Shown one piece after another: positions 1 through 51,625 of a stretch of 51,625 bases of DNA. A program made the position numbers and the translations under genes. The notes under the pieces are model-generated. The model made no database searches. It saw only the letters and a program-made list of their open reading frames with translations, and had not been told where the DNA came from. Source of the stretch: Bacteroidales bacterium (lineage in GTDB: Bacteria > Bacteroidota > Bacteroidia > Bacteroidales > VadinHA17); assembly GCA_003141895.1 (NCBI GenBank), contig PLNT01000013.1, positions 1 to 51,625 on the forward strand. The letters run 5' to 3'. Positions within the stretch are counted from its first letter, which is position 1. Each line of letters begins with the position of its first letter.

Positions 1-9
1 ACGGCCATG

Positions 10-31
10 CCCTTTAGGGGGGCAGGGGGGC
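10..31. repeat. G-rich 22-bp spacer repeat, copy 1
   Basis: A 22-base G-rich string (CCCTTTA, six G, CA, six G, C) is found again, base for base, at 47179-47200. It belongs to the family of G-rich spacer sequences that also occurs near 7.7, 9.1 and 18.2 kb. It is non-coding as far as can be seen and lies at the window edge, so its full extent is unknown. Confidence 0.6.
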
Positions 32-62
32 TTCCCAGGGAGAGGCCACTGAGTCTATTTTT

Positions 63-102
63 GCAAGACCGCAAGACCGGAAGACCTCAAGACTGCAAAA
101 CT
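63..102. repeat. Octamer tandem array (5 units)
   Basis: Five consecutive 8-bp units: GCAAGACC, GCAAGACC, GGAAGACC, TCAAGACT, GCAAAACT. It lies at the 3' side of the VirJ-like gene. Reverse-orientation arrays of the same unit follow on the far side of that gene (812-848 and 914-937), so the gene is bracketed by inverted arrays. Confidence 0.75.
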
Positions 103-802
103 AGTTTGACGTTACACCTTCCTCAATACGATCATTTATTTCATCAATCACCGGTTTCACATCTATATGCCTATGACCGCCTTTTAAATGATGTACTGTG
201 ATGTTGTGTTTAGTGAATTCTTTTTTCTCAAACTTTTTTTCATCTTTCCCCCAGAACACGATTATTTTTTTTTCGTCAATTTTCATTATTTCATGCAGCA
301 CATCGTACGGCCACTTCTTGTAATTAAGACCTATCATGTCGAGAAAATGAATTTCGAAATCGGAGTTGTACGATGGGGAAAGCAGTACTATAAATTCCAC
401 TTTCTCTTTCCATCCATCACTCATCAGATTGTAAAGAAAGGGCACTACTTCAGATCCGAATGAATAACCCGCAAAAATAAACTTCCGTCGATTATACCTT
501 TTCAAATTCAAATCAATGTAAGGCAGAATACTATCCAGGGTTTGCTGAGGTGTTTTACGCCTGCGGAAAAATTTATATGAATTAATGCACATCAAAGGAA
601 TATTGTTTGCACATAAACTGTCGGTCAATTTTTCATCGAAAAAGCTCCTGCCTGAATCACCCGTAAAAAACACTACTAATGGATTATTGCTGGTAATGGT
701 ATCGCTGCATGCCGGGTTTAATATATAATTTGTTTGCGCCTGCGCATCGCAACAAAAGATGACCAATAATAAAAACAGATACTTCCTGGACATGACAATC
801 AT
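101..802 (-). CDS. VirJ/AcvB-like alpha/beta hydrolase, exported
   Basis: A 233-residue protein that looks like the bacterial virulence protein VirJ family, an alpha/beta-hydrolase fold. It has an N-terminal signal peptide (hydrophobic residues 8-18, then DAQAQ), a strand-turn FFTGDSG near 45-51, the nucleophile elbow GYSFGSE at 112-118 with Ser114, and a late His in KGGHRH that could complete the triad. The start at 802 or the ATG at 793 (MSRKYLF) both leave a good signal peptide. It probably acts in the periplasm. VirJ relatives in other phyla are linked to aminoacyl-phosphatidylglycerol hydrolysis or to secretion, but the substrate here cannot be read from sequence. It stands alone between spacer arrays. 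Confidence 0.7.
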   Translation of the reverse strand: MIVMSRKYLFLLLVIFCCDAQAQTNYILNPACSDTITSNNPLVVFFTGDSGRSFFDEKLTDSLCANNIPLMCINSYKFFRRRKTPQQTLDSILPYIDLNLKRYNRRKFIFAGYSFGSEVVPFLYNLMSDGWKEKVEFIVLLSPSYNSDFEIHFLDMIGLNYKKWPYDVLHEIMKIDEKKIIVFWGKDEKKFEKKEFTKHNITVHHLKGGHRHIDVKPVIDEINDRIEEGVTSN

Positions 803-811
803 TTATTATAT

Positions 812-848
812 GTCTTGCGGTCTTGCTGTCCTGCGGTCCTGCGGTCTG
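812..848. repeat. Octamer tandem array, reverse orientation
   Basis: Four and a half 8-bp units (GTCTTGCG, GTCTTGCT, GTCCTGCG, GTCCTGCG, GTCTG). These are the reverse complement of the unit at 63-102. The array starts 10 bp upstream of the VirJ-like start codon. Confidence 0.75.
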
Positions 849-913
849 TAAATGCAAGATTCCCAACTCAGGATGCAAGGCCTTTTAGACAAAAGACAAA
901 AGTAAGAAGAAAT

Positions 914-937
914 GTCTTGCGGTCGTGCGGTCTTGCT
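914..937. repeat. Octamer tandem array, reverse orientation
   Basis: Three 8-bp units (GTCTTGCG, GTCGTGCG, GTCTTGCT) of the same family as 812-848, in the spacer before the L,D-transpeptidase-like gene's 3' end. Confidence 0.65.
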
Positions 938-980
938 GGTCATAGCTGAAGTCAGAATTCAGAATAGATGATTCAGTAAA

Positions 981-1005
981 GACTGCAAGACTGCAGGACT
1001 ATTTT
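981..1005. repeat. Octamer array reaching a gene 3' end
   Basis: Two forward units (GACTGCAA, GACTGCAG) followed by GACTATTTT. The stop codon of the neighbouring minus-strand gene (CTA at 999-1001) lies inside this sequence. Bases 988-1005 recur exactly at 4088-4105, just past the 3' end of the epoxide hydrolase gene. Confidence 0.65.
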
Positions 1006-1661
1006 AAAAAAGTTGAATTTTCCCTATAAAACTTATCATCAGCATAAATAAACAGGCAACTTCCATTTGAAATCTTGCCGACTAACTCTTTTAAGATTTC
1101 CGGCGGTACAGCCAGGCAACCCCAGCTCCTACCCAATCGCCCATACTGTTTAATGTATTTTTCACTTACATATTCTGCTCCATGAATGACTATTTCCCTC
1201 GTCCTGGCATTGTCGTTTATATTCTTTTCGAGTCCGTCTAGCTTGAGTGAGTAACCATTCTCTCCATTGTAGGTTTCGGCTGTAACAAAAAATCCGAGCG
1301 AACTTTTGAGTGAGCGGGGAACATTGGAAAAGCTGTTTGCGATATTTTCTCCTGAGTTCTTACCATGGGCGACAAGACAATTATATAAAAGTATTTTGTT
1401 CGCCAGATCAATTACAAATAATCTCTTTTCGGTTGATGGCAATGAATAGTCAATTACCGTAATCAGGCTATTCTTCCTGAGATTTTTTATCCGGCTGAAA
1501 CCCTTATATGCTGTGTTGAAAACTTCAAAAGATAAAACGCCGTCAAGTTTGCAGTCGATCCACAGTTGATGGATATCAATCCTATCGGATACTTCTTTAT
1601 GATCATAATTAATATGGGAAAAGGAAATAGATATTAAAAATAAAAGACTAATGATTTGCAT
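999..1661 (-). CDS. Murein L,D-transpeptidase-like protein (YkuD-related)
   Basis: A 220-residue exported protein of the murein L,D-transpeptidase catalytic-domain family. It has a short N-terminal hydrophobic segment (residues 3-14). A HG pair at 160-161 and SWGC at 179-182 form the usual HxG...S-x-G-C active site, with Cys182 as nucleophile. Such enzymes form 3-3 cross-links in peptidoglycan or anchor proteins to it; which applies here is not visible. Its length fits the short family without a LysM domain. The C-terminus runs into an octamer spacer array that supplies the stop codon, so the last residues may be recently altered. Confidence 0.8.
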   Translation of the reverse strand: MQIISLLFLISISFSHINYDHKEVSDRIDIHQLWIDCKLDGVLSFEVFNTAYKGFSRIKNLRKNSLITVIDYSLPSTEKRLFVIDLANKILLYNCLVAHGKNSGENIANSFSNVPRSLKSSLGFFVTAETYNGENGYSLKLDGLEKNINDNARTREIVIHGAEYVSEKYIKQYGRLGRSWGCLAVPPEILKELVGKISNGSCLFIYADDKFYRENSTFLK

Positions 1662-1797
1662 ATCTAATAGTTATGGGCTCCGCAGGTCAAAGTAACAAAA
1701 AAAACAGCACAAAGAACACAAAGGAAAATCCAGAACCTATGTGCCCTGAGCTCTCTGTTCTCTGCCCTCTGCCGTTAAGCCTTTACGCCGTTAGCCT

Positions 1798-1968
1798 TTA
1801 CAATTGCAACCCCTTGAACCAGAGCGTATGTAATTTTGTCATCTGCCGGATTATCTTATCATCTATATGTTGTCTGTCCTCGTTCTTGCGTAGTATATTG
1901 ATCTCTGCAATGACGATCATCCGCCTGCACTTGGACGAATTTGATTTTAATAATGTAATACTTCTCAT
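1798..1968 (-). CDS. Possible small basic protein, 56 aa
   Basis: An ATG-initiated ORF of 56 codons in the spacer. The peptide is basic and helix-prone, starts MRSITLLKSNSSK and ends LHTLWFKGLQL. TATCTTTA, close to the phylum's TAnnTTTG -7 box, lies only a few bases upstream of the ATG, which would make the message nearly leaderless. I recognise no family. It could be a real small protein, the remains of a longer gene, or chance; the composition is less AT-rich than the surrounding spacer, which mildly favours coding. Confidence 0.3.
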   Translation of the reverse strand: MRSITLLKSNSSKCRRMIVIAEINILRKNEDRQHIDDKIIRQMTKLHTLWFKGLQL

Positions 1969-2135
1969 AGTGTAAAGATAGGTTCACTTAATTCGCTATC
2001 TGTTACATTATTGTGGGAATAAGTTACATCATTACGAGTGGCAACATCTGAAACAAGAGGTTTTAATCTGCGTTAATCTGCGTAATCGGCGGGAAAGTTA
2101 AAAATTAAGTACTTCGCTTAGTAATTGAAAAAAGT

Positions 2136-2143
2136 TAAATTTG
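2136..2143 (+). promoter_or_regulatory. -7 promoter box TAAATTTG
   Basis: A perfect match to the Bacteroidota TAnnTTTG -7 element, 23 bp before the ATG of the ferredoxin-type gene. The -33 region reads TTC rather than TTG. Confidence 0.55.
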
Positions 2144-2166
2144 AAAATACTTTATAATCAGATGAG

Positions 2167-3447
2167 ATGGCACATCACAACACAATAAAATATTATAAAC
2201 AGCTCTCCGACAGGTACAACCGGTTTCCACAGGGAGCTCCACCCTCCGATCTGCTTTTTGAAATATTGAAAATTCTTTTTACAGAGAGGGAAGCCGGACT
2301 CGTTTCACTTTTGCCGATAAAACCATTCAATAGCCTCAAGGCAGCGGGGATCTGGAAAATGAAGGAAGCTGATGCAAGGGTAATTTTAAATGATCTAGCG
2401 GACAAAGGTCTGCTTCTCGATGCAGTTGGAAAAGACGATGTCATCTACTCAATGCCTCCTCCGATGGCAGGATTCTTTGAATTCTCACTTATGAGATACA
2501 GAAATGACATCGATCAGAAATCTCTTTCCGAACTTTTCTATCAGTATCTGAACGTCGAGGAAGATTTTATTAAGAGTCTCTTCCTTACAGGAGAAACCCA
2601 GGTTGGCCGTGTCTATGTAAACGAGGGGGTACTTTCAAATGAAAATGCTCTTCATGTTCTCGATTATGAAAGAGCATCGGAGGTAGTAAAGACAGCTTCA
2701 GCCATTGGTGTAGGAGTATGCTATTGCCGTCACAAAATGCAGCATGTGGGAAGAAACTGTGATGCTCCTCTTGATATATGCATGACCTTTAATGACACTG
2801 CTGAATCGCTTACCCGTCATGGGGTAGCCAGAAAAGTTGATGCTGCAGAAGGACTTGATTTACTTGATGTTGCCAGGGACAATAACCTGGTGCAGTTCGG
2901 TGAAAATGTAATGGAAAAGGTGAGCTTCATATGTAACTGTTGCGGCTGTTGCTGCGAGGCCCTGATTGCCTCCAGAAAATTCGGATTTGAAAATCCGGTG
3001 CATACCACCAACTTTATTCCTTTTATTGCAGAAGAAAATTGCAATGGGTGCGGAAAATGTGTTGCATTATGCCCTGTGGAAGCGATGACCATGGTATCGG
3101 CTAATGATCCTGCTAAACCCAACCGGAAGAAAGCAAAACTGATAAAGGAGATCTGTCTCGGATGCGGTGTATGTCTCAATGGTTGCGACAAGAAAGGTAT
3201 TGAGCTTCATTCAAGAAAAGAAAGGGTAATAACGCCTGTAAACTCAATTCACAGGATTGTACTAATGGCAATTGAAAGAGGTAAGCTTCAGAATCTCATA
3301 TTCGATAACCATGTTCTCTTAAGTCATAGAGTTATGGCTGCGGTTTTGGGAGTTATATTAAAACTGCCGCCACTAAAACAAGCTATGGCCAGTGAGCAGT
3401 TTAAATCGAGATATCTTGTTTCGATAATAAAAAGATCGAAAGTGTGA
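2167..3447 (+). CDS. Cysteine-rich 4Fe-4S ferredoxin-type protein
   Basis: A 426-residue cytoplasmic iron-sulfur protein. Residues 25-100 look like a winged-helix region. The middle part has C185, C187, C198 and C205 and an unusual CNCCGCCC run at 256-263. The C-terminal part has two ferredoxin motifs, C292-x2-C295-x2-C298-x3-C302-P and C330-x2-C333-x2-C336-x3-C340, the latter followed by Asp rather than Pro. These should bind two 4Fe-4S clusters; the upstream cysteines may bind a third cluster or metal. It is probably an electron-transfer protein, but no partner oxidoreductase is adjacent. It stands alone on the plus strand behind its own promoter. The specific role is unknown. Confidence 0.7.
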   Translation: MAHHNTIKYYKQLSDRYNRFPQGAPPSDLLFEILKILFTEREAGLVSLLPIKPFNSLKAAGIWKMKEADARVILNDLADKGLLLDAVGKDDVIYSMPPPMAGFFEFSLMRYRNDIDQKSLSELFYQYLNVEEDFIKSLFLTGETQVGRVYVNEGVLSNENALHVLDYERASEVVKTASAIGVGVCYCRHKMQHVGRNCDAPLDICMTFNDTAESLTRHGVARKVDAAEGLDLLDVARDNNLVQFGENVMEKVSFICNCCGCCCEALIASRKFGFENPVHTTNFIPFIAEENCNGCGKCVALCPVEAMTMVSANDPAKPNRKKAKLIKEICLGCGVCLNGCDKKGIELHSRKERVITPVNSIHRIVLMAIERGKLQNLIFDNHVLLSHRVMAAVLGVILKLPPLKQAMASEQFKSRYLVSIIKRSKV

Positions 3448-3458
3448 GGTGTAAGGCG

Positions 3459-3920
3459 TTATTTTAACTCTTTCAAAATCCTTAGTGCCTCATCCACATG
3501 CCTGGTTGCCTGAGTCTGTGAGTTGAAGACATATACTACTTTCCCCGACTTATCTATAATATACGTAACTCTGCCGGGTATCATTCCTAAGAAGTTAACA
3601 GGTACACCAAATAATTTGCGGACTTTATCACCTTCATCACTCAAAAGTGTAAAGCTCAGGTGGTACTTTTCTGCAAATTTCTTATGGCTTTCGACTGATT
3701 GTCCGCTGATGCCGATAATCATTGCATCGGCTTCTGTGAATACCTCAAACTGGTCGCGGAAAGCGCAGGCTTCTTTCGTGCACCCCGGACTATCGTCCTT
3801 GGGATAAAAGTAAATAACAAGATTCTTTTTGCCAATTACGGAATTAATGGGAAAGGGTATTCCGTTCTGGTCAGCTAACGTAAATTGCGGGACAGTGCTC
3901 CCGACTTCAATTTTATTCAT
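3459..3920 (-). CDS. bcp: Thioredoxin-dependent peroxiredoxin (Bcp/PrxQ type)
   Basis: An AhpC/TSA-family peroxidase of 153 residues from the ATG at 3920. The peroxidatic cysteine is C47 in the PGCTKEAC motif, and C52, five residues on, is the resolving cysteine typical of atypical two-Cys Bcp/PrxQ enzymes. It reduces H2O2 and organic peroxides in the cytoplasm at the expense of thioredoxin. The frame extends 15 codons upstream (to 3965) with a hydrophobic stretch, but MNKIEVGSTVPQFTL is the normal family start, so the inner ATG was chosen. It converges with the ferredoxin-type gene, leaving 11 bp between them. Confidence 0.85.
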   Translation of the reverse strand: MNKIEVGSTVPQFTLADQNGIPFPINSVIGKKNLVIYFYPKDDSPGCTKEACAFRDQFEVFTEADAMIIGISGQSVESHKKFAEKYHLSFTLLSDEGDKVRKLFGVPVNFLGMIPGRVTYIIDKSGKVVYVFNSQTQATRHVDEALRILKELK

Positions 3921-4015
3921 AAATGTTATACCAGTAAATAATATAAGATAGACTAAAAGATTCATTGGATTAAATCATCCATTTGCAGTAGTAACAGGCG
4001 AGCTGAAATAAAGTT

Positions 4016-4054
4016 GTACCTGATGCTGTACGCGTTGCGTGGTATGCGGTTCGA
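4016..4054. repeat. Heptamer spacer array
   Basis: Degenerate 7-bp units such as GTACGCG, TTGCGTG, GTATGCG, GTTCGAG lie in the spacer between the epoxide hydrolase and peroxiredoxin genes. The same type of unit appears at 5265-5292, 10329-10391 and 15046-15080. Confidence 0.5.
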
Positions 4055-4084
4055 GGAAATTCTTTACTTCTAGAAGGCGGGGCT

Positions 4085-4105
4085 GTAAGACTGCAGGACT
4101 ATTTT
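4085..4105. repeat. Octamer array remnant
   Basis: Two 8-bp units (GTAAGACT, GCAGGACT) followed by ATTTT. Bases 4088-4105 are identical to 988-1005. Both copies sit immediately 3' of a minus-strand gene. Confidence 0.65.
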
Positions 4106-4119
4106 CCCACAGTTATGCT

Positions 4120-5250
4120 TTATAAGCTAAGACTTTTAAAGAACTTGAGAATATCTTCCGCCAGTAACTCCGGTTTTTCCATTGCCGGGAAATGTCCTCC
4201 TGAAGGAAAATCCGACCATTGCTGAATATTATACCCACGTTCCACAAATTTTCTTGGAGGAAATGGTTCTTCATACTGGAAATGAGCAATCGCCACTGGC
4301 GTTTTTATAAATGTATCCTTTCCTACAACGAGGGGGTTTTTACTGTTCTCATTATAAAGACGCATCGATGAATGTATTGTTTCAGTTATCCAGTAAAGGG
4401 TAACATTTGATAAAAGCTCATCTTTTGAAAATACACTGCCAATATACCCGTTGCATTCAGACCAGCCATACATTTTCTCCACTATCCAGGCACATAATCC
4501 CATTGGTGAATCATTAAGTCCGTAAGCTAACGTTAAAGGTTTCGTATTCTGTTCAAGTGAATAACCTCCCTCCCGCGAAAACCATTCTTCTTCCGAATCG
4601 AGATAATCGTTTTCTTCTTTAGTAAACTCCTCATTCTCTTCCATTACCGGAACATAATTTCCGGGGATATAATTCAGATGGATGCCGATGACGTGTCCGG
4701 GAAATTTCATTGCAATAGCTGTTGATACACCCGAACCAAAATCTCCGCCCTGAACAGCGTATTTATCGTAACCAAGTTCAATCATTAGCTTATCCCATAA
4801 CTCAGCCATAAATGTAACATTGCAACCGGCCAGGTTAACTTTTTGTGAAAACCCGTATCCCGGCATCGAAGGGATAACAAGATCAAATGAGAAATCCGGA
4901 TTCTCTGTCAGTAATGGAATAAGCTTCATCATTTCAAGAAACGAGTAAGGCCAGCCATGTGTCATAATAAGAGGAATAGACTTTGCCCCCTTGCCCTTAA
5001 TGTGTAAAAAATGGATCTTATAACCTTCAATATCTGCTACAAAATTGGGATACATATTAATTTCACTTTCGGTTTTTCGCCAGTCAAAGTAATTGATCCA
5101 GTAATCTTCCAGTTCTTTCATATAACTGAGACTCGCTCCATATGTCCAGCCAGAGTGTTCTATTTCATCGGGCCAGCGGGTGAGTCTTAATTTTGTTTTC
5201 AGGTCATCCAGAAATTGCTGGGCTATCTCAATTTTAATTTTCTTGATCAT
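4120..5250 (-). CDS. Epoxide hydrolase (microsomal-type alpha/beta hydrolase)
   Basis: A 376-residue enzyme with the epoxide hydrolase N-terminal region (about residues 5-110) followed by the alpha/beta-hydrolase core. It has the oxyanion motif HGWP at 98-101, the nucleophile Asp170 in QGGDFGSG, and the general-base His353 in SGGHF near the C-terminus. It should open epoxides to vicinal diols through a covalent ester intermediate in the cytoplasm; the natural substrate is unknown. There is no signal peptide. The length is typical of the family. It is encoded downstream of the penicillin-binding protein gene, but a palindrome and a heptamer array separate them, so an operon is unlikely. Confidence 0.85.
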   Translation of the reverse strand: MIKKIKIEIAQQFLDDLKTKLRLTRWPDEIEHSGWTYGASLSYMKELEDYWINYFDWRKTESEINMYPNFVADIEGYKIHFLHIKGKGAKSIPLIMTHGWPYSFLEMMKLIPLLTENPDFSFDLVIPSMPGYGFSQKVNLAGCNVTFMAELWDKLMIELGYDKYAVQGGDFGSGVSTAIAMKFPGHVIGIHLNYIPGNYVPVMEENEEFTKEENDYLDSEEEWFSREGGYSLEQNTKPLTLAYGLNDSPMGLCAWIVEKMYGWSECNGYIGSVFSKDELLSNVTLYWITETIHSSMRLYNENSKNPLVVGKDTFIKTPVAIAHFQYEEPFPPRKFVERGYNIQQWSDFPSGGHFPAMEKPELLAEDILKFFKSLSL

Positions 5251-5264
5251 TAATCAATTATTTC

Positions 5265-5292
5265 GGTGTGAGGCATGCGGTACGCGGTTCTT
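5265..5292. repeat. Heptamer tandem array
   Basis: Four 7-bp units (GGTGTGA, GGCATGC, GGTACGC, GGTTCTT) directly upstream of the epoxide hydrolase gene. Confidence 0.6.
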
Positions 5293-5336
5293 AAGCGGTA
5301 AAGTTAATAAAATTTCATTTTCAAAATAGAAATGTT

Positions 5337-5358
5337 GGGAACGGTCGCGACTGTTCCC
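5337..5358. terminator. GGGAAC...GTTCCC palindrome after PBP gene
   Basis: A 22-bp palindrome with 9-bp arms (GGGAACGGT / ACTGTTCCC, one G-T pair) and loop CGCG, about 20 bp past the stop of the penicillin-binding protein gene. There is no clear U-tract, so terminator function is only possible; it may instead be a dispersed palindromic repeat like those at 10791 and 13707. Confidence 0.5.
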
Positions 5359-5378
5359 TACATTATTATTATATAAAT

Positions 5379-7616
5379 TTATTTCCCGAATAACCTTCTG
5401 AAAAATCCTTTTTTCTTTTGCTTTTCCTTATGCTTTGCCGAGAGATCAGCAGAGGATTTTTTCTTGCCATGGAAAAGGTCGAGAAATTTGTCAACGAGGT
5501 TCTTTTCTTTAAATTCAGGACAATCAAGTGCTGCAACCAGTTCAGGAGACAGATCGGGAAATTCTGTAAAAAGTTGTCTTCTGAGAGTGTCATTCTTCTG
5601 CACTTTTTTCAATGTTAATGCAACTAAGGGTAAGGCAAGTGTGCTTCCGGAACCGTATGAACCATTATTAAAATGAATTGCTCTTGAGGAAGCTCCAACC
5701 CTGGTTACAACGACAAGCTTTGGATTGAATACTGTGAACCAGGCATCTGAATAATCCTGTGATGTACCAGTTTTACCAGCAAGTGGAAGATTAATTCCAT
5801 AGACACTACCCATCGATGCTCCTGTTCCTTCTCTTACAGCTTTTTGCAAAATAGCCCTGATCAGGTTCGCTGACTTTTCGCTCAGTACTTTTTCTTTTGG
5901 ATCATTAAATTCATTCTGATAAATTATTTCGCCATCCGGTGCTTTGATTGTTGTTATGCATTGAGGTGAAACACTGTATCCTCCATTGGCAAAAGACGAA
6001 TAGGCTATTGCTTCTTCCAGGATACTTGCTTCAGCTGTTCCAAGTGCTACCGATGGAACACTGTCAAGATTATAGGAAAATCCCATTTTCATCCAGAGTG
6101 AATCGAGTTTCTGAAAACGCGTATGCAAAAATAAGTTCACAGTAGGGATATTCATAGAAAAGGTCAGCGCACCAGCAAGAGTAAATTTTCCTCCATGGGT
6201 ATGATCATAATTCTCAGGAGTCCAGTCCTCAATCCCATGTATGGTAATGGAGTCATTATCAAGATAAAGGCAGGGATCTATTCCCTGTTCAAATGCTTCT
6301 GCGTAAAGAATGGGCTTAAATGATGAAGCCATCTGGCGGCGGGCATAAATCTGATCATATGGCTGAGTTTTAAAATCAATGCCACCAACCCACGCCCTCA
6401 CAGAACCTGATTGGGGATCTATAGCCAGCAATCCTGCATGTAATATCAATAAGGCCTGCTTCAGGCTGTCTCCTACAGAAATTGAATCAGAATGGGAACC
6501 CTCCCAGTCAAAAACCTGACGTAAATTGATTTCCCCTTCACGATCAGTCAAATTCATACTTTTAAGTTCCTGATCTGCAATCTGTTTAATAGTTCTTTTT
6601 CCAGAGATACTTTGATACTGTTCCCTGAGTCTTTTCTGCATGATTGAGAGATGTTCACGGAAAGATTCCAGGACATATTTTTGAAGCGTGAGATTCAGGG
6701 TAGTTGTTATAACCAGACCGTCTTCTTCTATATTCCATTGCTTTCCGGTCGACGACTCGGCATTCTGAAGTATTTTCATTGCCTCATCTTTAACCCTTAC
6801 AAGAAAGTAATCTGCCGGACCATCTGATTCAACATCGGTAAAATTCTGTATTAATGGAAGTTTGCAAAGAGAATCAGTTTCGGGAGTATTGAGATAATTG
6901 TACTTCTCAAGTTGTCTCAGCACAATATTTCTTCTTGCCAGAGCATTTTCAGGATGAAGACGCGGATTATAAAATGTATTGGCTTTGAGCATTCCCACAA
7001 GAACCGCGGATTCCTCAATAGTCAGATTATCGGTTTTTTTATTGAAATATCGTCTTGAAGCTGTTCCGATTCCATAAATATTTTCTCCGAACGAAACTGT
7101 GTTCAGGTAGAGCGTCAGTATCTCTTCCTTGGTAAATGATTTTTCGAGACGATGAGCAATTATTACTTCTTTTGTTTTGATTACCAGCATAGAAAGTCGA
7201 CCTGCTTTTTTCCTGCCAAACATGTTCTTCGCGAGTTGCTGTGTTAATGTGCTGCCTCCTCCTGAGCGGTGGTCGTTAAGCAGAAGTGATTTGAAAAGAA
7301 CCCTGAAAAGACTCCTTGAATCAATACCTTTATGTTCAAAAAAACGGGAATCCTCCGTTGCAACCAATGCATTGATAAGGTTCGCCGGAATCTGGCTGAA
7401 AGAAATATTTGTACGGTTCTGAGAAAAGATATTACCAATAAGTTCTCCTTCTGATGATAGTACTATAGTCGCATTTGCGTTTTTATAATTCAGAAGCTCG
7501 TTTTTAGTTTGAAGATGTCCGAATACTCCACAATAAACCGTAAACACGAATATCACCGGTAACAGTAACATTACCAGAATAATAATAACGAAAGTTTTCC
7601 AATGTCTTTTGAGCAT
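5379..7616 (-). CDS. Class A penicillin-binding protein (PBP1a type)
   Basis: A bifunctional peptidoglycan synthase of 745 residues, anchored by one N-terminal membrane helix (about 9-28) with the rest periplasmic. The GT51 glycosyltransferase domain shows EDSRFFEHKG (Glu88) and GGSTLTQQLAKN (120-131). The transpeptidase domain shows SSFK at 431-434 with nucleophile Ser431, SMN at 487-489 and KTGTS at 615-619. It polymerises lipid II glycan strands and cross-links stem peptides. The tail after about 700 is strongly basic (KKKSS, KEKQKKKGFFRRLFGK). All catalytic motifs are intact. Confidence 0.92.
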   Translation of the reverse strand: MLKRHWKTFVIIILVMLLLPVIFVFTVYCGVFGHLQTKNELLNYKNANATIVLSSEGELIGNIFSQNRTNISFSQIPANLINALVATEDSRFFEHKGIDSRSLFRVLFKSLLLNDHRSGGGSTLTQQLAKNMFGRKKAGRLSMLVIKTKEVIIAHRLEKSFTKEEILTLYLNTVSFGENIYGIGTASRRYFNKKTDNLTIEESAVLVGMLKANTFYNPRLHPENALARRNIVLRQLEKYNYLNTPETDSLCKLPLIQNFTDVESDGPADYFLVRVKDEAMKILQNAESSTGKQWNIEEDGLVITTTLNLTLQKYVLESFREHLSIMQKRLREQYQSISGKRTIKQIADQELKSMNLTDREGEINLRQVFDWEGSHSDSISVGDSLKQALLILHAGLLAIDPQSGSVRAWVGGIDFKTQPYDQIYARRQMASSFKPILYAEAFEQGIDPCLYLDNDSITIHGIEDWTPENYDHTHGGKFTLAGALTFSMNIPTVNLFLHTRFQKLDSLWMKMGFSYNLDSVPSVALGTAEASILEEAIAYSSFANGGYSVSPQCITTIKAPDGEIIYQNEFNDPKEKVLSEKSANLIRAILQKAVREGTGASMGSVYGINLPLAGKTGTSQDYSDAWFTVFNPKLVVVTRVGASSRAIHFNNGSYGSGSTLALPLVALTLKKVQKNDTLRRQLFTEFPDLSPELVAALDCPEFKEKNLVDKFLDLFHGKKKSSADLSAKHKEKQKKKGFFRRLFGK

Positions 7617-7682
7617 CAGGTTTATTTACTTCCTTTAACGGAGAATGTATTGAAAAAGTTCATAAATGCCACTTTCTCATTG

Positions 7683-7832
7683 TAACCCCCCTGCCGCTAA
7701 CACGGCCCCCTGCCCCCCTAAAGCCTGCCTGCCGGTAGGCAGGGGGGGTAAATTCTCAAAATTTTAATTAATTCACTAAGGACTCTGAATTGGTCCCCGG
7801 TTAGGGGGACAGCCGCGAAGCGGCAGGGGGTT
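7683..7832. repeat. G-rich inverted spacer repeat, copy A
   Basis: A non-coding element with a left arm rich in CCCCCTGCCGCT (7683-7724) and a right arm at 7784-7832 that reads out the inverse with the small hairpin GCCGCGAAGCGGC. The 49-bp right end differs from 18273-18321 at four positions only. An inner hairpin CCTGCCTGCC / GGTAGGCAGG lies at about 7724-7743. Confidence 0.7.
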
Positions 7833-7840
7833 TTCTTTAC

Positions 7841-7872
7841 ACCTTTGAACCTTTATACCTTTAACCTTTTTT
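7841..7872. repeat. Octamer array ACCTTTRW
   Basis: Three 8-bp units (ACCTTTGA, ACCTTTAT, ACCTTTAA) plus a T-rich partial unit, directly upstream of the small conserved protein gene. This octamer differs from the GCAAGACC family. Confidence 0.55.
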
Positions 7873-7903
7873 TATAACTTTACTGACTCAGAATTATAAC
7901 CTT

Positions 7904-8221
7904 ATGGATAAAGTATTGCTAAGACCTTTTAATCTAATCGATAATACTGAACTGCCGGAAGTATCAGTTGATAAGCTGCCTTCCGATGGAGATCCGATTG
8001 AAATAGACCGGGAATTATACTATGTATGTGAAAGGATTTACGAAACGGGGGTTGAGGCTCCAAGGATAGGAGTAATACCATTGGTGGTAAGAAATCCGGC
8101 TAATGTGGTAAACATAAAAGAGTATATTAAGTGTTTGTCTATCGCTCACAGGAAAGTAGTTTTTAAGAATGCAAATGGAGTTTGCGGGCTGGAGAATTGC
8201 GACGAAATGATTATAATCTGA
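7904..8221 (+). CDS. Small conserved protein of unknown function
   Basis: A 105-residue soluble protein starting MDKVLLRPFNLIDNTELP. There is no signal peptide or membrane segment. The first half is acidic; the second half alternates short hydrophobic strands (RIGVIPLVVRN, AHRKVVFKNANG) and contains one cysteine pair region (GVCGLENC). It resembles unannotated small proteins of Bacteroidota, but I cannot assign a function. TAACTTTA, close to the -7 consensus, lies about 25 bp before the ATG. It precedes the SDR gene on the same strand, separated by a hexamer repeat tract. Confidence 0.55.
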   Translation: MDKVLLRPFNLIDNTELPEVSVDKLPSDGDPIEIDRELYYVCERIYETGVEAPRIGVIPLVVRNPANVVNIKEYIKCLSIAHRKVVFKNANGVCGLENCDEMIII

Positions 8222-8256
8222 GGTTGAGGCTAGGGCTAAGGTTAAGGTTGAGAGTT
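8221..8256. repeat. Hexamer tandem tract AGGYTR
   Basis: About five 6-bp units (AGGTTG, AGGCTA, GGGCTA, AGGTTA, AGGTTG) begin at the last base of the stop codon of the 105-aa gene and fill the spacer up to the SDR start. Confidence 0.6.
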
Positions 8257-8270
8257 TATTGTTCATAATT

Positions 8271-9068
8271 ATGACCTTGAAACAAAAATACGGTAATACT
8301 GCCCTGGTAGCAGGTGCATCCGAAGGTATTGGTGCTGCTTTTGCGACCCAACTGGCGAAAGAAGGTATGGATCTGGTACTTATCGCCCGTCGTCCTGAAC
8401 CATTGCAGCTACTGGCTGACTCATTGGGAAATAAATATAAAGTTCAAATACAGTGTTTAGCCTGCGACCTGTCTGATAAAAATGCAATAAATCACATTAA
8501 GGAAGCTCTGAATGGTAGAGAAATAAATCTGATGGTCTACAATGCTGCCCTGTCTTATATCGGTCCATTTATAAAAAATTCATCAGAGAATCATTCACTT
8601 GCAGCTCAGGTAAATATGATAACACCTCTGAAACTTGTCCATTTTTTTGGAGAAAAAATGCTGGCAAAAGGGAAAGGCGCAATTGTTTTGATGACGTCAC
8701 TTGCCGGATTCCAGGGAAGCGGTTTTCTCTCGATGTACGCTGCTACCAAAGCATTTAACAGGATTTTAGGAGAAAGTCTATGGTATGAATGGAAGAATAG
8801 TGGCGTTGATATCATAGCATGTTGTGCCGGCGCAACCTCAACTCCAGGTTATATAAATACTCAACCTGAAAAAACCGGGTTCTTTACTCCAAGGGTCCTT
8901 GCACCAGAAGAAGTTGCAGAAGAATGTCTGAAGAAATTAGGGAAACAGCCTTCCTTCATCACTGGCAGAAACAACAGGATCGCTTCATTTATTATGCAGA
9001 AGTTAATGTCCCGGAAGATGGCGATCAATATTATGGGGGATACGACGAGGAAAATGTATAGATTCTAA
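8271..9068 (+). CDS. SDR-family NAD(P)-dependent oxidoreductase
   Basis: A short-chain dehydrogenase/reductase of 265 residues from the ATG at 8271; the TTG at 8259 would add four residues inside the repeat tract and is less likely. It shows the Rossmann motif GASEGIGAAFA near the N-terminus, NAA in place of the usual NNAG, the catalytic Ser in LMTSLAG, and YAATK with Tyr and Lys of the triad. It is a cytoplasmic oxidoreductase for an unidentified alcohol/ketone substrate. The sequence is most like the DltE/short-chain acyl dehydrogenase subgroup with a long C-terminal helix. Confidence 0.8.
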   Translation: MTLKQKYGNTALVAGASEGIGAAFATQLAKEGMDLVLIARRPEPLQLLADSLGNKYKVQIQCLACDLSDKNAINHIKEALNGREINLMVYNAALSYIGPFIKNSSENHSLAAQVNMITPLKLVHFFGEKMLAKGKGAIVLMTSLAGFQGSGFLSMYAATKAFNRILGESLWYEWKNSGVDIIACCAGATSTPGYINTQPEKTGFFTPRVLAPEEVAEECLKKLGKQPSFITGRNNRIASFIMQKLMSRKMAINIMGDTTRKMYRF

Positions 9069-9096
9069 TCCGTTTGCAATAACTTTTCTTTTGTTT

Positions 9097-9176
9097 ACCC
9101 CCTTTCATTTTCCCCCAAGGGGGAAAGGTTTGTACTGCTCCTTCCCCCCTGGGGGAAGGTTGGGAAGAGGGTAAAT
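9097..9176. repeat. C/G-rich hairpin spacer repeat
   Basis: Two small palindromes, TTTCCCCCAAGGGGGAAA-like and CCTTCCCCCCTGGGGGAAGG, sit in tandem within 80 bp between the SDR gene and the convergent sterol-reductase-like gene. They could form hairpins on either strand and so might end both transcripts. They belong to the general class of G-rich spacer elements in this window. Confidence 0.5.
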
Positions 9177-9188
9177 AAACAGCAGGGG

Positions 9189-10268
9189 CTAATATATATA
9201 AGGTATTATCCTGAAAGGAACCCTCTTTACATAATCTTTCCAAAGATCACCGTACTTGATTGAGCATCTTTTATCATCATCCCTCTGCCGTGCAATTAAG
9301 AGGAGGATGTAATATAAAGGATATAACCAGGGACCGATCAAGGTTGGATAACCTGTACAAAGAACTATTCCTGATGCCATTAATATCTCACCCGAATAGT
9401 TTACATGTCTGCTGATGCCCCAGAATCCATTTACCAGAAGCGTGTTATTGCCATCAGAAATTGTTTCAGGAACAATATTCAGGAATGCCCTTCCCGGATC
9501 TTTTTTGAAAAAATATTTCTGAAGATTTGCTCCACGCGATAAGATCCATCCTGATAGGAAAATAAGTACATAAACAAATAATAACCATGATGGTGTATGG
9601 GGATCAGGCAGATCTACTGTCGACCATAAAAAGACGGAATAGAAATACGGATAAAAGACTATGCACCCCCAGCCTAATTTGAATCCTACTCTTTCTGCAA
9701 ATAAATCATATGTGTAAAGATGAACTTCCTCGAAAATAAAATAATCAATAATGAAATAAGTAAGAAGAGCAGTTGATAGAATAATACCGGTGGATGCCTG
9801 GTCTCCATAGAGAGCCAGGTGATGAGCCGTAAAACTCAGGGCATTCAGTTCCAGCATTGTTGCACCTGTAAGGTAAAGCCACATCTTTGCATCTGCAAGT
9901 CCTCCACGGAACTGAAGGTTTTCTATCCTTCCAAAAAAAAGATCAGATAAAAATGATTTCCTTACAGGTGGATAGCGTAATACAACTGCAAGTGAGAAAA
10001 TCACTCCTGCTGCAAACGCTCCGGCAAGACCAAACCACCTGTAATTATACAGCCAGTCAAAAGGTATTACCTTAAAGTACCCAAGCAGAAACCAGATCAG
10101 AACCACTGTAAAGAAAACGTAGATACCATTAAGATGATATCTCATTTTTTCCCTGGAATTTGTTTTGGTAACATATCCTGTCACCCACCTGCCGGGTAAA
10201 ATAGCGTTCAATGCGAAAATCAGGGAAGAGATAATAATCGGAGCTAAAAATCCAAGGGTCTTATACAT
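9189..10268 (-). CDS. ERG4/ERG24-like membrane reductase or methyltransferase-fold protein
   Basis: A polytopic membrane protein of 359 residues with about nine hydrophobic segments. The C-terminal region carries NGFWGISRHVNYSGEIL, then a hydrophobic pair and RQRDDDKRCSIKYGDLWKDYVKRVPFRIIPYIY, the typical end of the ERG4/ERG24 sterol reductase and related isoprenylcysteine-methyltransferase-like families. Eukaryotic relatives reduce sterol double bonds with NADPH; bacterial members are largely uncharacterised and could act on other isoprenoids. The start was set at the ATG at 10268 (MYKTLGFLAP); 35 extra in-frame codons upstream run into a heptamer spacer array and look non-coding. Confidence 0.7.
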   Translation of the reverse strand: MYKTLGFLAPIIISSLIFALNAILPGRWVTGYVTKTNSREKMRYHLNGIYVFFTVVLIWFLLGYFKVIPFDWLYNYRWFGLAGAFAAGVIFSLAVVLRYPPVRKSFLSDLFFGRIENLQFRGGLADAKMWLYLTGATMLELNALSFTAHHLALYGDQASTGIILSTALLTYFIIDYFIFEEVHLYTYDLFAERVGFKLGWGCIVFYPYFYSVFLWSTVDLPDPHTPSWLLFVYVLIFLSGWILSRGANLQKYFFKKDPGRAFLNIVPETISDGNNTLLVNGFWGISRHVNYSGEILMASGIVLCTGYPTLIGPWLYPLYYILLLIARQRDDDKRCSIKYGDLWKDYVKRVPFRIIPYIY

Positions 10269-10328
10269 AATTACATTATACTTAATAATGGTAAGTAAAA
10301 TTATTGAATATTTTAGATTATCCAAGTT

Positions 10329-10391
10329 GTATACGGTACGAGGCGTACAGCTAACGAACCCGGCAACCAGCAACCAGCATCAAGCAACTTC
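10329..10391. repeat. Heptamer tandem array (9 units)
   Basis: Nine consecutive 7-bp units, beginning GTATACG, GTACGAG, GCGTACA, GCTAACG and passing into CAACCAG, CAACCAG, CATCAAG, CAACTTC. It fills the space between two minus-strand genes and abuts the stop of the 119-aa exported protein gene. Confidence 0.65.
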
Positions 10392-10751
10392 TTATTTCCT
10401 CTTCAGTAAATAATTCCTGTCTGAACTATTTTTTTCGACTATATATCCCTTGTTAAGTTCGAGGACCCATCCATTGCCTGAGACATTATCAGACGTGATC
10501 AGTGTTGGTTCACATAATGTTACCTTGTCCCGGTTTGAGCCTAACAAATTTGCATATAGTTTTCGTGAACCCGGGTTAACAAGAAGAACCGGTCCGTAGA
10601 TATCAAGATTCCATAAATCCTTGTAGTGAGCTGTATTAGCCTTAATTTCCTGAAAGTAAACTGCAACAGAATCATTGAAATTCAATGTCTGTCCTGATGT
10701 CATTAAATCCGGGACTGTTATTATCAGCAGAAAGAAGATTATCCGTTTCAT
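10392..10751 (-). CDS. Short exported protein, possibly a truncated longer gene
   Basis: A 119-residue protein with a signal peptide (MKRIIFFLLIITVPDLMTSG, cleavage near residue 20). The next part, HYKDLWNLDIYGPVLLVNPG, resembles the opening of longer exported Bacteroidota proteins that continue into a zinc-peptidase-like domain; that resemblance is from memory and unverified. Here the frame ends after about 100 mature residues, right at a heptamer repeat array, which supports truncation. Alternatively it is a complete small periplasmic protein. It shares the upstream region with the divergent helicase gene. Confidence 0.55.
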   Translation of the reverse strand: MKRIIFFLLIITVPDLMTSGQTLNFNDSVAVYFQEIKANTAHYKDLWNLDIYGPVLLVNPGSRKLYANLLGSNRDKVTLCEPTLITSDNVSGNGWVLELNKGYIVEKNSSDRNYLLKRK

Positions 10752-10790
10752 TTTATGTTTTGATTGGCTAAGTTACGTTTTTTAGATACT

Positions 10791-10820
10791 TGTAAGGACG
10801 TTGAATGCAATGTCCCTACT
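10791..10820. repeat. Imperfect copy of a 30-bp palindrome
   Basis: This 30-bp segment is a diverged copy of the perfect palindrome at 13707-13736, with the shared core GGACGTTG-ATGCAA-GTCCCTAC and only a few differences. It lies in the divergent region between the short exported protein gene and the helicase gene. Confidence 0.6.
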
Positions 10821-10853
10821 ATCTACAATCAACAAGTTATCCACATATTTAAC

Positions 10854-10861
10854 TATCTTTG
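10854..10861 (+). promoter_or_regulatory. -7 promoter box TATCTTTG of the helicase gene
   Basis: An exact TAnnTTTG match. Its last three bases (TTG at 10859) are also the most upstream possible start codon of the helicase frame; a codon inside the -7 box cannot lie on the transcript, so the next in-frame start, TTG at 10883, was used. A clear -33 TTG is not visible. Confidence 0.6.
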
Positions 10862-10882
10862 CAACCCACTAATAACATATAT

Positions 10883-12001
10883 TTGAAAACGTTCTCTGAA
10901 TTAGGTATATCCGGCGCTTTTATAAAAGGACTGGAAGAAATAAACATAATTATCCCGACTGAAATACAGGAAAAAGCCATTCCCATTTTAATTGAAAAGG
11001 AAACTGATTTCATTGGTCAGGCACAGACCGGAACTGGTAAAACAGCTGCTTACGGATTGCCAATTCTGCAGGCAATAAATCCTGATAAACAAAATGTACA
11101 GGCATTAATATTATCTCCAACACGAGAACTTGGGCAACAGATTGCAAAACAATTGTTTAAGTTTACAAAATACGTTCCCAAAAAAATATTCATTGAATCG
11201 GTTTATGGAGGTGCTCATATTGAGGAACAGATCCGGTCACTAAAACGGCCTACTCACATTGTAGTTGCCACACCGGGACGTCTTTGTGATTTACTTCAGC
11301 GTAGAGCAATTGATCTTTCATTCATCAAAACTCTGGTTCTTGACGAAGCGGATGAGATGCTCAGCCTGGGATTCAAAAAAGAGCTCGATACAATTCTTAA
11401 ATATACGGCCGGCAATAGCCACACCTGGTTGTTTTCCGCAACTATACCTGCTGGCATTAAAACGATCATTTCAAGCTATATGTCTCCTAAGGCAGTAAGA
11501 GTTGAGGTAAACAGGAATGACATTGTAAACAAGGATATCGAACACAAATTTCTCATTTGTTCGCGTCTTGAGAAACCTGAAGTCCTCTTTCAGTTCTTAA
11601 GAACACAGGGAGCAGGAAGAGGTCTTGTTTTCTGCAGGACAAAAATCGAAGCCCAGACCGTAACCAAAAGACTGCAGGCAAAAAAAGTTAATGCCGAGGC
11701 ATTGCAGGGTGATATGCTGCAGAAAGAACGTGATAAAGTTATGCGGGCATTCAAGAATACCAAACTTCAGATTCTTGTTGCGACCGATCTGGCAGCCAGA
11801 GGAATTGACGTTAAAGAACTTGCCTTTGTGGTTCATTATCAGCTCCCTGAGAAAACTGAGTATTATACACATCGAAGCGGAAGAACTGGACGGGCCGGAA
11901 ATAAGGGTTTTTCTCTCAGTCTCGTTACACCCAGAGAGGTTGATGGGTTAAAAGGAATAGAAAGGGAGTTGGGAATAAAAGTTAAAGAGATACAACGGTA
12001 A
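10883..12001 (+). CDS. DEAD-box ATP-dependent RNA helicase
   Basis: A 372-residue minimal DEAD-box helicase. Motif I AQTGTGKT lies at about 47-54, PTREL near 80, DEAD at 154-157, SAT at 185-187, and HRSGRTGRAG in the last 40 residues. It remodels RNA duplexes or RNPs in the cytoplasm, in ribosome assembly or mRNA decay. No C-terminal basic extension is present, unlike many bacterial paralogs. There is no ATG in the N-terminal part; TTG at 10883 gives MKTFSELGISG, the usual start of this family, while the TTG at 10859 falls in the promoter. Confidence 0.9.
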   Translation: MKTFSELGISGAFIKGLEEINIIIPTEIQEKAIPILIEKETDFIGQAQTGTGKTAAYGLPILQAINPDKQNVQALILSPTRELGQQIAKQLFKFTKYVPKKIFIESVYGGAHIEEQIRSLKRPTHIVVATPGRLCDLLQRRAIDLSFIKTLVLDEADEMLSLGFKKELDTILKYTAGNSHTWLFSATIPAGIKTIISSYMSPKAVRVEVNRNDIVNKDIEHKFLICSRLEKPEVLFQFLRTQGAGRGLVFCRTKIEAQTVTKRLQAKKVNAEALQGDMLQKERDKVMRAFKNTKLQILVATDLAARGIDVKELAFVVHYQLPEKTEYYTHRSGRTGRAGNKGFSLSLVTPREVDGLKGIERELGIKVKEIQR

Positions 12002-12010
12002 GGATATGAA

Positions 12011-12088
12011 AGCTGTAGAGGCTTTAATGGCTGCAGAGGTTGTAAGAGCATAGCATTTAAAGCCGTTAAACCATTTAAAGCATTTTAT
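12011..12088. repeat. Nonamer tandem tracts
   Basis: Two adjoining 9-bp-period tracts: AGCTGTAGA, GGCTTTAAT, GGCTGCAGA, GGTTGTAAG, and then GCATTTAAA, GCCGTTAAA, CCATTTAAA, GCATTTTAT (12053-12088). They fill the spacer between the helicase gene and the VF530 gene and stop at its ATG. Confidence 0.6.
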
Positions 12089-12089
12089 T

Positions 12090-12308
12090 ATGAGCAAAGA
12101 TCCGTTAGAAGGTAAAACTCTTGAGTTTATAGTTAATTTCCTTGTGGATTATTATGGATGGGAACAGCTTAGTACTCATATTAACGTTAAATGCTTTTCA
12201 AATAATCCAAGCGTGCAGTCTAGTCTGAAATTCTTAAGGAAGACACCCTGGGCAAGGAAGAAGGTTGAGGATTTATATCTTTCGGTAAATAAACGGAGTC
12301 GACTTTAA
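12090..12308 (+). CDS. VF530-family (DUF2132) DNA-binding-like protein
   Basis: A 72-residue protein with the signature of the VF530/DUF2132 family: LEFIVNFLVDYYGWEQLS, then CFSNNPSVQSSLKFLRKTPWARKKVEDLY. The family is a small helical fold with similarity to DNA-binding domains; its cellular role is not established. It is full length for the family. It could be cotranscribed with the helicase gene 88 bp upstream. Confidence 0.85.
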   Translation: MSKDPLEGKTLEFIVNFLVDYYGWEQLSTHINVKCFSNNPSVQSSLKFLRKTPWARKKVEDLYLSVNKRSRL

Positions 12309-12466
12309 ACTCTTAATATCCCTAAGTCACTCAGTATCTTGGTCTCCCACTCCCCATTCTCCCACTCTCTTCTTCAACTGGATGCATGTATAGTGAGTCA
12401 TGGATCTTTTTCTCATCATTTTTCTCCGCTGTAACATAATACATTTCTTTATATATTTCTTTTAAT

Positions 12467-12474
12467 TAGATTTG
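12467..12474 (+). promoter_or_regulatory. -7 promoter box TAGATTTG
   Basis: A perfect TAnnTTTG match 48 bp upstream of the PepC-like peptidase ATG. Confidence 0.5.
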
Positions 12475-12522
12475 GAAATTAATCTGCAAAAAATCTGATG
12501 TATAAACTCTTAATTTAATTCC

Positions 12523-13653
12523 ATGAACAAAATAATAAAACTTGTTGGACTTCTCTTGCTAGTCAGTACTCTGGCATACAGCCAGGAAACAGGCTATGTG
12601 TTTACAATGAAAAAAGAACTTCCCTGCACACCTGTAAAAAATCAGAATGCCACATTGACATGCTGGTGTTTCTCAGGGATATCAATGCTTGAATCAGAAT
12701 TGTTGCGTATTGGTAAACAGCCAAACGATCTGTCTGTAATGTATGTTGTTCGGCATACCTATGAGAAAAAAGCGCAGATGTTTGCGAGGGTGCATGGCAG
12801 CTCAACACTTGCAGGAGGCGGTGAATATGGCGATGTACTAAGCGCATGGCGTGAGGTTGGATTGGTTCCTGACGCTGCATATCCGGGTTTGAATTATGGT
12901 GAAATTAAACATAACCATAGTGAGATGGATGCTGCAATCAAAGGTTATATGGATGCCATTATAAAAAGTTCAAAACTGACAACTGCATGGTTCATGGGAT
13001 TAAACGGAATTCTGGATGCCTATCTTGGTAAAATGCCTGAAAACTTTACCTATGAAGGCAAAACATATACACCAGCGACTTTCACAAAAGATATGGGCAT
13101 AAATCCTGATGATTATGTTCTTTTAACTTCATTCAATCATCATCCATTTTACAAACAGTGCATGCTTGAATTGCCTGACAACTGGGCAGGAGGTACTTTT
13201 TATAATTTGCCTCTGGACGATTTCATGCAGGTTATCGATAATTCATTGATGAATGGTTATACAGTTGCCTGGGCAAGTGATATGAGTGATAAGGGTTTCT
13301 CAATGAAACAGGGAGTTGCTATCATTCCTGAAAAAAACTGGAACGAAATGAACGAGGAAGAATTATCGAAGATATTTAACGGACCTCATCCCGAAAAAGT
13401 GATCACACAGGAATTAAGACAAAAAGATTTTGACAACTATACAACCACCGATGATCATGGAATGCATATTATCGGTCTCGCAACCGACCAGGCAGGAAAC
13501 ACTTTCTATAAAGTGAAAAACTCATGGGGAGTTATGGGGAAATATGATGGTTTCATCTTTGTGTCAAAACCATTCATCATGCTGCGGACAACCAACATTA
13601 TGGTCAACAAGCATGCTATTCCGGAAGCCATTGCAAAGAAACTTGGGATATAA
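12523..13653 (+). CDS. Exported C1-family cysteine peptidase (PepC/bleomycin hydrolase-like)
   Basis: A 376-residue papain-clan peptidase. The signal peptide covers residues 1-20 (LLLVSTLAYS-Q). The active site is visible as Gln41 and Cys47 in QNATLTCW, six apart as in papain, His312 in DDHGMH, and Asn333 in KNSWG. PepC-type enzymes are usually cytosolic aminopeptidases forming hexamers; the signal peptide here points to periplasmic or surface peptide breakdown, as in many Bacteroidota homologs. It has its own promoter box and stands alone. Confidence 0.87.
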   Translation: MNKIIKLVGLLLLVSTLAYSQETGYVFTMKKELPCTPVKNQNATLTCWCFSGISMLESELLRIGKQPNDLSVMYVVRHTYEKKAQMFARVHGSSTLAGGGEYGDVLSAWREVGLVPDAAYPGLNYGEIKHNHSEMDAAIKGYMDAIIKSSKLTTAWFMGLNGILDAYLGKMPENFTYEGKTYTPATFTKDMGINPDDYVLLTSFNHHPFYKQCMLELPDNWAGGTFYNLPLDDFMQVIDNSLMNGYTVAWASDMSDKGFSMKQGVAIIPEKNWNEMNEEELSKIFNGPHPEKVITQELRQKDFDNYTTTDDHGMHIIGLATDQAGNTFYKVKNSWGVMGKYDGFIFVSKPFIMLRTTNIMVNKHAIPEAIAKKLGI

Positions 13654-13706
13654 ATTATTTACCCCAAATCTCTTAATACTTAGGTATAAACTGGAGCACT
13701 GAAAGG

Positions 13707-13736
13707 TGTAGGGACGTTGCATGCAACGTCCCTACA
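13707..13736. terminator. Perfect 30-bp palindrome between convergent genes
   Basis: A perfectly self-complementary 30-bp sequence (left half TGTAGGGACGTTGCA). It lies between the 3' ends of the PepC-like gene and the MFS gene, where it could form a cruciform or a hairpin that ends both transcripts. There is no U-tract. A diverged copy sits at 10791-10820, so it is also a dispersed repeat. Confidence 0.6.
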
Positions 13737-13746
13737 ATCCAATTTA

Positions 13747-14997
13747 TTACATCTTACTCTTAAGCGAAAGCTTCCGTAATGGTTTGTTAACCTTAATAGT
13801 AGTGAAAACAACAACAAGTGTCATAATTCCCCCGAAAACCACCGACGGCACCAACCCCATTAACCTGGCTGCAACGCCAGATTCGAATGCCCCCAATTCA
13901 TTTGAAGAACCTATAAAAATACTGTTTACAGAGGCAACACGTCCCCGCATATCATCGGGGGTGAAAAGCTGAAGAATAGTTCCTCTTATAACCACACTAA
14001 TGTTATCAAATGCTCCGCTAAGAATTAACAATATTCCCGATAAAATGAAACTTCTAGAGAGACCGAAGCCTATCATACAGAGACCAAAACCAAGAACTGC
14101 AATGAAAAGTACTTTCCCGGTTTCTTTTACCGGCGGATGATACATGAGAACGAACGCCATCAAAGCTGCACCAATTGCCGGGCATGCCCTAAGAAGCCCC
14201 AGCCCCTGAGGACCGGCATTCAGAATATCGGATGCAAACACAGGGAGCATGGCAACTGCCCCTCCGAAAAGAACAGCAAACATATCGAGAGTAAAAGCTC
14301 CGAGCAGTTCAGGCGTTTTGAAAACAAATCTTATGCCTGTACGTATACGGGTAAATACACCTTCGGCTGTCTCAATTATCGTGTGCTTGCTGACTTTAAT
14401 AAGCATTACCATAAAGAACGAGAGAATATTTAAACCTACTACTAGAGAATAGGCAGGTACTATTCCCCAGAATCCATAAATCAGCCCCCCTATTGCCGGT
14501 CCCAGAACGGCTGCTACCTGCCAGTTAGCACTGTTCCATGTAGCAGCATTTGCATATAAATTCCTTGGCACAAGCTGACCCATTAATGCAACCTGGGCAG
14601 GACTAAGTATACCGCGTGCCAATCCTGTTAAAAAGATAGTGGCGAAAATGGGTATTATCCCATATTTTGCAGAGAAGTATGCAGCATTTGAACTGTAGAT
14701 TAAAAGAATCAGGGAGCTGAGAATAAGTAAGAGAGTTGTATAATTAACAATCTTCCGTCTGTTGTGCAAATCGATATAATGACCGGCAAAAAGTGAAATG
14801 CCAACCTGTGGCACTACTTCTGCGAGACCAATAAATCCAAGCCAGAGAACGTTGTGTGATAATGCATATATCTGCCAGCCAACAATAACCGACTGCATCA
14901 GTGAAGCCATTGTCATAAAAATGCGATAAAGCAGGAAAAACCGGAAATTTTTAACGTGTATTACAGCAAATGCTTCACCGGACAACCAGGATTTCAT
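13747..14997 (-). CDS. MFS transporter (EntS-like drug/siderophore exporter)
   Basis: A 416-residue major facilitator with about 12 hydrophobic segments. The N-terminal half reads FRFFLLYRIFMTMASLMQSVIVGWQIYAL and carries the loop GHYIDLHNRRKI, matching motif A (GxxxDxxxRR). It resembles the MFS_3/EntS branch that exports siderophores or drugs. The substrate cannot be inferred; no biosynthetic genes are nearby. It is probably monocistronic, with its 3' end facing the palindrome. Confidence 0.82.
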   Translation of the reverse strand: MKSWLSGEAFAVIHVKNFRFFLLYRIFMTMASLMQSVIVGWQIYALSHNVLWLGFIGLAEVVPQVGISLFAGHYIDLHNRRKIVNYTTLLLILSSLILLIYSSNAAYFSAKYGIIPIFATIFLTGLARGILSPAQVALMGQLVPRNLYANAATWNSANWQVAAVLGPAIGGLIYGFWGIVPAYSLVVGLNILSFFMVMLIKVSKHTIIETAEGVFTRIRTGIRFVFKTPELLGAFTLDMFAVLFGGAVAMLPVFASDILNAGPQGLGLLRACPAIGAALMAFVLMYHPPVKETGKVLFIAVLGFGLCMIGFGLSRSFILSGILLILSGAFDNISVVIRGTILQLFTPDDMRGRVASVNSIFIGSSNELGAFESGVAARLMGLVPSVVFGGIMTLVVVFTTIKVNKPLRKLSLKSKM

Positions 14998-15045
14998 AAA
15001 AAAATATTTTCAGGGGCAAAAATAATATAATATGTGGATAAATCC

Positions 15046-15080
15046 GGTATAAGGTATGAGGAGTGAGCCATGAGGTGTGA
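15046..15080. repeat. Heptamer tandem array (5 units)
   Basis: Five 7-bp units: GGTATAA, GGTATGA, GGAGTGA, GCCATGA, GGTGTGA. It lies between the MFS start and the terminator of the sigma-factor operon. Confidence 0.7.
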
Positions 15081-15088
15081 GGTTAATA

Positions 15089-15112
15089 AAAAAACCGGCT
15101 TTCGCCGGCTTT
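15089..15112 (-). terminator. Intrinsic terminator of sigma-factor operon
   Basis: A hairpin with core CCGGC / GCCGG and loop TTTC, followed on the minus strand by seven T residues. It begins a few bases past the stop codon of the 100-aa membrane protein. Confidence 0.75.
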
Positions 15113-15114
15113 AT

Positions 15115-15417
15115 TTATACTTTTTCAGGGGCAGCTGCAGCCTCATCATGCCAGCAACCGTGTCTGAATTTATCATTATATTTTCTTCTCCACTCAGGTT
15201 TACCCGGATGCGGATGTCTTCTCGGAGCAACTCCGGATAGAAGAATTTTAGACAGGATAAACAATCCGGCTGTCTGCCAGAATGTAAGTACAGGTCCGTG
15301 GAATAAAACCGGGATCAGAGTATTCCATAAACTCATTGTGACAAATATTGTCAGGGTAATAAAACCCAGTCCAAGGATTCCAAATCCTATGAACTTAAAA
15401 ACTCTCAATGTTTTCAT
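15115..15417 (-). CDS. Small two-helix membrane protein paired with ECF sigma factor
   Basis: A 100-residue protein with two hydrophobic segments (about 7-30 and 42-62). A polar C-terminal tail is rich in basic residues and His (RRHPHPGKPEWRRKYNDKFRHGCWHDE). It begins one base after the sigma-factor stop codon, so the two are translated from one message. It is not a recognisable anti-sigma factor (no ZAS HExxCxxC motif), but position and topology make a membrane regulator of the sigma factor possible. The His/Cys-rich tail could bind metal; that is inference only. Confidence 0.65.
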   Translation of the reverse strand: MKTLRVFKFIGFGILGLGFITLTIFVTMSLWNTLIPVLFHGPVLTFWQTAGLFILSKILLSGVAPRRHPHPGKPEWRRKYNDKFRHGCWHDEAAAAPEKV

Positions 15418-15418
15418 A

Positions 15419-15979
15419 TCAGTTATTTTTTAAAAGATTATATAATTCGATTAAATTTTCTCTTAGGACAAGCACGGCATATCGTTTTCTCGATATAAGT
15501 GTATTGATTCCGATACCTGTTTTTTCAGATATCTCTTTGAAACTTATGCCATCAAATTCGTTTGCCACAAAAACATCTCTCTGTTCTTCCGGAAGTTCAG
15601 AAAGAGTGTCTTCGATTGCTTCCCATATCATTTCCTTAATCTCTTCATCTTCGGGCGTAGATCCGAGCGATGGGAGTATTTCTTCAAGTGTCAAAGGCCC
15701 GTCGTCACCATCGATTTTTTCTTCTTTAAAGTTGATGCTGGCAGTCTTCTTCTTCCTGAACAGGTCAGTAATACGGTTATCAGCAACTTTGTAGAGCCAT
15801 GAGGTCAGCGCCTCAATTCTCCTTATATCGTTGAATCCTATTGTAAGCTGGTAGAAGACGTCCTGCAGAATATCCTCAGCTTCCATCCTGTTGTTAATTC
15901 TGTGCCTTATATAGCCAAGCAGACGTTTCCGCTCGTTTTTATAAACAGTTCCTATTTTTTCTGACTCTAAAGGACTCAT
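15419..15979 (-). CDS. ECF-type RNA polymerase sigma factor
   Basis: A sigma-70 family factor of 186 residues with only regions 2 and 4. Region 2 contains EDILQDVFYQLT and ALTSWLYKVADNRITDLFRKKK. Region 4 contains LPEEQRDVFVANEFDGISFKEISEKTGIGINTLISRKRYAVLVLRENL, a clear HTH. It directs RNA polymerase to a specific promoter set; the signal is unknown. The frame opens with a TTG at 16021, but the ATG at 15979 (MSPLESEKIG) gives the usual N-terminus. It is translationally adjacent to a small membrane protein rather than a classical anti-sigma factor. Confidence 0.85.
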   Translation of the reverse strand: MSPLESEKIGTVYKNERKRLLGYIRHRINNRMEAEDILQDVFYQLTIGFNDIRRIEALTSWLYKVADNRITDLFRKKKTASINFKEEKIDGDDGPLTLEEILPSLGSTPEDEEIKEMIWEAIEDTLSELPEEQRDVFVANEFDGISFKEISEKTGIGINTLISRKRYAVLVLRENLIELYNLLKNN

Positions 15980-16154
15980 TGAAAGTGCATGTTTAGTTTC
16001 ATAGACGAATGAGAGGAACAAATATTTTAAATATCGGGATTATTTTAAAATTGGTGCCAGGTGGCTGGAAAATTAAAATAATCATTGTAGTAAACTTTCC
16101 TTCACATAAAATGTTTAAACTATTATGAAAAAACAGCAACATAATTAATTGATT

Positions 16155-16295
16155 ATGATATTTCCGGGGGATTATATAACGGGTGCACAAACTGCATTTA
16201 TCTTTCTGATGACGGCGATGGTAATCCTTCTGTCCGGACCATCAACTTATAGCATTGATCACCTCATTTTTTCAAGAGATCACGACAGAAAATAA
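16155..16295 (+). pseudogene. 3' fossil of a DoxX-like membrane protein gene
   Basis: An in-frame stretch of 46 codons plus stop in an otherwise empty spacer. It reads GDYITGAQTAFIFLMTAMVI, then LLSGPSTYSIDHLIF, a pattern like the last helix and GPG-YSID tail of DoxX-family membrane proteins. No upstream part of such a gene is present and the frame is closed just before the ATG at 16155. It is best read as the 3' remainder of a deleted gene; a real 46-aa membrane peptide is the alternative. Confidence 0.45.
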
Positions 16296-16320
16296 TTGAT
16301 ATAATAATAAGAAAAAATAA

Positions 16321-16779
16321 ATGGAAATTAAAAGTTCTGCATTTAAAGCCGGTGAGAGTATTCCTCCTAAATATACATGCGATAATATTGATGTTTCACC
16401 TCATCTTGAATGGTCAAAGGTTCCGGATAGTACGAAGACATTTGCACTTATTGTAGATGATCCCGATGCACCTTCAGGTACTTATGTTCATTGGGTCATG
16501 TTTAATATTCCGGGGAATCAGAGAGAACTTCCGGAAAATATTCCGACAACCGAAACGCTTGAGAATGGAACGATTCAGGGCATGAATGATTTCGGTAAAA
16601 TCGGTTATGGCGGGCCTTGCCCTCCAGGTGGCACGCACAGGTACTATTTCAAACTTTATGCCCTCGATGCTGAGCTTGATGCCAAACCAGCTATTACTAA
16701 AAAAGAACTGCTGAAAGCAATGGATATTCATGTGCTGGAAGAAGCAGAATTAATGGGAAGGTATAAGAGAAAACTATAA
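16321..16779 (+). CDS. YbhB/YbcL-family PEBP-like protein
   Basis: A 152-residue protein of the phosphatidylethanolamine-binding protein family. It shows DDPDAPSGTYVHWVMFNIPG and GYGGPCPPGGTHRYYFKLYALD, the two conserved ligand-site segments. There is no signal peptide, so it is cytoplasmic. Bacterial members bind small anionic ligands, and their physiological role is mostly unknown. The ATG at 16321 directly follows an AT-rich leader; the DoxX-like fossil lies just upstream. Confidence 0.9.
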   Translation: MEIKSSAFKAGESIPPKYTCDNIDVSPHLEWSKVPDSTKTFALIVDDPDAPSGTYVHWVMFNIPGNQRELPENIPTTETLENGTIQGMNDFGKIGYGGPCPPGGTHRYYFKLYALDAELDAKPAITKKELLKAMDIHVLEEAELMGRYKRKL

Positions 16780-16782
16780 AGG

Positions 16783-16814
16783 GTCATGCGGTCAGGCAGT
16801 CTTGCAGTCACACT
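16783..16814. repeat. Octamer tandem array
   Basis: Four 8-bp units (GTCATGCG, GTCAGGCA, GTCTTGCA, GTCACACT) of the GTCTTGCG family, starting a few bases after the PEBP stop codon. Confidence 0.65.
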
Positions 16815-16967
16815 AATATCTTCAGGAAAGTTGTCTGAGCTTGAAATAGAATTATCATCAATTACTGGCAAGTGCTTTAAAATATTTGCACAAACGGACT
16901 CTTTTATTTACTTTTCACGAATTAAATGATAATATTTATTTAGATCATTATTCTTAACTCCGTGCCG

Positions 16968-18197
16968 ATGAGAAATTATTCGCTTGACAAAAGTAAGATC
17001 AAAGTTCTTTTGCTTGAAGGAATCCATGAAAATGCAGAATTGTTTTTCAGGGAAAACGGATATAGTGATGTTGAATGTCTGAATGGCGCACTATCGGGTG
17101 ACGAACTTGAAAAAAAACTACAGATTACCCATATTATTGGAATAAGAAGCCGTACTGAATTACGGAGAAGTTTGCTTTTAAAAACTCCTAAATTATTTGC
17201 AATCGGGTGCTTCAGTATCGGTACAAATCAGGTAGACATTCAGGATGCGAAAATGCTTGGTATCCCTGTTTTTAACGCACCTTTCTCAAATACACGCTCA
17301 GTAGCAGAACTGGTTATAGCTGAGATTGTAATGCTGATGCGCGGAATTCCTGAAAAGAATGCACTTGCACATCAGAAAATATGGATGAAATCTTTTAATA
17401 ACTCAGTTGAAATAAGGGGCAAAACTCTTGGAATAATTGGTTATGGTCATATTGGTACTCAGGTAGCTATACTCGCAGAAAGCATGGGAATGAATATCAT
17501 CTATTATGATATCGAAAAGAAACTTAGCCTCGGCAATTCGAAACCTGTAGCAAGTTTGAATGATCTTTTGAAATTGGCTGATACAGTAACTGTTCATGTT
17601 CCTTTAACTGATCTGACAAGGAAAATGATTTCGGAAAAACAGATCGCTGTAATGAAAAAGGGATCATGCCTGATCAACGCCTCAAGAGGCGATGTCCTTG
17701 ACTATAAATCTGTTGCGGAAGGTCTCAGATCAAAGCATCTGGCCGGTGTGGCAGCTGATGTATTTCCTCAAGAACCAGCTTCAAATGATAAACCTTTCGT
17801 GAATGATCTCCAGGATTTCAATAATGTAATTCTTACCCCTCATATTGCAGGCTCTACACTTGAGGCTCTTGCCAACATCGGGCTTGAAGTTGCTGAAAAA
17901 CTTGTCAGATACAGTGACACAGGTTCAACTATCGGAGCTGTAAACTTCGTGGAAATTGCCCTGCAGGCAAACTCTTCAAAACAACGATTTTTACATATTC
18001 ATAGAAACGTGCCCGGTGTTCTGGGGGAAATAAACCATTATTTTTCTTCAAGAGGAATCAACATTTCAGCAGAATACCTACAGACCGATGCTGAAATTGG
18101 TTATGTAATTCTTGAAACAGATACCGACCTCGATCCGTTGGTTCTTAAGGATCTGAAGAATATTCCGAATACTATAAGGGTTAGGATACTGTATTAA
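16968..18197 (+). CDS. serA: D-3-phosphoglycerate dehydrogenase with ACT domain
   Basis: A 409-residue enzyme of serine biosynthesis that oxidises 3-phosphoglycerate to 3-phosphohydroxypyruvate with NAD+. The NAD-binding motif GIIGYGHIGTQVA is followed by the acidic residue in YYD. Catalytic Arg is in INASRGDVLD, and the Glu/His pair ends with LTPHIAGST. Residues from about 335 form a C-terminal ACT domain (FLHIHRNVPGVLGEINHYF) for serine feedback, as in the E. coli-type enzyme. The ATG at 16968 was preferred over the GTG six bases upstream. Confidence 0.9.
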   Translation: MRNYSLDKSKIKVLLLEGIHENAELFFRENGYSDVECLNGALSGDELEKKLQITHIIGIRSRTELRRSLLLKTPKLFAIGCFSIGTNQVDIQDAKMLGIPVFNAPFSNTRSVAELVIAEIVMLMRGIPEKNALAHQKIWMKSFNNSVEIRGKTLGIIGYGHIGTQVAILAESMGMNIIYYDIEKKLSLGNSKPVASLNDLLKLADTVTVHVPLTDLTRKMISEKQIAVMKKGSCLINASRGDVLDYKSVAEGLRSKHLAGVAADVFPQEPASNDKPFVNDLQDFNNVILTPHIAGSTLEALANIGLEVAEKLVRYSDTGSTIGAVNFVEIALQANSSKQRFLHIHRNVPGVLGEINHYFSSRGINISAEYLQTDAEIGYVILETDTDLDPLVLKDLKNIPNTIRVRILY

Positions 18198-18203
18198 CAT
18201 CTG

Positions 18204-18321
18204 AACCCTTCCGCCACTACGTGGCACCTCCCCTAAAGGGGAGGAAATACACGTTTTTACATTTGTTATGTGTCTGAATTAGTCCCCCTTTAGGGGGACA
18301 GCCGCGTAGCGGCAGGGGGTT
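18204..18321. repeat. G-rich inverted spacer repeat, copy B
   Basis: It has a left arm AACCCTTCCGCCACTACGTG and an inverted right arm at 18273-18321 holding the hairpin GCCGCGTAGCGGC. The right 49 bp match copy A (7784-7832) at 45 positions. The centre also contains two small palindromes (CCTCCCCTAAAGGGGAGG and GTCCCCCTTTAGGGGGAC). It lies between convergent serA and the DPP IV gene. Confidence 0.75.
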
Positions 18322-18332
18322 AAACTAGTTCC

Positions 18333-20558
18333 CTATTTCGGCCCCGGAGGACAGTTCTTTCTCAAATAAGCGGTATAAAGTGTTGCAAGGTGCAGAAACG
18401 TACCTTCTCCCTCAGAAATACTATGAGTCCTGTTTGGATATGCCATGAACTGAAATTGTTTATTGTATTTGATCAGTTCATTGACGAGCATTTCAGCATT
18501 CTGGTAATGAACATTATCATCACCTGTGCCATGAATATACAACAGGCTGCCTTTAAGGTTTTTAGCATAAGTGATTGGAGAACCTTTTACATATGCCTCC
18601 ATGTTTTCCTGAGGTAGTCCCATATACCTTTCCTGGTAAATATTATCATAGGTGAGTTCATTTGCTACAGCAGCGATCGCGATTCCTGTTTTATAGATCT
18701 CGGGATACTGGAACATAAGATTTAATGTGGCTGAACCTCCGCCGCTCCAACCCCATACTGCAACTCTTTCAGGGTCGACAAAGTTCCATTTCAATATCTC
18801 TTTGGCAGCCATAGCCTGATCGTGTATATTTATCTCGCCTATTTTCTGATAAATCGATTTTCTCCAGACTGCTCCTTTTGGGGCAGGTGTACCTCGGTTG
18901 TCGAGCGATATATAAATGTACCCATCCTTTGCCATGTCTCCCAAATATAGAAAGTTACGGCTGCTGCCATATGAATCTTTTACAGTTGCCTCTGCTGGTT
19001 CGGTATAAACATAAAAGACAACGGGGTACTTTTTCGTAGAATCGAAATTCACCGGTTTAACCATCCATCCGTCCATTTCAATATTGTCTACTGTCCTAAT
19101 CTTGAAAAACTCTGTAGAGGAATTAACCTTAAGTGAATCAATCCGGGCCATGATACTCTTCTTTTCATTTAACGGTTTCTGATTGGCAACTGCTATAAAC
19201 TCCCGTGAAGGACGCGTGAAACTATTCGAGAATGAATGAACAGCATATTTACCATTAGGCGAAAAAGAATAACTGTTAGTTCCTTTTAACAATGTCGGAC
19301 TTACTAATTCAAGTTTGCCGGTTCCGTCGAGTTTAGTGCGGTACAGATAGTTTTGTGTGGCATTATCAGGTGAAGCCATAAAATATACAAATCCTTTTTT
19401 TGGATCAACGTAAGTTATGTCACTGAAATCGTAGTCACCCTTAGTCACAATCTTTTCAGGCTTCCCTTCAAGAGAAACCTGGTATAAATGTCTCCATCCG
19501 TCTTTTTCTGAATCCCAGAGAATACTCTTTGCATCAGCCAACCATATAAACTTATTTGTAAAGTCTATAGTATATGGATTCCCGGGCTGATAGATATCGA
19601 CCCATGCTGCATCTGATTCCTGCTCAATAACTTTTGAATTGCCGGTTGTACTTTCGCAAATAAAAAGTTTACTTGAGTTTTGTTTCCTGTTTAATTGCTG
19701 AATAAGCAGATTATCAGTTGAAGGGATAAATTCAACTCTTACAAGATAGTTCTGGTCGGGTTCACCCGTGATTTTCATCCAGATTTTACTTGTATCGGCT
19801 ATTGTAACAACTCCAACTCTGCAGGAGGAAGGCTTTTGTCCGACTTTTGGGTATTCAATTGGAATAATCCTCGAATAAATAGAATCGGTATAATTAATTA
19901 TAAAAAACTTCCTTATACTGCTGGCATCCAGTTGCCAGAAAGCAATTTTTTTACTGTCGGGACTCCACCGGAATCCATCACGGCATGCAAATTCCTCTTC
20001 GTACACCCAATCAAAAGTTCCGTTAATCTTTGTAACCGAACCGTTGCTTGTCAATGGCTTTATCGCAGAGGTTGCAATATCTTCCACATAGATATTATTT
20101 CCGCTTACATATCCGACTGATTTGCCGTCAGGAGAAAACTTTGCAAACATTAGTGATGATGAAGGAAGAGTTTTGCCCAACTGAGTCAGAGAACCTGAAG
20201 TCTGGTCAAGCACCCAATAATCTCCTCTTGTACTTAAACGCCATACCTTTTTTGTATTGGTAAAAAGCAGCACTTTTTGCTGATCAGAGGAAAATGAATA
20301 GAAATTTATCTGAAGGGGGCTGACACTTACAGTCGGCGTAAGTTGTTGTTTGGATAATATCACAACAGGCTTATTATCCGGTAAAGTGTACTTAACTAAT
20401 TCATTTTTCTCAACCCTGTAATAGGAATTGCCGTCGACCGACCATCGTACATCTCCTACCTGGGAACTGACAGTAAATGAGACGAACAGGATCAATAATG
20501 AAACTACAAATAGTTTCAGTCCTGCTTTGCGTATTGGTGAAGCTTCAGATATAAACAT
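18333..20558 (-). CDS. Dipeptidyl peptidase IV (S9B family)
   Basis: An exported 741-residue serine exopeptidase with an N-terminal hydrophobic signal around residues 10-32. A beta-propeller domain holds the double-Glu motif DWVYEEE that binds the substrate N-terminus. The C-terminal alpha/beta-hydrolase domain has Ser605 in GWSGGGS, Asp680/681 in GTGDDNVHY and His712 in RTHSIS. It releases X-Pro and X-Ala dipeptides in the periplasm. GWSGGG instead of GWSYGG is common in Bacteroidota paralogs. No partner peptidase gene is adjacent. Confidence 0.9.
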   Translation of the reverse strand: MFISEASPIRKAGLKLFVVSLLILFVSFTVSSQVGDVRWSVDGNSYYRVEKNELVKYTLPDNKPVVILSKQQLTPTVSVSPLQINFYSFSSDQQKVLLFTNTKKVWRLSTRGDYWVLDQTSGSLTQLGKTLPSSSLMFAKFSPDGKSVGYVSGNNIYVEDIATSAIKPLTSNGSVTKINGTFDWVYEEEFACRDGFRWSPDSKKIAFWQLDASSIRKFFIINYTDSIYSRIIPIEYPKVGQKPSSCRVGVVTIADTSKIWMKITGEPDQNYLVRVEFIPSTDNLLIQQLNRKQNSSKLFICESTTGNSKVIEQESDAAWVDIYQPGNPYTIDFTNKFIWLADAKSILWDSEKDGWRHLYQVSLEGKPEKIVTKGDYDFSDITYVDPKKGFVYFMASPDNATQNYLYRTKLDGTGKLELVSPTLLKGTNSYSFSPNGKYAVHSFSNSFTRPSREFIAVANQKPLNEKKSIMARIDSLKVNSSTEFFKIRTVDNIEMDGWMVKPVNFDSTKKYPVVFYVYTEPAEATVKDSYGSSRNFLYLGDMAKDGYIYISLDNRGTPAPKGAVWRKSIYQKIGEINIHDQAMAAKEILKWNFVDPERVAVWGWSGGGSATLNLMFQYPEIYKTGIAIAAVANELTYDNIYQERYMGLPQENMEAYVKGSPITYAKNLKGSLLYIHGTGDDNVHYQNAEMLVNELIKYNKQFQFMAYPNRTHSISEGEGTFLHLATLYTAYLRKNCPPGPK

Positions 20559-20800
20559 AATAAGTTAAGTGTAAAATTATTGATATAATTAATGCGGTTT
20601 CTGACTTTTAAAGTTACAGAATTATTAGAAAGTTTAAATTCATTCTTTCGATTTTAACTGTAATATTAGTGAGTTCTTCACGAGACCACACGAAGCGTGA
20701 GTGGGTAAGCCTCCCCGCTCGACGTTCGGGATGATAAGGTTTATCCCTTTCATTCCGCTCGCACTTGACGAATCGTATGGGATTTTTTAACCTTAAGGCC
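20559..20800. other. Gene-free spacer with eroded repeat text
   Basis: About 240 bp upstream of the DPP IV gene. The first 100 bp are AT-rich and may hold its promoter. The rest contains GC-richer text (CCCCGCTCGACGTTCGGGAT, CATTCCGCTCGCACTTGACG) that looks like degenerate dispersed repeats; no clear structure or ORF was found. Confidence 0.4.
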
Positions 20801-20953
20801 TTATTGATCGATTATCCTTAACCAGGTATGATCCCATCGTTCATCAGGAATTTTGAAAAATACATTGGAGTCTGCATCCGGTTTACCCCCGGAAATAATA
20901 TATCCATTGTGGTTTTCGGCAATTTTTTTACAAAAAACGCCTGGCATTTTCAT
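20801..20953 (-). pseudogene. 3' fossil of a sensor histidine kinase gene
   Basis: An open frame of 50 codons ending TAA at 20801. From codon 8 it reads CKKIAENHNGYIISGGKP, then SNVFFKIP. This matches the end of the HATPase domain of PAS-type histidine kinases (CKKIVENHGG...TFxxxLP). The G2 region is degenerate (PDADS where GxGS is expected). The similarity starts exactly at the base of the enolase terminator hairpin; everything upstream of that is missing. It looks like the last piece of a deleted kinase gene. Confidence 0.55.
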
Positions 20954-20965
20954 GCCAGGCGTTTT
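20934..20965 (-). terminator. Intrinsic terminator downstream of enolase
   Basis: A perfect 14-bp stem (AAAACGCCTGGCAT / ATGCCAGGCGTTTT) with loop TTTC, 25 bp past the enolase stop codon and followed by a T-rich run on the minus strand. It would work in both directions. Confidence 0.85.
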
Positions 20966-20989
20966 CATTTGCTGTGGTGAGAATAAATG

Positions 20990-22270
20990 TCATGCATTTT
21001 TGAATGCTTTTTTCCCTGCAAATTTGGAAGCACTGCCCAATGAATGTTCTATTCTCATTAGTTGATTGAATTTTTCAACACGTTCACCCCTGCATCCACT
21101 ACCAGTTTTCAGATGACCTGCATTAACTGCAACAGTTAAATCAGCAATAAAACTGTCAACAGTTTCTCCACTTCGGTGTGACACGAAGCAATTGTAGGAA
21201 TTCTTATATGCAAGTTCGATTGTTTCAAGAGTTTCGGTAACTGTACCTATCTGATTAAGTTTAATCAGTACTGCATTGGCAACGCCCTTCTGAATACCTT
21301 CAGTAAGGATTGCTTTATTGGTACAGAATAAATCATCACCAACAATTTCAATCTTCTTACCAAGAGTTTTGGTCATGTTATGCCAACCTGCCCAGTCATT
21401 TTCTGCCATACCATCTTCAATTAAAACAATTGGGTATTTGTTCACCCAACTTTCCCAAAGTTTTACCATTTCTTCGCTGGTAAGGAATTTCCCAGTGCTT
21501 TTAAATAATTTATACTTTCCGTCTTCCCACAATTCACTGGCAGCAGGGTCGAGGCATATACTGACTTCTTCACCTGCTTTATATCCCGCCTTTCCAATTG
21601 CTTCAAGAATTACTTCAATGGCTTCATCGTTCGATTTCAAGTCTGGAGCAAAGCCGCCTTCATCACCTACACCTGTACTATAACCTTTACCTTTTAACAC
21701 AGATTTAAGTGAATGAAAAACTTCAATACCCATGCGGATAGCCTCGGTAAATGTTTGAGCTCCATGGGGAGCAATCATGAATTCCTGAAAATCAACATTA
21801 TTGTCAGCGTGTTTCCCACCATTGATAATATTCATACATGGTACAGGCAACAAATGTGCATTGCTTCCACCTAAATAATTATAAAGTGGAACATCAGCAC
21901 TTAAGGCTTCTGCACGGGCATATGCCATTGATACTCCAAGTATTGCATTTGCACCAAGTTTCGATTTATTTGGTGTACCATCCATATTAATCATCGCATA
22001 GTCCAATTCACGCTGGCTTACAAAGGATTTACCTATTACTTCTTTAGCGATAATCCTGTTGACGTTTTCAACGGCTTTTAAAACACCTTTCCCACCATAT
22101 CGTTTTTTATCACCATCTCTTAATTCACATGCTTCACGTTCACCTGTTGAAGCACCGCTGGGTACTGCTGCTCTGGCTTCAGTTCCATCTTCGAGGGTCA
22201 AACTGACTTCTACGGTGGGATTTCCACGTGAGTCTAGAATTTCAAATGCTTGTACATCAATAATTTCCAT
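20990..22270 (-). CDS. eno: Enolase
   Basis: A 426-residue phosphopyruvate hydratase that converts 2-phosphoglycerate to phosphoenolpyruvate in glycolysis. It is full length, with the N-terminal [13 protein letters not shown], the [15 protein letters not shown] loop, catalytic residues in [12 protein letters not shown], Mg2+ ligands around [11 protein letters not shown] and VGDDLFCTN, and the signature [15 protein letters not shown] followed by SHRSGETVD. The start at 22270 is the standard [18 protein letters not shown]. It is transcribed from a promoter at 22348-22379 and ends at a strong hairpin. Confidence 0.97.
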
Positions 22271-22340
22271 CGTGTCTAATTTAAAATGATTAATAATTTA
22301 TCCTGTTTTTGAATTCAATCAGTTTTCCAATGTCTGATTA

Positions 22341-22370
22341 TTGTTCATAAAGTTACTTAAAATACTTTTA
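22341..22370 (+). promoter_or_regulatory. Candidate promoter of the small ORF at 22381
   Basis: TTG at 22341-22343, 19 bp, then TACTTTTA at 22363-22370, close to TTG-N19-TAnnTTTG. It overlaps the enolase promoter on the other strand, and the predicted transcript start would be only a few bases before the ATG at 22381. Confidence 0.35.
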
Positions 22371-22379
22371 TATTTCCAA
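22348..22379 (-). promoter_or_regulatory. Enolase promoter, TTG-N21-TAACTTTA
   Basis: On the minus strand a TTG (22377-22379) lies 21 bp before TAACTTTA (22348-22355), fitting the Bacteroidota -33/-7 arrangement with one deviation (A for the final G). The enolase ATG follows about 78 bp downstream. Confidence 0.5.
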
Positions 22380-22380
22380 C

Positions 22381-22635
22381 ATGCAACATTCCCATAACGA
22401 ATCAGGAGACATCCCGAAACACACAGCCAAAGAAGCCAGAGAGATATCAGCATTCTTTTCTCTTGTCATTGATGATATAATGAAAACACTACCTTCCACA
22501 TTGACCTCAACGGGTATAAGATGCTTTAAGAAAAGATGTCCTGGTATAATTTCAAGTGAGGTTCTTATAGAAAATAGCAAAATTCACTGGAAATGTTCAA
22601 AATACAGGAATGAAGGAACAATGACTGGCTTGTAG
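22381..22635 (+). pseudogene. Small Cys-containing ORF, probably degraded
   Basis: An 84-codon ORF with a helical first half (HTAKEAREISAFFSLVIDDIM) and a zinc-ribbon-like second half: RCFKKRCPG, then HWKCSKYRNEGTMTGL. The second cysteine pair is broken (C-S-K-Y where C-x-x-C is expected). After the TAG stop the same frame continues RIQFDNELIVK to a TGA at 22669-22671, as if a CAG codon had become TAG. I recall a similar HW-C-x2-C-x5-G-x-I-x-G-W pattern in small bacterial proteins but cannot name the family. It may be a nonsense-mutated gene beside the HipBST operon. Confidence 0.4.
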
Positions 22636-22721
22636 AGGATACAGTTTGACAACGAATTAATAGTCAAATGATCTCACACTTACTATTGCTCTCTCAGTTT
22701 GGACTTCAAGTGGTTAACTTA

Positions 22722-23651
22722 TTATAATTTCAGGTTAGTTAGGCGTCCATTCAATAAATCGAGGTATTTGCCTTTCATATCTTTTGATAAAAAACTAATT
22801 TCGATTAAAGTCTTCCATTTAGGAATTGCTAAAGAGATTGTCTCCAGAACTTTTTCAATGCTCTTTTCAGTAAGTTCGCATCTTTCTATCCCAAAGTAAT
22901 TAACCAAAATAGTACGAGTTAAATGCTTCTTCTTCCCTTTCAATGTCAAAGCGATTTCTTCATGTTGTTCATTTAACTCAATTGTGGAATTAACCAAATC
23001 GTAACAGGGAGTTAACCTTATCTGATTATCAACGGTAATAATGGAAAAGTTTTTAAGATGCGAATCTTCATTGCCGATTAAATAGTTAAATATGACCAGT
23101 TTAAACAATTTTATTTTTTCAATCGCAGGGAATGTGCAATAATCATCGATCAACTTGACGATCATTTCCATGCTATAATTATACTTCGTATCTCTACTTA
23201 AACCAGCCAATTGAGCAAAATCTTCAACAGGAACTTTATCATTCTGTCCCTTTCTGTCAAACCGTTTGATGAAATAAGTTAGCGTGTTATCCTTTGACCA
23301 TAATAAACCATGTAAAGGAATTTCCAGATCGACCTCATTTGCCAACCTCATTGTGAGGTCTTCATTCTCGGGTAACTGAGTATAAAATTGATGTTGAGGC
23401 TTAAGTATATATCTGCCGCTTTTATCTACAATAATGAATTTTTCATCTTTAATGCTTAGTAAAGCACTTAATTTAGGCTGGACTCCCTGAATCGACATTT
23501 TGGATGCACGGTTGAAAGCCTCTTTACGTTGTTCTTCAGCAGTGTATTCAAGGTCTTTTAGTGTCTTCAGTCCAGTGCCTAAGAGCTTAAGACCTGCTTC
23601 ACTGTAACGATTTTTACCACAGGGTGTATATGTTATTGGGCATAGGTTCAT
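22722..23651 (-). CDS. hipT: HipT-like serine/threonine kinase toxin
   Basis: A 309-residue HipA-type kinase lacking the usual N-terminal subdomain, which is encoded separately next door. The gly-rich loop is SIQGVQPK at 53-60; Ser53 is the likely autophosphorylation site of the SxQ/SxS type seen in HipT toxins. Further motifs are ILKP (Lys84), LPENEDLTMRLA, catalytic Asp196 in GNEDSHLKN, and Asp218 in CYDLVNS. HipT of E. coli phosphorylates tryptophanyl-tRNA synthetase; the target here is not known. It overlaps hipS by 4 bp (ATGA), indicating translational coupling. Confidence 0.85.
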   Translation of the reverse strand: MNLCPITYTPCGKNRYSEAGLKLLGTGLKTLKDLEYTAEEQRKEAFNRASKMSIQGVQPKLSALLSIKDEKFIIVDKSGRYILKPQHQFYTQLPENEDLTMRLANEVDLEIPLHGLLWSKDNTLTYFIKRFDRKGQNDKVPVEDFAQLAGLSRDTKYNYSMEMIVKLIDDYCTFPAIEKIKLFKLVIFNYLIGNEDSHLKNFSIITVDNQIRLTPCYDLVNSTIELNEQHEEIALTLKGKKKHLTRTILVNYFGIERCELTEKSIEKVLETISLAIPKWKTLIEISFLSKDMKGKYLDLLNGRLTNLKL

Positions 23652-23962
23652 TCTATAATTTCTTTTACTGTAACAGCTCCAACCATGTCATCGCCAACTG
23701 CAATTAATTGTGAGAAATAATCCTTTTTGTCTACTTTCTTGATTTTTAATAACCCTTCAAGTTGGATACCCTCAGGTAATAATCCATCGAAAAATGGCGG
23801 GAACTTGTCAAACTTATACACCTGAATATTTTTGGGCATTGTCTTTGAGACTTCAAGACCTTCATAACCATCAAGGTATTCAAATAAATACTCTTTCCCT
23901 TGTCGTACTTCGGTCAAAGTTCCTGCCTCAACTCCTTTAACATATATCTTAGCCTTTCTCAT
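23648..23962 (-). CDS. hipS: HipS-like antitoxin (HipA N-terminal subdomain)
   Basis: A 104-residue stand-alone version of the HipA N-terminal subdomain 1: MRKAKIYVKGVEAGTLTEV, then FPPFFDGLLPEG, which is the family hallmark (PPFFxNLLPEG). In the tripartite HipBST systems of E. coli this protein, not HipB, is the main antitoxin that binds and blocks the kinase. It overlaps the upstream hipB-like gene by 14 bp and the downstream kinase gene by 4 bp. A split of an originally fused hipA by frameshift is less likely, because start and stop signals are well placed. Confidence 0.85.
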   Translation of the reverse strand: MRKAKIYVKGVEAGTLTEVRQGKEYLFEYLDGYEGLEVSKTMPKNIQVYKFDKFPPFFDGLLPEGIQLEGLLKIKKVDKKDYFSQLIAVGDDMVGAVTVKEIIE

Positions 23963-24191
23963 TTTTCACGCTTCGTAAATTGTCCATCAGTGGACTTGTT
24001 AATTCTATTTTGATGTTCAATACACTGAGTACCTTTCGTAAGGTATCCAATTGAATAGTTTCCTTCCCCTTCTCAATATCATAAATCACAGTTTTACCAA
24101 CTCCTGACATTTCTGCTAATTTGTCACGACTTAATTTAGCTGCTTTTCGATGCATCCTAATTATATCTGCTAATTCTTGAGACTGTATCAT
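23949..24191 (-). CDS. hipB: HipB-like XRE-family regulator
   Basis: An 80-residue protein with a lambda-repressor-type HTH: LADIIRMHRKAAKLSRDKLAEMSGVGKTVIYDIEKG, followed by a short dimerisation strand (LNIKIELTS). It is the DNA-binding component of the HipBST operon and should repress it through the three upstream operators. The longer frame starts with a TTG at 24221, inside the operator; the ATG at 24191 was chosen because it gives the standard start MIQSQELADIIR and leaves the operator non-coding. Confidence 0.85.
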   Translation of the reverse strand: MIQSQELADIIRMHRKAAKLSRDKLAEMSGVGKTVIYDIEKGKETIQLDTLRKVLSVLNIKIELTSPLMDNLRSVKNEKG

Positions 24192-24192
24192 T

Positions 24193-24212
24193 TTTACTGT
24201 TATAGCGGTAAA
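24193..24212. promoter_or_regulatory. HipB operator O1
   Basis: A 20-bp inverted repeat TTTACTG-N6-CGGTAAA, ending two bases before the hipB ATG. Its arms are complementary at 6 of 7 positions. It overlaps the -7 box of the candidate promoter. Confidence 0.7.
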
Positions 24213-24239
24213 TATAGTCAATTATTTTTAAAACCACAA
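24209..24239 (-). promoter_or_regulatory. Candidate hipBST promoter, TTG-N20-TATATTTA
   Basis: A minus-strand TTG (24237-24239), then 20 bp, then TATATTTA (24209-24216), one base from TAnnTTTG. The -7 box shares four bases with operator O1, so HipB bound there would block RNA polymerase. Confidence 0.5.
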
Positions 24240-24253
24240 GCATTTGGCAGTTT

Positions 24254-24273
24254 TTTACTGTTATGGCGGTAAA
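24254..24273. promoter_or_regulatory. HipB operator O2
   Basis: A second copy of TTTACTG-N6-CGGTAAA, exactly 61 bp from O1. It differs from O1 at one base (TTATGG versus TTATAG in the centre), and the flanking T-run and following AAAT are shared too. Confidence 0.7.
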
Positions 24274-24314
24274 TATTGGTGTAAAGATCCTCTATTATCG
24301 TTGAGATTGGATTA

Positions 24315-24334
24315 TTTACTGCTAAAGCGGTAAA
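24315..24334. promoter_or_regulatory. HipB operator O3
   Basis: A third copy of TTTACTG-N6-CGGTAAA with centre CTAAAG, exactly 61 bp from O2. Arms are identical to O1 and O2. Confidence 0.68.
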
Positions 24335-24377
24335 ATCATATAGGATTATGAATACAACAGCACAGAGTTAAAATTAA

Positions 24378-24407
24378 AAAAAACCTGCCATTTCTGACAG
24401 GTTTTTT
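24378..24407 (-). terminator. Terminator of tRNA-Pro
   Basis: A hairpin with arms AAAAAACCTGCCA / TGACAGGTTTTTT (one mismatch) and loop TTTC, about 60 bp past the 3' end of the tRNA, with a T-run on the minus strand. It also separates the tRNA from the hipBST control region. Confidence 0.8.
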
Positions 24408-24468
24408 ATCTTTTGGTTCAAAATCAGTTCAAAATATTTGTAACTACTTGATAATGAACCGTTAATGG

Positions 24469-24541
24469 TCGGGGTGAGAAGACTCGAACTTCCGGCCCCT
24501 ACGTCCCGAACGTAGTACGCTACCAACTGCGCCACACCCCG
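24469..24541 (-). tRNA. tRNA-Pro (anticodon CGG)
   Basis: A 73-nt cloverleaf: acceptor CGGGGTG / CACCCCG with discriminator A, D arm GCGC-AGTTGGTA-GCGT, anticodon stem CTACG / CGTAG with loop TTCGGGA (anticodon CGG, reading CCG), T arm GGAAG-TTCGAGT-CTTCT. All stems pair, allowing G-U at the stem ends. The C1-G72 pair and CGG anticodon fit proline. CCA is not encoded. The hipBST operon begins about 270 bp beyond its 3' end. Confidence 0.96.
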
Positions 24542-24606
24542 CTTTGACCGCCAAAGCCCTTGCAAAGGCAGTCCGATTCCTGCCATATAAAAAAATGACA
24601 GGCTTG

Positions 24607-24614
24607 CAAAAATA
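24607..24614 (-). promoter_or_regulatory. -7 box TATTTTTG upstream of tRNA-Pro
   Basis: A TAnnTTTG match on the minus strand about 65 bp before the mature tRNA 5' end, which would give a leader containing the small inverted repeat CTTTG / CAAAG. No clear -33 TTG was seen. Confidence 0.4.
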
Positions 24615-24727
24615 ATAAATTTTCGTAAGGATTTATTATTCTTGTCTGTTAGTTGCTCATTTAAAAACCTATTGGTACTTTTTATCTATATTTTTTTAAC
24701 CTTTGCCAGATATATTCCTAAAACTCA

Positions 24728-25918
24728 ATGACCAACTACAACCGTATATCATCTATCGATATAATGAGGGGACTCACCCTCGTTCTGATGTTGTTCGTAA
24801 ACGATCTGAACATGGATGTTGCCCCCGTATGGATTGGTCATCGGGCAGCTGAGTTCGACGGTATGGGTCTTGCTGACTGGGTATTTCCGGGATTTCTTTT
24901 TATTGTAGGGATGGCTATTCCGTTTGCGTTCGCTAAAAGATTATCATCCGGCCAATCTAATTATGATATGAGCCGGCATATTCTTACACGGTCTCTCAGC
25001 CTCATCATCATCGGAGTGCTGATGTTAAATAGTGGCAGGGTTAATCCGGAACTAACAGGATTAAGTAAAAACCTGTGGGCGATTCTTATGTATGTTGCAG
25101 TGTTTCTCTATTGGAATGATTATCCCGATAAGGAAAATAAATTCTTCACAATTACCGGTCTAAAAGTCATAGCCCTATGTGTCTTCGGTTTCCTGATACT
25201 TAAATTCCGGTCTGGAGATCCGCAAAACAACGGTTCGCTTATTACAAGCTGGTGGGGAATACTAGGTTTGATAGGATGGGCATATCTTGTATCAGCCTTT
25301 ACCTATGTTCTTTGTCGCGATTCCATTTTCAAAACATCCTTAGTAGCGGTTTTCTTTCTTATTATGAACATGCTTTCATCGTGGAAGCTCCTGGGGTTTC
25401 TCGATCCTTTTAAATCAATATTAGGGGTCATTATTGGAGGGAATAATCCCCTGATCGTTCTTACAGGTCTGATTGCAGGACTAATCATAAGAAAAATACC
25501 TGCCAAAGAATTTAAGAAGATCATTTTGGTTTTTACCGGTCTGGGATTACTTTATCTGGGTTCCGGATTTTTCCTCAGACGATGGTTTATCATTTCAAAA
25601 ATACAGGCTACTCCGAGCTGGGGAATGATATGTTCGGGAATCAGCATGCTTGTATTCATACTTTTATACTGGATTGCTGATATGAAAGGGAAAATCAGAT
25701 GGGCTGAATTTTTAAGACCTGCCGGCGAGAACTCGCTTACAACCTATATTGCTCCTGACATAATTTATTATCTGATATGGAGCTCAGGAATTCCCATACT
25801 GATCTATAAACAATCACATGAACCATTAATAGTGATTGCCGGATCAATAATCTGGGCATTTTTAATGGTTGGATTTACTGCTCTTCTGGCCAGGCTGAAA
25901 ATCAGATTAAAGTTGTAA
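24728..25918 (+). CDS. DUF5009/HGSNAT-like membrane acyltransferase
   Basis: A 396-residue polytopic membrane protein with about ten hydrophobic segments. The N-terminus RISSIDIMRGLTLVLMLFVND and the following DWVFPGFLFIVGMAIPFA are typical of the YeiB / heparan-alpha-glucosaminide acetyltransferase-like superfamily (DUF5009, DUF1624). Relatives move acetyl groups across the membrane onto sugars; the acceptor here is unknown. It is followed, convergently, by a GH32 glycosidase gene, which hints at carbohydrate metabolism but is not a shared operon. A TAACCTTTG box lies shortly upstream. Confidence 0.75.
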   Translation: MTNYNRISSIDIMRGLTLVLMLFVNDLNMDVAPVWIGHRAAEFDGMGLADWVFPGFLFIVGMAIPFAFAKRLSSGQSNYDMSRHILTRSLSLIIIGVLMLNSGRVNPELTGLSKNLWAILMYVAVFLYWNDYPDKENKFFTITGLKVIALCVFGFLILKFRSGDPQNNGSLITSWWGILGLIGWAYLVSAFTYVLCRDSIFKTSLVAVFFLIMNMLSSWKLLGFLDPFKSILGVIIGGNNPLIVLTGLIAGLIIRKIPAKEFKKIILVFTGLGLLYLGSGFFLRRWFIISKIQATPSWGMICSGISMLVFILLYWIADMKGKIRWAEFLRPAGENSLTTYIAPDIIYYLIWSSGIPILIYKQSHEPLIVIAGSIIWAFLMVGFTALLARLKIRLKL

Positions 25919-25919
25919 C

Positions 25920-27515
25920 CTACTCACATGCAGGCCAGATTCCTGAAAGACCAATTATAACCGCCTTATTTAATAACCCTGCACCTCCTTTTGAAAACAA
26001 TTTCAGATTTGTGAACTTCTCACCAGGAAAGATCAGGTTAGTCATAACAAGTCTTCCATCATCAACAAACACCTCAACAGAAGAAGCATCAATAAATAAA
26101 TGCAGCTTTAGAACTGGTCCGGCATCATATGGAGCAGTTGAAATTCGACCAAATTCCTTTGAAAAACCAGAATTTCCTGCTGCTCTCCTGTCAACATAAA
26201 ATTGTTTATGCGATTTTGAATAGCCGATTATCAGTTTTTCCTTGTTACTATTCTCAAGAATAATTCCTACGGTATCAGAGGGTGAAGAGGTAAGTTCAAA
26301 GCCAAATAACAGCTCACTTTGCATAAGAGATACGTTGCGGGTTGGAATTTCTTTCTCCCCGTTAAAGGTTTGCATTCTGACGGAGGCTGTATCAGATTTA
26401 ATCCGGAGACCACCTAATTCACTTAGCGGCAATGACGTAAGAAAATAATGCCCATTATCAAGCAACAATATTAACTCCCGTGGAATCGTTGAAGCACTAC
26501 GCCAGGAAGTGGCGGGTACAACAGTTGCATAATCCCAATTACTCATCCATCCTATGAAAATTCTTCTCCCGTCATTTTCAGGAATATTTGACCATGTGAC
26601 ACCGGCATAATTGTCGCGGCCCAAGTCCACCCATTTTACCTCAGTTTCATCGGGAACAAATTTATGACCATCAAAATTACCTGTAAAATATTGGGTGGCA
26701 GAACCTCCGTTTGGCCCTCCCGGGTTAATGCTGACAAGCATAACCCATTTTACTACCTCAGTCCATGCTATTTTAATTGGAAACAGGTCGGGACACTCCC
26801 ATACACCTCCATGAGCTCCGATATCTTTCCCGAACTCACTTTCAAATGTCCATGTCTTCATGTCGGCAGAAGAATATATATGTACCCTGTCTTTAACTGC
26901 CATTATCAGTTCCCATTTTTTCACATCAGGATTCCAGAACATTTTTGGATCCCTGAAATCACGTATTCCCGGGTTTTTTAGTACCGGGTTTCCTGAATAC
27001 TTCGTCCAGGACCGACCTTTATCAAGACTAAATGCTATCCCCTGACTTTGGAAGGTGTTGCTTCCGCTCTTTTCCAGAACGGGGTCATGGTATGTAAAGA
27101 TTGCTACCATCGGAGGCTTTTCAACGGATCCAAATCCCGATGTATTATTAATATCTATCACGACACTTCCTGAGAAAATATAACCAAGGGAATCCGGGGA
27201 CAGAGCAACCGGCAAATGTTTCCAGTGAATCAGATCCCTGCTCACTGCATGACCCCAATGCATCGGTCCCCAGACTATACTATCAGGATAATACTGATAA
27301 AACAAATGATACTCGCCCTCATAGTATACAAGTCCGTTCGGATCATTCATCCATCCCGACTCCGGAGAAAAGTGATACTGTGGACGATATTGCTCATGAT
27401 AATATCCTGTGACAGTCTTTTTTGTTCCGGATATTTGAACATGATTATTATGGCAACTTGATGTCAAAATGCCAATAGTCAAAATGAAAATAGATGGTTT
27501 TAATATCTGTATCAT
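25920..27515 (-). CDS. GH32 family fructosidase, lipoprotein
   Basis: A 531-residue glycoside hydrolase family 32 enzyme. The lipoprotein signal ends at LTSSC with Cys21 as lipidation site. The GH32 triad is visible: nucleophile Asp58 in SGWMNDPNGL, the RDP motif in FRDPKMFW, and the acid/base Glu in WECPDLFP. A C-terminal beta-sandwich (SSVEVFVDDGRLVMTNLIFP) follows. It should hydrolyse sucrose, inulin or levan at the cell surface. No SusC/SusD pair or fructokinase is adjacent, so it is an orphan. The start was set at the ATG 27515 rather than the GTG at 27524. Confidence 0.9.
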   Translation of the reverse strand: MIQILKPSIFILTIGILTSSCHNNHVQISGTKKTVTGYYHEQYRPQYHFSPESGWMNDPNGLVYYEGEYHLFYQYYPDSIVWGPMHWGHAVSRDLIHWKHLPVALSPDSLGYIFSGSVVIDINNTSGFGSVEKPPMVAIFTYHDPVLEKSGSNTFQSQGIAFSLDKGRSWTKYSGNPVLKNPGIRDFRDPKMFWNPDVKKWELIMAVKDRVHIYSSADMKTWTFESEFGKDIGAHGGVWECPDLFPIKIAWTEVVKWVMLVSINPGGPNGGSATQYFTGNFDGHKFVPDETEVKWVDLGRDNYAGVTWSNIPENDGRRIFIGWMSNWDYATVVPATSWRSASTIPRELILLLDNGHYFLTSLPLSELGGLRIKSDTASVRMQTFNGEKEIPTRNVSLMQSELLFGFELTSSPSDTVGIILENSNKEKLIIGYSKSHKQFYVDRRAAGNSGFSKEFGRISTAPYDAGPVLKLHLFIDASSVEVFVDDGRLVMTNLIFPGEKFTNLKLFSKGGAGLLNKAVIIGLSGIWPACE

Positions 27516-27641
27516 TGTAAACACTTTAAAATTGATTCCTTCTTACCTCACTCCAACCCCTCAACTTAAGAAGAGGTGTTATAATTAAACTTTACAACTC
27601 TGGGGGTTGTCTTCTCTGTGTTCTTCGCGTTTAAATTTTTT

Positions 27642-28682
27642 CTATAATTTAGTGAAAGTAGAAAGTACCAGTTTATCAATTTTTTTAAAAACAATTTCAG
27701 GTGTCAGTAACTTCATACACGCGAAGTTGTTTCTGGTTTTTCCCTTACCATAAATTGTGCAGGGACGACAGGTTAGCTCTTCAACCGGAATACGGATCGA
27801 AAAATTATCAGGCTGCATCCATGCTGAGAATCCACCCAGGGGATCAGTTCCTCCCCAGATAGAAATGACTTTTGTACCCACTAAAGCTGCCATATGCATA
27901 TTAGAAGAATCCATGGTTATCATAAAATCAAGTTTACTTATGAAAAGAAGCTCTTCTTCAAGACTAAGCTCGCCGGCAAGATTGAATGAACCTGGTACCT
28001 TTTTGTGCAATTCCTCCAGCTTTTCTTTTTCATCGATACCTCCGAAAAACCAGAATCTGCATTTATTTTTTTCTGAAATTAATCCAAGAAGCCTGATCAT
28101 ATTATCTTCTGGCCACATTTTTAGTTTATGTTTTGCATATGGTGCAACTCCTATATTCAAAACACCATGCATATCTTCAATGAAAGCTTTATTCAGATGT
28201 ATTTCAGGAGAAAGGGCTATCCACCTCTCTTTCGAGGGAGTAACCGGATATCCGGCTTTTGCAAAAACATCACAATATCTTTCAACTGAATGTTTCAGCT
28301 GTTTTTTATTTTTGCCCGTAATAAGAGATCTTTTTTCTTCCCTCCCTTTATCTATAGTTGCTGAGGGTATTCCGTTAAGCTTAAAGATGACCCTAAGCAT
28401 TTTGGATCGTAATACATCATGCAGATCAATGACATAATCAATTTCAGATTGTCTGCTGATATCTTTGAAGAGACGGAACAATCCCGGAATTCCTTTATGC
28501 CTTTTCTTCAGGTCAGGAAGAAAAAGCTGTAAGCCCCGGATACCTGAAAAAAAGGGTTTGAATGGAGCCCGTGTTAATAAGATCATTTCAACTTCAGGAT
28601 GTTGTTCCCGCATCCCTCTTAATACCGGAGTAGTAAGGGCGACATCTCCCATTGCTGAAATTCTGATAATTAACAAACGCAT
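27642..28682 (-). CDS. GT9 family glycosyltransferase (heptosyltransferase-like)
   Basis: A 346-residue glycosyltransferase of the ADP-heptose:LPS heptosyltransferase family. It shows RLLIIRISAMGDVALTTPVLRGM at the start, GVAPYAKHKLKMWPEDN for the donor-binding turn, and AGELSLEEEL...LDFMITMDSSNMHMAALVGTKVISIWGGTDP, the conserved C-terminal segment. It probably adds a sugar to the lipopolysaccharide core at the cytoplasmic face of the inner membrane. It begins one base after the DUF6165 stop codon, so the two are cotranscribed and translationally coupled. Confidence 0.87.
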   Translation of the reverse strand: MRLLIIRISAMGDVALTTPVLRGMREQHPEVEMILLTRAPFKPFFSGIRGLQLFLPDLKKRHKGIPGLFRLFKDISRQSEIDYVIDLHDVLRSKMLRVIFKLNGIPSATIDKGREEKRSLITGKNKKQLKHSVERYCDVFAKAGYPVTPSKERWIALSPEIHLNKAFIEDMHGVLNIGVAPYAKHKLKMWPEDNMIRLLGLISEKNKCRFWFFGGIDEKEKLEELHKKVPGSFNLAGELSLEEELLFISKLDFMITMDSSNMHMAALVGTKVISIWGGTDPLGGFSAWMQPDNFSIRIPVEELTCRPCTIYGKGKTRNNFACMKLLTPEIVFKKIDKLVLSTFTKL

Positions 28683-28683
28683 T

Positions 28684-29055
28684 TCAATATTTTTCGTATG
28701 ATTTTTCCTCGATCAAACCTGAAGAAGTTTGAATATTAATTTCTCTTTTAATTTCCGAACGCTTGTCGTTCTTTATATAGACTGCCCGTGCAGTGACGAT
28801 AAAATCATCTCCGAAGTCCTTTCTTCTTTCAAGGTCACGGATATGGTCCTCTATATCCCATAATTCACAATTAACTTCATATAGTGACTCATACAAAACA
28901 TCCGAAGTACTTATGATCGTTTTTGTTACTTTAGAAAGTTCGTTGAATTCCTTCCGGAGATTTATTTGTTTCGCCTCATCTTTAATCCGTTCAAGCTTTA
29001 TCTGCAGGATGGTAAGTTTATCAATTATCTCTCCGTTTGATACTTCGATTTTCAT
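28684..29055 (-). CDS. DUF6165 family protein, coupled to GT9
   Basis: A 123-residue acidic/basic helical protein: MKIEVSNGEIIDKLTILQIK, then VNCELWDIEDHIRDLERR, and RAVYIKNDKRSEIKREIN. This matches the DUF6165 family, small helical proteins found beside LPS-core glycosyltransferase genes. The function is unknown; a role in LPS assembly or as a glycosyltransferase partner is an inference from the tight coupling to the GT9 gene. It has no signal peptide. Confidence 0.75.
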   Translation of the reverse strand: MKIEVSNGEIIDKLTILQIKLERIKDEAKQINLRKEFNELSKVTKTIISTSDVLYESLYEVNCELWDIEDHIRDLERRKDFGDDFIVTARAVYIKNDKRSEIKREINIQTSSGLIEEKSYEKY

Positions 29056-29094
29056 ATTGTGAGTTTATATGTTTCAAAAGTAGCATCTTTTAAA

Positions 29095-29215
29095 TCCATT
29101 AACCGCAAAGGTCGCAAAGATTTTACACAAAGATCGCAGAGCAAACTTTGTAGCTTAAATGAAGAACTGACACAGAGGAAATCAGGAGGAGCACAAAGAA
29201 AGGCAAAGAAGTATT
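29095..29215. repeat. Nonamer CGCAAAG-type spacer tract
   Basis: The 198-bp gap between priA and the DUF6165 gene holds repeated phrases with the core CGCAAAG or CACAAAG (AACCGCAAAGGTCGCAAAG, TTACACAAAGATCGCAGAG, GCACAAAGAAAGGCAAAG), spaced about 9 bp. Similar phrases occur near 1690-1725 and, inverted, near 27615. Confidence 0.5.
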
Positions 29216-29253
29216 TTTTAACTTTCAACTTTTTACTTTTTACTTTTACCTTA

Positions 29254-31518
29254 TTAATACGGATCCACATCAATTGCAATCTTAAGTCCTGATGCTCCCT
29301 TCTCTTTCTCGAGTCTGTCGATTGCTTCGATTATAAACTGTTTTGCTTTTGCCGGAGGTTTTTCTCTTTCTATCTTCAAAAGAATATTTTTGATATACCA
29401 TAGCTGAACCTGAGAAATTACCGGAGATTCCGGTCCTAAAACCCTCTTTCCGAATATCTCCCTCAAATACCTTCCAAGTACATCTGAGAAGTAATTTAAC
29501 TGGGACCGGTCCTTATGTTTAATACTGATTTCTACCATACGGCAAAATGGCGGATAATTGAAATTCATCCTTTCTTCAGTTTGTATTCTGAACATGCCTG
29601 AATAATCATGTCTGAGCACTTGTCTGATGACCCTGTTCGCAGGGTCAGAGGTCTGAATCACAACTTTACCTTGTTTTTGCCTTCTGCCTGCCCTTCCGCT
29701 AACCTGTTCCATAAGCTGGAAACTTCTTTCATGAGCTCTGAAATCGGGATAGTTTAATAAATTATCGGCATTTAAAATGCCAACTACCGTTAAATTCTCA
29801 AAATCAAGCCCTTTTGAAATCATCTGCGTTCCGATGAGGATATCGATCCGTCTTTCTTCAAAAGCTCTGATTAATTTATGAAAGGAGTTTTTGTTTCGTG
29901 TTGTGTCCTGATCCATCCTTGCCACCCTGGCTGAAGGAAAAACAACTTTTATTTCATCTTCAATTTTCTCAGTACCAAAACCCTTTGTTACCATAGCTGA
30001 AGAATGACAATTATCGCATTTTGATGGCATGTTGGTCGTGTAGCCGCAATAATGACAAACAATTTTCCCGATTCCTTTATGATAGGTGAGGTTAACGGAA
30101 CATTGAATGCAGACCGGAATCCAGCCGCACTCTGAACATTCGATATAGGGAGAAAATCCCCGACGGTTCTGAAAAAGTATTATTTGTTCTTCTTTTGAAA
30201 GAGCTTCATCAATTGCCTGAAGTAATTCAGGTGTAAAATGCGAAACCATTAGTTTCTTCCGGTATGCTTCCCGGGTATTTGCCAGAATAATAGTGGGTAG
30301 TTTAATAAATCCGAATCTCTCTTTTAATTCAGTCAAACCATACTTACCAATTACAGCATTATTATAGCTTTCAATAGATGGCGAAGCTGAACCAAGGATT
30401 GTTTTTGCATTATGCATTGCAGCCAGCATAATTGCAGAGTCACGTGCATGATATCTTGGAGCCGGGTCGTGCTGTTTATATGATCCATCGTGTTCTTCAT
30501 CCACAATAATCAATCCCAGGTCAGAAAAGGGAAGAAAAAGAGATGATCTGACCCCAAGAATCAGCCTGTAACTGTTTAAGGAATCCTTTTCTGCTACTCT
30601 TTTCCATATCTCCACTTTTTCAGAATCGCTGAAACGGGAATGATAAACACCTGTGACCGTTCCAAAATGCCGTTTTAGCCTGAGAATTATCTGGGTTGTA
30701 AGTGCTATTTCAGGAAGCATATAGAGAACCTGCTTCCCTTTCTTCAATTGTTCTTCAATAAGATGAATATATATTTCTGTCTTCCCGCTCGAAGTGACTC
30801 CATGCAGCAATACAATGTCTTTCTCAGCGAAATGAGTCTTTATTGAATCGAAGGCCTTCCCCTGAGCCACACTTAACTCTTTTATTGGTTCTTTATAGTC
30901 ATCCTTTTCAGAAATTCTTGAAACAGGATGAGAATCAGACTGAAGATATCCCTTGGTTATGATTGAATCCAGAATTCCTGCAGAGGTATGTGATTCGGAT
31001 AATAACAAAGATTTGCTGACAGATAATATCTCTTTGCCCAATTCATAACCTGTGAGCCTGATATAGCTTGACAGGACCTCCTGTTGCTTTGGTGCTTTCT
31101 TTAGCTTATCGAGTATCTCATTTAGTTTAGAATCAGAGAATTTCTCAGACAGTTTTATGAATGTTTCCAAACGTGGCTTAAAATTGCTGAGGCTAATTTC
31201 GCTTGGCAACGCTGCTTTCATAACTTCGCCCTCAGTGCACAAATAATATTCAGATATCCACAGCCATAGTTTGAGCTGTAACTCATTTATTACAGGAATT
31301 TTGTTATTTACTTTTAGAATTGATTTGACATTTTTAATGTCAGGAGTCTTATCGTGCAGAGTGCAGACAATACTTGAATAAAGATTTCTTCCACCAAATT
31401 GTACTGTAACCATAACTCCGGGTCTGACATCCTCAGAAAGCTCCACCGGGATCCTGTAGGTGAATCTTCCTCGGACTGCAAAAGGCAGAATAATATCAGC
31501 AAAGTGGTTATGAGACAT
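29254..31518 (-). CDS. priA: Primosomal protein N' (replication restart helicase PriA)
   Basis: A 754-residue SF2 helicase. The N-terminal DNA-binding region is followed by Walker A GVTSSGKTE and the Walker B box DEEH in IIVDEEHDGSYKQ. The zinc region has CSECGWIPVCIQC, CHYCGYTT and CDNC, giving eight cysteines for two zinc ions. A C-terminal helicase lobe carries QMISKGLDFENL and GRAGRRQKQG. It reloads the replisome at stalled forks. The length fits the Bacteroidota form. A histidine kinase gene ends 23 bp upstream, so read-through from that gene is possible. Confidence 0.95.
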   Translation of the reverse strand: MSHNHFADIILPFAVRGRFTYRIPVELSEDVRPGVMVTVQFGGRNLYSSIVCTLHDKTPDIKNVKSILKVNNKIPVINELQLKLWLWISEYYLCTEGEVMKAALPSEISLSNFKPRLETFIKLSEKFSDSKLNEILDKLKKAPKQQEVLSSYIRLTGYELGKEILSVSKSLLLSESHTSAGILDSIITKGYLQSDSHPVSRISEKDDYKEPIKELSVAQGKAFDSIKTHFAEKDIVLLHGVTSSGKTEIYIHLIEEQLKKGKQVLYMLPEIALTTQIILRLKRHFGTVTGVYHSRFSDSEKVEIWKRVAEKDSLNSYRLILGVRSSLFLPFSDLGLIIVDEEHDGSYKQHDPAPRYHARDSAIMLAAMHNAKTILGSASPSIESYNNAVIGKYGLTELKERFGFIKLPTIILANTREAYRKKLMVSHFTPELLQAIDEALSKEEQIILFQNRRGFSPYIECSECGWIPVCIQCSVNLTYHKGIGKIVCHYCGYTTNMPSKCDNCHSSAMVTKGFGTEKIEDEIKVVFPSARVARMDQDTTRNKNSFHKLIRAFEERRIDILIGTQMISKGLDFENLTVVGILNADNLLNYPDFRAHERSFQLMEQVSGRAGRRQKQGKVVIQTSDPANRVIRQVLRHDYSGMFRIQTEERMNFNYPPFCRMVEISIKHKDRSQLNYFSDVLGRYLREIFGKRVLGPESPVISQVQLWYIKNILLKIEREKPPAKAKQFIIEAIDRLEKEKGASGLKIAIDVDPY

Positions 31519-31541
31519 TTTTTATAGATGAACCCCCGGGT

Positions 31542-33314
31542 TCAATTCGATTTCACAAAGCTTGACATTACAGTCAGTAAGTGGTCTCTCCTGATTGGTT
31601 TTATGAGACAGGCATCACATCCGGCTTCCAGAATAATATCCTTATCATCTTCAAAAATGAAAGCAGTCTGGGCTATTATCGGTATATCCTTTCGGATTTT
31701 TCTAATTTCTTTTGTTGCTTCGATTCCATTCATTTCGGACATCTGCATATCGAGAAGAACAATATCAATATCGGGTGTTATTTTGATTAACTCTAAAGCC
31801 TCCAAACCCGATCTGGCAGTAAGAATAGTAACTCCTGTATCGATGAGTATTCTGTTAAGGTAAATCAAAACATCTTTATTATCATCTACCAGAAGGCATT
31901 TTTTAGAAGTCCAATCAATTGGTATACTGCTGTGATCGTTATTACCGAAAGCTCTTGAACTCCGACTTCCGGCAGGCCTGTATGGAATTGAAAAACTAAA
32001 TTCGGAACCAACTCCTTTTTCTGATTGAACGTAGATTTTCCCGCCCATTCTTTCAACAACTTCCTTTGCAAGGGTAAGTCCAATACCCAGTCCTTCAAAC
32101 GGGCGATGATGGCCATCAAATTCCTGACTGAATTCTTCAAAAATCCGTCCGATATTTTCTTTATTGATCCCAATACCTGTATCTCTGATTCTGAAAACAA
32201 TATTCTGATCTTCAAGTGAATATGAAAATTCAACTGATCCGTCGAGCGTAAATTTTACAGCATTGTCCATCAAATGATTTAACACTCTTTTGAGCCATAT
32301 CCTGTCAGTAAAAATCAAATCACCTAATTCTTCAAAATGATTTTTTACATTTAATATGATAGGTTTCTCATTCCTCCGGATAACCTGACGGGCTTCCTCA
32401 ATTATCTCATTGACTATCATATTAAGCGAAGCCTCTTCATAAGTAATCTGAATCTGAGAACTTTCAAGCCTCGAAAGATCTATAATATCACCAATTATCT
32501 GAAGCAGTTTTTCGCTGTTATGATTAATATGTTCAATATACTCCTCTTTTACTTCATTTGTAAGATTATTTGATAAAAGGAGATTTGAGAATCCGACTAC
32601 ACTGTTGAGAGGAGTACGTATCTCATGAGAAATATTTGCAAGAAAAGTAGATTTTAGTTTTTTACTCGACTCAGCCCCTATATTAGCTTTTATGAGATCT
32701 TCATGAATTTTTTTTAATCGGGTAATGTCGCGGGATATTGTTAATGCTCCAAGAACCTCGCCGGTTTCACTTCTCACCATTACCGATCGTGTTGAAAAGT
32801 ACATGTAATGACCCGCACTATGTTTCAGCCTCACCTCAGATTCAAAAAATCCGTTATTTACCAGTGCCTGTTCTCTTCTCAGCTGATAATCCTGATCCTC
32901 AGGATGAAAAAGATCCTCGGGATTCAAAGAATTATAAGAATTCCTGTCATAGCCAATCATAGAGTAAAAAGCAGAATTGCAGAATCTGAGATTCCAGCTT
33001 CTGTCGTAAAAAGATATCCCATCGTTTGCAGATTGAACCAACATCTCATAGAACTTGTCGGTTTCTATGTGTTTTTTGGTGATAAGATCTTTTTGCCCGG
33101 CCAGTTCTTCATTAGAATGCCTGAGATTAGTGTTCAGATCAGAAATCTGTTTATTTCTTTCAATCAGTTCCTGATTAACCTTTTTGAGTTTAACTGAGAA
33201 AAAAATTACTATAATGCAAATTACTATTAGCAGAGCCAATAGAGTCAGGATCAAACTATTAAAGGGCTCAAAAATAATCAAACCCATTTCCAAAGCCCAG
33301 GCGCTACAGATCAT
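31542..33314 (-). CDS. Hybrid PAS sensor histidine kinase with receiver domain
   Basis: A 590-residue inner-membrane sensor. One transmembrane helix (about 18-42) is followed by a coiled coil (45-85) and a PAS domain (about 88-200). The HisKA domain has phospho-acceptor His230 in NISHEIRTPLN, and the HATPase domain carries DNAVKFT, RDTGIGI and GIGLTLAKEVVERMGG. A C-terminal receiver (471-590) has DD in LVDDNKD, phospho-acceptor Asp522 in LLDMQM and Lys572 in LIKP. Without an output domain, the signal must pass to a separate regulator, not encoded here. It has a single membrane helix and no periplasmic sensor domain. Confidence 0.9.
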   Translation of the reverse strand: MICSAWALEMGLIIFEPFNSLILTLLALLIVICIIVIFFSVKLKKVNQELIERNKQISDLNTNLRHSNEELAGQKDLITKKHIETDKFYEMLVQSANDGISFYDRSWNLRFCNSAFYSMIGYDRNSYNSLNPEDLFHPEDQDYQLRREQALVNNGFFESEVRLKHSAGHYMYFSTRSVMVRSETGEVLGALTISRDITRLKKIHEDLIKANIGAESSKKLKSTFLANISHEIRTPLNSVVGFSNLLLSNNLTNEVKEEYIEHINHNSEKLLQIIGDIIDLSRLESSQIQITYEEASLNMIVNEIIEEARQVIRRNEKPIILNVKNHFEELGDLIFTDRIWLKRVLNHLMDNAVKFTLDGSVEFSYSLEDQNIVFRIRDTGIGINKENIGRIFEEFSQEFDGHHRPFEGLGIGLTLAKEVVERMGGKIYVQSEKGVGSEFSFSIPYRPAGSRSSRAFGNNDHSSIPIDWTSKKCLLVDDNKDVLIYLNRILIDTGVTILTARSGLEALELIKITPDIDIVLLDMQMSEMNGIEATKEIRKIRKDIPIIAQTAFIFEDDKDIILEAGCDACLIKPIRRDHLLTVMSSFVKSN

Positions 33315-33561
33315 AATTCATAGTTCCAACAAATTTTCACGACCAAAGGAATATAGTTCATTTAAAATATGATATAACACAAATATAAATATTCAAACTA
33401 TTACTTCAATCCGAATGTTTATAAAATATGCTAAATTGCGCCTTTGTATTTAAAATTTTCCTTTGCTTAGATTATAAGGATTCAATTCTGGCTTAAAAGT
33501 GCGTAATGATGGGCTTTTCAGAATTAAAATTAATAATCAAATAATATATATTTTAGTGGTG

Positions 33562-34074
33562 ATGGAAAAAAATGAAAGCCAGTATTCAGGAGGCAGACGA
33601 TATAAAAACAAAGATATAACAGTTTATTGGAAACCATCTGCTTGCATTCATGCGTCATATTGTTACAGGGAACTTCTTGAAGTTTTCGATCCGAGCAAAA
33701 GACCATGGGTGGATATGGAAGGTTCTTCAACTGAAAGAATCATTGAAGTTGTAAATCTGTGTCCGACCGAGGCACTTGCCTGGAAATGGATTGATGAAAC
33801 TAAAAACGAATCTGTAGGCAGCGATCAGCTCAATCATATTAAGTTCAGAAGACCAGAACTTATGAATACTGAAGAGAATGATTCGAATAATGAACCAGTA
33901 TCGGTAAAAATAATGCCTGACGGACCTATTGTGCTTAAAGGCAGTTTTACAATCTCCTATAATGGAAATAAGAAAGAAGTTCGCGACAGCATGGTTTCAA
34001 TTTGTCGCTGTGGGGTAAGCGATCATATGCCTTTCTGTGATGGGCAGCATAGAAAAGCAGGTTTTATCGGTTAA
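33562..34074 (+). CDS. Fer4_19 plus CDGSH iron-sulfur protein
   Basis: A 170-residue protein with two iron-sulfur modules. Residues 14-75 are a divergent single-cluster ferredoxin domain (Cys28, Cys34, Cys67-Pro). Residues 148-163 are a CDGSH zinc-finger-like 2Fe-2S site, CRCGVSDHMPFCDGQH, with ligands Cys148, Cys150, Cys159 and His163. The combination is known in bacterial CDGSH proteins and suggests electron or cluster transfer in the cytoplasm. The ATG at 33562 was chosen over a GTG at 33499, whose extra 21 residues are AT-rich and atypical. A second CDGSH gene follows after 11 bp. Confidence 0.85.
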   Translation: MEKNESQYSGGRRYKNKDITVYWKPSACIHASYCYRELLEVFDPSKRPWVDMEGSSTERIIEVVNLCPTEALAWKWIDETKNESVGSDQLNHIKFRRPELMNTEENDSNNEPVSVKIMPDGPIVLKGSFTISYNGNKKEVRDSMVSICRCGVSDHMPFCDGQHRKAGFIG

Positions 34075-34085
34075 AATCTTCGGGT

Positions 34086-34277
34086 ATGGAAGAAAATAAT
34101 GAAAAAAAATCAAAGGTTATAGTCGAAGTCATAGAGTTCGGGCCCCTGAAAATTACAGGAAATTTTTTGATTAAAGACTTACAAAGGAATAAGGAAGAAT
34201 CGCCCGGCGAGGTAAGATTATGCAGATGCGGAAAATCTGCCAATAAACCTTATTGCGATGAATCTTGTAAGAAATAG
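34086..34277 (+). CDS. Mini-CDGSH protein with His-to-Cys ligand change
   Basis: A 63-residue protein that is little more than a CDGSH domain. The cluster motif reads C46-R-C48-G-K-S-A-N-K-P-Y-C57-D-E-S-C61. In the family the motif is CxCxx(S/T)xxxPxCDG(S/A/T)H with a 3Cys-1His ligand set; here the Gly is Glu59 and the His is Cys61, so the cluster would have four Cys ligands. The codons are clear (TGC GAT GAA TCT TGT). It is cotranscribed with the larger CDGSH protein gene 11 bp upstream and may act with it. Confidence 0.8.
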   Translation: MEENNEKKSKVIVEVIEFGPLKITGNFLIKDLQRNKEESPGEVRLCRCGKSANKPYCDESCKK

Positions 34278-34281
34278 GCGA

Positions 34282-34974
34282 TTAACGTGCAACAACATGA
34301 AAACAGTTTTGCATCCTCTCGCAGGTTGCCCAGCATTTATTTTCTGTTCTTAATTGCCAGATAACCTCAGCCAGCGCCTCTTTCAGGTATTTCTTATCAC
34401 AATTTGTCAATACCCATTTCCGTGCAATAAACCTTTTATAGCTGATATCAAAAGCATTTCCATAAAGATGCGGACTATTAGCAGAAGCATTCCCGTTAAA
34501 TTTTCTCAGGCTTTTAACATTACTTGTTTTTCTTGTCATGGATGTGATGTAAAATCTCACCCCCTTTAAACCTTTCTGGGAAGTCTTTTGATCGAGTCTG
34601 CTGGCAATCTCATCAAGAAGCATCTTACTGTCCCTGGTTACACACGGATAGCTGAAAGACATTTTTTCGACAATATATTTATTCCCGCTTTTTACTCTAA
34701 CCAGCTTGCCTTCTGAAATATTCCTATTCAGTTCATTATCATCCTTACAGATTTTAATACCTCTCAATTTTGCTGCAGCTGAATAATCTACGATTCTGTC
34801 ATTCAACTTTCTGCTGAATTCTTTTTGTTTATAGTCCAGACATCGTGTACTAAAGTAAGAATTGGGATTACTCCTTCTTATAGTTTTTATTATAATAACC
34901 GATATCAGGATTATCAACGCACAAAACAAGCTTAACACCGAAAAAACAAGACGCGGGTTTTTAAACTTCTTCAC
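34282..34974 (-). CDS. DUF5715 / M15-like peptidase, membrane-anchored
   Basis: A 230-residue protein with an N-terminal membrane anchor (about 10-30) and a periplasmic domain. It has the zinc site of the D,D-/L,D-carboxypeptidase (M15, VanY-like) fold: His169 and Asp176 in SPHLYGNAFD and His226 in CFHVVAR. It probably trims peptidoglycan stem peptides. It starts 21 bp after the sucC stop codon on the same strand, so the two could share a transcript, though the functions are unrelated. It ends 4 bp from the convergent mini-CDGSH gene. Confidence 0.77.
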   Translation of the reverse strand: MKKFKNPRLVFSVLSLFCALIILISVIIIKTIRRSNPNSYFSTRCLDYKQKEFSRKLNDRIVDYSAAAKLRGIKICKDDNELNRNISEGKLVRVKSGNKYIVEKMSFSYPCVTRDSKMLLDEIASRLDQKTSQKGLKGVRFYITSMTRKTSNVKSLRKFNGNASANSPHLYGNAFDISYKRFIARKWVLTNCDKKYLKEALAEVIWQLRTENKCWATCERMQNCFHVVAR

Positions 34975-34995
34975 CAGAACTCTCTTTCTCTTGTT

Positions 34996-36186
34996 TTAAT
35001 TTAACACTTTAGTCACAAGCTCAGCCGCATCACGGAATGAAATCGCTGAAAAGACCGCAAGCCCTGAATTATCGATTACTTTTTTTGCCTCTTCAGCATT
35101 TGTTCCCTGTAATCTTACTATTACCGGAACATTTATTGCCCCTATTGATTTATACGCTTCAACCACTCCATTGGCTACCCTGTCGCATCTTACTATGCCT
35201 CCGAAAATATTAATCAGAATGGCTTTTACAGCAGGATCTTTAAGGATTATCCTGAACCCTGCTTCAACCGTCTTTGCATTGGCGCCTCCTCCGACATCCA
35301 GGAAATTTGCAGGAGATCCTCCTGAAAGCTTGATTATATCCATTGTTGCCATTGCAAGTCCTGCACCATTAACCATGCAACCTACATTACCATCAAGTTT
35401 TACGAAATTCAGATTATGCATTCCTGCCTCAACGTCTACCGGATCTTCTTCATTAAGATCTCTCATTGCCAGAAGATCTGAATGCCGGAATAATGCATTA
35501 TCATCAAGAACCAATTTACAGTCGACGGCTAAAATTCTGTTATCACTTGTTTTCAATACAGGATTTATCTCAAGTAATTGAGCATCACAGCCTATAAAAG
35601 TTTCATAAATTCCTGAAAGGAACTTTTGCATGTTCTTATAAGCTAATCCCGACAAACCCAGTTTAAAAGCAATATTCCTTGCCTGAAAAGGCAGGATCCC
35701 CATCCCTGGATCAATTTCCTCCGTAAAAATAAGTTCAGGAGATTTCTCGGCTACTTCCTCTATCGACATACCACCTTCAGGAGAGAACATAAAAATATAC
35801 CGGCCTGTATTCCTGTTCAATAGGATGCTTATGTAAAATTCTTCCGTATCAGATTCTCCTTTATAATATACATCCTGTGCAACCAGAACTCTATTTACTT
35901 TCTTACCTTCAGATCCTGTTTGCGGTGTTACTAATTGCATTCCCAGCATCCTTCCAGCGAGTTCACCAACTTCATCAACAGATTTTGCCAGTTTCACACC
36001 ACCACCTTTTCCTCTTCCCCCGGCATGTATCTGAGCTTTTATAACGAAAAACCGGCTTCCAAATTTTTCCTGCAATTGTTTTGCAATTGTAATTGCCTGA
36101 TCAGACGTTTCTGCTACAAAGCCTTCCTGGATGTCAACATTATAAGCTTTCAGTAAGGACTTCCCTTGAAATTCATGAACATTCAT
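34996..36186 (-). CDS. sucC: Succinyl-CoA ligase (ADP-forming) beta subunit
   Basis: A 396-residue ATP-grasp subunit of succinyl-CoA synthetase, a TCA-cycle enzyme that couples succinyl-CoA hydrolysis to ATP or GTP formation. MNVHEFQGKSLLKAYNV is the standard N-terminus; the frame extends 21 codons upstream to 36249 without family similarity, so the ATG at 36186 was chosen. It shows KAQIHAGGRGKGGGVKLA, LEINPVLKT, NGAGLAMATMDIIKL and NIFGGIVRCD near the C-terminal ligase domain. The alpha subunit gene sucD is not adjacent, as is usual in this phylum. Confidence 0.94.
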   Translation of the reverse strand: MNVHEFQGKSLLKAYNVDIQEGFVAETSDQAITIAKQLQEKFGSRFFVIKAQIHAGGRGKGGGVKLAKSVDEVGELAGRMLGMQLVTPQTGSEGKKVNRVLVAQDVYYKGESDTEEFYISILLNRNTGRYIFMFSPEGGMSIEEVAEKSPELIFTEEIDPGMGILPFQARNIAFKLGLSGLAYKNMQKFLSGIYETFIGCDAQLLEINPVLKTSDNRILAVDCKLVLDDNALFRHSDLLAMRDLNEEDPVDVEAGMHNLNFVKLDGNVGCMVNGAGLAMATMDIIKLSGGSPANFLDVGGGANAKTVEAGFRIILKDPAVKAILINIFGGIVRCDRVANGVVEAYKSIGAINVPVIVRLQGTNAEEAKKVIDNSGLAVFSAISFRDAAELVTKVLN

Positions 36187-36287
36187 CTTATGAAAGTTAA
36201 GTTTTAAACCTGGACATTTTGCTAAAGAGCGCCTGTGACAAAATAACAAAATAAAGAGATAAATTGCTTAATTTAGCATAAAAAAGA

Positions 36288-36806
36288 ATGCGTAAGCTTC
36301 AGAACAGGGAACTCGGAAGGAAGACAGTTGAGCAGTTCAGAAATACTGAAAAAGCGCCATTTGTAATAGTGCTTGATAATGTCAGGAGTCAAAGCAATGT
36401 AGGTTCAATATTCAGAACTGCAGATGCATTCCTTACTGAAGCGATCTATCTATGCGGGATAACATCTACACCGCCTCACAGGGAAATACAGAAAACAGCT
36501 CTCGGGGCAACAGAATCAGTAACCTGGAAATACTTCAATCAAACTTCAGAAGCGATTAATGAACTTAAAGAAAAAGGGTACAAATTAATCGCTATTGAAC
36601 AGGCAGAAGGTTCAATTGAACTGCAGGATTTAAACATTGAAATAAATCAGAAATATGCCCTGGTTTTTGGTCATGAAGTAAATGGGGTAGATCAGGAAAT
36701 TGTAAATAGTTGCGATTTTTGCGTGGAGATTCCCCAGTTTGGAACAAAACATTCTTTCAATATTGCAATCAGCGTTGGGATAGTGTTGTGGGAGGTGAAT
36801 AAATAA
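36288..36806 (+). CDS. SpoU-family RNA 2'-O-methyltransferase
   Basis: A 172-residue SPOUT enzyme. It contains LDNVRSQSNVGSIFRTADAF (motif 1), YALVFGHEVNGVDQEIV (motif 2) and FGTKHSFNIAISVGIVLWE (motif 3), which form the trefoil knot that binds S-adenosylmethionine. It methylates ribose in tRNA or rRNA. It has no N-terminal substrate-binding extension, so the exact target (tRNA Gm18-like or other) is uncertain. It is divergent from sucC and ends at a bidirectional terminator. Confidence 0.88.
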   Translation: MRKLQNRELGRKTVEQFRNTEKAPFVIVLDNVRSQSNVGSIFRTADAFLTEAIYLCGITSTPPHREIQKTALGATESVTWKYFNQTSEAINELKEKGYKLIAIEQAEGSIELQDLNIEINQKYALVFGHEVNGVDQEIVNSCDFCVEIPQFGTKHSFNIAISVGIVLWEVNK

Positions 36807-36808
36807 AA

Positions 36809-36836
36809 AAAAGGCCGCTCACCAGAGCAGCCTTTT
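36809..36836. terminator. Bidirectional intrinsic terminator
   Basis: A hairpin AAAAGGCCGCTC / GAGCAGCCTTTT with loop ACCA and one mismatch, between two convergent genes (methyltransferase and OmpA/TPR lipoprotein), with A/T tracts on both sides. Confidence 0.8.
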
Positions 36837-36854
36837 CTATATTAAAGTAAATTC

Positions 36855-38573
36855 TTACTGAACTGCCAATTTGAAAGTCTCATCGTTAAAGAATTTTGCA
36901 AACTCGAGGTCTGTTTGAGCATAACCTTTCCAATCAGCTTTGAAGCCAACTGCATCACGAAGGTTATTCATAGAATAATTCTTGTCATCAAGCCTGGCTC
37001 CAACAACAGCTTTCAGATATGACGGCTTGCCGTTTTTGCCGAGATCTTTCATACTGTCGAGAGTCGATTTTGCTTTATTAACATCACCTTTCAAAAGCTG
37101 AGCAAGAGCAAGATTGAAGCTTGGTTCGTTACCAAAGTAATTTACTGCTTTGTCATATTCGCCTTTTGTAATTGCAATAATACCCAAACCATATTTAGAC
37201 TCAGGAGTTGCAGCTGTCATTGAATTAAAATATTCTTCAGCTTTAGCAACATCACCTTTTACGAGTGAGCCGAAACCAAGATTGTTCTTTACTACATCAT
37301 TATTCTGGATAGCCTTTGCCTTTTCAAATTCAGCAATTCCTTCATCAGTTTTACCCAAAGTCATATAAGTAATACCCATGTTATTTTTAGCACGGATGCA
37401 TTTTGGGAAAAGATCAGCTGTAGTCTGATAAAACTTAAGTTGTTCGTTTGGATCGTTTGTAAGTGTTCCTGCACGAAGCAATTCCTCTATGCCTAATGTT
37501 TTAGGATCTGATCTCATCTGAGCAAGGATCTGTTCGTCGGTACGTCCAACTTTGTCAGTGTTAACTGTCAGTTTTGATCGTCTGAGTTTAGGAAGGATGT
37601 CTGTTTTAAGAACTTCAAATGCAGCGGTCATGTTTTTGATTTCTTTTTCACGAACATCAGGATCTGAATACATTGAGAGAACACGAAGGATAAGATCTTT
37701 GTCCTGAATCTTTGAATTTTCTACTTCTGACTTAAATCCGTCCCAGTCTTCAGGAGTTGTTTTTTCATTAAAGAAACCAGCAGCTTTTGCAGCATCAATT
37801 TTATTAAATTCTTTCTTTATGAATTTGTCAGCAGTTGCGCCTCTTTTTTCTGACAATGGAGCATTGATTTTCATTGATCCGTCTGGAGATGCATATGAAC
37901 TGATTTCTGTAGATTTTAACTGACGATTAGGATCAGCACTTACAGTTTTAATATATTCTTTCAGAAGAGCGATATCTTCAGCTTTTAGTTCCTTACCGTC
38001 AATATCTGCTCTATTTATCTTATAATTAATGTCGGCCAACTGAGCTTCAGGAATTACTCTCACATAATTATCTTTCATTCCGATTGTCTTTGCATCTTTC
38101 TCAACCAGGGTTGAAGTGGCTATTACTCCATCAGCAAGTTTAACCGGATCAAAATCGAGTGACTTTGTGCCTCTTACAGCTTTTATTTTCAAAATCAGCT
38201 GTGACATTTTCATTGCATCCTTGTAAGGAATTGTGCTTGTATAGGTAAAATCTCCGCCATTGGAAGCAGTGATTACCTTATTATTTGCCTGAACACTTTC
38301 ACCCTGAAGAACCTGAACTTTATCAAAAGCAGTTTCACCACCTGCATAGGTAAGAACCGGGGTAGCTGTAACTGTAGTTTTCTTATCAAAGTACTTGGCA
38401 GGGAAGGTACCTTTAATCGTAACAGTAACAACACCTGCGTGTGTTTCAAGAACTTTTGGAGTAACCTCATACTTTATTAAGTTTGAGTTTTTCTTCATCT
38501 TATTCAAACCGCTGCAACTTGACAGTACGGCTGCGACCAGGATAAGGATAAAATAGCTTCTGAAATTTTTCAT
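36855..38573 (-). CDS. OmpA/TPR lipoprotein of the outer membrane
   Basis: A 572-residue lipoprotein with lipobox VLSSC near residue 20. The N-terminal third is beta-rich (IKYEVTPKVLETHAGVVTV). An OmpA-like segment, SYASPDGSMKINAPLSEKRG, suggests peptidoglycan contact. The C-terminal half has TPR repeats (NNMGITYMTLGKTDEGIAEF, NNLGFGSLVKGDVAKAEEYF). The architecture is common in Bacteroidales and is likely a structural envelope protein; the precise role is unknown. A perfect -7 box lies upstream at 38654-38661, and a bidirectional terminator follows the gene. Confidence 0.8.
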   Translation of the reverse strand: MKNFRSYFILILVAAVLSSCSGLNKMKKNSNLIKYEVTPKVLETHAGVVTVTIKGTFPAKYFDKKTTVTATPVLTYAGGETAFDKVQVLQGESVQANNKVITASNGGDFTYTSTIPYKDAMKMSQLILKIKAVRGTKSLDFDPVKLADGVIATSTLVEKDAKTIGMKDNYVRVIPEAQLADINYKINRADIDGKELKAEDIALLKEYIKTVSADPNRQLKSTEISSYASPDGSMKINAPLSEKRGATADKFIKKEFNKIDAAKAAGFFNEKTTPEDWDGFKSEVENSKIQDKDLILRVLSMYSDPDVREKEIKNMTAAFEVLKTDILPKLRRSKLTVNTDKVGRTDEQILAQMRSDPKTLGIEELLRAGTLTNDPNEQLKFYQTTADLFPKCIRAKNNMGITYMTLGKTDEGIAEFEKAKAIQNNDVVKNNLGFGSLVKGDVAKAEEYFNSMTAATPESKYGLGIIAITKGEYDKAVNYFGNEPSFNLALAQLLKGDVNKAKSTLDSMKDLGKNGKPSYLKAVVGARLDDKNYSMNNLRDAVGFKADWKGYAQTDLEFAKFFNDETFKLAVQ

Positions 38574-38653
38574 AATTTAAAAATGTTATTTGTTTATGAT
38601 GATTTGATGACTTTTTTAAAAGGAAATTCTACTAAAAGGTTTTAACTAAAACA

Positions 38654-38661
38654 CAAATTTA
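38654..38661 (-). promoter_or_regulatory. -7 box TAAATTTG of the OmpA/TPR lipoprotein gene
   Basis: A perfect TAnnTTTG match on the minus strand about 80 bp before the start codon; a TTG lies 22 bp further upstream (38684-38686). Confidence 0.55.
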
Positions 38662-38984
38662 TAATAAAATAGTCAAACTTAAGCAATTTAATAAAAAATA
38701 TGTGACTATAGCAAATGAATCACCTTTTTTTTATAATTTGTAGCTACACAAGCTATTACGATCCTTAATACTATTGGTGCCGATAAGTACAATCTCTTCT
38801 TCCCGTTTTAAAGTCATTTCTTTAAAAATTGATTGACAGACCCTGAAATGTTTTTAGATGACACCTATTTATTATTATTATTATATTAATGTAAAGATGA
38901 ATACTAATAAAGTATTCATGTTATATTATTGTTAAAAAAAGTTACACTATTCACGGTTGAGATTTGAACTTTTAGAATGTCGGA
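38662..38984. other. Spacer with no clear gene
   Basis: About 320 bp of AT-rich sequence. It contains a 9-bp stem hairpin ATGAATACT / AGTATTCAT with loop AATAA at 38897-38919, possibly the end of the deoxynucleoside kinase transcript, and a 28-codon minus-strand ORF (MTLKREEEIVLIGT...) that has no recognisable relatives. Nothing else was seen. Confidence 0.4.
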
Positions 38985-39626
38985 TTACAATATCACTTTA
39001 TTAAGACCAACGGGGTAATTATCAAAAAATATAGTGTCTATTATTTTTGAATAATGATCTTCATTGGCTACAAAATCTATATCATTAATATCAATAACAA
39101 GATATTTGTTTTCGTAATCCTGCTTAAAGAAAGCGAAATAACTATCCTGTATCTTCTGTAGATAGTCTTTTGTTATTGATTTCTCGTAGTTTCGACCTCT
39201 CCTTTTAATGTTCTCCATTAATCTTTCAGGATTCAAATGAAGATAGACGTAGATGTCGGGTTTTGGGAGAGAACCATAGATAATATAAAAAATCTGTCTG
39301 TAAAGACTATATTCATCACCTGTAAGTGTTGAAGAAGCGAACACCAGTGACTTCATAAAGTAATAGTCAGCAACAGAAAATGATTTAAATAAGTCCTGGG
39401 GAACCAATTCTTCCTTGAGCTGTTTATACCTGCTTGCCAGGAATGAAAGTTCAAGAGGAAAAGAATATTTCCCGGGGTCGTTATAGAATTTTGGCAGGAA
39501 AGGATTATCAGCAAACTTTTCAAGGATAAGATGCGCATTGAATTGATCGGCAATCCTGCTGGCGAGAGTCGTTTTCCCAGCGCCGATATTCCCTTCTATA
39601 ACTACATAGTTATATTTAATCTTCAT
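38985..39626 (-). CDS. Deoxynucleoside kinase
   Basis: A 213-residue P-loop kinase of the deoxyadenosine/deoxyguanosine kinase family. It has EGNIGAGKTTLASRIA at the N-terminus, the ERSVLEK-like region replaced by ILEKFADNPFLPKFY, and RRGRNYEKSI for the lid. It salvages deoxynucleosides to monophosphates in the cytoplasm. The ATG at 39626 (MKIKYNYVVIEG) was chosen over an upstream TTG at 39650. A terminator separates it from pnp upstream. Confidence 0.88.
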   Translation of the reverse strand: MKIKYNYVVIEGNIGAGKTTLASRIADQFNAHLILEKFADNPFLPKFYNDPGKYSFPLELSFLASRYKQLKEELVPQDLFKSFSVADYYFMKSLVFASSTLTGDEYSLYRQIFYIIYGSLPKPDIYVYLHLNPERLMENIKRRGRNYEKSITKDYLQKIQDSYFAFFKQDYENKYLVIDINDIDFVANEDHYSKIIDTIFFDNYPVGLNKVIL

Positions 39627-39688
39627 CCCTGTGAACAATTGTGGTTTCAATTAATCAAATTTATATATTGGAAGTGAAACGACAATAA

Positions 39689-39714
39689 AAGAGTCCCGCT
39701 AATGCGGGACTCTT
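39689..39714 (-). terminator. Intrinsic terminator of pnp
   Basis: A perfect 11-bp stem AAGAGTCCCGC / GCGGGACTCTT with loop TAAT, 3 bp past the pnp stop codon and followed by T-rich sequence on the minus strand. Confidence 0.85.
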
Positions 39715-39716
39715 GT

Positions 39717-41882
39717 TTATTTATTCTGATTTTGTTCTGGATTTCTTTTTTCTGGTTCCGGACGTGGAGGCCGGGGAAGAAGCTCTTTCCTTGATAATTT
39801 GATTTTTCCTGTTTTAGGATCAATATCAATTATCTTAACTTCTATTTCCTGACCTTCTTTGAGCACATCTTCAACCTTATCTATTTTTCTCCATTCGATT
39901 TCAGAGATATGTACGAGTCCGTCCTTATTCGGAAGTATCTCCACAAATGCACCAAATTGTACAATGGTTTTAACCTTTCCCTTATAAACCTGACCTATCT
40001 CCGGGACAGTTACAATTTTTTTCACCCAATCAAGAGCTGCAGTAATAACTTCGGCATTCTCACCAAAAATATTAACGTCTCCGTGACCATTAATTTCTTC
40101 AACTATTATGGTAGCACCCGTAACACGCTGAATTTCCTGGATTACTTTACCCCCTGGACCGATTAATGCCCCAATTAACTCTTTAGGAATAGTAAGCATT
40201 TCAATCCTTGGAGCGTGAGGTTTGAGTTCCGGACGTGGTTCTGCTATGGTCTGGCTCATTATGTCGAGAATATGTAGCCTTCCCGCTTTTGCCTGATTAA
40301 GAGCTTTTGTAAGTATTTCAAAAGAGAGCCCGTCAACTTTTATATCCATTTGTGTCGCCGTGATTCCATCACGAGTTCCTGTCACTTTAAAGTCCATATC
40401 CCCAAGATGATCTTCATCACCAAGTATATCTGAAAGAATAGCAAATTTCTTTGTCTCCTTATCTGAAATAAGACCCATCGCTATTCCTGACACAGGTTTC
40501 TTCAGTTTAACACCAGCATCCATAAGAGCCAGTGTTCCGGCACAAACTGTTGCCATGGATGATGATCCGTTAGATTCAAGAATATCGGATACAACCCTTA
40601 TGGCATAAGGATTCTCATCATCAGAGGGCATCATATTTTTAAGAGCACGGTGAGCAAGGTTACCATGTCCTATTTCCCTTCTGCCAACTCCGCGGTAAGC
40701 CTTGGCTTCTCCTGTTGCAAATGATGGAAAGTTATAATGAAGTGTGAATTTCTCAGTTCCCTTATTTAGAACATCGTCGATGATCTTCTCATCAAGCTTG
40801 GTACCCAATGTAACAGTAGTAAGCGACTGTGTTTCTCCTCTTGTAAAAAGAGCTGATCCATGAGTCGCAGGAAGAGTGTCTATTTCACACACAATCTGTC
40901 TGATCTCATCCAGTTTTCTGCCGTCGAGACGGATATCATTATCGAGGACAAGTCTTCTGGAAGCTTCTTTTAATACATCGTGGTAGTATCTTTTAACCAG
41001 TGTTTCATTTACCGGATTTTCTTCGTTATACTGACTTAGAAATTCCGTTTCAATAGCTTCAAAAGTTTCAATCCTTTTATGTTTATCAGCCGTGCAGGAT
41101 TTAGCAGCCTCATAACATTTCGTATATGTTTCGTCCCATACTTTTTTCCGCAGATCTTCATCATTGGTTTCATGGGAGTATGTACGTTTTACCGTCGACC
41201 CAACCTCTGCTGCAAATTCCATCACCGCCTTGCAGTGAACTTTTATTGCATCATGTGCGATTTTAAGAGCTTCGAGCATCTCTTCCTCAGAGACTTCCTT
41301 CATTTCACCCTCAACCATCATTATATTATCATAAGTTGCTCCAACCATAAGGTCTATATCGGCCTCTTCCAACTGCGAAGCGGTAGGGTTAATAATAAAT
41401 TTCTTATTTAATCTGGCAACCCTTACTTCTGAGATCGGACCGTTGAAAGGTATATCTGAAACTGCAAGAGCAGCAGATGCTGCAAGACCTGCGAGAGCAT
41501 CAGGGATAATATCCATATCGGCAGAAACGAGGTTTATTGTTACAAATGTTTCCGCATGATAATCATCAGGGAAAAGTGGTCTGAGTACTCTGTCGACAAG
41601 TCTTGATATCAGAATTTCATAATCAGATGCTCTGGCTTCCCTCTTCATGAATCCACCAGGGAAACGTCCCGATGAAGCATATTTTTCTTTATACTCTACT
41701 GAAAGTGGCATGAAGTCCGTATCTTCCTTTGCCTCCTTTGCTGACACAACTGTTGCCAGCAACATTGTCTTTCCCATTTTTAACAAAACAGAACCGTCAG
41801 CCTGTCTGGCCATTCTGCCTGTCTCAAGGGTTATTGTTCTCCCGTCACCGAGATCAATAATCTTCTCTTTTATTTTGAACAT
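39717..41882 (-). CDS. pnp: Polyribonucleotide nucleotidyltransferase (PNPase)
   Basis: A 721-residue phosphorolytic 3'-5' exoribonuclease, central to mRNA decay. It has two RNase PH domains (about 10-230 and 310-540), a KH domain with the GXXG element in [13 protein letters not shown], and a C-terminal S1 domain ([20 protein letters not shown]). The last 20 residues are rich in Pro, Glu and Lys. Catalytic residues lie around [19 protein letters not shown]. It follows rpsO in the classical rpsO-pnp arrangement, with a terminator between them that could attenuate read-through. Confidence 0.97.
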
Positions 41883-41935
41883 TGTACCTATAGTTTATGA
41901 AAATTGAAATTACAAAATAACTTAAATAATATGAA

Positions 41936-41960
41936 AAAAGGCAATCTCTAATTGCCTTTT
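41936..41960 (-). terminator. Terminator between rpsO and pnp
   Basis: A hairpin AAAAGGCAAT / ATTGCCTTTT with loop CTCTA, directly after the rpsO stop codon and followed by a T-rich stretch on the minus strand. Partial read-through would let rpsO and pnp share transcription. Confidence 0.8.
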
Positions 41961-41965
41961 ATTCT

Positions 41966-42235
41966 CTACTTACGTAATTTCAACGCTTTTATGATTTCGC
42001 GATACCGCTCGATATTTTTGATTTTAAGATAGTCTAAAAGCCTTCTTCTTTTACCTACAAGCTTGATAAGCGCCTGCTGGGTACTGAAATCTTTTTTGTT
42101 CTTCTTAAGATGTTCGGTAAGATGATTGATCCTGTATGAGAATAGCGCAATCTGACCTTCTGCAGTACCAGTATCAATTTCAGACGTTCCAAAGGTTTTG
42201 AAAAACTCCTGCTTCTTTTCTGTTGTTAAATACAT
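41966..42235 (-). CDS. rpsO: 30S ribosomal protein S15
   Basis: An 89-residue protein, the standard length for S15. It contains GTSEIDTGTAEGQIALFSYRI and HLKKNKKDFSTQQALIKLVGKRRRLLDYL, the 16S rRNA-binding core. It binds the central domain of 16S rRNA early in 30S assembly. The open frame extends 31 codons further upstream but MYLTTEKKQEFFKTF is the normal start, so the ATG at 42235 was chosen. It lies upstream of pnp, as in many bacteria. Confidence 0.96.
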   Translation of the reverse strand: MYLTTEKKQEFFKTFGTSEIDTGTAEGQIALFSYRINHLTEHLKKNKKDFSTQQALIKLVGKRRRLLDYLKIKNIERYREIIKALKLRK

Positions 42236-42402
42236 ATCCTTTATTAAAATATTATTAATCCAAATGTAGATCGAGTCTCCAATTTTGGAACGCAAAAATA
42301 AGGCTTTTTTATATAATATATCAAACAATTGCGTTTTTTTTTAAAAAAGTTCATCAAAAAAAATTCCGGAGCAACCAATCAGTTGTATGCTATCAATAAT
42401 AA

Positions 42403-42603
42403 GACGGGAAAACAGGACCAAGAGTTGCGTCAGAAAATGCTATCATTCAGAATTTTGTCAATGAAAATCTGCCATTCATCAAATTCAATCGATCAAACTT
42501 AATGATTTTGTGGAATGAGTATATTTTCTCACATATCTTTATAAGCCCTGATGGGAAAAATAGAAGCGTGATTTATAAGGTTATATTTTATCCTAATTTT
42601 TAG
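42403..42603 (+). other. Open stretch without start, before the GT2 gene
   Basis: A 66-codon plus-strand frame between a TAA at 42400 and a TAG at 42601. It reads ENAIIQNFVNENLPFIKF, then LWNEYIFSHIFISPDGKN. It ends 5 bp before the GT2 start codon; the first ATG in frame is at 42502. The text is protein-like and could be a gene end left by a deletion, but no family is recognised and the region is AT-rich, so chance is possible. Confidence 0.25.
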
Positions 42604-42608
42604 AAGAA

Positions 42609-43514
42609 ATGAGCACAGCAAGTTACAGTCAAGTTGATAATACGGAGAAACCTTATTTCACTGTGTTTACTCCGGTCTTTAATGGAGAAAAACATATTTC
42701 CAGAGTATTTGATAGCATAAAAAATCAAACATTTAAAAACTTCGAATGGATCATTATTGACGATGGCTCTACTGATGACACTAAATATCTGATTGGAAAT
42801 TTTATTTCTCATAATCCTGAGATTGATATCCGTTTTTTTTCCCAGGCTAACATGGGCAAGCATATAGCATGGAACAGAGCAGTTGAGATAGCAAGAGGCC
42901 ACCTCTTTATTCCGGCTGATGCTGATGACTATTTTTTTCCTGATACCCTCAATTTTTTTAATAGTCACTGGGAATCTTTTTCAATATCAGAACAGAATAA
43001 ATTTAGCGGTATCAATGTTCTTTGTTTTGACAATGACTCCCGGAATATTGTTGGGAACCCATTTCCAAGAGATGGAATGCAAACTAACAATCTGCATTTG
43101 CAGTATAAACATAAGATTAAGGGAGAAAAATGGGGTTGCATCAGGACAGATCTCTTAAAAACCAGAAGGTTTCCGATAATAAAGAATACTCATTACCCCG
43201 AAGATTACCTTTGGCTACATTTTGCAAAACGATATCAGCTGATTTGTTTTAATACGGCACTCAGAAGATATTATACTACTGAAACCGGAATAATTCAATG
43301 CCTTAGGAAAAAAACAATTAACGGAGCCCTGGTATCTCTAAAATATAATTCATGGTTCCTAAAAAATTTTGGTCTTTTCCTTCTTATAAATTCACCTGTA
43401 ACCATCTATCATACGTTAAGATGTACGATTTCATGCATGATAATAATATTAAAAAGCTGGGTAATCAGGAAATCAATAAGGATTCAAGTTATTGAAGAGC
43501 CTGTAATACAATAA
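42609..43514 (+). CDS. GT2 family glycosyltransferase
   Basis: A 301-residue GT-A glycosyltransferase. The N-terminal domain has YFTVFTPVFNGEKHISRVFDSI, FEWIIIDDGSTDDT and the metal-binding region IPADADDYFFPD. The C-terminal part contains a moderately hydrophobic stretch (FGLFLLINSPVTIYH) that may touch the membrane. It probably adds a sugar to a surface polysaccharide or lipid. It is the only gene on its strand between rpsO and DUF2851, away from any polysaccharide cluster. Its codons are more AT-rich than those of its neighbours, which would fit transfer. Confidence 0.85.
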   Translation: MSTASYSQVDNTEKPYFTVFTPVFNGEKHISRVFDSIKNQTFKNFEWIIIDDGSTDDTKYLIGNFISHNPEIDIRFFSQANMGKHIAWNRAVEIARGHLFIPADADDYFFPDTLNFFNSHWESFSISEQNKFSGINVLCFDNDSRNIVGNPFPRDGMQTNNLHLQYKHKIKGEKWGCIRTDLLKTRRFPIIKNTHYPEDYLWLHFAKRYQLICFNTALRRYYTTETGIIQCLRKKTINGALVSLKYNSWFLKNFGLFLLINSPVTIYHTLRCTISCMIIILKSWVIRKSIRIQVIEEPVIQ

Positions 43515-43561
43515 CTTTTGGCTGTATGGTTTTATAGATCATCCGACCCTTTAATCCCGAT

Positions 43562-44884
43562 CTATGGTTCAAGAATTAATTCCTCTTTATCCCTGAGCTT
43601 CCTGCCCTGACTTATGATCATATTTCCTATTCTGCAATTCAGGCATTTCCTTTTTTTGCAATATTCATTTCTGAGCTGAATAAGAGCCTGTGAATAGAAG
43701 GCTGATTCGGCTTTAATACCGGCTTTCTTCCATTCAGAAATTATTATATTCTCCTCTGGGGAGATATTTTCAAGAAAGGAAAGTGCCCTGTCAATGATTT
43801 CCTGGCTGTCTCTGCTACGTCCGTAGACAAACATAATTGGGATAACTGCATTAATGAACAGAATATCTGCTGCCTGTGATCCTGTATTTTTTATAACCTT
43901 CCTGCTTTTCCTGCCAAAAATAAAGTGATCTTCCCAGTATCCTGATGCCTGTACTTCAAACAGTTTTCTGATTTTTTCCACATCAACAGCCTCTATGACT
44001 TTAGAGAAAAGACCACCTGAAATGGAAAGCATAGAGGCCAGCTGTGATAATCTCACAGTCGGAAAATTAGATGGTCTAAGTCTTGAAAATTTCCATAACC
44101 AACCATGAAGAGGCTGAAGTGAGTATTTAGAGGACAGAATAGAGTATTCTTTTATCAGGCTTCGATAGTATTCATCAGACAAAGCTTCTTTAAAAAGACC
44201 GGTTTCCAGAAGTCCGGCGGTTCCAAACAAAAGAGCTTCAATCTGAAATATATTATCGGAATGCTTCCGGATAATCCTGAATGGCAGAGAAGAGGCGAGC
44301 ATTTCAAACGGTTCAGTATTAACTCTGAATCCAAAATAGCGGGTGATCAATCTATAGAAGGTCTCATCCCAATCGTTACCTGTTTCGTTAAATATTCTGA
44401 TAATCGATTCTGCTTTAGCCTGCAATCTTTCAATAACAAGGGAATTAAGCCAGTGCCTGACAAGAATATTATCAAGCTTTTTAATATCATCCTGACATGC
44501 AATAATATATGGATTATTTACAAGTAATGTGTACTTTTCGAAAAGAGACTGATCGAAAGATATTTCAGATGTCAGTATTTCTTCTCCTCTGGCATTATAG
44601 ACAGTCTTATCATTTTCAGCAACTACATGAAGTATAACATTATTGAATGCCGGATCATGCTGATGTCCATGATTATTGAAATGGGATGACTTTACGTGAA
44701 TTTCAATATTGCCTGCCCAGACAGTTCCTGCAACAGAAATCCGGGCATTAAAAAAATCGGGACCTGAATCGCGGTTATATTCACCCGGATTGAGTACAAT
44801 AATCTGGTTCTTTTCATTATCAAACAGCCTTTCATGACTATAGAGGCCGTATTTCCATAGGTAATGGAGAAATTCCTCTTTCAT
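43562..44884 (-). CDS. DUF2851 family protein, possible PD-(D/E)XK fold
   Basis: A 440-residue cytoplasmic protein of the DUF2851 family, known mainly from Bacteroidota. The N-terminal region has NRDSGPDFFNARISVAG, then WAGNIEIHVKSSHF; the spacing of Pro-Asp and E-x-H-V-K fits a PD-(D/E)XK nuclease-like active site (inference). The C-terminal part carries CKKRKCLNCRIGN, a possible zinc site. The function is not established. The ATG at 44884 was chosen over a GTG at 44893. Confidence 0.75.
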   Translation of the reverse strand: MKEEFLHYLWKYGLYSHERLFDNEKNQIIVLNPGEYNRDSGPDFFNARISVAGTVWAGNIEIHVKSSHFNNHGHQHDPAFNNVILHVVAENDKTVYNARGEEILTSEISFDQSLFEKYTLLVNNPYIIACQDDIKKLDNILVRHWLNSLVIERLQAKAESIIRIFNETGNDWDETFYRLITRYFGFRVNTEPFEMLASSLPFRIIRKHSDNIFQIEALLFGTAGLLETGLFKEALSDEYYRSLIKEYSILSSKYSLQPLHGWLWKFSRLRPSNFPTVRLSQLASMLSISGGLFSKVIEAVDVEKIRKLFEVQASGYWEDHFIFGRKSRKVIKNTGSQAADILFINAVIPIMFVYGRSRDSQEIIDRALSFLENISPEENIIISEWKKAGIKAESAFYSQALIQLRNEYCKKRKCLNCRIGNMIISQGRKLRDKEELILEP

Positions 44885-44979
44885 ATTCAGCACAAATTTA
44901 ATTCAGCGAGAATATAAAATTATGAAAAAAGGAATTACGGTGCAAAATTTACAAAATGATTTTCTGTGAACGAGTAAGG

Positions 44980-45098
44980 GATTGCTTCGTCACTTCGTTC
45001 CTCACAATGACCATACACTCAATCATGTATTCTATGATCCCAAAACGAACTACAATTGTAGGCAGTGTAATTGCGAGGAACGAAGTGACGAAGCAATC
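44980..45098. repeat. 24-bp terminal inverted repeats in a 119-bp element
   Basis: The 24-bp sequence beginning GATTGCTTCGTCACTTCGTT at 44980-45003 recurs exactly inverted at 45075-45098, with partial pairing for a few more bases inwards. The 71 bp between are unrelated. It resembles a widespread short repeat often seen in environmental bacterial genomes; it could be a MITE-like element or a transcript-end structure after pyrF. Confidence 0.75.
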
Positions 45099-45122
45099 TC
45101 AACTAATTAAAAACGAGATTTC

Positions 45123-45950
45123 CTAGATTAGTTTATTCTGAGCAAGGTACTTTTCCATCTCAACCTGCATCTCTTTTGCCTTCTCTCCTGCTACTTTTGC
45201 GAAGTTTTGTGTACTGTCAGCGAATATAATTCCGCGTGAAGAATTGACCAGAAGTCCGCATTTTTTATTGAGACCATATTTTGCCACTTCGGCGAGACTG
45301 CCCCCCTGAGCTCCTATTCCGGGGACCAGGAGAAAATGTTCGGGAACAAGTTTCCTGATGCTTTTGAGCATTTCTGCCCGTGTTGCACCAACAACATACA
45401 TCATGTTATTGATTGTGCCCCATTTCTGTGAAACAGATAATACCCTTTCAAATAGCTTTATTCCGTCTTCATTATGATACTGAAAGTTATCAGCACCTTT
45501 ATTAGAGGTAAGCGCCAGAAGCACTACCCATTTATCATTGTATGAAAGGAAAGGCGTCACTGAGTCTTCTCCCATATACGGAGCGACAGTAATAGCGTCA
45601 AACGGCATATTCTCAAGGAAAGCCTTTGCATACATCTTTGAAGTGTTACCGATATCTCCCCGTTTTGCATCTGCAATAACAAAGATTGAGGGATAGTTTT
45701 CTTTAATGTATTTTACTGTTGCCTCAAGCGATACCCATCCTTTTGCACCATGACATTCATAAAATGCTACATTTGGTTTATAAGCAACTGTATATTCATT
45801 AGTTGCATCGATGATGCGTTTGTTGAATTCAAATATCGGATCTTTTTCCTTATGAAGAAAAGCCGGGATCTTTTCAATTTCAGAATCAAGCCCAACACAA
45901 AGGAATGAACGTTTTTCAATAATGTTTTGAAATAATGCTGTGTAATCCAT
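45123..45950 (-). CDS. pyrF: Orotidine 5'-phosphate decarboxylase (long form)
   Basis: A 275-residue enzyme of the last step of UMP synthesis, of the longer PyrF group 2 type. It has [25 protein letters not shown], the catalytic [15 protein letters not shown] (Lys and Asp), and the phosphate-binding [10 protein letters not shown]. The ATG at 45950 ([14 protein letters not shown]) is the usual start; the frame extends ten codons further. It follows prfA by 32 bp and belongs to the conserved purM-prfA-pyrF set. Confidence 0.95.
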
Positions 45951-45982
45951 TGTCAGTCTGTTTGTAGAATACCCTGTCAATT

Positions 45983-47074
45983 TCAGACGGTTATATTACT
46001 TTCCTTTAAACGTTCAGAGTTTTCAGCCATCTGAAGTTTATCAAGGACTTCCTGAATATTACCATCGAGAATTGAAGGCAGATTATATATAGTAAGACCT
46101 ATCCTGTGATCCGTCATCCTGCCCTGCGGATAATTGTATGTCCTGATCTTTGCGGATCTGTCTCCAGTCGATACCATTGTCTTTCTCCTGGATGAGACTT
46201 CATCAAGATATTTCTGGTATTCCAGATTATAGAGCCTGGTTCTCAGTTCTTTCAAAGCTTTGTCGTAGTTTTTTAACTGCGACTTTTCGTCCTGACAGGT
46301 AACAACTATACCAGAAGGTATATGTGTAAGTCGTATTGCCGAATACGTGGTGTTTACTGACTGGCCTCCTGGCCCTGAGGAACAGTATGTATCCTTTCGG
46401 ATATCTTCGGTTCTGAGATCAATATCAAATTCCTCTGCCTCTGGCAAAACGACAACTGAAGCAGCAGATGTATGTATACGCCCCTGGGTTTCCGTTTGTG
46501 GTACTCTCTGAACACGGTGTACACCAGATTCATATTTCATAATCCCGTACACTCCATCACCGGTAATACTTAAAACGATCTCCTTATAACCACCGGAAGT
46601 TCCTTCGGACATATTATTGACTTCAACTTTCCATCCTTTTGTTTCAAAGAATTTACTGTACATTCTGAAGAGATCACCGGCAAATATGCTCGCTTCATCA
46701 CCACCCGTGCCAGCCCTGATCTCCATTACGGCATTTTTATCATCTTCAGGATCAGAAGGAATTATTAGCATTTTAATTTCTTCTTCCATTTCGGGTATCC
46801 TGGAAGTAAGCTCGTCGAGCTCTGATTTTGCCATATCACGCATCTCCTCATCCTTTTCAGTTGAAAGAAGTTCTTTGGCACTGGTTATATTACTTAGAGC
46901 AAGTTTATATCTCTCGTAAGATTCAACTATTGGAAGCAGATCTTTGTATTCTTTATTTAATCTTATATATTTTTTCATATCCGAGAGAATATCGGGCTGG
47001 GTGAGAAGTTCACCAACCTCAATAAACCTGGTTTTTACACCTTCCAGTCTCTCAAGAATCATATTATTCGCCAT
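45983..47074 (-). CDS. prfA: Peptide chain release factor 1
   Basis: A 363-residue class I release factor reading UAA and UAG. The codon-recognition loop is [14 protein letters not shown], containing the PxT motif of RF1 (PQT) and not the SPF of RF2. The catalytic GGQ loop is in [10 protein letters not shown]. The N-terminal helices and the C-terminal [17 protein letters not shown] are full length. It is cotranscribed with pyrF. Confidence 0.97.
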
Positions 47075-47178
47075 AAATACTTTAAATTTTCAGGGTGCAA
47101 AGTTAATAAAAAAGGTGGAATGGTGCAATGCCCCCTGGCCGCTTCTCGTCCATCTCACTTATATTTTAGTATTTACAC

Positions 47179-47200
47179 CCCTTTAGGGGGGCAGGGGGGC
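47179..47200. repeat. G-rich 22-bp spacer repeat, copy 2
   Basis: Identical over 22 bases to 10-31. It lies 10 bp past the purM stop codon in the purM-prfA gap. Confidence 0.65.
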
Positions 47201-47209
47201 AAAAAACTC

Positions 47210-48379
47210 CTAATAATCGAAGGTTCCGAATTCTGAACTTATTGTTAGCTGCTTTTTCTCAGCTTTCTCGCAATGACCAATAACTTTTGCTTCAAGATTA
47301 AATCCGGCTGCAATTCTGATAATTTCTGAAGCATTACCGGAGTCGGTATAGATTTCAAACCGATGACCCATATTAAATACCTTATACATTTCTGCCCAGT
47401 CTGTTCCTGATTGCTCATGTATCAGCCTGAATAATAATGGCAACGGAAACAAGTTGTCTTTTACAATATGCATATTATCAATAAAATGCATAACTTTAGT
47501 CTGGCCTCCTCCGGAACAATGTACCATTCCGTGAATCTCCGACCTCATCGTATTCAGTATTTCTTTAACAACGGGTGCATATGTCCGGGTAGGAGAAAGC
47601 ACTAACTTCCCGGCATCGGTATTAAATTCCTCTATTGGATCAGTAAGCCGGTATTTTCCGGAATAGATAAGATCATAAGGTAAAGTTGTATCGAGGCTTT
47701 CGGGATATTTTGACGCAAGATAAGGAGCAAAAAGATCATGCCTGGCCGATGTAAGACCATTACTTCCCATCCCGCTGTTATAATCTTTCTCATAAGTGGT
47801 TTTCCCGTAAGATGAGAGTCCAACAATTACATCGCCGGCTTTTATAGAATGATTTGAGATTACTTCAGATCTCTTCATTCTGGCGATTACAGTTGAATCG
47901 ATTACAATTGTTCTCACAAGATCTCCCATATCGGCAGTCTCTCCTCCTGTTGACCAGATTCCAATCCCTAGTTGCCTGAATTCTTCCAGAACTTCTTCGG
48001 TCCCATTAATTACTGCTGAAATAACTTCCCCCGGAATATGGTTTTTATTTCGGCCAATAGTGGATGAGAAAAGGATATTGTCATAAGTACCAACGCAAAG
48101 CAAATCATCCAGATTCATAACGATAGCATCCTGTGATATGCCTTTCCAGACAGAAAGATCACCTGTCTCTTTCCAGTAAACATAGGCAAGTGATGATTTT
48201 GTACCGGCTCCATCAGAATGCATGATGTTGCAAAATTCTTTGTCACCGCCAAGAAGGTCAGGTACAATCTTGCAGAATGCGCTGGGATACAAACCTTTAT
48301 CTATCTTTTTTAATGCAAAATGGACATCCTCTTTTGATGAAGAAACACCTCTTTTGTTATACTTTGATTCGACAGCCAT
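47210..48379 (-). CDS. purM: Phosphoribosylformylglycinamidine cyclo-ligase (AIR synthase)
   Basis: A 389-residue enzyme of the PurM/AIR-synthase family that closes the imidazole ring of AIR in purine biosynthesis. It shows HSDGAGTKSSLAYVYWKETG, ISQDAIVMNLDDLLCVG, IWSTGGETADMGDLV and VHCSGGGQTKVMHFI, which together form the ATP- and substrate-binding sites. It is the longer Bacteroidota form. It is the first gene of purM-prfA-pyrF, 111 bp downstream of the PorE-like gene. Confidence 0.93.
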   Translation of the reverse strand: MAVESKYNKRGVSSSKEDVHFALKKIDKGLYPSAFCKIVPDLLGGDKEFCNIMHSDGAGTKSSLAYVYWKETGDLSVWKGISQDAIVMNLDDLLCVGTYDNILFSSTIGRNKNHIPGEVISAVINGTEEVLEEFRQLGIGIWSTGGETADMGDLVRTIVIDSTVIARMKRSEVISNHSIKAGDVIVGLSSYGKTTYEKDYNSGMGSNGLTSARHDLFAPYLASKYPESLDTTLPYDLIYSGKYRLTDPIEEFNTDAGKLVLSPTRTYAPVVKEILNTMRSEIHGMVHCSGGGQTKVMHFIDNMHIVKDNLFPLPLLFRLIHEQSGTDWAEMYKVFNMGHRFEIYTDSGNASEIIRIAAGFNLEAKVIGHCEKAEKKQLTISSEFGTFDY

Positions 48380-48450
48380 ATCCGGGATAAATAAAGCGAC
48401 AAAGATAGAAAAAGTTAGCTTAAATTTATTGAAAAGAGCTTTCAGGTCAG

Positions 48451-48494
48451 ATAATTCATTTGGCGTCGGATCAATCCGACGCCAAATGAATTAT
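48451..48494. terminator. Perfect 20-bp stem palindrome at PorE-like 3' end
   Basis: A hairpin with a perfect 20-bp stem (left arm ATAATTCATTTGGCGTCGGA) and loop TCAA. The stem includes the stop codon of the PorE-like gene (48491-48493). There is no U-tract on the minus strand after it, so it may be a repeat or processing site rather than a standard terminator. Confidence 0.65.
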
Positions 48495-50488
48495 TTCTTC
48501 GGTGGCTCGTAGTCTGTTCTCAAAACCTTGAACTCAGTTCTTCTGTTTATCTGATGTGCAATCTCTTTCTGTTCATCAGTAGGAAGACTATTAACAAACT
48601 GTTCAGTAAGCTGAGTACCAACTTTCAGGAAAGGATTTTGTCCGGCAATAGTTGCATCAACTACTTTTGTACTGATTTTCCCGTAACCTTTGGCACTTAG
48701 TCTGTCGAGTTCAATACCTTTACTTACCAGGTAGTCAACCACAGACTGCGCTCTTTTTTGAGAAAGAACCATATTGTACTCTTCAGTATTTCTGGTGTCG
48801 GTATGTGACATTATCTCAATTGTGACATTAGGGTTATCGTCAAGAGTCTCAATAAGTTTATCAAGTGCTACCATAGATTCCGGTCTGAGATCCCATTTGT
48901 CAAGGTCGTAAAGAATATTCGGCAACTCTATCGGCATATCAATTGCGGTTAAAAGTATAGTTACCATGAAATCGCGGCTCTTATCCTGTCCTTTTGTCGT
49001 TTCCTTTTCCTTCCCATTGAGATAGCCTTTTTTTGAAGCAAGAAATATATAATCAACATCTGCTTTAAGAGCAAATTTGAAGTCACCTCCTGTTCCTGTT
49101 TCAGCCTGAAGATTCGATCCATCGCTTGCAATAAGCTGAACGAGGGATGAAGGAATGGGTGCTCCGGTTTTTTCGTCTTTCACAAGACCTGTAACATTGA
49201 ACCTCAGTGGTGGAAGTTCAAAGGTATACAGATCATCGTTCCCTTTTCCTTTCCTCGTTGAGCTGAAAATACCTTTTTCATTTGTTCCTTCGAAGACGAT
49301 CCCAAAATCATCGGCAAAGCTATTAATCGGAGGTTTCATGTTTTGAACTATCCAGCTGCCATCAGGCTGCGGCACAGCTTTGAATATATCGAGACCTCCA
49401 ATTCCAATAAGACCGTCGGATGAAAAATATAACGTACCATCTTCCCTGATATATGGAAATACCTCATCTCCTGCGGTATTGATATCCGGGCCCAGATTCA
49501 CAGGTTTGGACCAGATGTCTCCTTCCCTTAACCGGGTTACTTTCCAGATATCCTTTTTACCAAAACCACCGGCCATGTCGGAAACAAAATATAATGTCAG
49601 TCCGTCCTTTGAGATTGAAGGATGAGCGGTAACCAGAGAATCTGGAAGTAACTTAATATTTTTGGGGTCGTTCCATTTATCACCATTCTTCTTTGTGTAC
49701 ATTATTATGCAACCTCTCTTTTCGCGTTTCCCTACCTCGCATCTTGTAAAGTATAATTCTTTATAATCAGATGAAAATGAAGGTGTTCCTTCTTCAAATT
49801 CCGTATTTATACCTTCCACAGGCACTGGGGTGCTCCACTTTGATTTTTTATCAACCCTGCTTTCGAAAATATCTGTAAAATTTTGTCCTGTAGCACCATG
49901 AGTTTTTTTCCCTGCTACTCCATCGCGGGAAGTGGTAAAATAGATCAAACCATAATCATCGCGGCCATAGGCAGGACTGAAATCCGATTCTCTGGAGTTT
50001 ACGTCTTTGAGTTCATCAATTTTATAAGCTTCGGGGTTTCTCGACCAATCATCAGCCAGTTCACAAGCCCGTATCTCCTGGTCGGCTCTGGCATCAGAAG
50101 GTGCTATTTGTTTGTACTTTTTAAATTCATCAACAGCAAGTGAATATTTCCCGTTCTTTTTTAACGACTCAGCAAGCCAGAATTCAGCCTCAGGTTTTGA
50201 GTTTGATGATTTTACTGAAAGCTTATACCAGGTCTCCGCATTTTTAGGGTCATTGGTAAGTCTGTAGCATTCGGCAATCATGAAAACCAGGTCATTCCTG
50301 GCTTCTTTGTTGGCTTTTTTTGTTTTTGAATAAGCATTCTTAAACAGATCTATTGCATCATAATATTCCCCGGCAGTGAAAGAGGAATAGGCTTGTTCTT
50401 TCTTTCGTTTCTGGGCAGAAGCTTCTGGTATAGTTACAAAAATTATAAAAATCAAAAGAAGCAACAACTGTTTCATAATCGCCTTCAA
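48491..50488 (-). CDS. PorE-like OmpA protein (TPR, propeller, CRD, OmpA)
   Basis: A 665-residue exported protein with a signal peptide (residues 5-25). The domain order is N-terminal TPR-like helices (about 30-150), a PD40/WD40-like beta-propeller (about 160-430, with ELYFTRCEVGKREKRG, LTLYFVSDMAGGFGKKDIWK), a carboxypeptidase regulatory-like domain (about 440-530, VKDEKTGAPIPSSLVQLI) and an OmpA C-terminal peptidoglycan-binding domain (IEIMSHTDTRNTEEYN...LSQKRAQSV). This is the order of PorE of the type IX secretion system. No other T9SS gene is in the window, so assignment as PorE rather than a paralog is uncertain. Confidence 0.8.
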   Translation of the reverse strand: MKAIMKQLLLLLIFIIFVTIPEASAQKRKKEQAYSSFTAGEYYDAIDLFKNAYSKTKKANKEARNDLVFMIAECYRLTNDPKNAETWYKLSVKSSNSKPEAEFWLAESLKKNGKYSLAVDEFKKYKQIAPSDARADQEIRACELADDWSRNPEAYKIDELKDVNSRESDFSPAYGRDDYGLIYFTTSRDGVAGKKTHGATGQNFTDIFESRVDKKSKWSTPVPVEGINTEFEEGTPSFSSDYKELYFTRCEVGKREKRGCIIMYTKKNGDKWNDPKNIKLLPDSLVTAHPSISKDGLTLYFVSDMAGGFGKKDIWKVTRLREGDIWSKPVNLGPDINTAGDEVFPYIREDGTLYFSSDGLIGIGGLDIFKAVPQPDGSWIVQNMKPPINSFADDFGIVFEGTNEKGIFSSTRKGKGNDDLYTFELPPLRFNVTGLVKDEKTGAPIPSSLVQLIASDGSNLQAETGTGGDFKFALKADVDYIFLASKKGYLNGKEKETTKGQDKSRDFMVTILLTAIDMPIELPNILYDLDKWDLRPESMVALDKLIETLDDNPNVTIEIMSHTDTRNTEEYNMVLSQKRAQSVVDYLVSKGIELDRLSAKGYGKISTKVVDATIAGQNPFLKVGTQLTEQFVNSLPTDEQKEIAHQINRRTEFKVLRTDYEPPKK

Positions 50489-50796
50489 TTAGCTTATAAA
50501 AGTAATCAAATTAAAGAATAATGATAATAATAAGTAACGATGAAACTATGTAAATATTACAAAAAAGCTGATGGTCAATTGTCTTTGTAAATAAAGATTC
50601 AAGTGAAGCGATAACGGATATTTAAACATCAAAATCCGGTTTTTTGTCTAATTAAAATATTACCACTTTACCTCAGGAGATTCCTCATTGCGCTGGTTTT
50701 ATCCGAAGTAAGGCTAATTTCGATTTCAATCGCAAAAATCTTATGTTTTGTGAGTTATGATTCGTTGTGTAAATCCGGCTAATCTGAAATTAAGAA
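50489..50796. other. Gene-free spacer upstream of the PorE-like gene
   Basis: About 300 bp, very AT-rich next to the PorE-like start and less so toward glnN. No ORF with recognisable similarity, array or palindrome was seen; it presumably holds the PorE-like promoter. Confidence 0.4.
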
Positions 50797-50820
50797 AGGA
50801 TCCCTGAAAAAGGATCCTTC
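50797..50820 (-). terminator. Terminator of glnN
   Basis: A hairpin AAGGATCC / GGATCCTT with loop CTGAAAAA, about 25 bp past the glnN stop codon, followed by TTCTTAATTT on the minus strand. Confidence 0.65.
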
Positions 50821-50845
50821 TACCTGACATGAAAAAAACAATCAT

Positions 50846-51625
50846 TTATCTTGTGAAAAGCAATTCTCTGTATTTTGGTAATGGCCACATTTCATTATCC
50901 ACAACAAGCTCAAGTTTGTCAATGTGACTCCTGATCTCGTCGAGATAAGGTTTTACCTTACTTTCATATGCTATAGCCTTCTTATAATTATCCTCGATAA
51001 CATTAGCTTTTTTGCGTTCATTAACCATTTCATTTACAAGCTTTTTGATCATTGATATATGATCAGAAATAGTTACGATCACTTCTTTACGTGCGCCGGC
51101 AAGTCTCTCATATTCTGTGTTATTAAAGATTTCCTTCAGCCCTTTGACATTTTCAATAAGAGAGGTCATATACGTAATTGCTATAGGAACAATGTGATTC
51201 ATAGCAAGATCGCCCAGAACCCTTGATTCTATCTGTACCTTCTTAGCGAACTTCTCATACTCAACCTCAACCCTACTCTCAAGCTCTTTATCCGTAAAAA
51301 CACCCGACCCTACGAGCATTTCTCTGGAATGCTTGGTCAGATAGAGACTGATAGACTCCGGTACGCTAGTAAGGTTACAGAGTTTTCTTTTCTTGGCTTC
51401 CGAATGCCACTCTTTACTATAATTATCACCTTCAAATAATACTCTCTCTGATTCGAGAATATACTTTTTCAATACCTGGAAAATAGCCTCATCCTTGTTT
51501 ACTCCCTTTTTAATAATAACGTCCACATCTTTCTTAAACTGAGTCAACTGATAGGCAACTGCAGCATTGAGAACAATCATTGCAGGACTGCAATTTGCTG
51601 AAGAACCTACAGCTCTGAACTCGAA
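50846..51625 (-). CDS. glnN: Glutamine synthetase type III, C-terminal part (partial)
   Basis: The frame is open to the window edge; the visible 259 codons are the C-terminal part of a GSIII enzyme. It begins FEFRAVGSSANCSPAMIVLNA, then LTSVPESISLYLTKHSREML and the helical C-terminal region LGDLAMNHIVPIAITYM. The methionine at 51580 is internal. GSIII assimilates ammonia into glutamine and is the typical form in Bacteroidota. The N-terminal half and catalytic core lie outside the window. Confidence 0.93.
   Translation of the reverse strand, partial: FEFRAVGSSANCSPAMIVLNAAVAYQLTQFKKDVDVIIKKGVNKDEAIFQVLKKYILESERVLFEGDNYSKEWHSEAKKRKLCNLTSVPESISLYLTKHSREMLVGSGVFTDKELESRVEVEYEKFAKKVQIESRVLGDLAMNHIVPIAITYMTSLIENVKGLKEIFNNTEYERLAGARKEVIVTISDHISMIKKLVNEMVNERKKANVIEDNYKKAIAYESKVKPYLDEIRSHIDKLELVVDNEMWPLPKYRELLFTR

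Follow-up and report, generated by a model that had tools for sequence, protein, structure and literature searches.

Directly upstream of three overlapping minus-strand genes that form the operon hipB-hipS-hipT, the 51,625-nucleotide stretch of Bacteroidales DNA analysed here (hereafter the window) carries the same palindrome three times at equal distances. The question is whether this distance is under selection for helical phasing or was inherited from a tandem duplication of a 61-bp unit, the two alternatives offered in a preliminary description of the sequence. The pattern TTTACTG-N6-CGGTAAA has three exact matches at the locus (O1, O2 and O3 in Table 1), with start-to-start distances of 61 bp both times, which bears out the identical arms and the equal spacing given in that description. 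The remaining matches in the window comprise the three sites re-read on the opposite strand, at 2 mismatches, and four sites at 3; since a mean of 4.95 matches is expected by chance at this loose threshold (up to 3 mismatches), where 10 were counted, we put weight on the exact sites only. Related loci provide a better consensus of the operator, TTTACYGC-N4-GCRGTAAA. When the relaxed palindrome TTTACNG-N6-CNGTAAA was searched in the organism's own genome (4,010,930 bases), four exact places were found, i.e., O1 to O3 and one on contig C22, which sits within an unrelated 455-aa open reading frame and looks like a chance match. The genome-wide scatter of the motif that the preliminary description had set against its own proposal is therefore not observed, and a scattered regulon was rejected, the genome holding a single extra exact site inside a reading frame.

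The operon shows the gene order of the Legionella pneumophila (Lp) type of HipBST, with the HTH, HipA N-terminal and HipA_C domains each encoded by a gene of its own, and its HipT is nearer to the Legionella protein (8ezr) than to that of E. coli O127:H6 (7ab4, E 1.2e-22). Proteins of the HipS type are the antitoxin in characterised systems. For hipB, an ATG start was favoured over the TTG (24221) of the listed reading frame. The operon is flanked by an enolase gene (20990-22270) and by a tRNA-Pro gene with a terminator-like hairpin (the region has two such hairpins, its shuffled versions 0.5 on average), and it may possibly be an insertion beside the tRNA gene. Carriage by phages was rejected, as HipT has no match at E 1e-5 in 50,697 phage records. 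In some relatives, hipT homologues carry internal stops (G041:C203 and G100:C55), and the module therefore decays in places.

Table 1. Features of the hipBST locus in the window (positions on the forward strand).
Feature	Position	Strand	Remarks
hipT, HipA_C kinase toxin (predicted from domain matches)	22722..23651	-	PF07804 1.4e-45; HipT(Lp) 8ezr, E 1.1e-104
hipS, HipA N-terminal domain protein	23648..23962	-	PF13657 5e-20; TIGR03071 4.3e-23
hipB, putative HTH_3 repressor	23949..24191	-	Pfam HTH_3 4.6e-12; best solved match HipB(Lp) 8ezt, E 5.1e-19; ATG at 24191
O1, proximal HipB operator (putative)	24193..24212	-	1 bp from hipB ATG; overlaps -7 box
Putative -7 element TATATTTA	24209..24216	-	4-bp overlap with O1; TA pair 92% each in 25 loci
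Putative -33 promoter element GCTTG	24237..24241	-	Columns 72-100% conserved in 25 loci of the 61-bp group
O2 (putative operator)	24254..24273	-	61 bp upstream of O1; adjoins upstream side of -33 box
O3 (putative operator)	24315..24334	-	61 bp upstream of O2
Terminator-like hairpin	24378..24407	-	Between tRNA-Pro and O3; consensus match only
tRNA-Pro(cgg)	24466..24541	-	Next gene upstream, same strand

Promoter-like boxes and spacer divergence

The two spacers of the array were compared across the 25 loci of the 61-bp group. The O2-O1 spacer has a mean identity of 53% between loci and contains GCTTG and a TA pair just before O1, whereas the O3-O2 spacer, although equal in length, has an identity of 36% (32% when shuffled) and is devoid of comparably conserved boxes. 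In this 25-locus table, missing or weak third sites were set at the expected distance in some loci (e.g., L006, L008, L016, L019, L021 and L081); the 49-locus pair count, the 99-locus motif-free scan and the 149-locus triplet scan reported below assume no placement of the third site. The proposed boxes derive from the alignment of related loci, and we take them to fit the -33/-7 promoter type of Bacteroidota. A sigma-70-type promoter was rejected, the corresponding scan giving 2 matches for a shuffle mean of 1.9.

These boxes open the possibility that the promoter alone sets the spacing, with O1 and O2 marking either edge of the RNA polymerase site while HipB phasing plays no role. Such a reading would account for the position of the boxes within the O2-O1 spacer and for that of O1, which in most loci of the groups examined touches the hipB start codon or runs into it (with exceptions outside the 61-bp group), an in-frame ATG following O1 after 1-4 bp in 20/20 loci of the latter. 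We nevertheless regard it as unlikely: the O3-O2 spacing, of equal length without comparable boxes, stays unaccounted for, and the three periods described below differ by about 10 or 20 bp while O1 keeps much the same place.

A tandem duplication of the 61-bp unit, with spacers that have since diverged, would make the spacing a mere inheritance, and both the equal distances and the near-identical arms within the locus are what it predicts. Yet the two spacers of a locus are on average 32.9% identical, compared with 31.3% between loci and 31.8% in shuffles, and those of the window, whose 61-bp units the preliminary description had suggested aligning, are 24.4% identical and keep no trace of duplication. 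Within-locus identity being no higher than between loci or in shuffles, i.e., at chance level, a tandem 61-bp duplication is not supported. Furthermore, the O3-O2 length is kept though its sequence is lost, and other clades are equally spaced with unrelated operators. While an old and fully erased duplication is possible, we hold the duplication reading to be very improbable. Out of the two alternatives of the preliminary description, phasing is the one that is supported, since a distance of 61 bp (or, elsewhere, of 71 or 41 bp, which differ from it by about one and two turns) is kept across diverged spacers and other operators.

Operator spacing across HipBST loci

HipT relatives were drawn from 146 related genomes, from genome contigs (22 loci), from 395 phylum genomes and from 395 class genomes. 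The close set, with HipT identities from about 47% upwards, amounts to 49 distinct loci, leaving out exact duplicates, L018 and L056 (too short), L026 and seven distant loci; L023 and L025, in which hipT is broken or cut, are also absent from the table. When strong sites are defined by at least 12 of the 14 arm positions, adjacent sites form 37 pairs at 60-62 bp and 23 pairs at 70-73 bp, without any other adjacent distance, while non-adjacent sites lie at the doubles of these values (121-123 and 141-145 bp). Dinucleotide shuffles of the 49 upstream regions (200 each) produced 0.0 site pairs per locus. No site pair passed the strong threshold in 8/49 loci, and no mixed 61/71 array was seen among the 49. 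A lack of the sites in related hipBST loci, which the preliminary description had also set against its own proposal, is not observed, as most of these loci have them, the exceptions including L102 (HipT 48%), without a window-type triplet, and L026, a hybrid discussed below. Four loci (L028, L030, L116 and L138) display site pairs at three times the period, which suggests a fourth operator.

A pattern scan of the 395 phylum genomes, allowing any start-to-start distance of 46-76 bp, recovered 17 pairs in 9 genomes, i.e., the window's two at 61 bp and fifteen at 70-73 bp, with the reversed pattern used as a control matching in 5 genomes. Spacings of 72 and 71 bp also occur in L055, a record titled Oligoflexus and therefore outside Bacteroidota. 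In the HipT tree (computed with a quick method), the 61-bp loci of the window's family form a clade inside the 71-bp ones (27 rows, 98% SH-aLRT), L081 being an exception that has no firm place on the tree.

The more distant systems were studied without any given motif, by looking for 20-mers that are both palindromic and alike in 99 distinct hipBST loci (HipT 27-42% identical), in all of which (99/99) hipT is preceded by homologues of hipB and hipS. Pairs scoring at least 30 numbered 1.33 per locus against 0.003 in shuffles, with 64 at 39-41 bp, 16 at 60-62 bp, one at 50 bp and others at multiples of these distances, along with a few further pairs at other distances, plain tandem repeats among them. 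Near and far loci were then pooled in a triplet scan of 149 hipBST loci, L173 being too short, with significance set at the 99% shuffle level. Equally spaced palindrome triplets were significant in 115/149 loci, their periods falling at 39-42 bp (55 loci), 60-62 bp (36), 70-73 bp (17) or elsewhere (7), so that 108/115 belong to the three classes; in 10 of the 115 the score does not rise above the shuffle maximum of 75, and 34/149 loci gave no significant triplet in this motif-free scan. The significant but off-class triplets are those of L145, L126, L117, L127, L033, L113 and L079. Two of these, L113 and L126, have perfect tandem repeats upstream of hipB (65-bp unit; ACGTCACT-type) that are not operator arrays. 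In L033, the O3-O2 distance is 41 bp and the O2-O1 distance 50 bp, one spacer being about a turn longer, and this is the only clear case near 5 turns.

Two additional samples were scored in the same way. The second comprised 30 loci, one without a hipB match and five repeating earlier loci, and 19 of its 29 scored loci were significant, 17 of them at 59-63 bp (L200 and L219 being off-class); the third had 17/30 significant loci, all in the classes (15 at 40-42 bp and 2 at 61 bp). No significant triplet was found in 10/29 and 13/30 loci, respectively. The same period classes appear in 295 order genomes and 201 family genomes. Plasmid records of Bacteroides finegoldii, Parabacteroides distasonis, Phocaeicola massiliensis and Hymenobacter psoromatis have spacings of 41/41 bp, and that of Runella slithyformis of 41/40 bp, while two sites 61 bp apart are found in one B. 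thetaiotaomicron record, in another P. distasonis record and in Flammeovirga kamogawensis.

Altogether, the spacings are quantised, with class means of 40.37 bp (110 spacings), 60.99 bp (72) and 71.32 bp (34), corresponding to about 4, 6 and 7 turns of the double helix. The best common helical repeat of the three means is 10.34 bp; at 10.2 bp per turn they lie near whole turns, and at 10.5 bp all three deviate from whole turns by about -0.18 turn. For three periods drawn at random, so good a fit to one repeat has p about 0.003, a rough guide in which the class means are taken as given. There is almost no 5-turn class, a gap that simple phasing does not predict. On the HipT tree, in which 131 loci were labelled (23 by hand, L152 solely via its sister), with own labels for L170, L102 and L133 and without a row for L054 (interrupted hipT frame), at least five period changes and at least ten operator-family changes are counted. 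Because the period classes follow clades, the independent period changes are few, and the sample is almost wholly from Bacteroidota.

Operator families and HipB

The operator sequence differs among clades. Beside the window's family (TTTACYGC-N4-GCRGTAAA, with a period of 61 or 71 bp), we recognised the families TTATACCCGAWNRGGTATAA (40-41 bp), TTATATYYAANTRCATATAA (40 bp), AATCACATTATAATGTGATT (61 bp), AAGWGCANTATANTGCACTT (61 bp) and TGGTATCATATATGATACTA (60-61 bp). These sequences shift together with the recognition helix of HipB, which reads KTV(I/V)(Y/F)D, LRFIRD, LTVIRK and VNTLYK in the four largest operator families, and this co-variation ties the sites to HipB. In a hybrid locus, L026 (G098:C73, HipT match at 817-1656), the kinase core of HipT belongs to the window's clade (up to 62% identical), while HipB (up to 72%) and HipS (up to 70%) are those of the TTATACCC family, as are the operators, which are spaced at 41 bp. 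The make-up of this locus, whose hipT frame is open, indicates that the hipB-hipS block brings its operator and period with it; this make-up could result from recombination inside hipT or from a misassembly.

The sites might instead serve another regulator of the operon, a reading left room by the fact that HipB binding in this organism is something we infer. Here, three lines of evidence converge against it: operator families track the types of HipB recognition helix, the operator and period of the hybrid L026 go with hipB-hipS, and Legionella HipB binds an array of this sort in vitro (PMC10653801). We accordingly consider the involvement of a different regulator highly improbable.

Our preferred interpretation, which we hold to be likely on the basis of these sequence comparisons, is that HipB controls its own operon through O1 to O3, which would be selected for helical phase and form a cooperative array on the hipBST promoter. 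HipB would bind the three sites as a dimer, probably in complex with HipT or HipS-HipT, and repress the promoter presumed to lie between O2 and O1. Occupancy of O1 would block the -7 box and the hipB start, O2 would be filled just upstream of the -33 box, and O3 would act as an extra site. A whole-turn distance between operators (61 bp, about 6 turns) would keep the bound complexes in one rotational relation, in which they could repress cooperatively, the array taking the physical form of bridging contacts or of in-phase DNA bending. The two spacers of a locus resemble each other no more than shuffled ones do, and the O3-O2 spacer has retained its length without its sequence. The conservation of spacing despite changes in the sites themselves points to a conserved protein-DNA assembly that would depend on helical phase.

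Known systems and the meaning of the array

The closest known counterpart is the HipBST system of Legionella pneumophila (PMC10653801, PMC9325769), which has the same three genes and whose HipT and HipB are the nearest solved relatives of those of the window. According to the accessible text of PMC10653801, three evenly spaced HipB operators of 18 nt, separated by gaps of 53 bp, lie upstream of hipB as they do here, and HipB binds each of them in gel shifts. HipB-DNA and HipT-HipB-DNA complexes are reported there, along with data consistent with a HipS-HipT-HipB-DNA complex (PMC10653801). By summing site and gap from that text, we obtain a period of 71 bp, different from the 61 bp of the window but within the range of its sister loci (70-73 bp), and we treat this difference as variation within the HipBST family and not as a defining feature. 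Two further differences are that the Legionella O1 lies 24 nt upstream of hipB, whereas the O1 of the window abuts the ATG, and that two of the Legionella operators are asymmetric (PMC10653801), the two systems being likened here by layout and not by operator letters. With the Legionella triplet already on record, the array of the window is of a known kind with another period. New, as far as the searched literature goes, is that spacings change in turn-sized steps, that they do so whatever the operator sequence, and that this is widespread in Bacteroidota. In its accessible part, PMC10653801 gives no spacing classes and no reason for the three evenly spaced sites, and the word "helical" is absent from its main text; among the openly licensed PMC papers listed in our searches, none besides this one deals with helically spaced HipBST operators.

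The E. coli systems are less alike. In E. coli O127:H6, HipBST is also a tripartite operon repressed by HipB (PMC10627512, PMC6581861, in the text available), but its HipT is far more distant, as seen above, and the Legionella operator motifs are reported to be absent from this strain (PMC10653801, accessible text). There, HipB alone represses at high level, and leaky hipBT or hipBST is enough to cut transcription (PMC10627512, same restriction). The hipBA system of E. coli K-12 also has several palindromic HipB operators upstream of hipB, but it is a two-gene system in which TATCC-N8-GGATA occurs four times with uneven spacings of 28, 39 and 28 bp, in agreement with the other sequences and spacing that the first reading of the locus had attributed to E. 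coli HipB. These spacings do not follow the whole-turn rule, and K-12 hipBA was rejected as a uniform array. Outside of the Hip systems, NrdR offers a parallel as a repressor that works with its boxes at either 15-17 or about 26 bp, a difference of about one turn (PMC12051234, available text), though it has two boxes and is an unrelated protein.

In Bacteroides fragilis, an element of three repeats without cas genes, located immediately upstream of hipB in 71 strains, was described in 2017 as a CRISPR with a possible regulatory role (24-bp repeats, 39-bp mean spacer; PMC5704556, as far as its accessible text goes). Its likeness to our array lies in the three repeats adjoining hipB on its upstream side and in the lack of cas genes; it differs in that repeat and spacer sum to 63 bp, not exactly 61, and the two are compared by description only. 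The repeats of the window could then be read in the same manner, as a short cas-less CRISPR-like array, for which their repeat-spacer-repeat look and the B. fragilis element itself (PMC5704556) would speak. We find this scarcely credible, however, as the repeats have two-fold symmetry and change along with HipB, one of the "spacers" (O2-O1) has conserved promoter-like boxes, and no Cas protein is present among the 7 neighbouring and 3 operon proteins scanned. Of the two stretches that would be CRISPR-type spacers, O2-O1 has promoter-like columns conserved between loci and O3-O2 is near random between species. Conversely, the orphan "CRISPR" of B. fragilis may be a HipB operator array. B. fragilis is absent among the matches listed in the plasmid searches with two Bacteroidales HipT proteins.

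To a more general proposition, we give about even credence. In the HipBST systems of Bacteroidota, and in the published Legionella one, a sequence-independent rule would place three, sometimes four, HipB sites at a uniform 4, 6 or 7 turns (about 10.2-10.3 bp per turn), with DNA measuring out the distances within an ordered HipB-HipT(-HipS) array, the type of operator and its period travelling with hipB-hipS and not with the kinase core, and the B. fragilis element being one such array.

The array of the window bears on how a tripartite HipBST system couples the state of its toxin to transcription. Steps of about one turn, kept while the operator sequence was replaced several times, make the proposed phasing directly testable with a series of spacer lengths, and they provide a sequence-independent signature of HipB-type control in a phylum whose switches are little studied. 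They could also recast the reported "CRISPR near hipBA" as an ordinary operator array.
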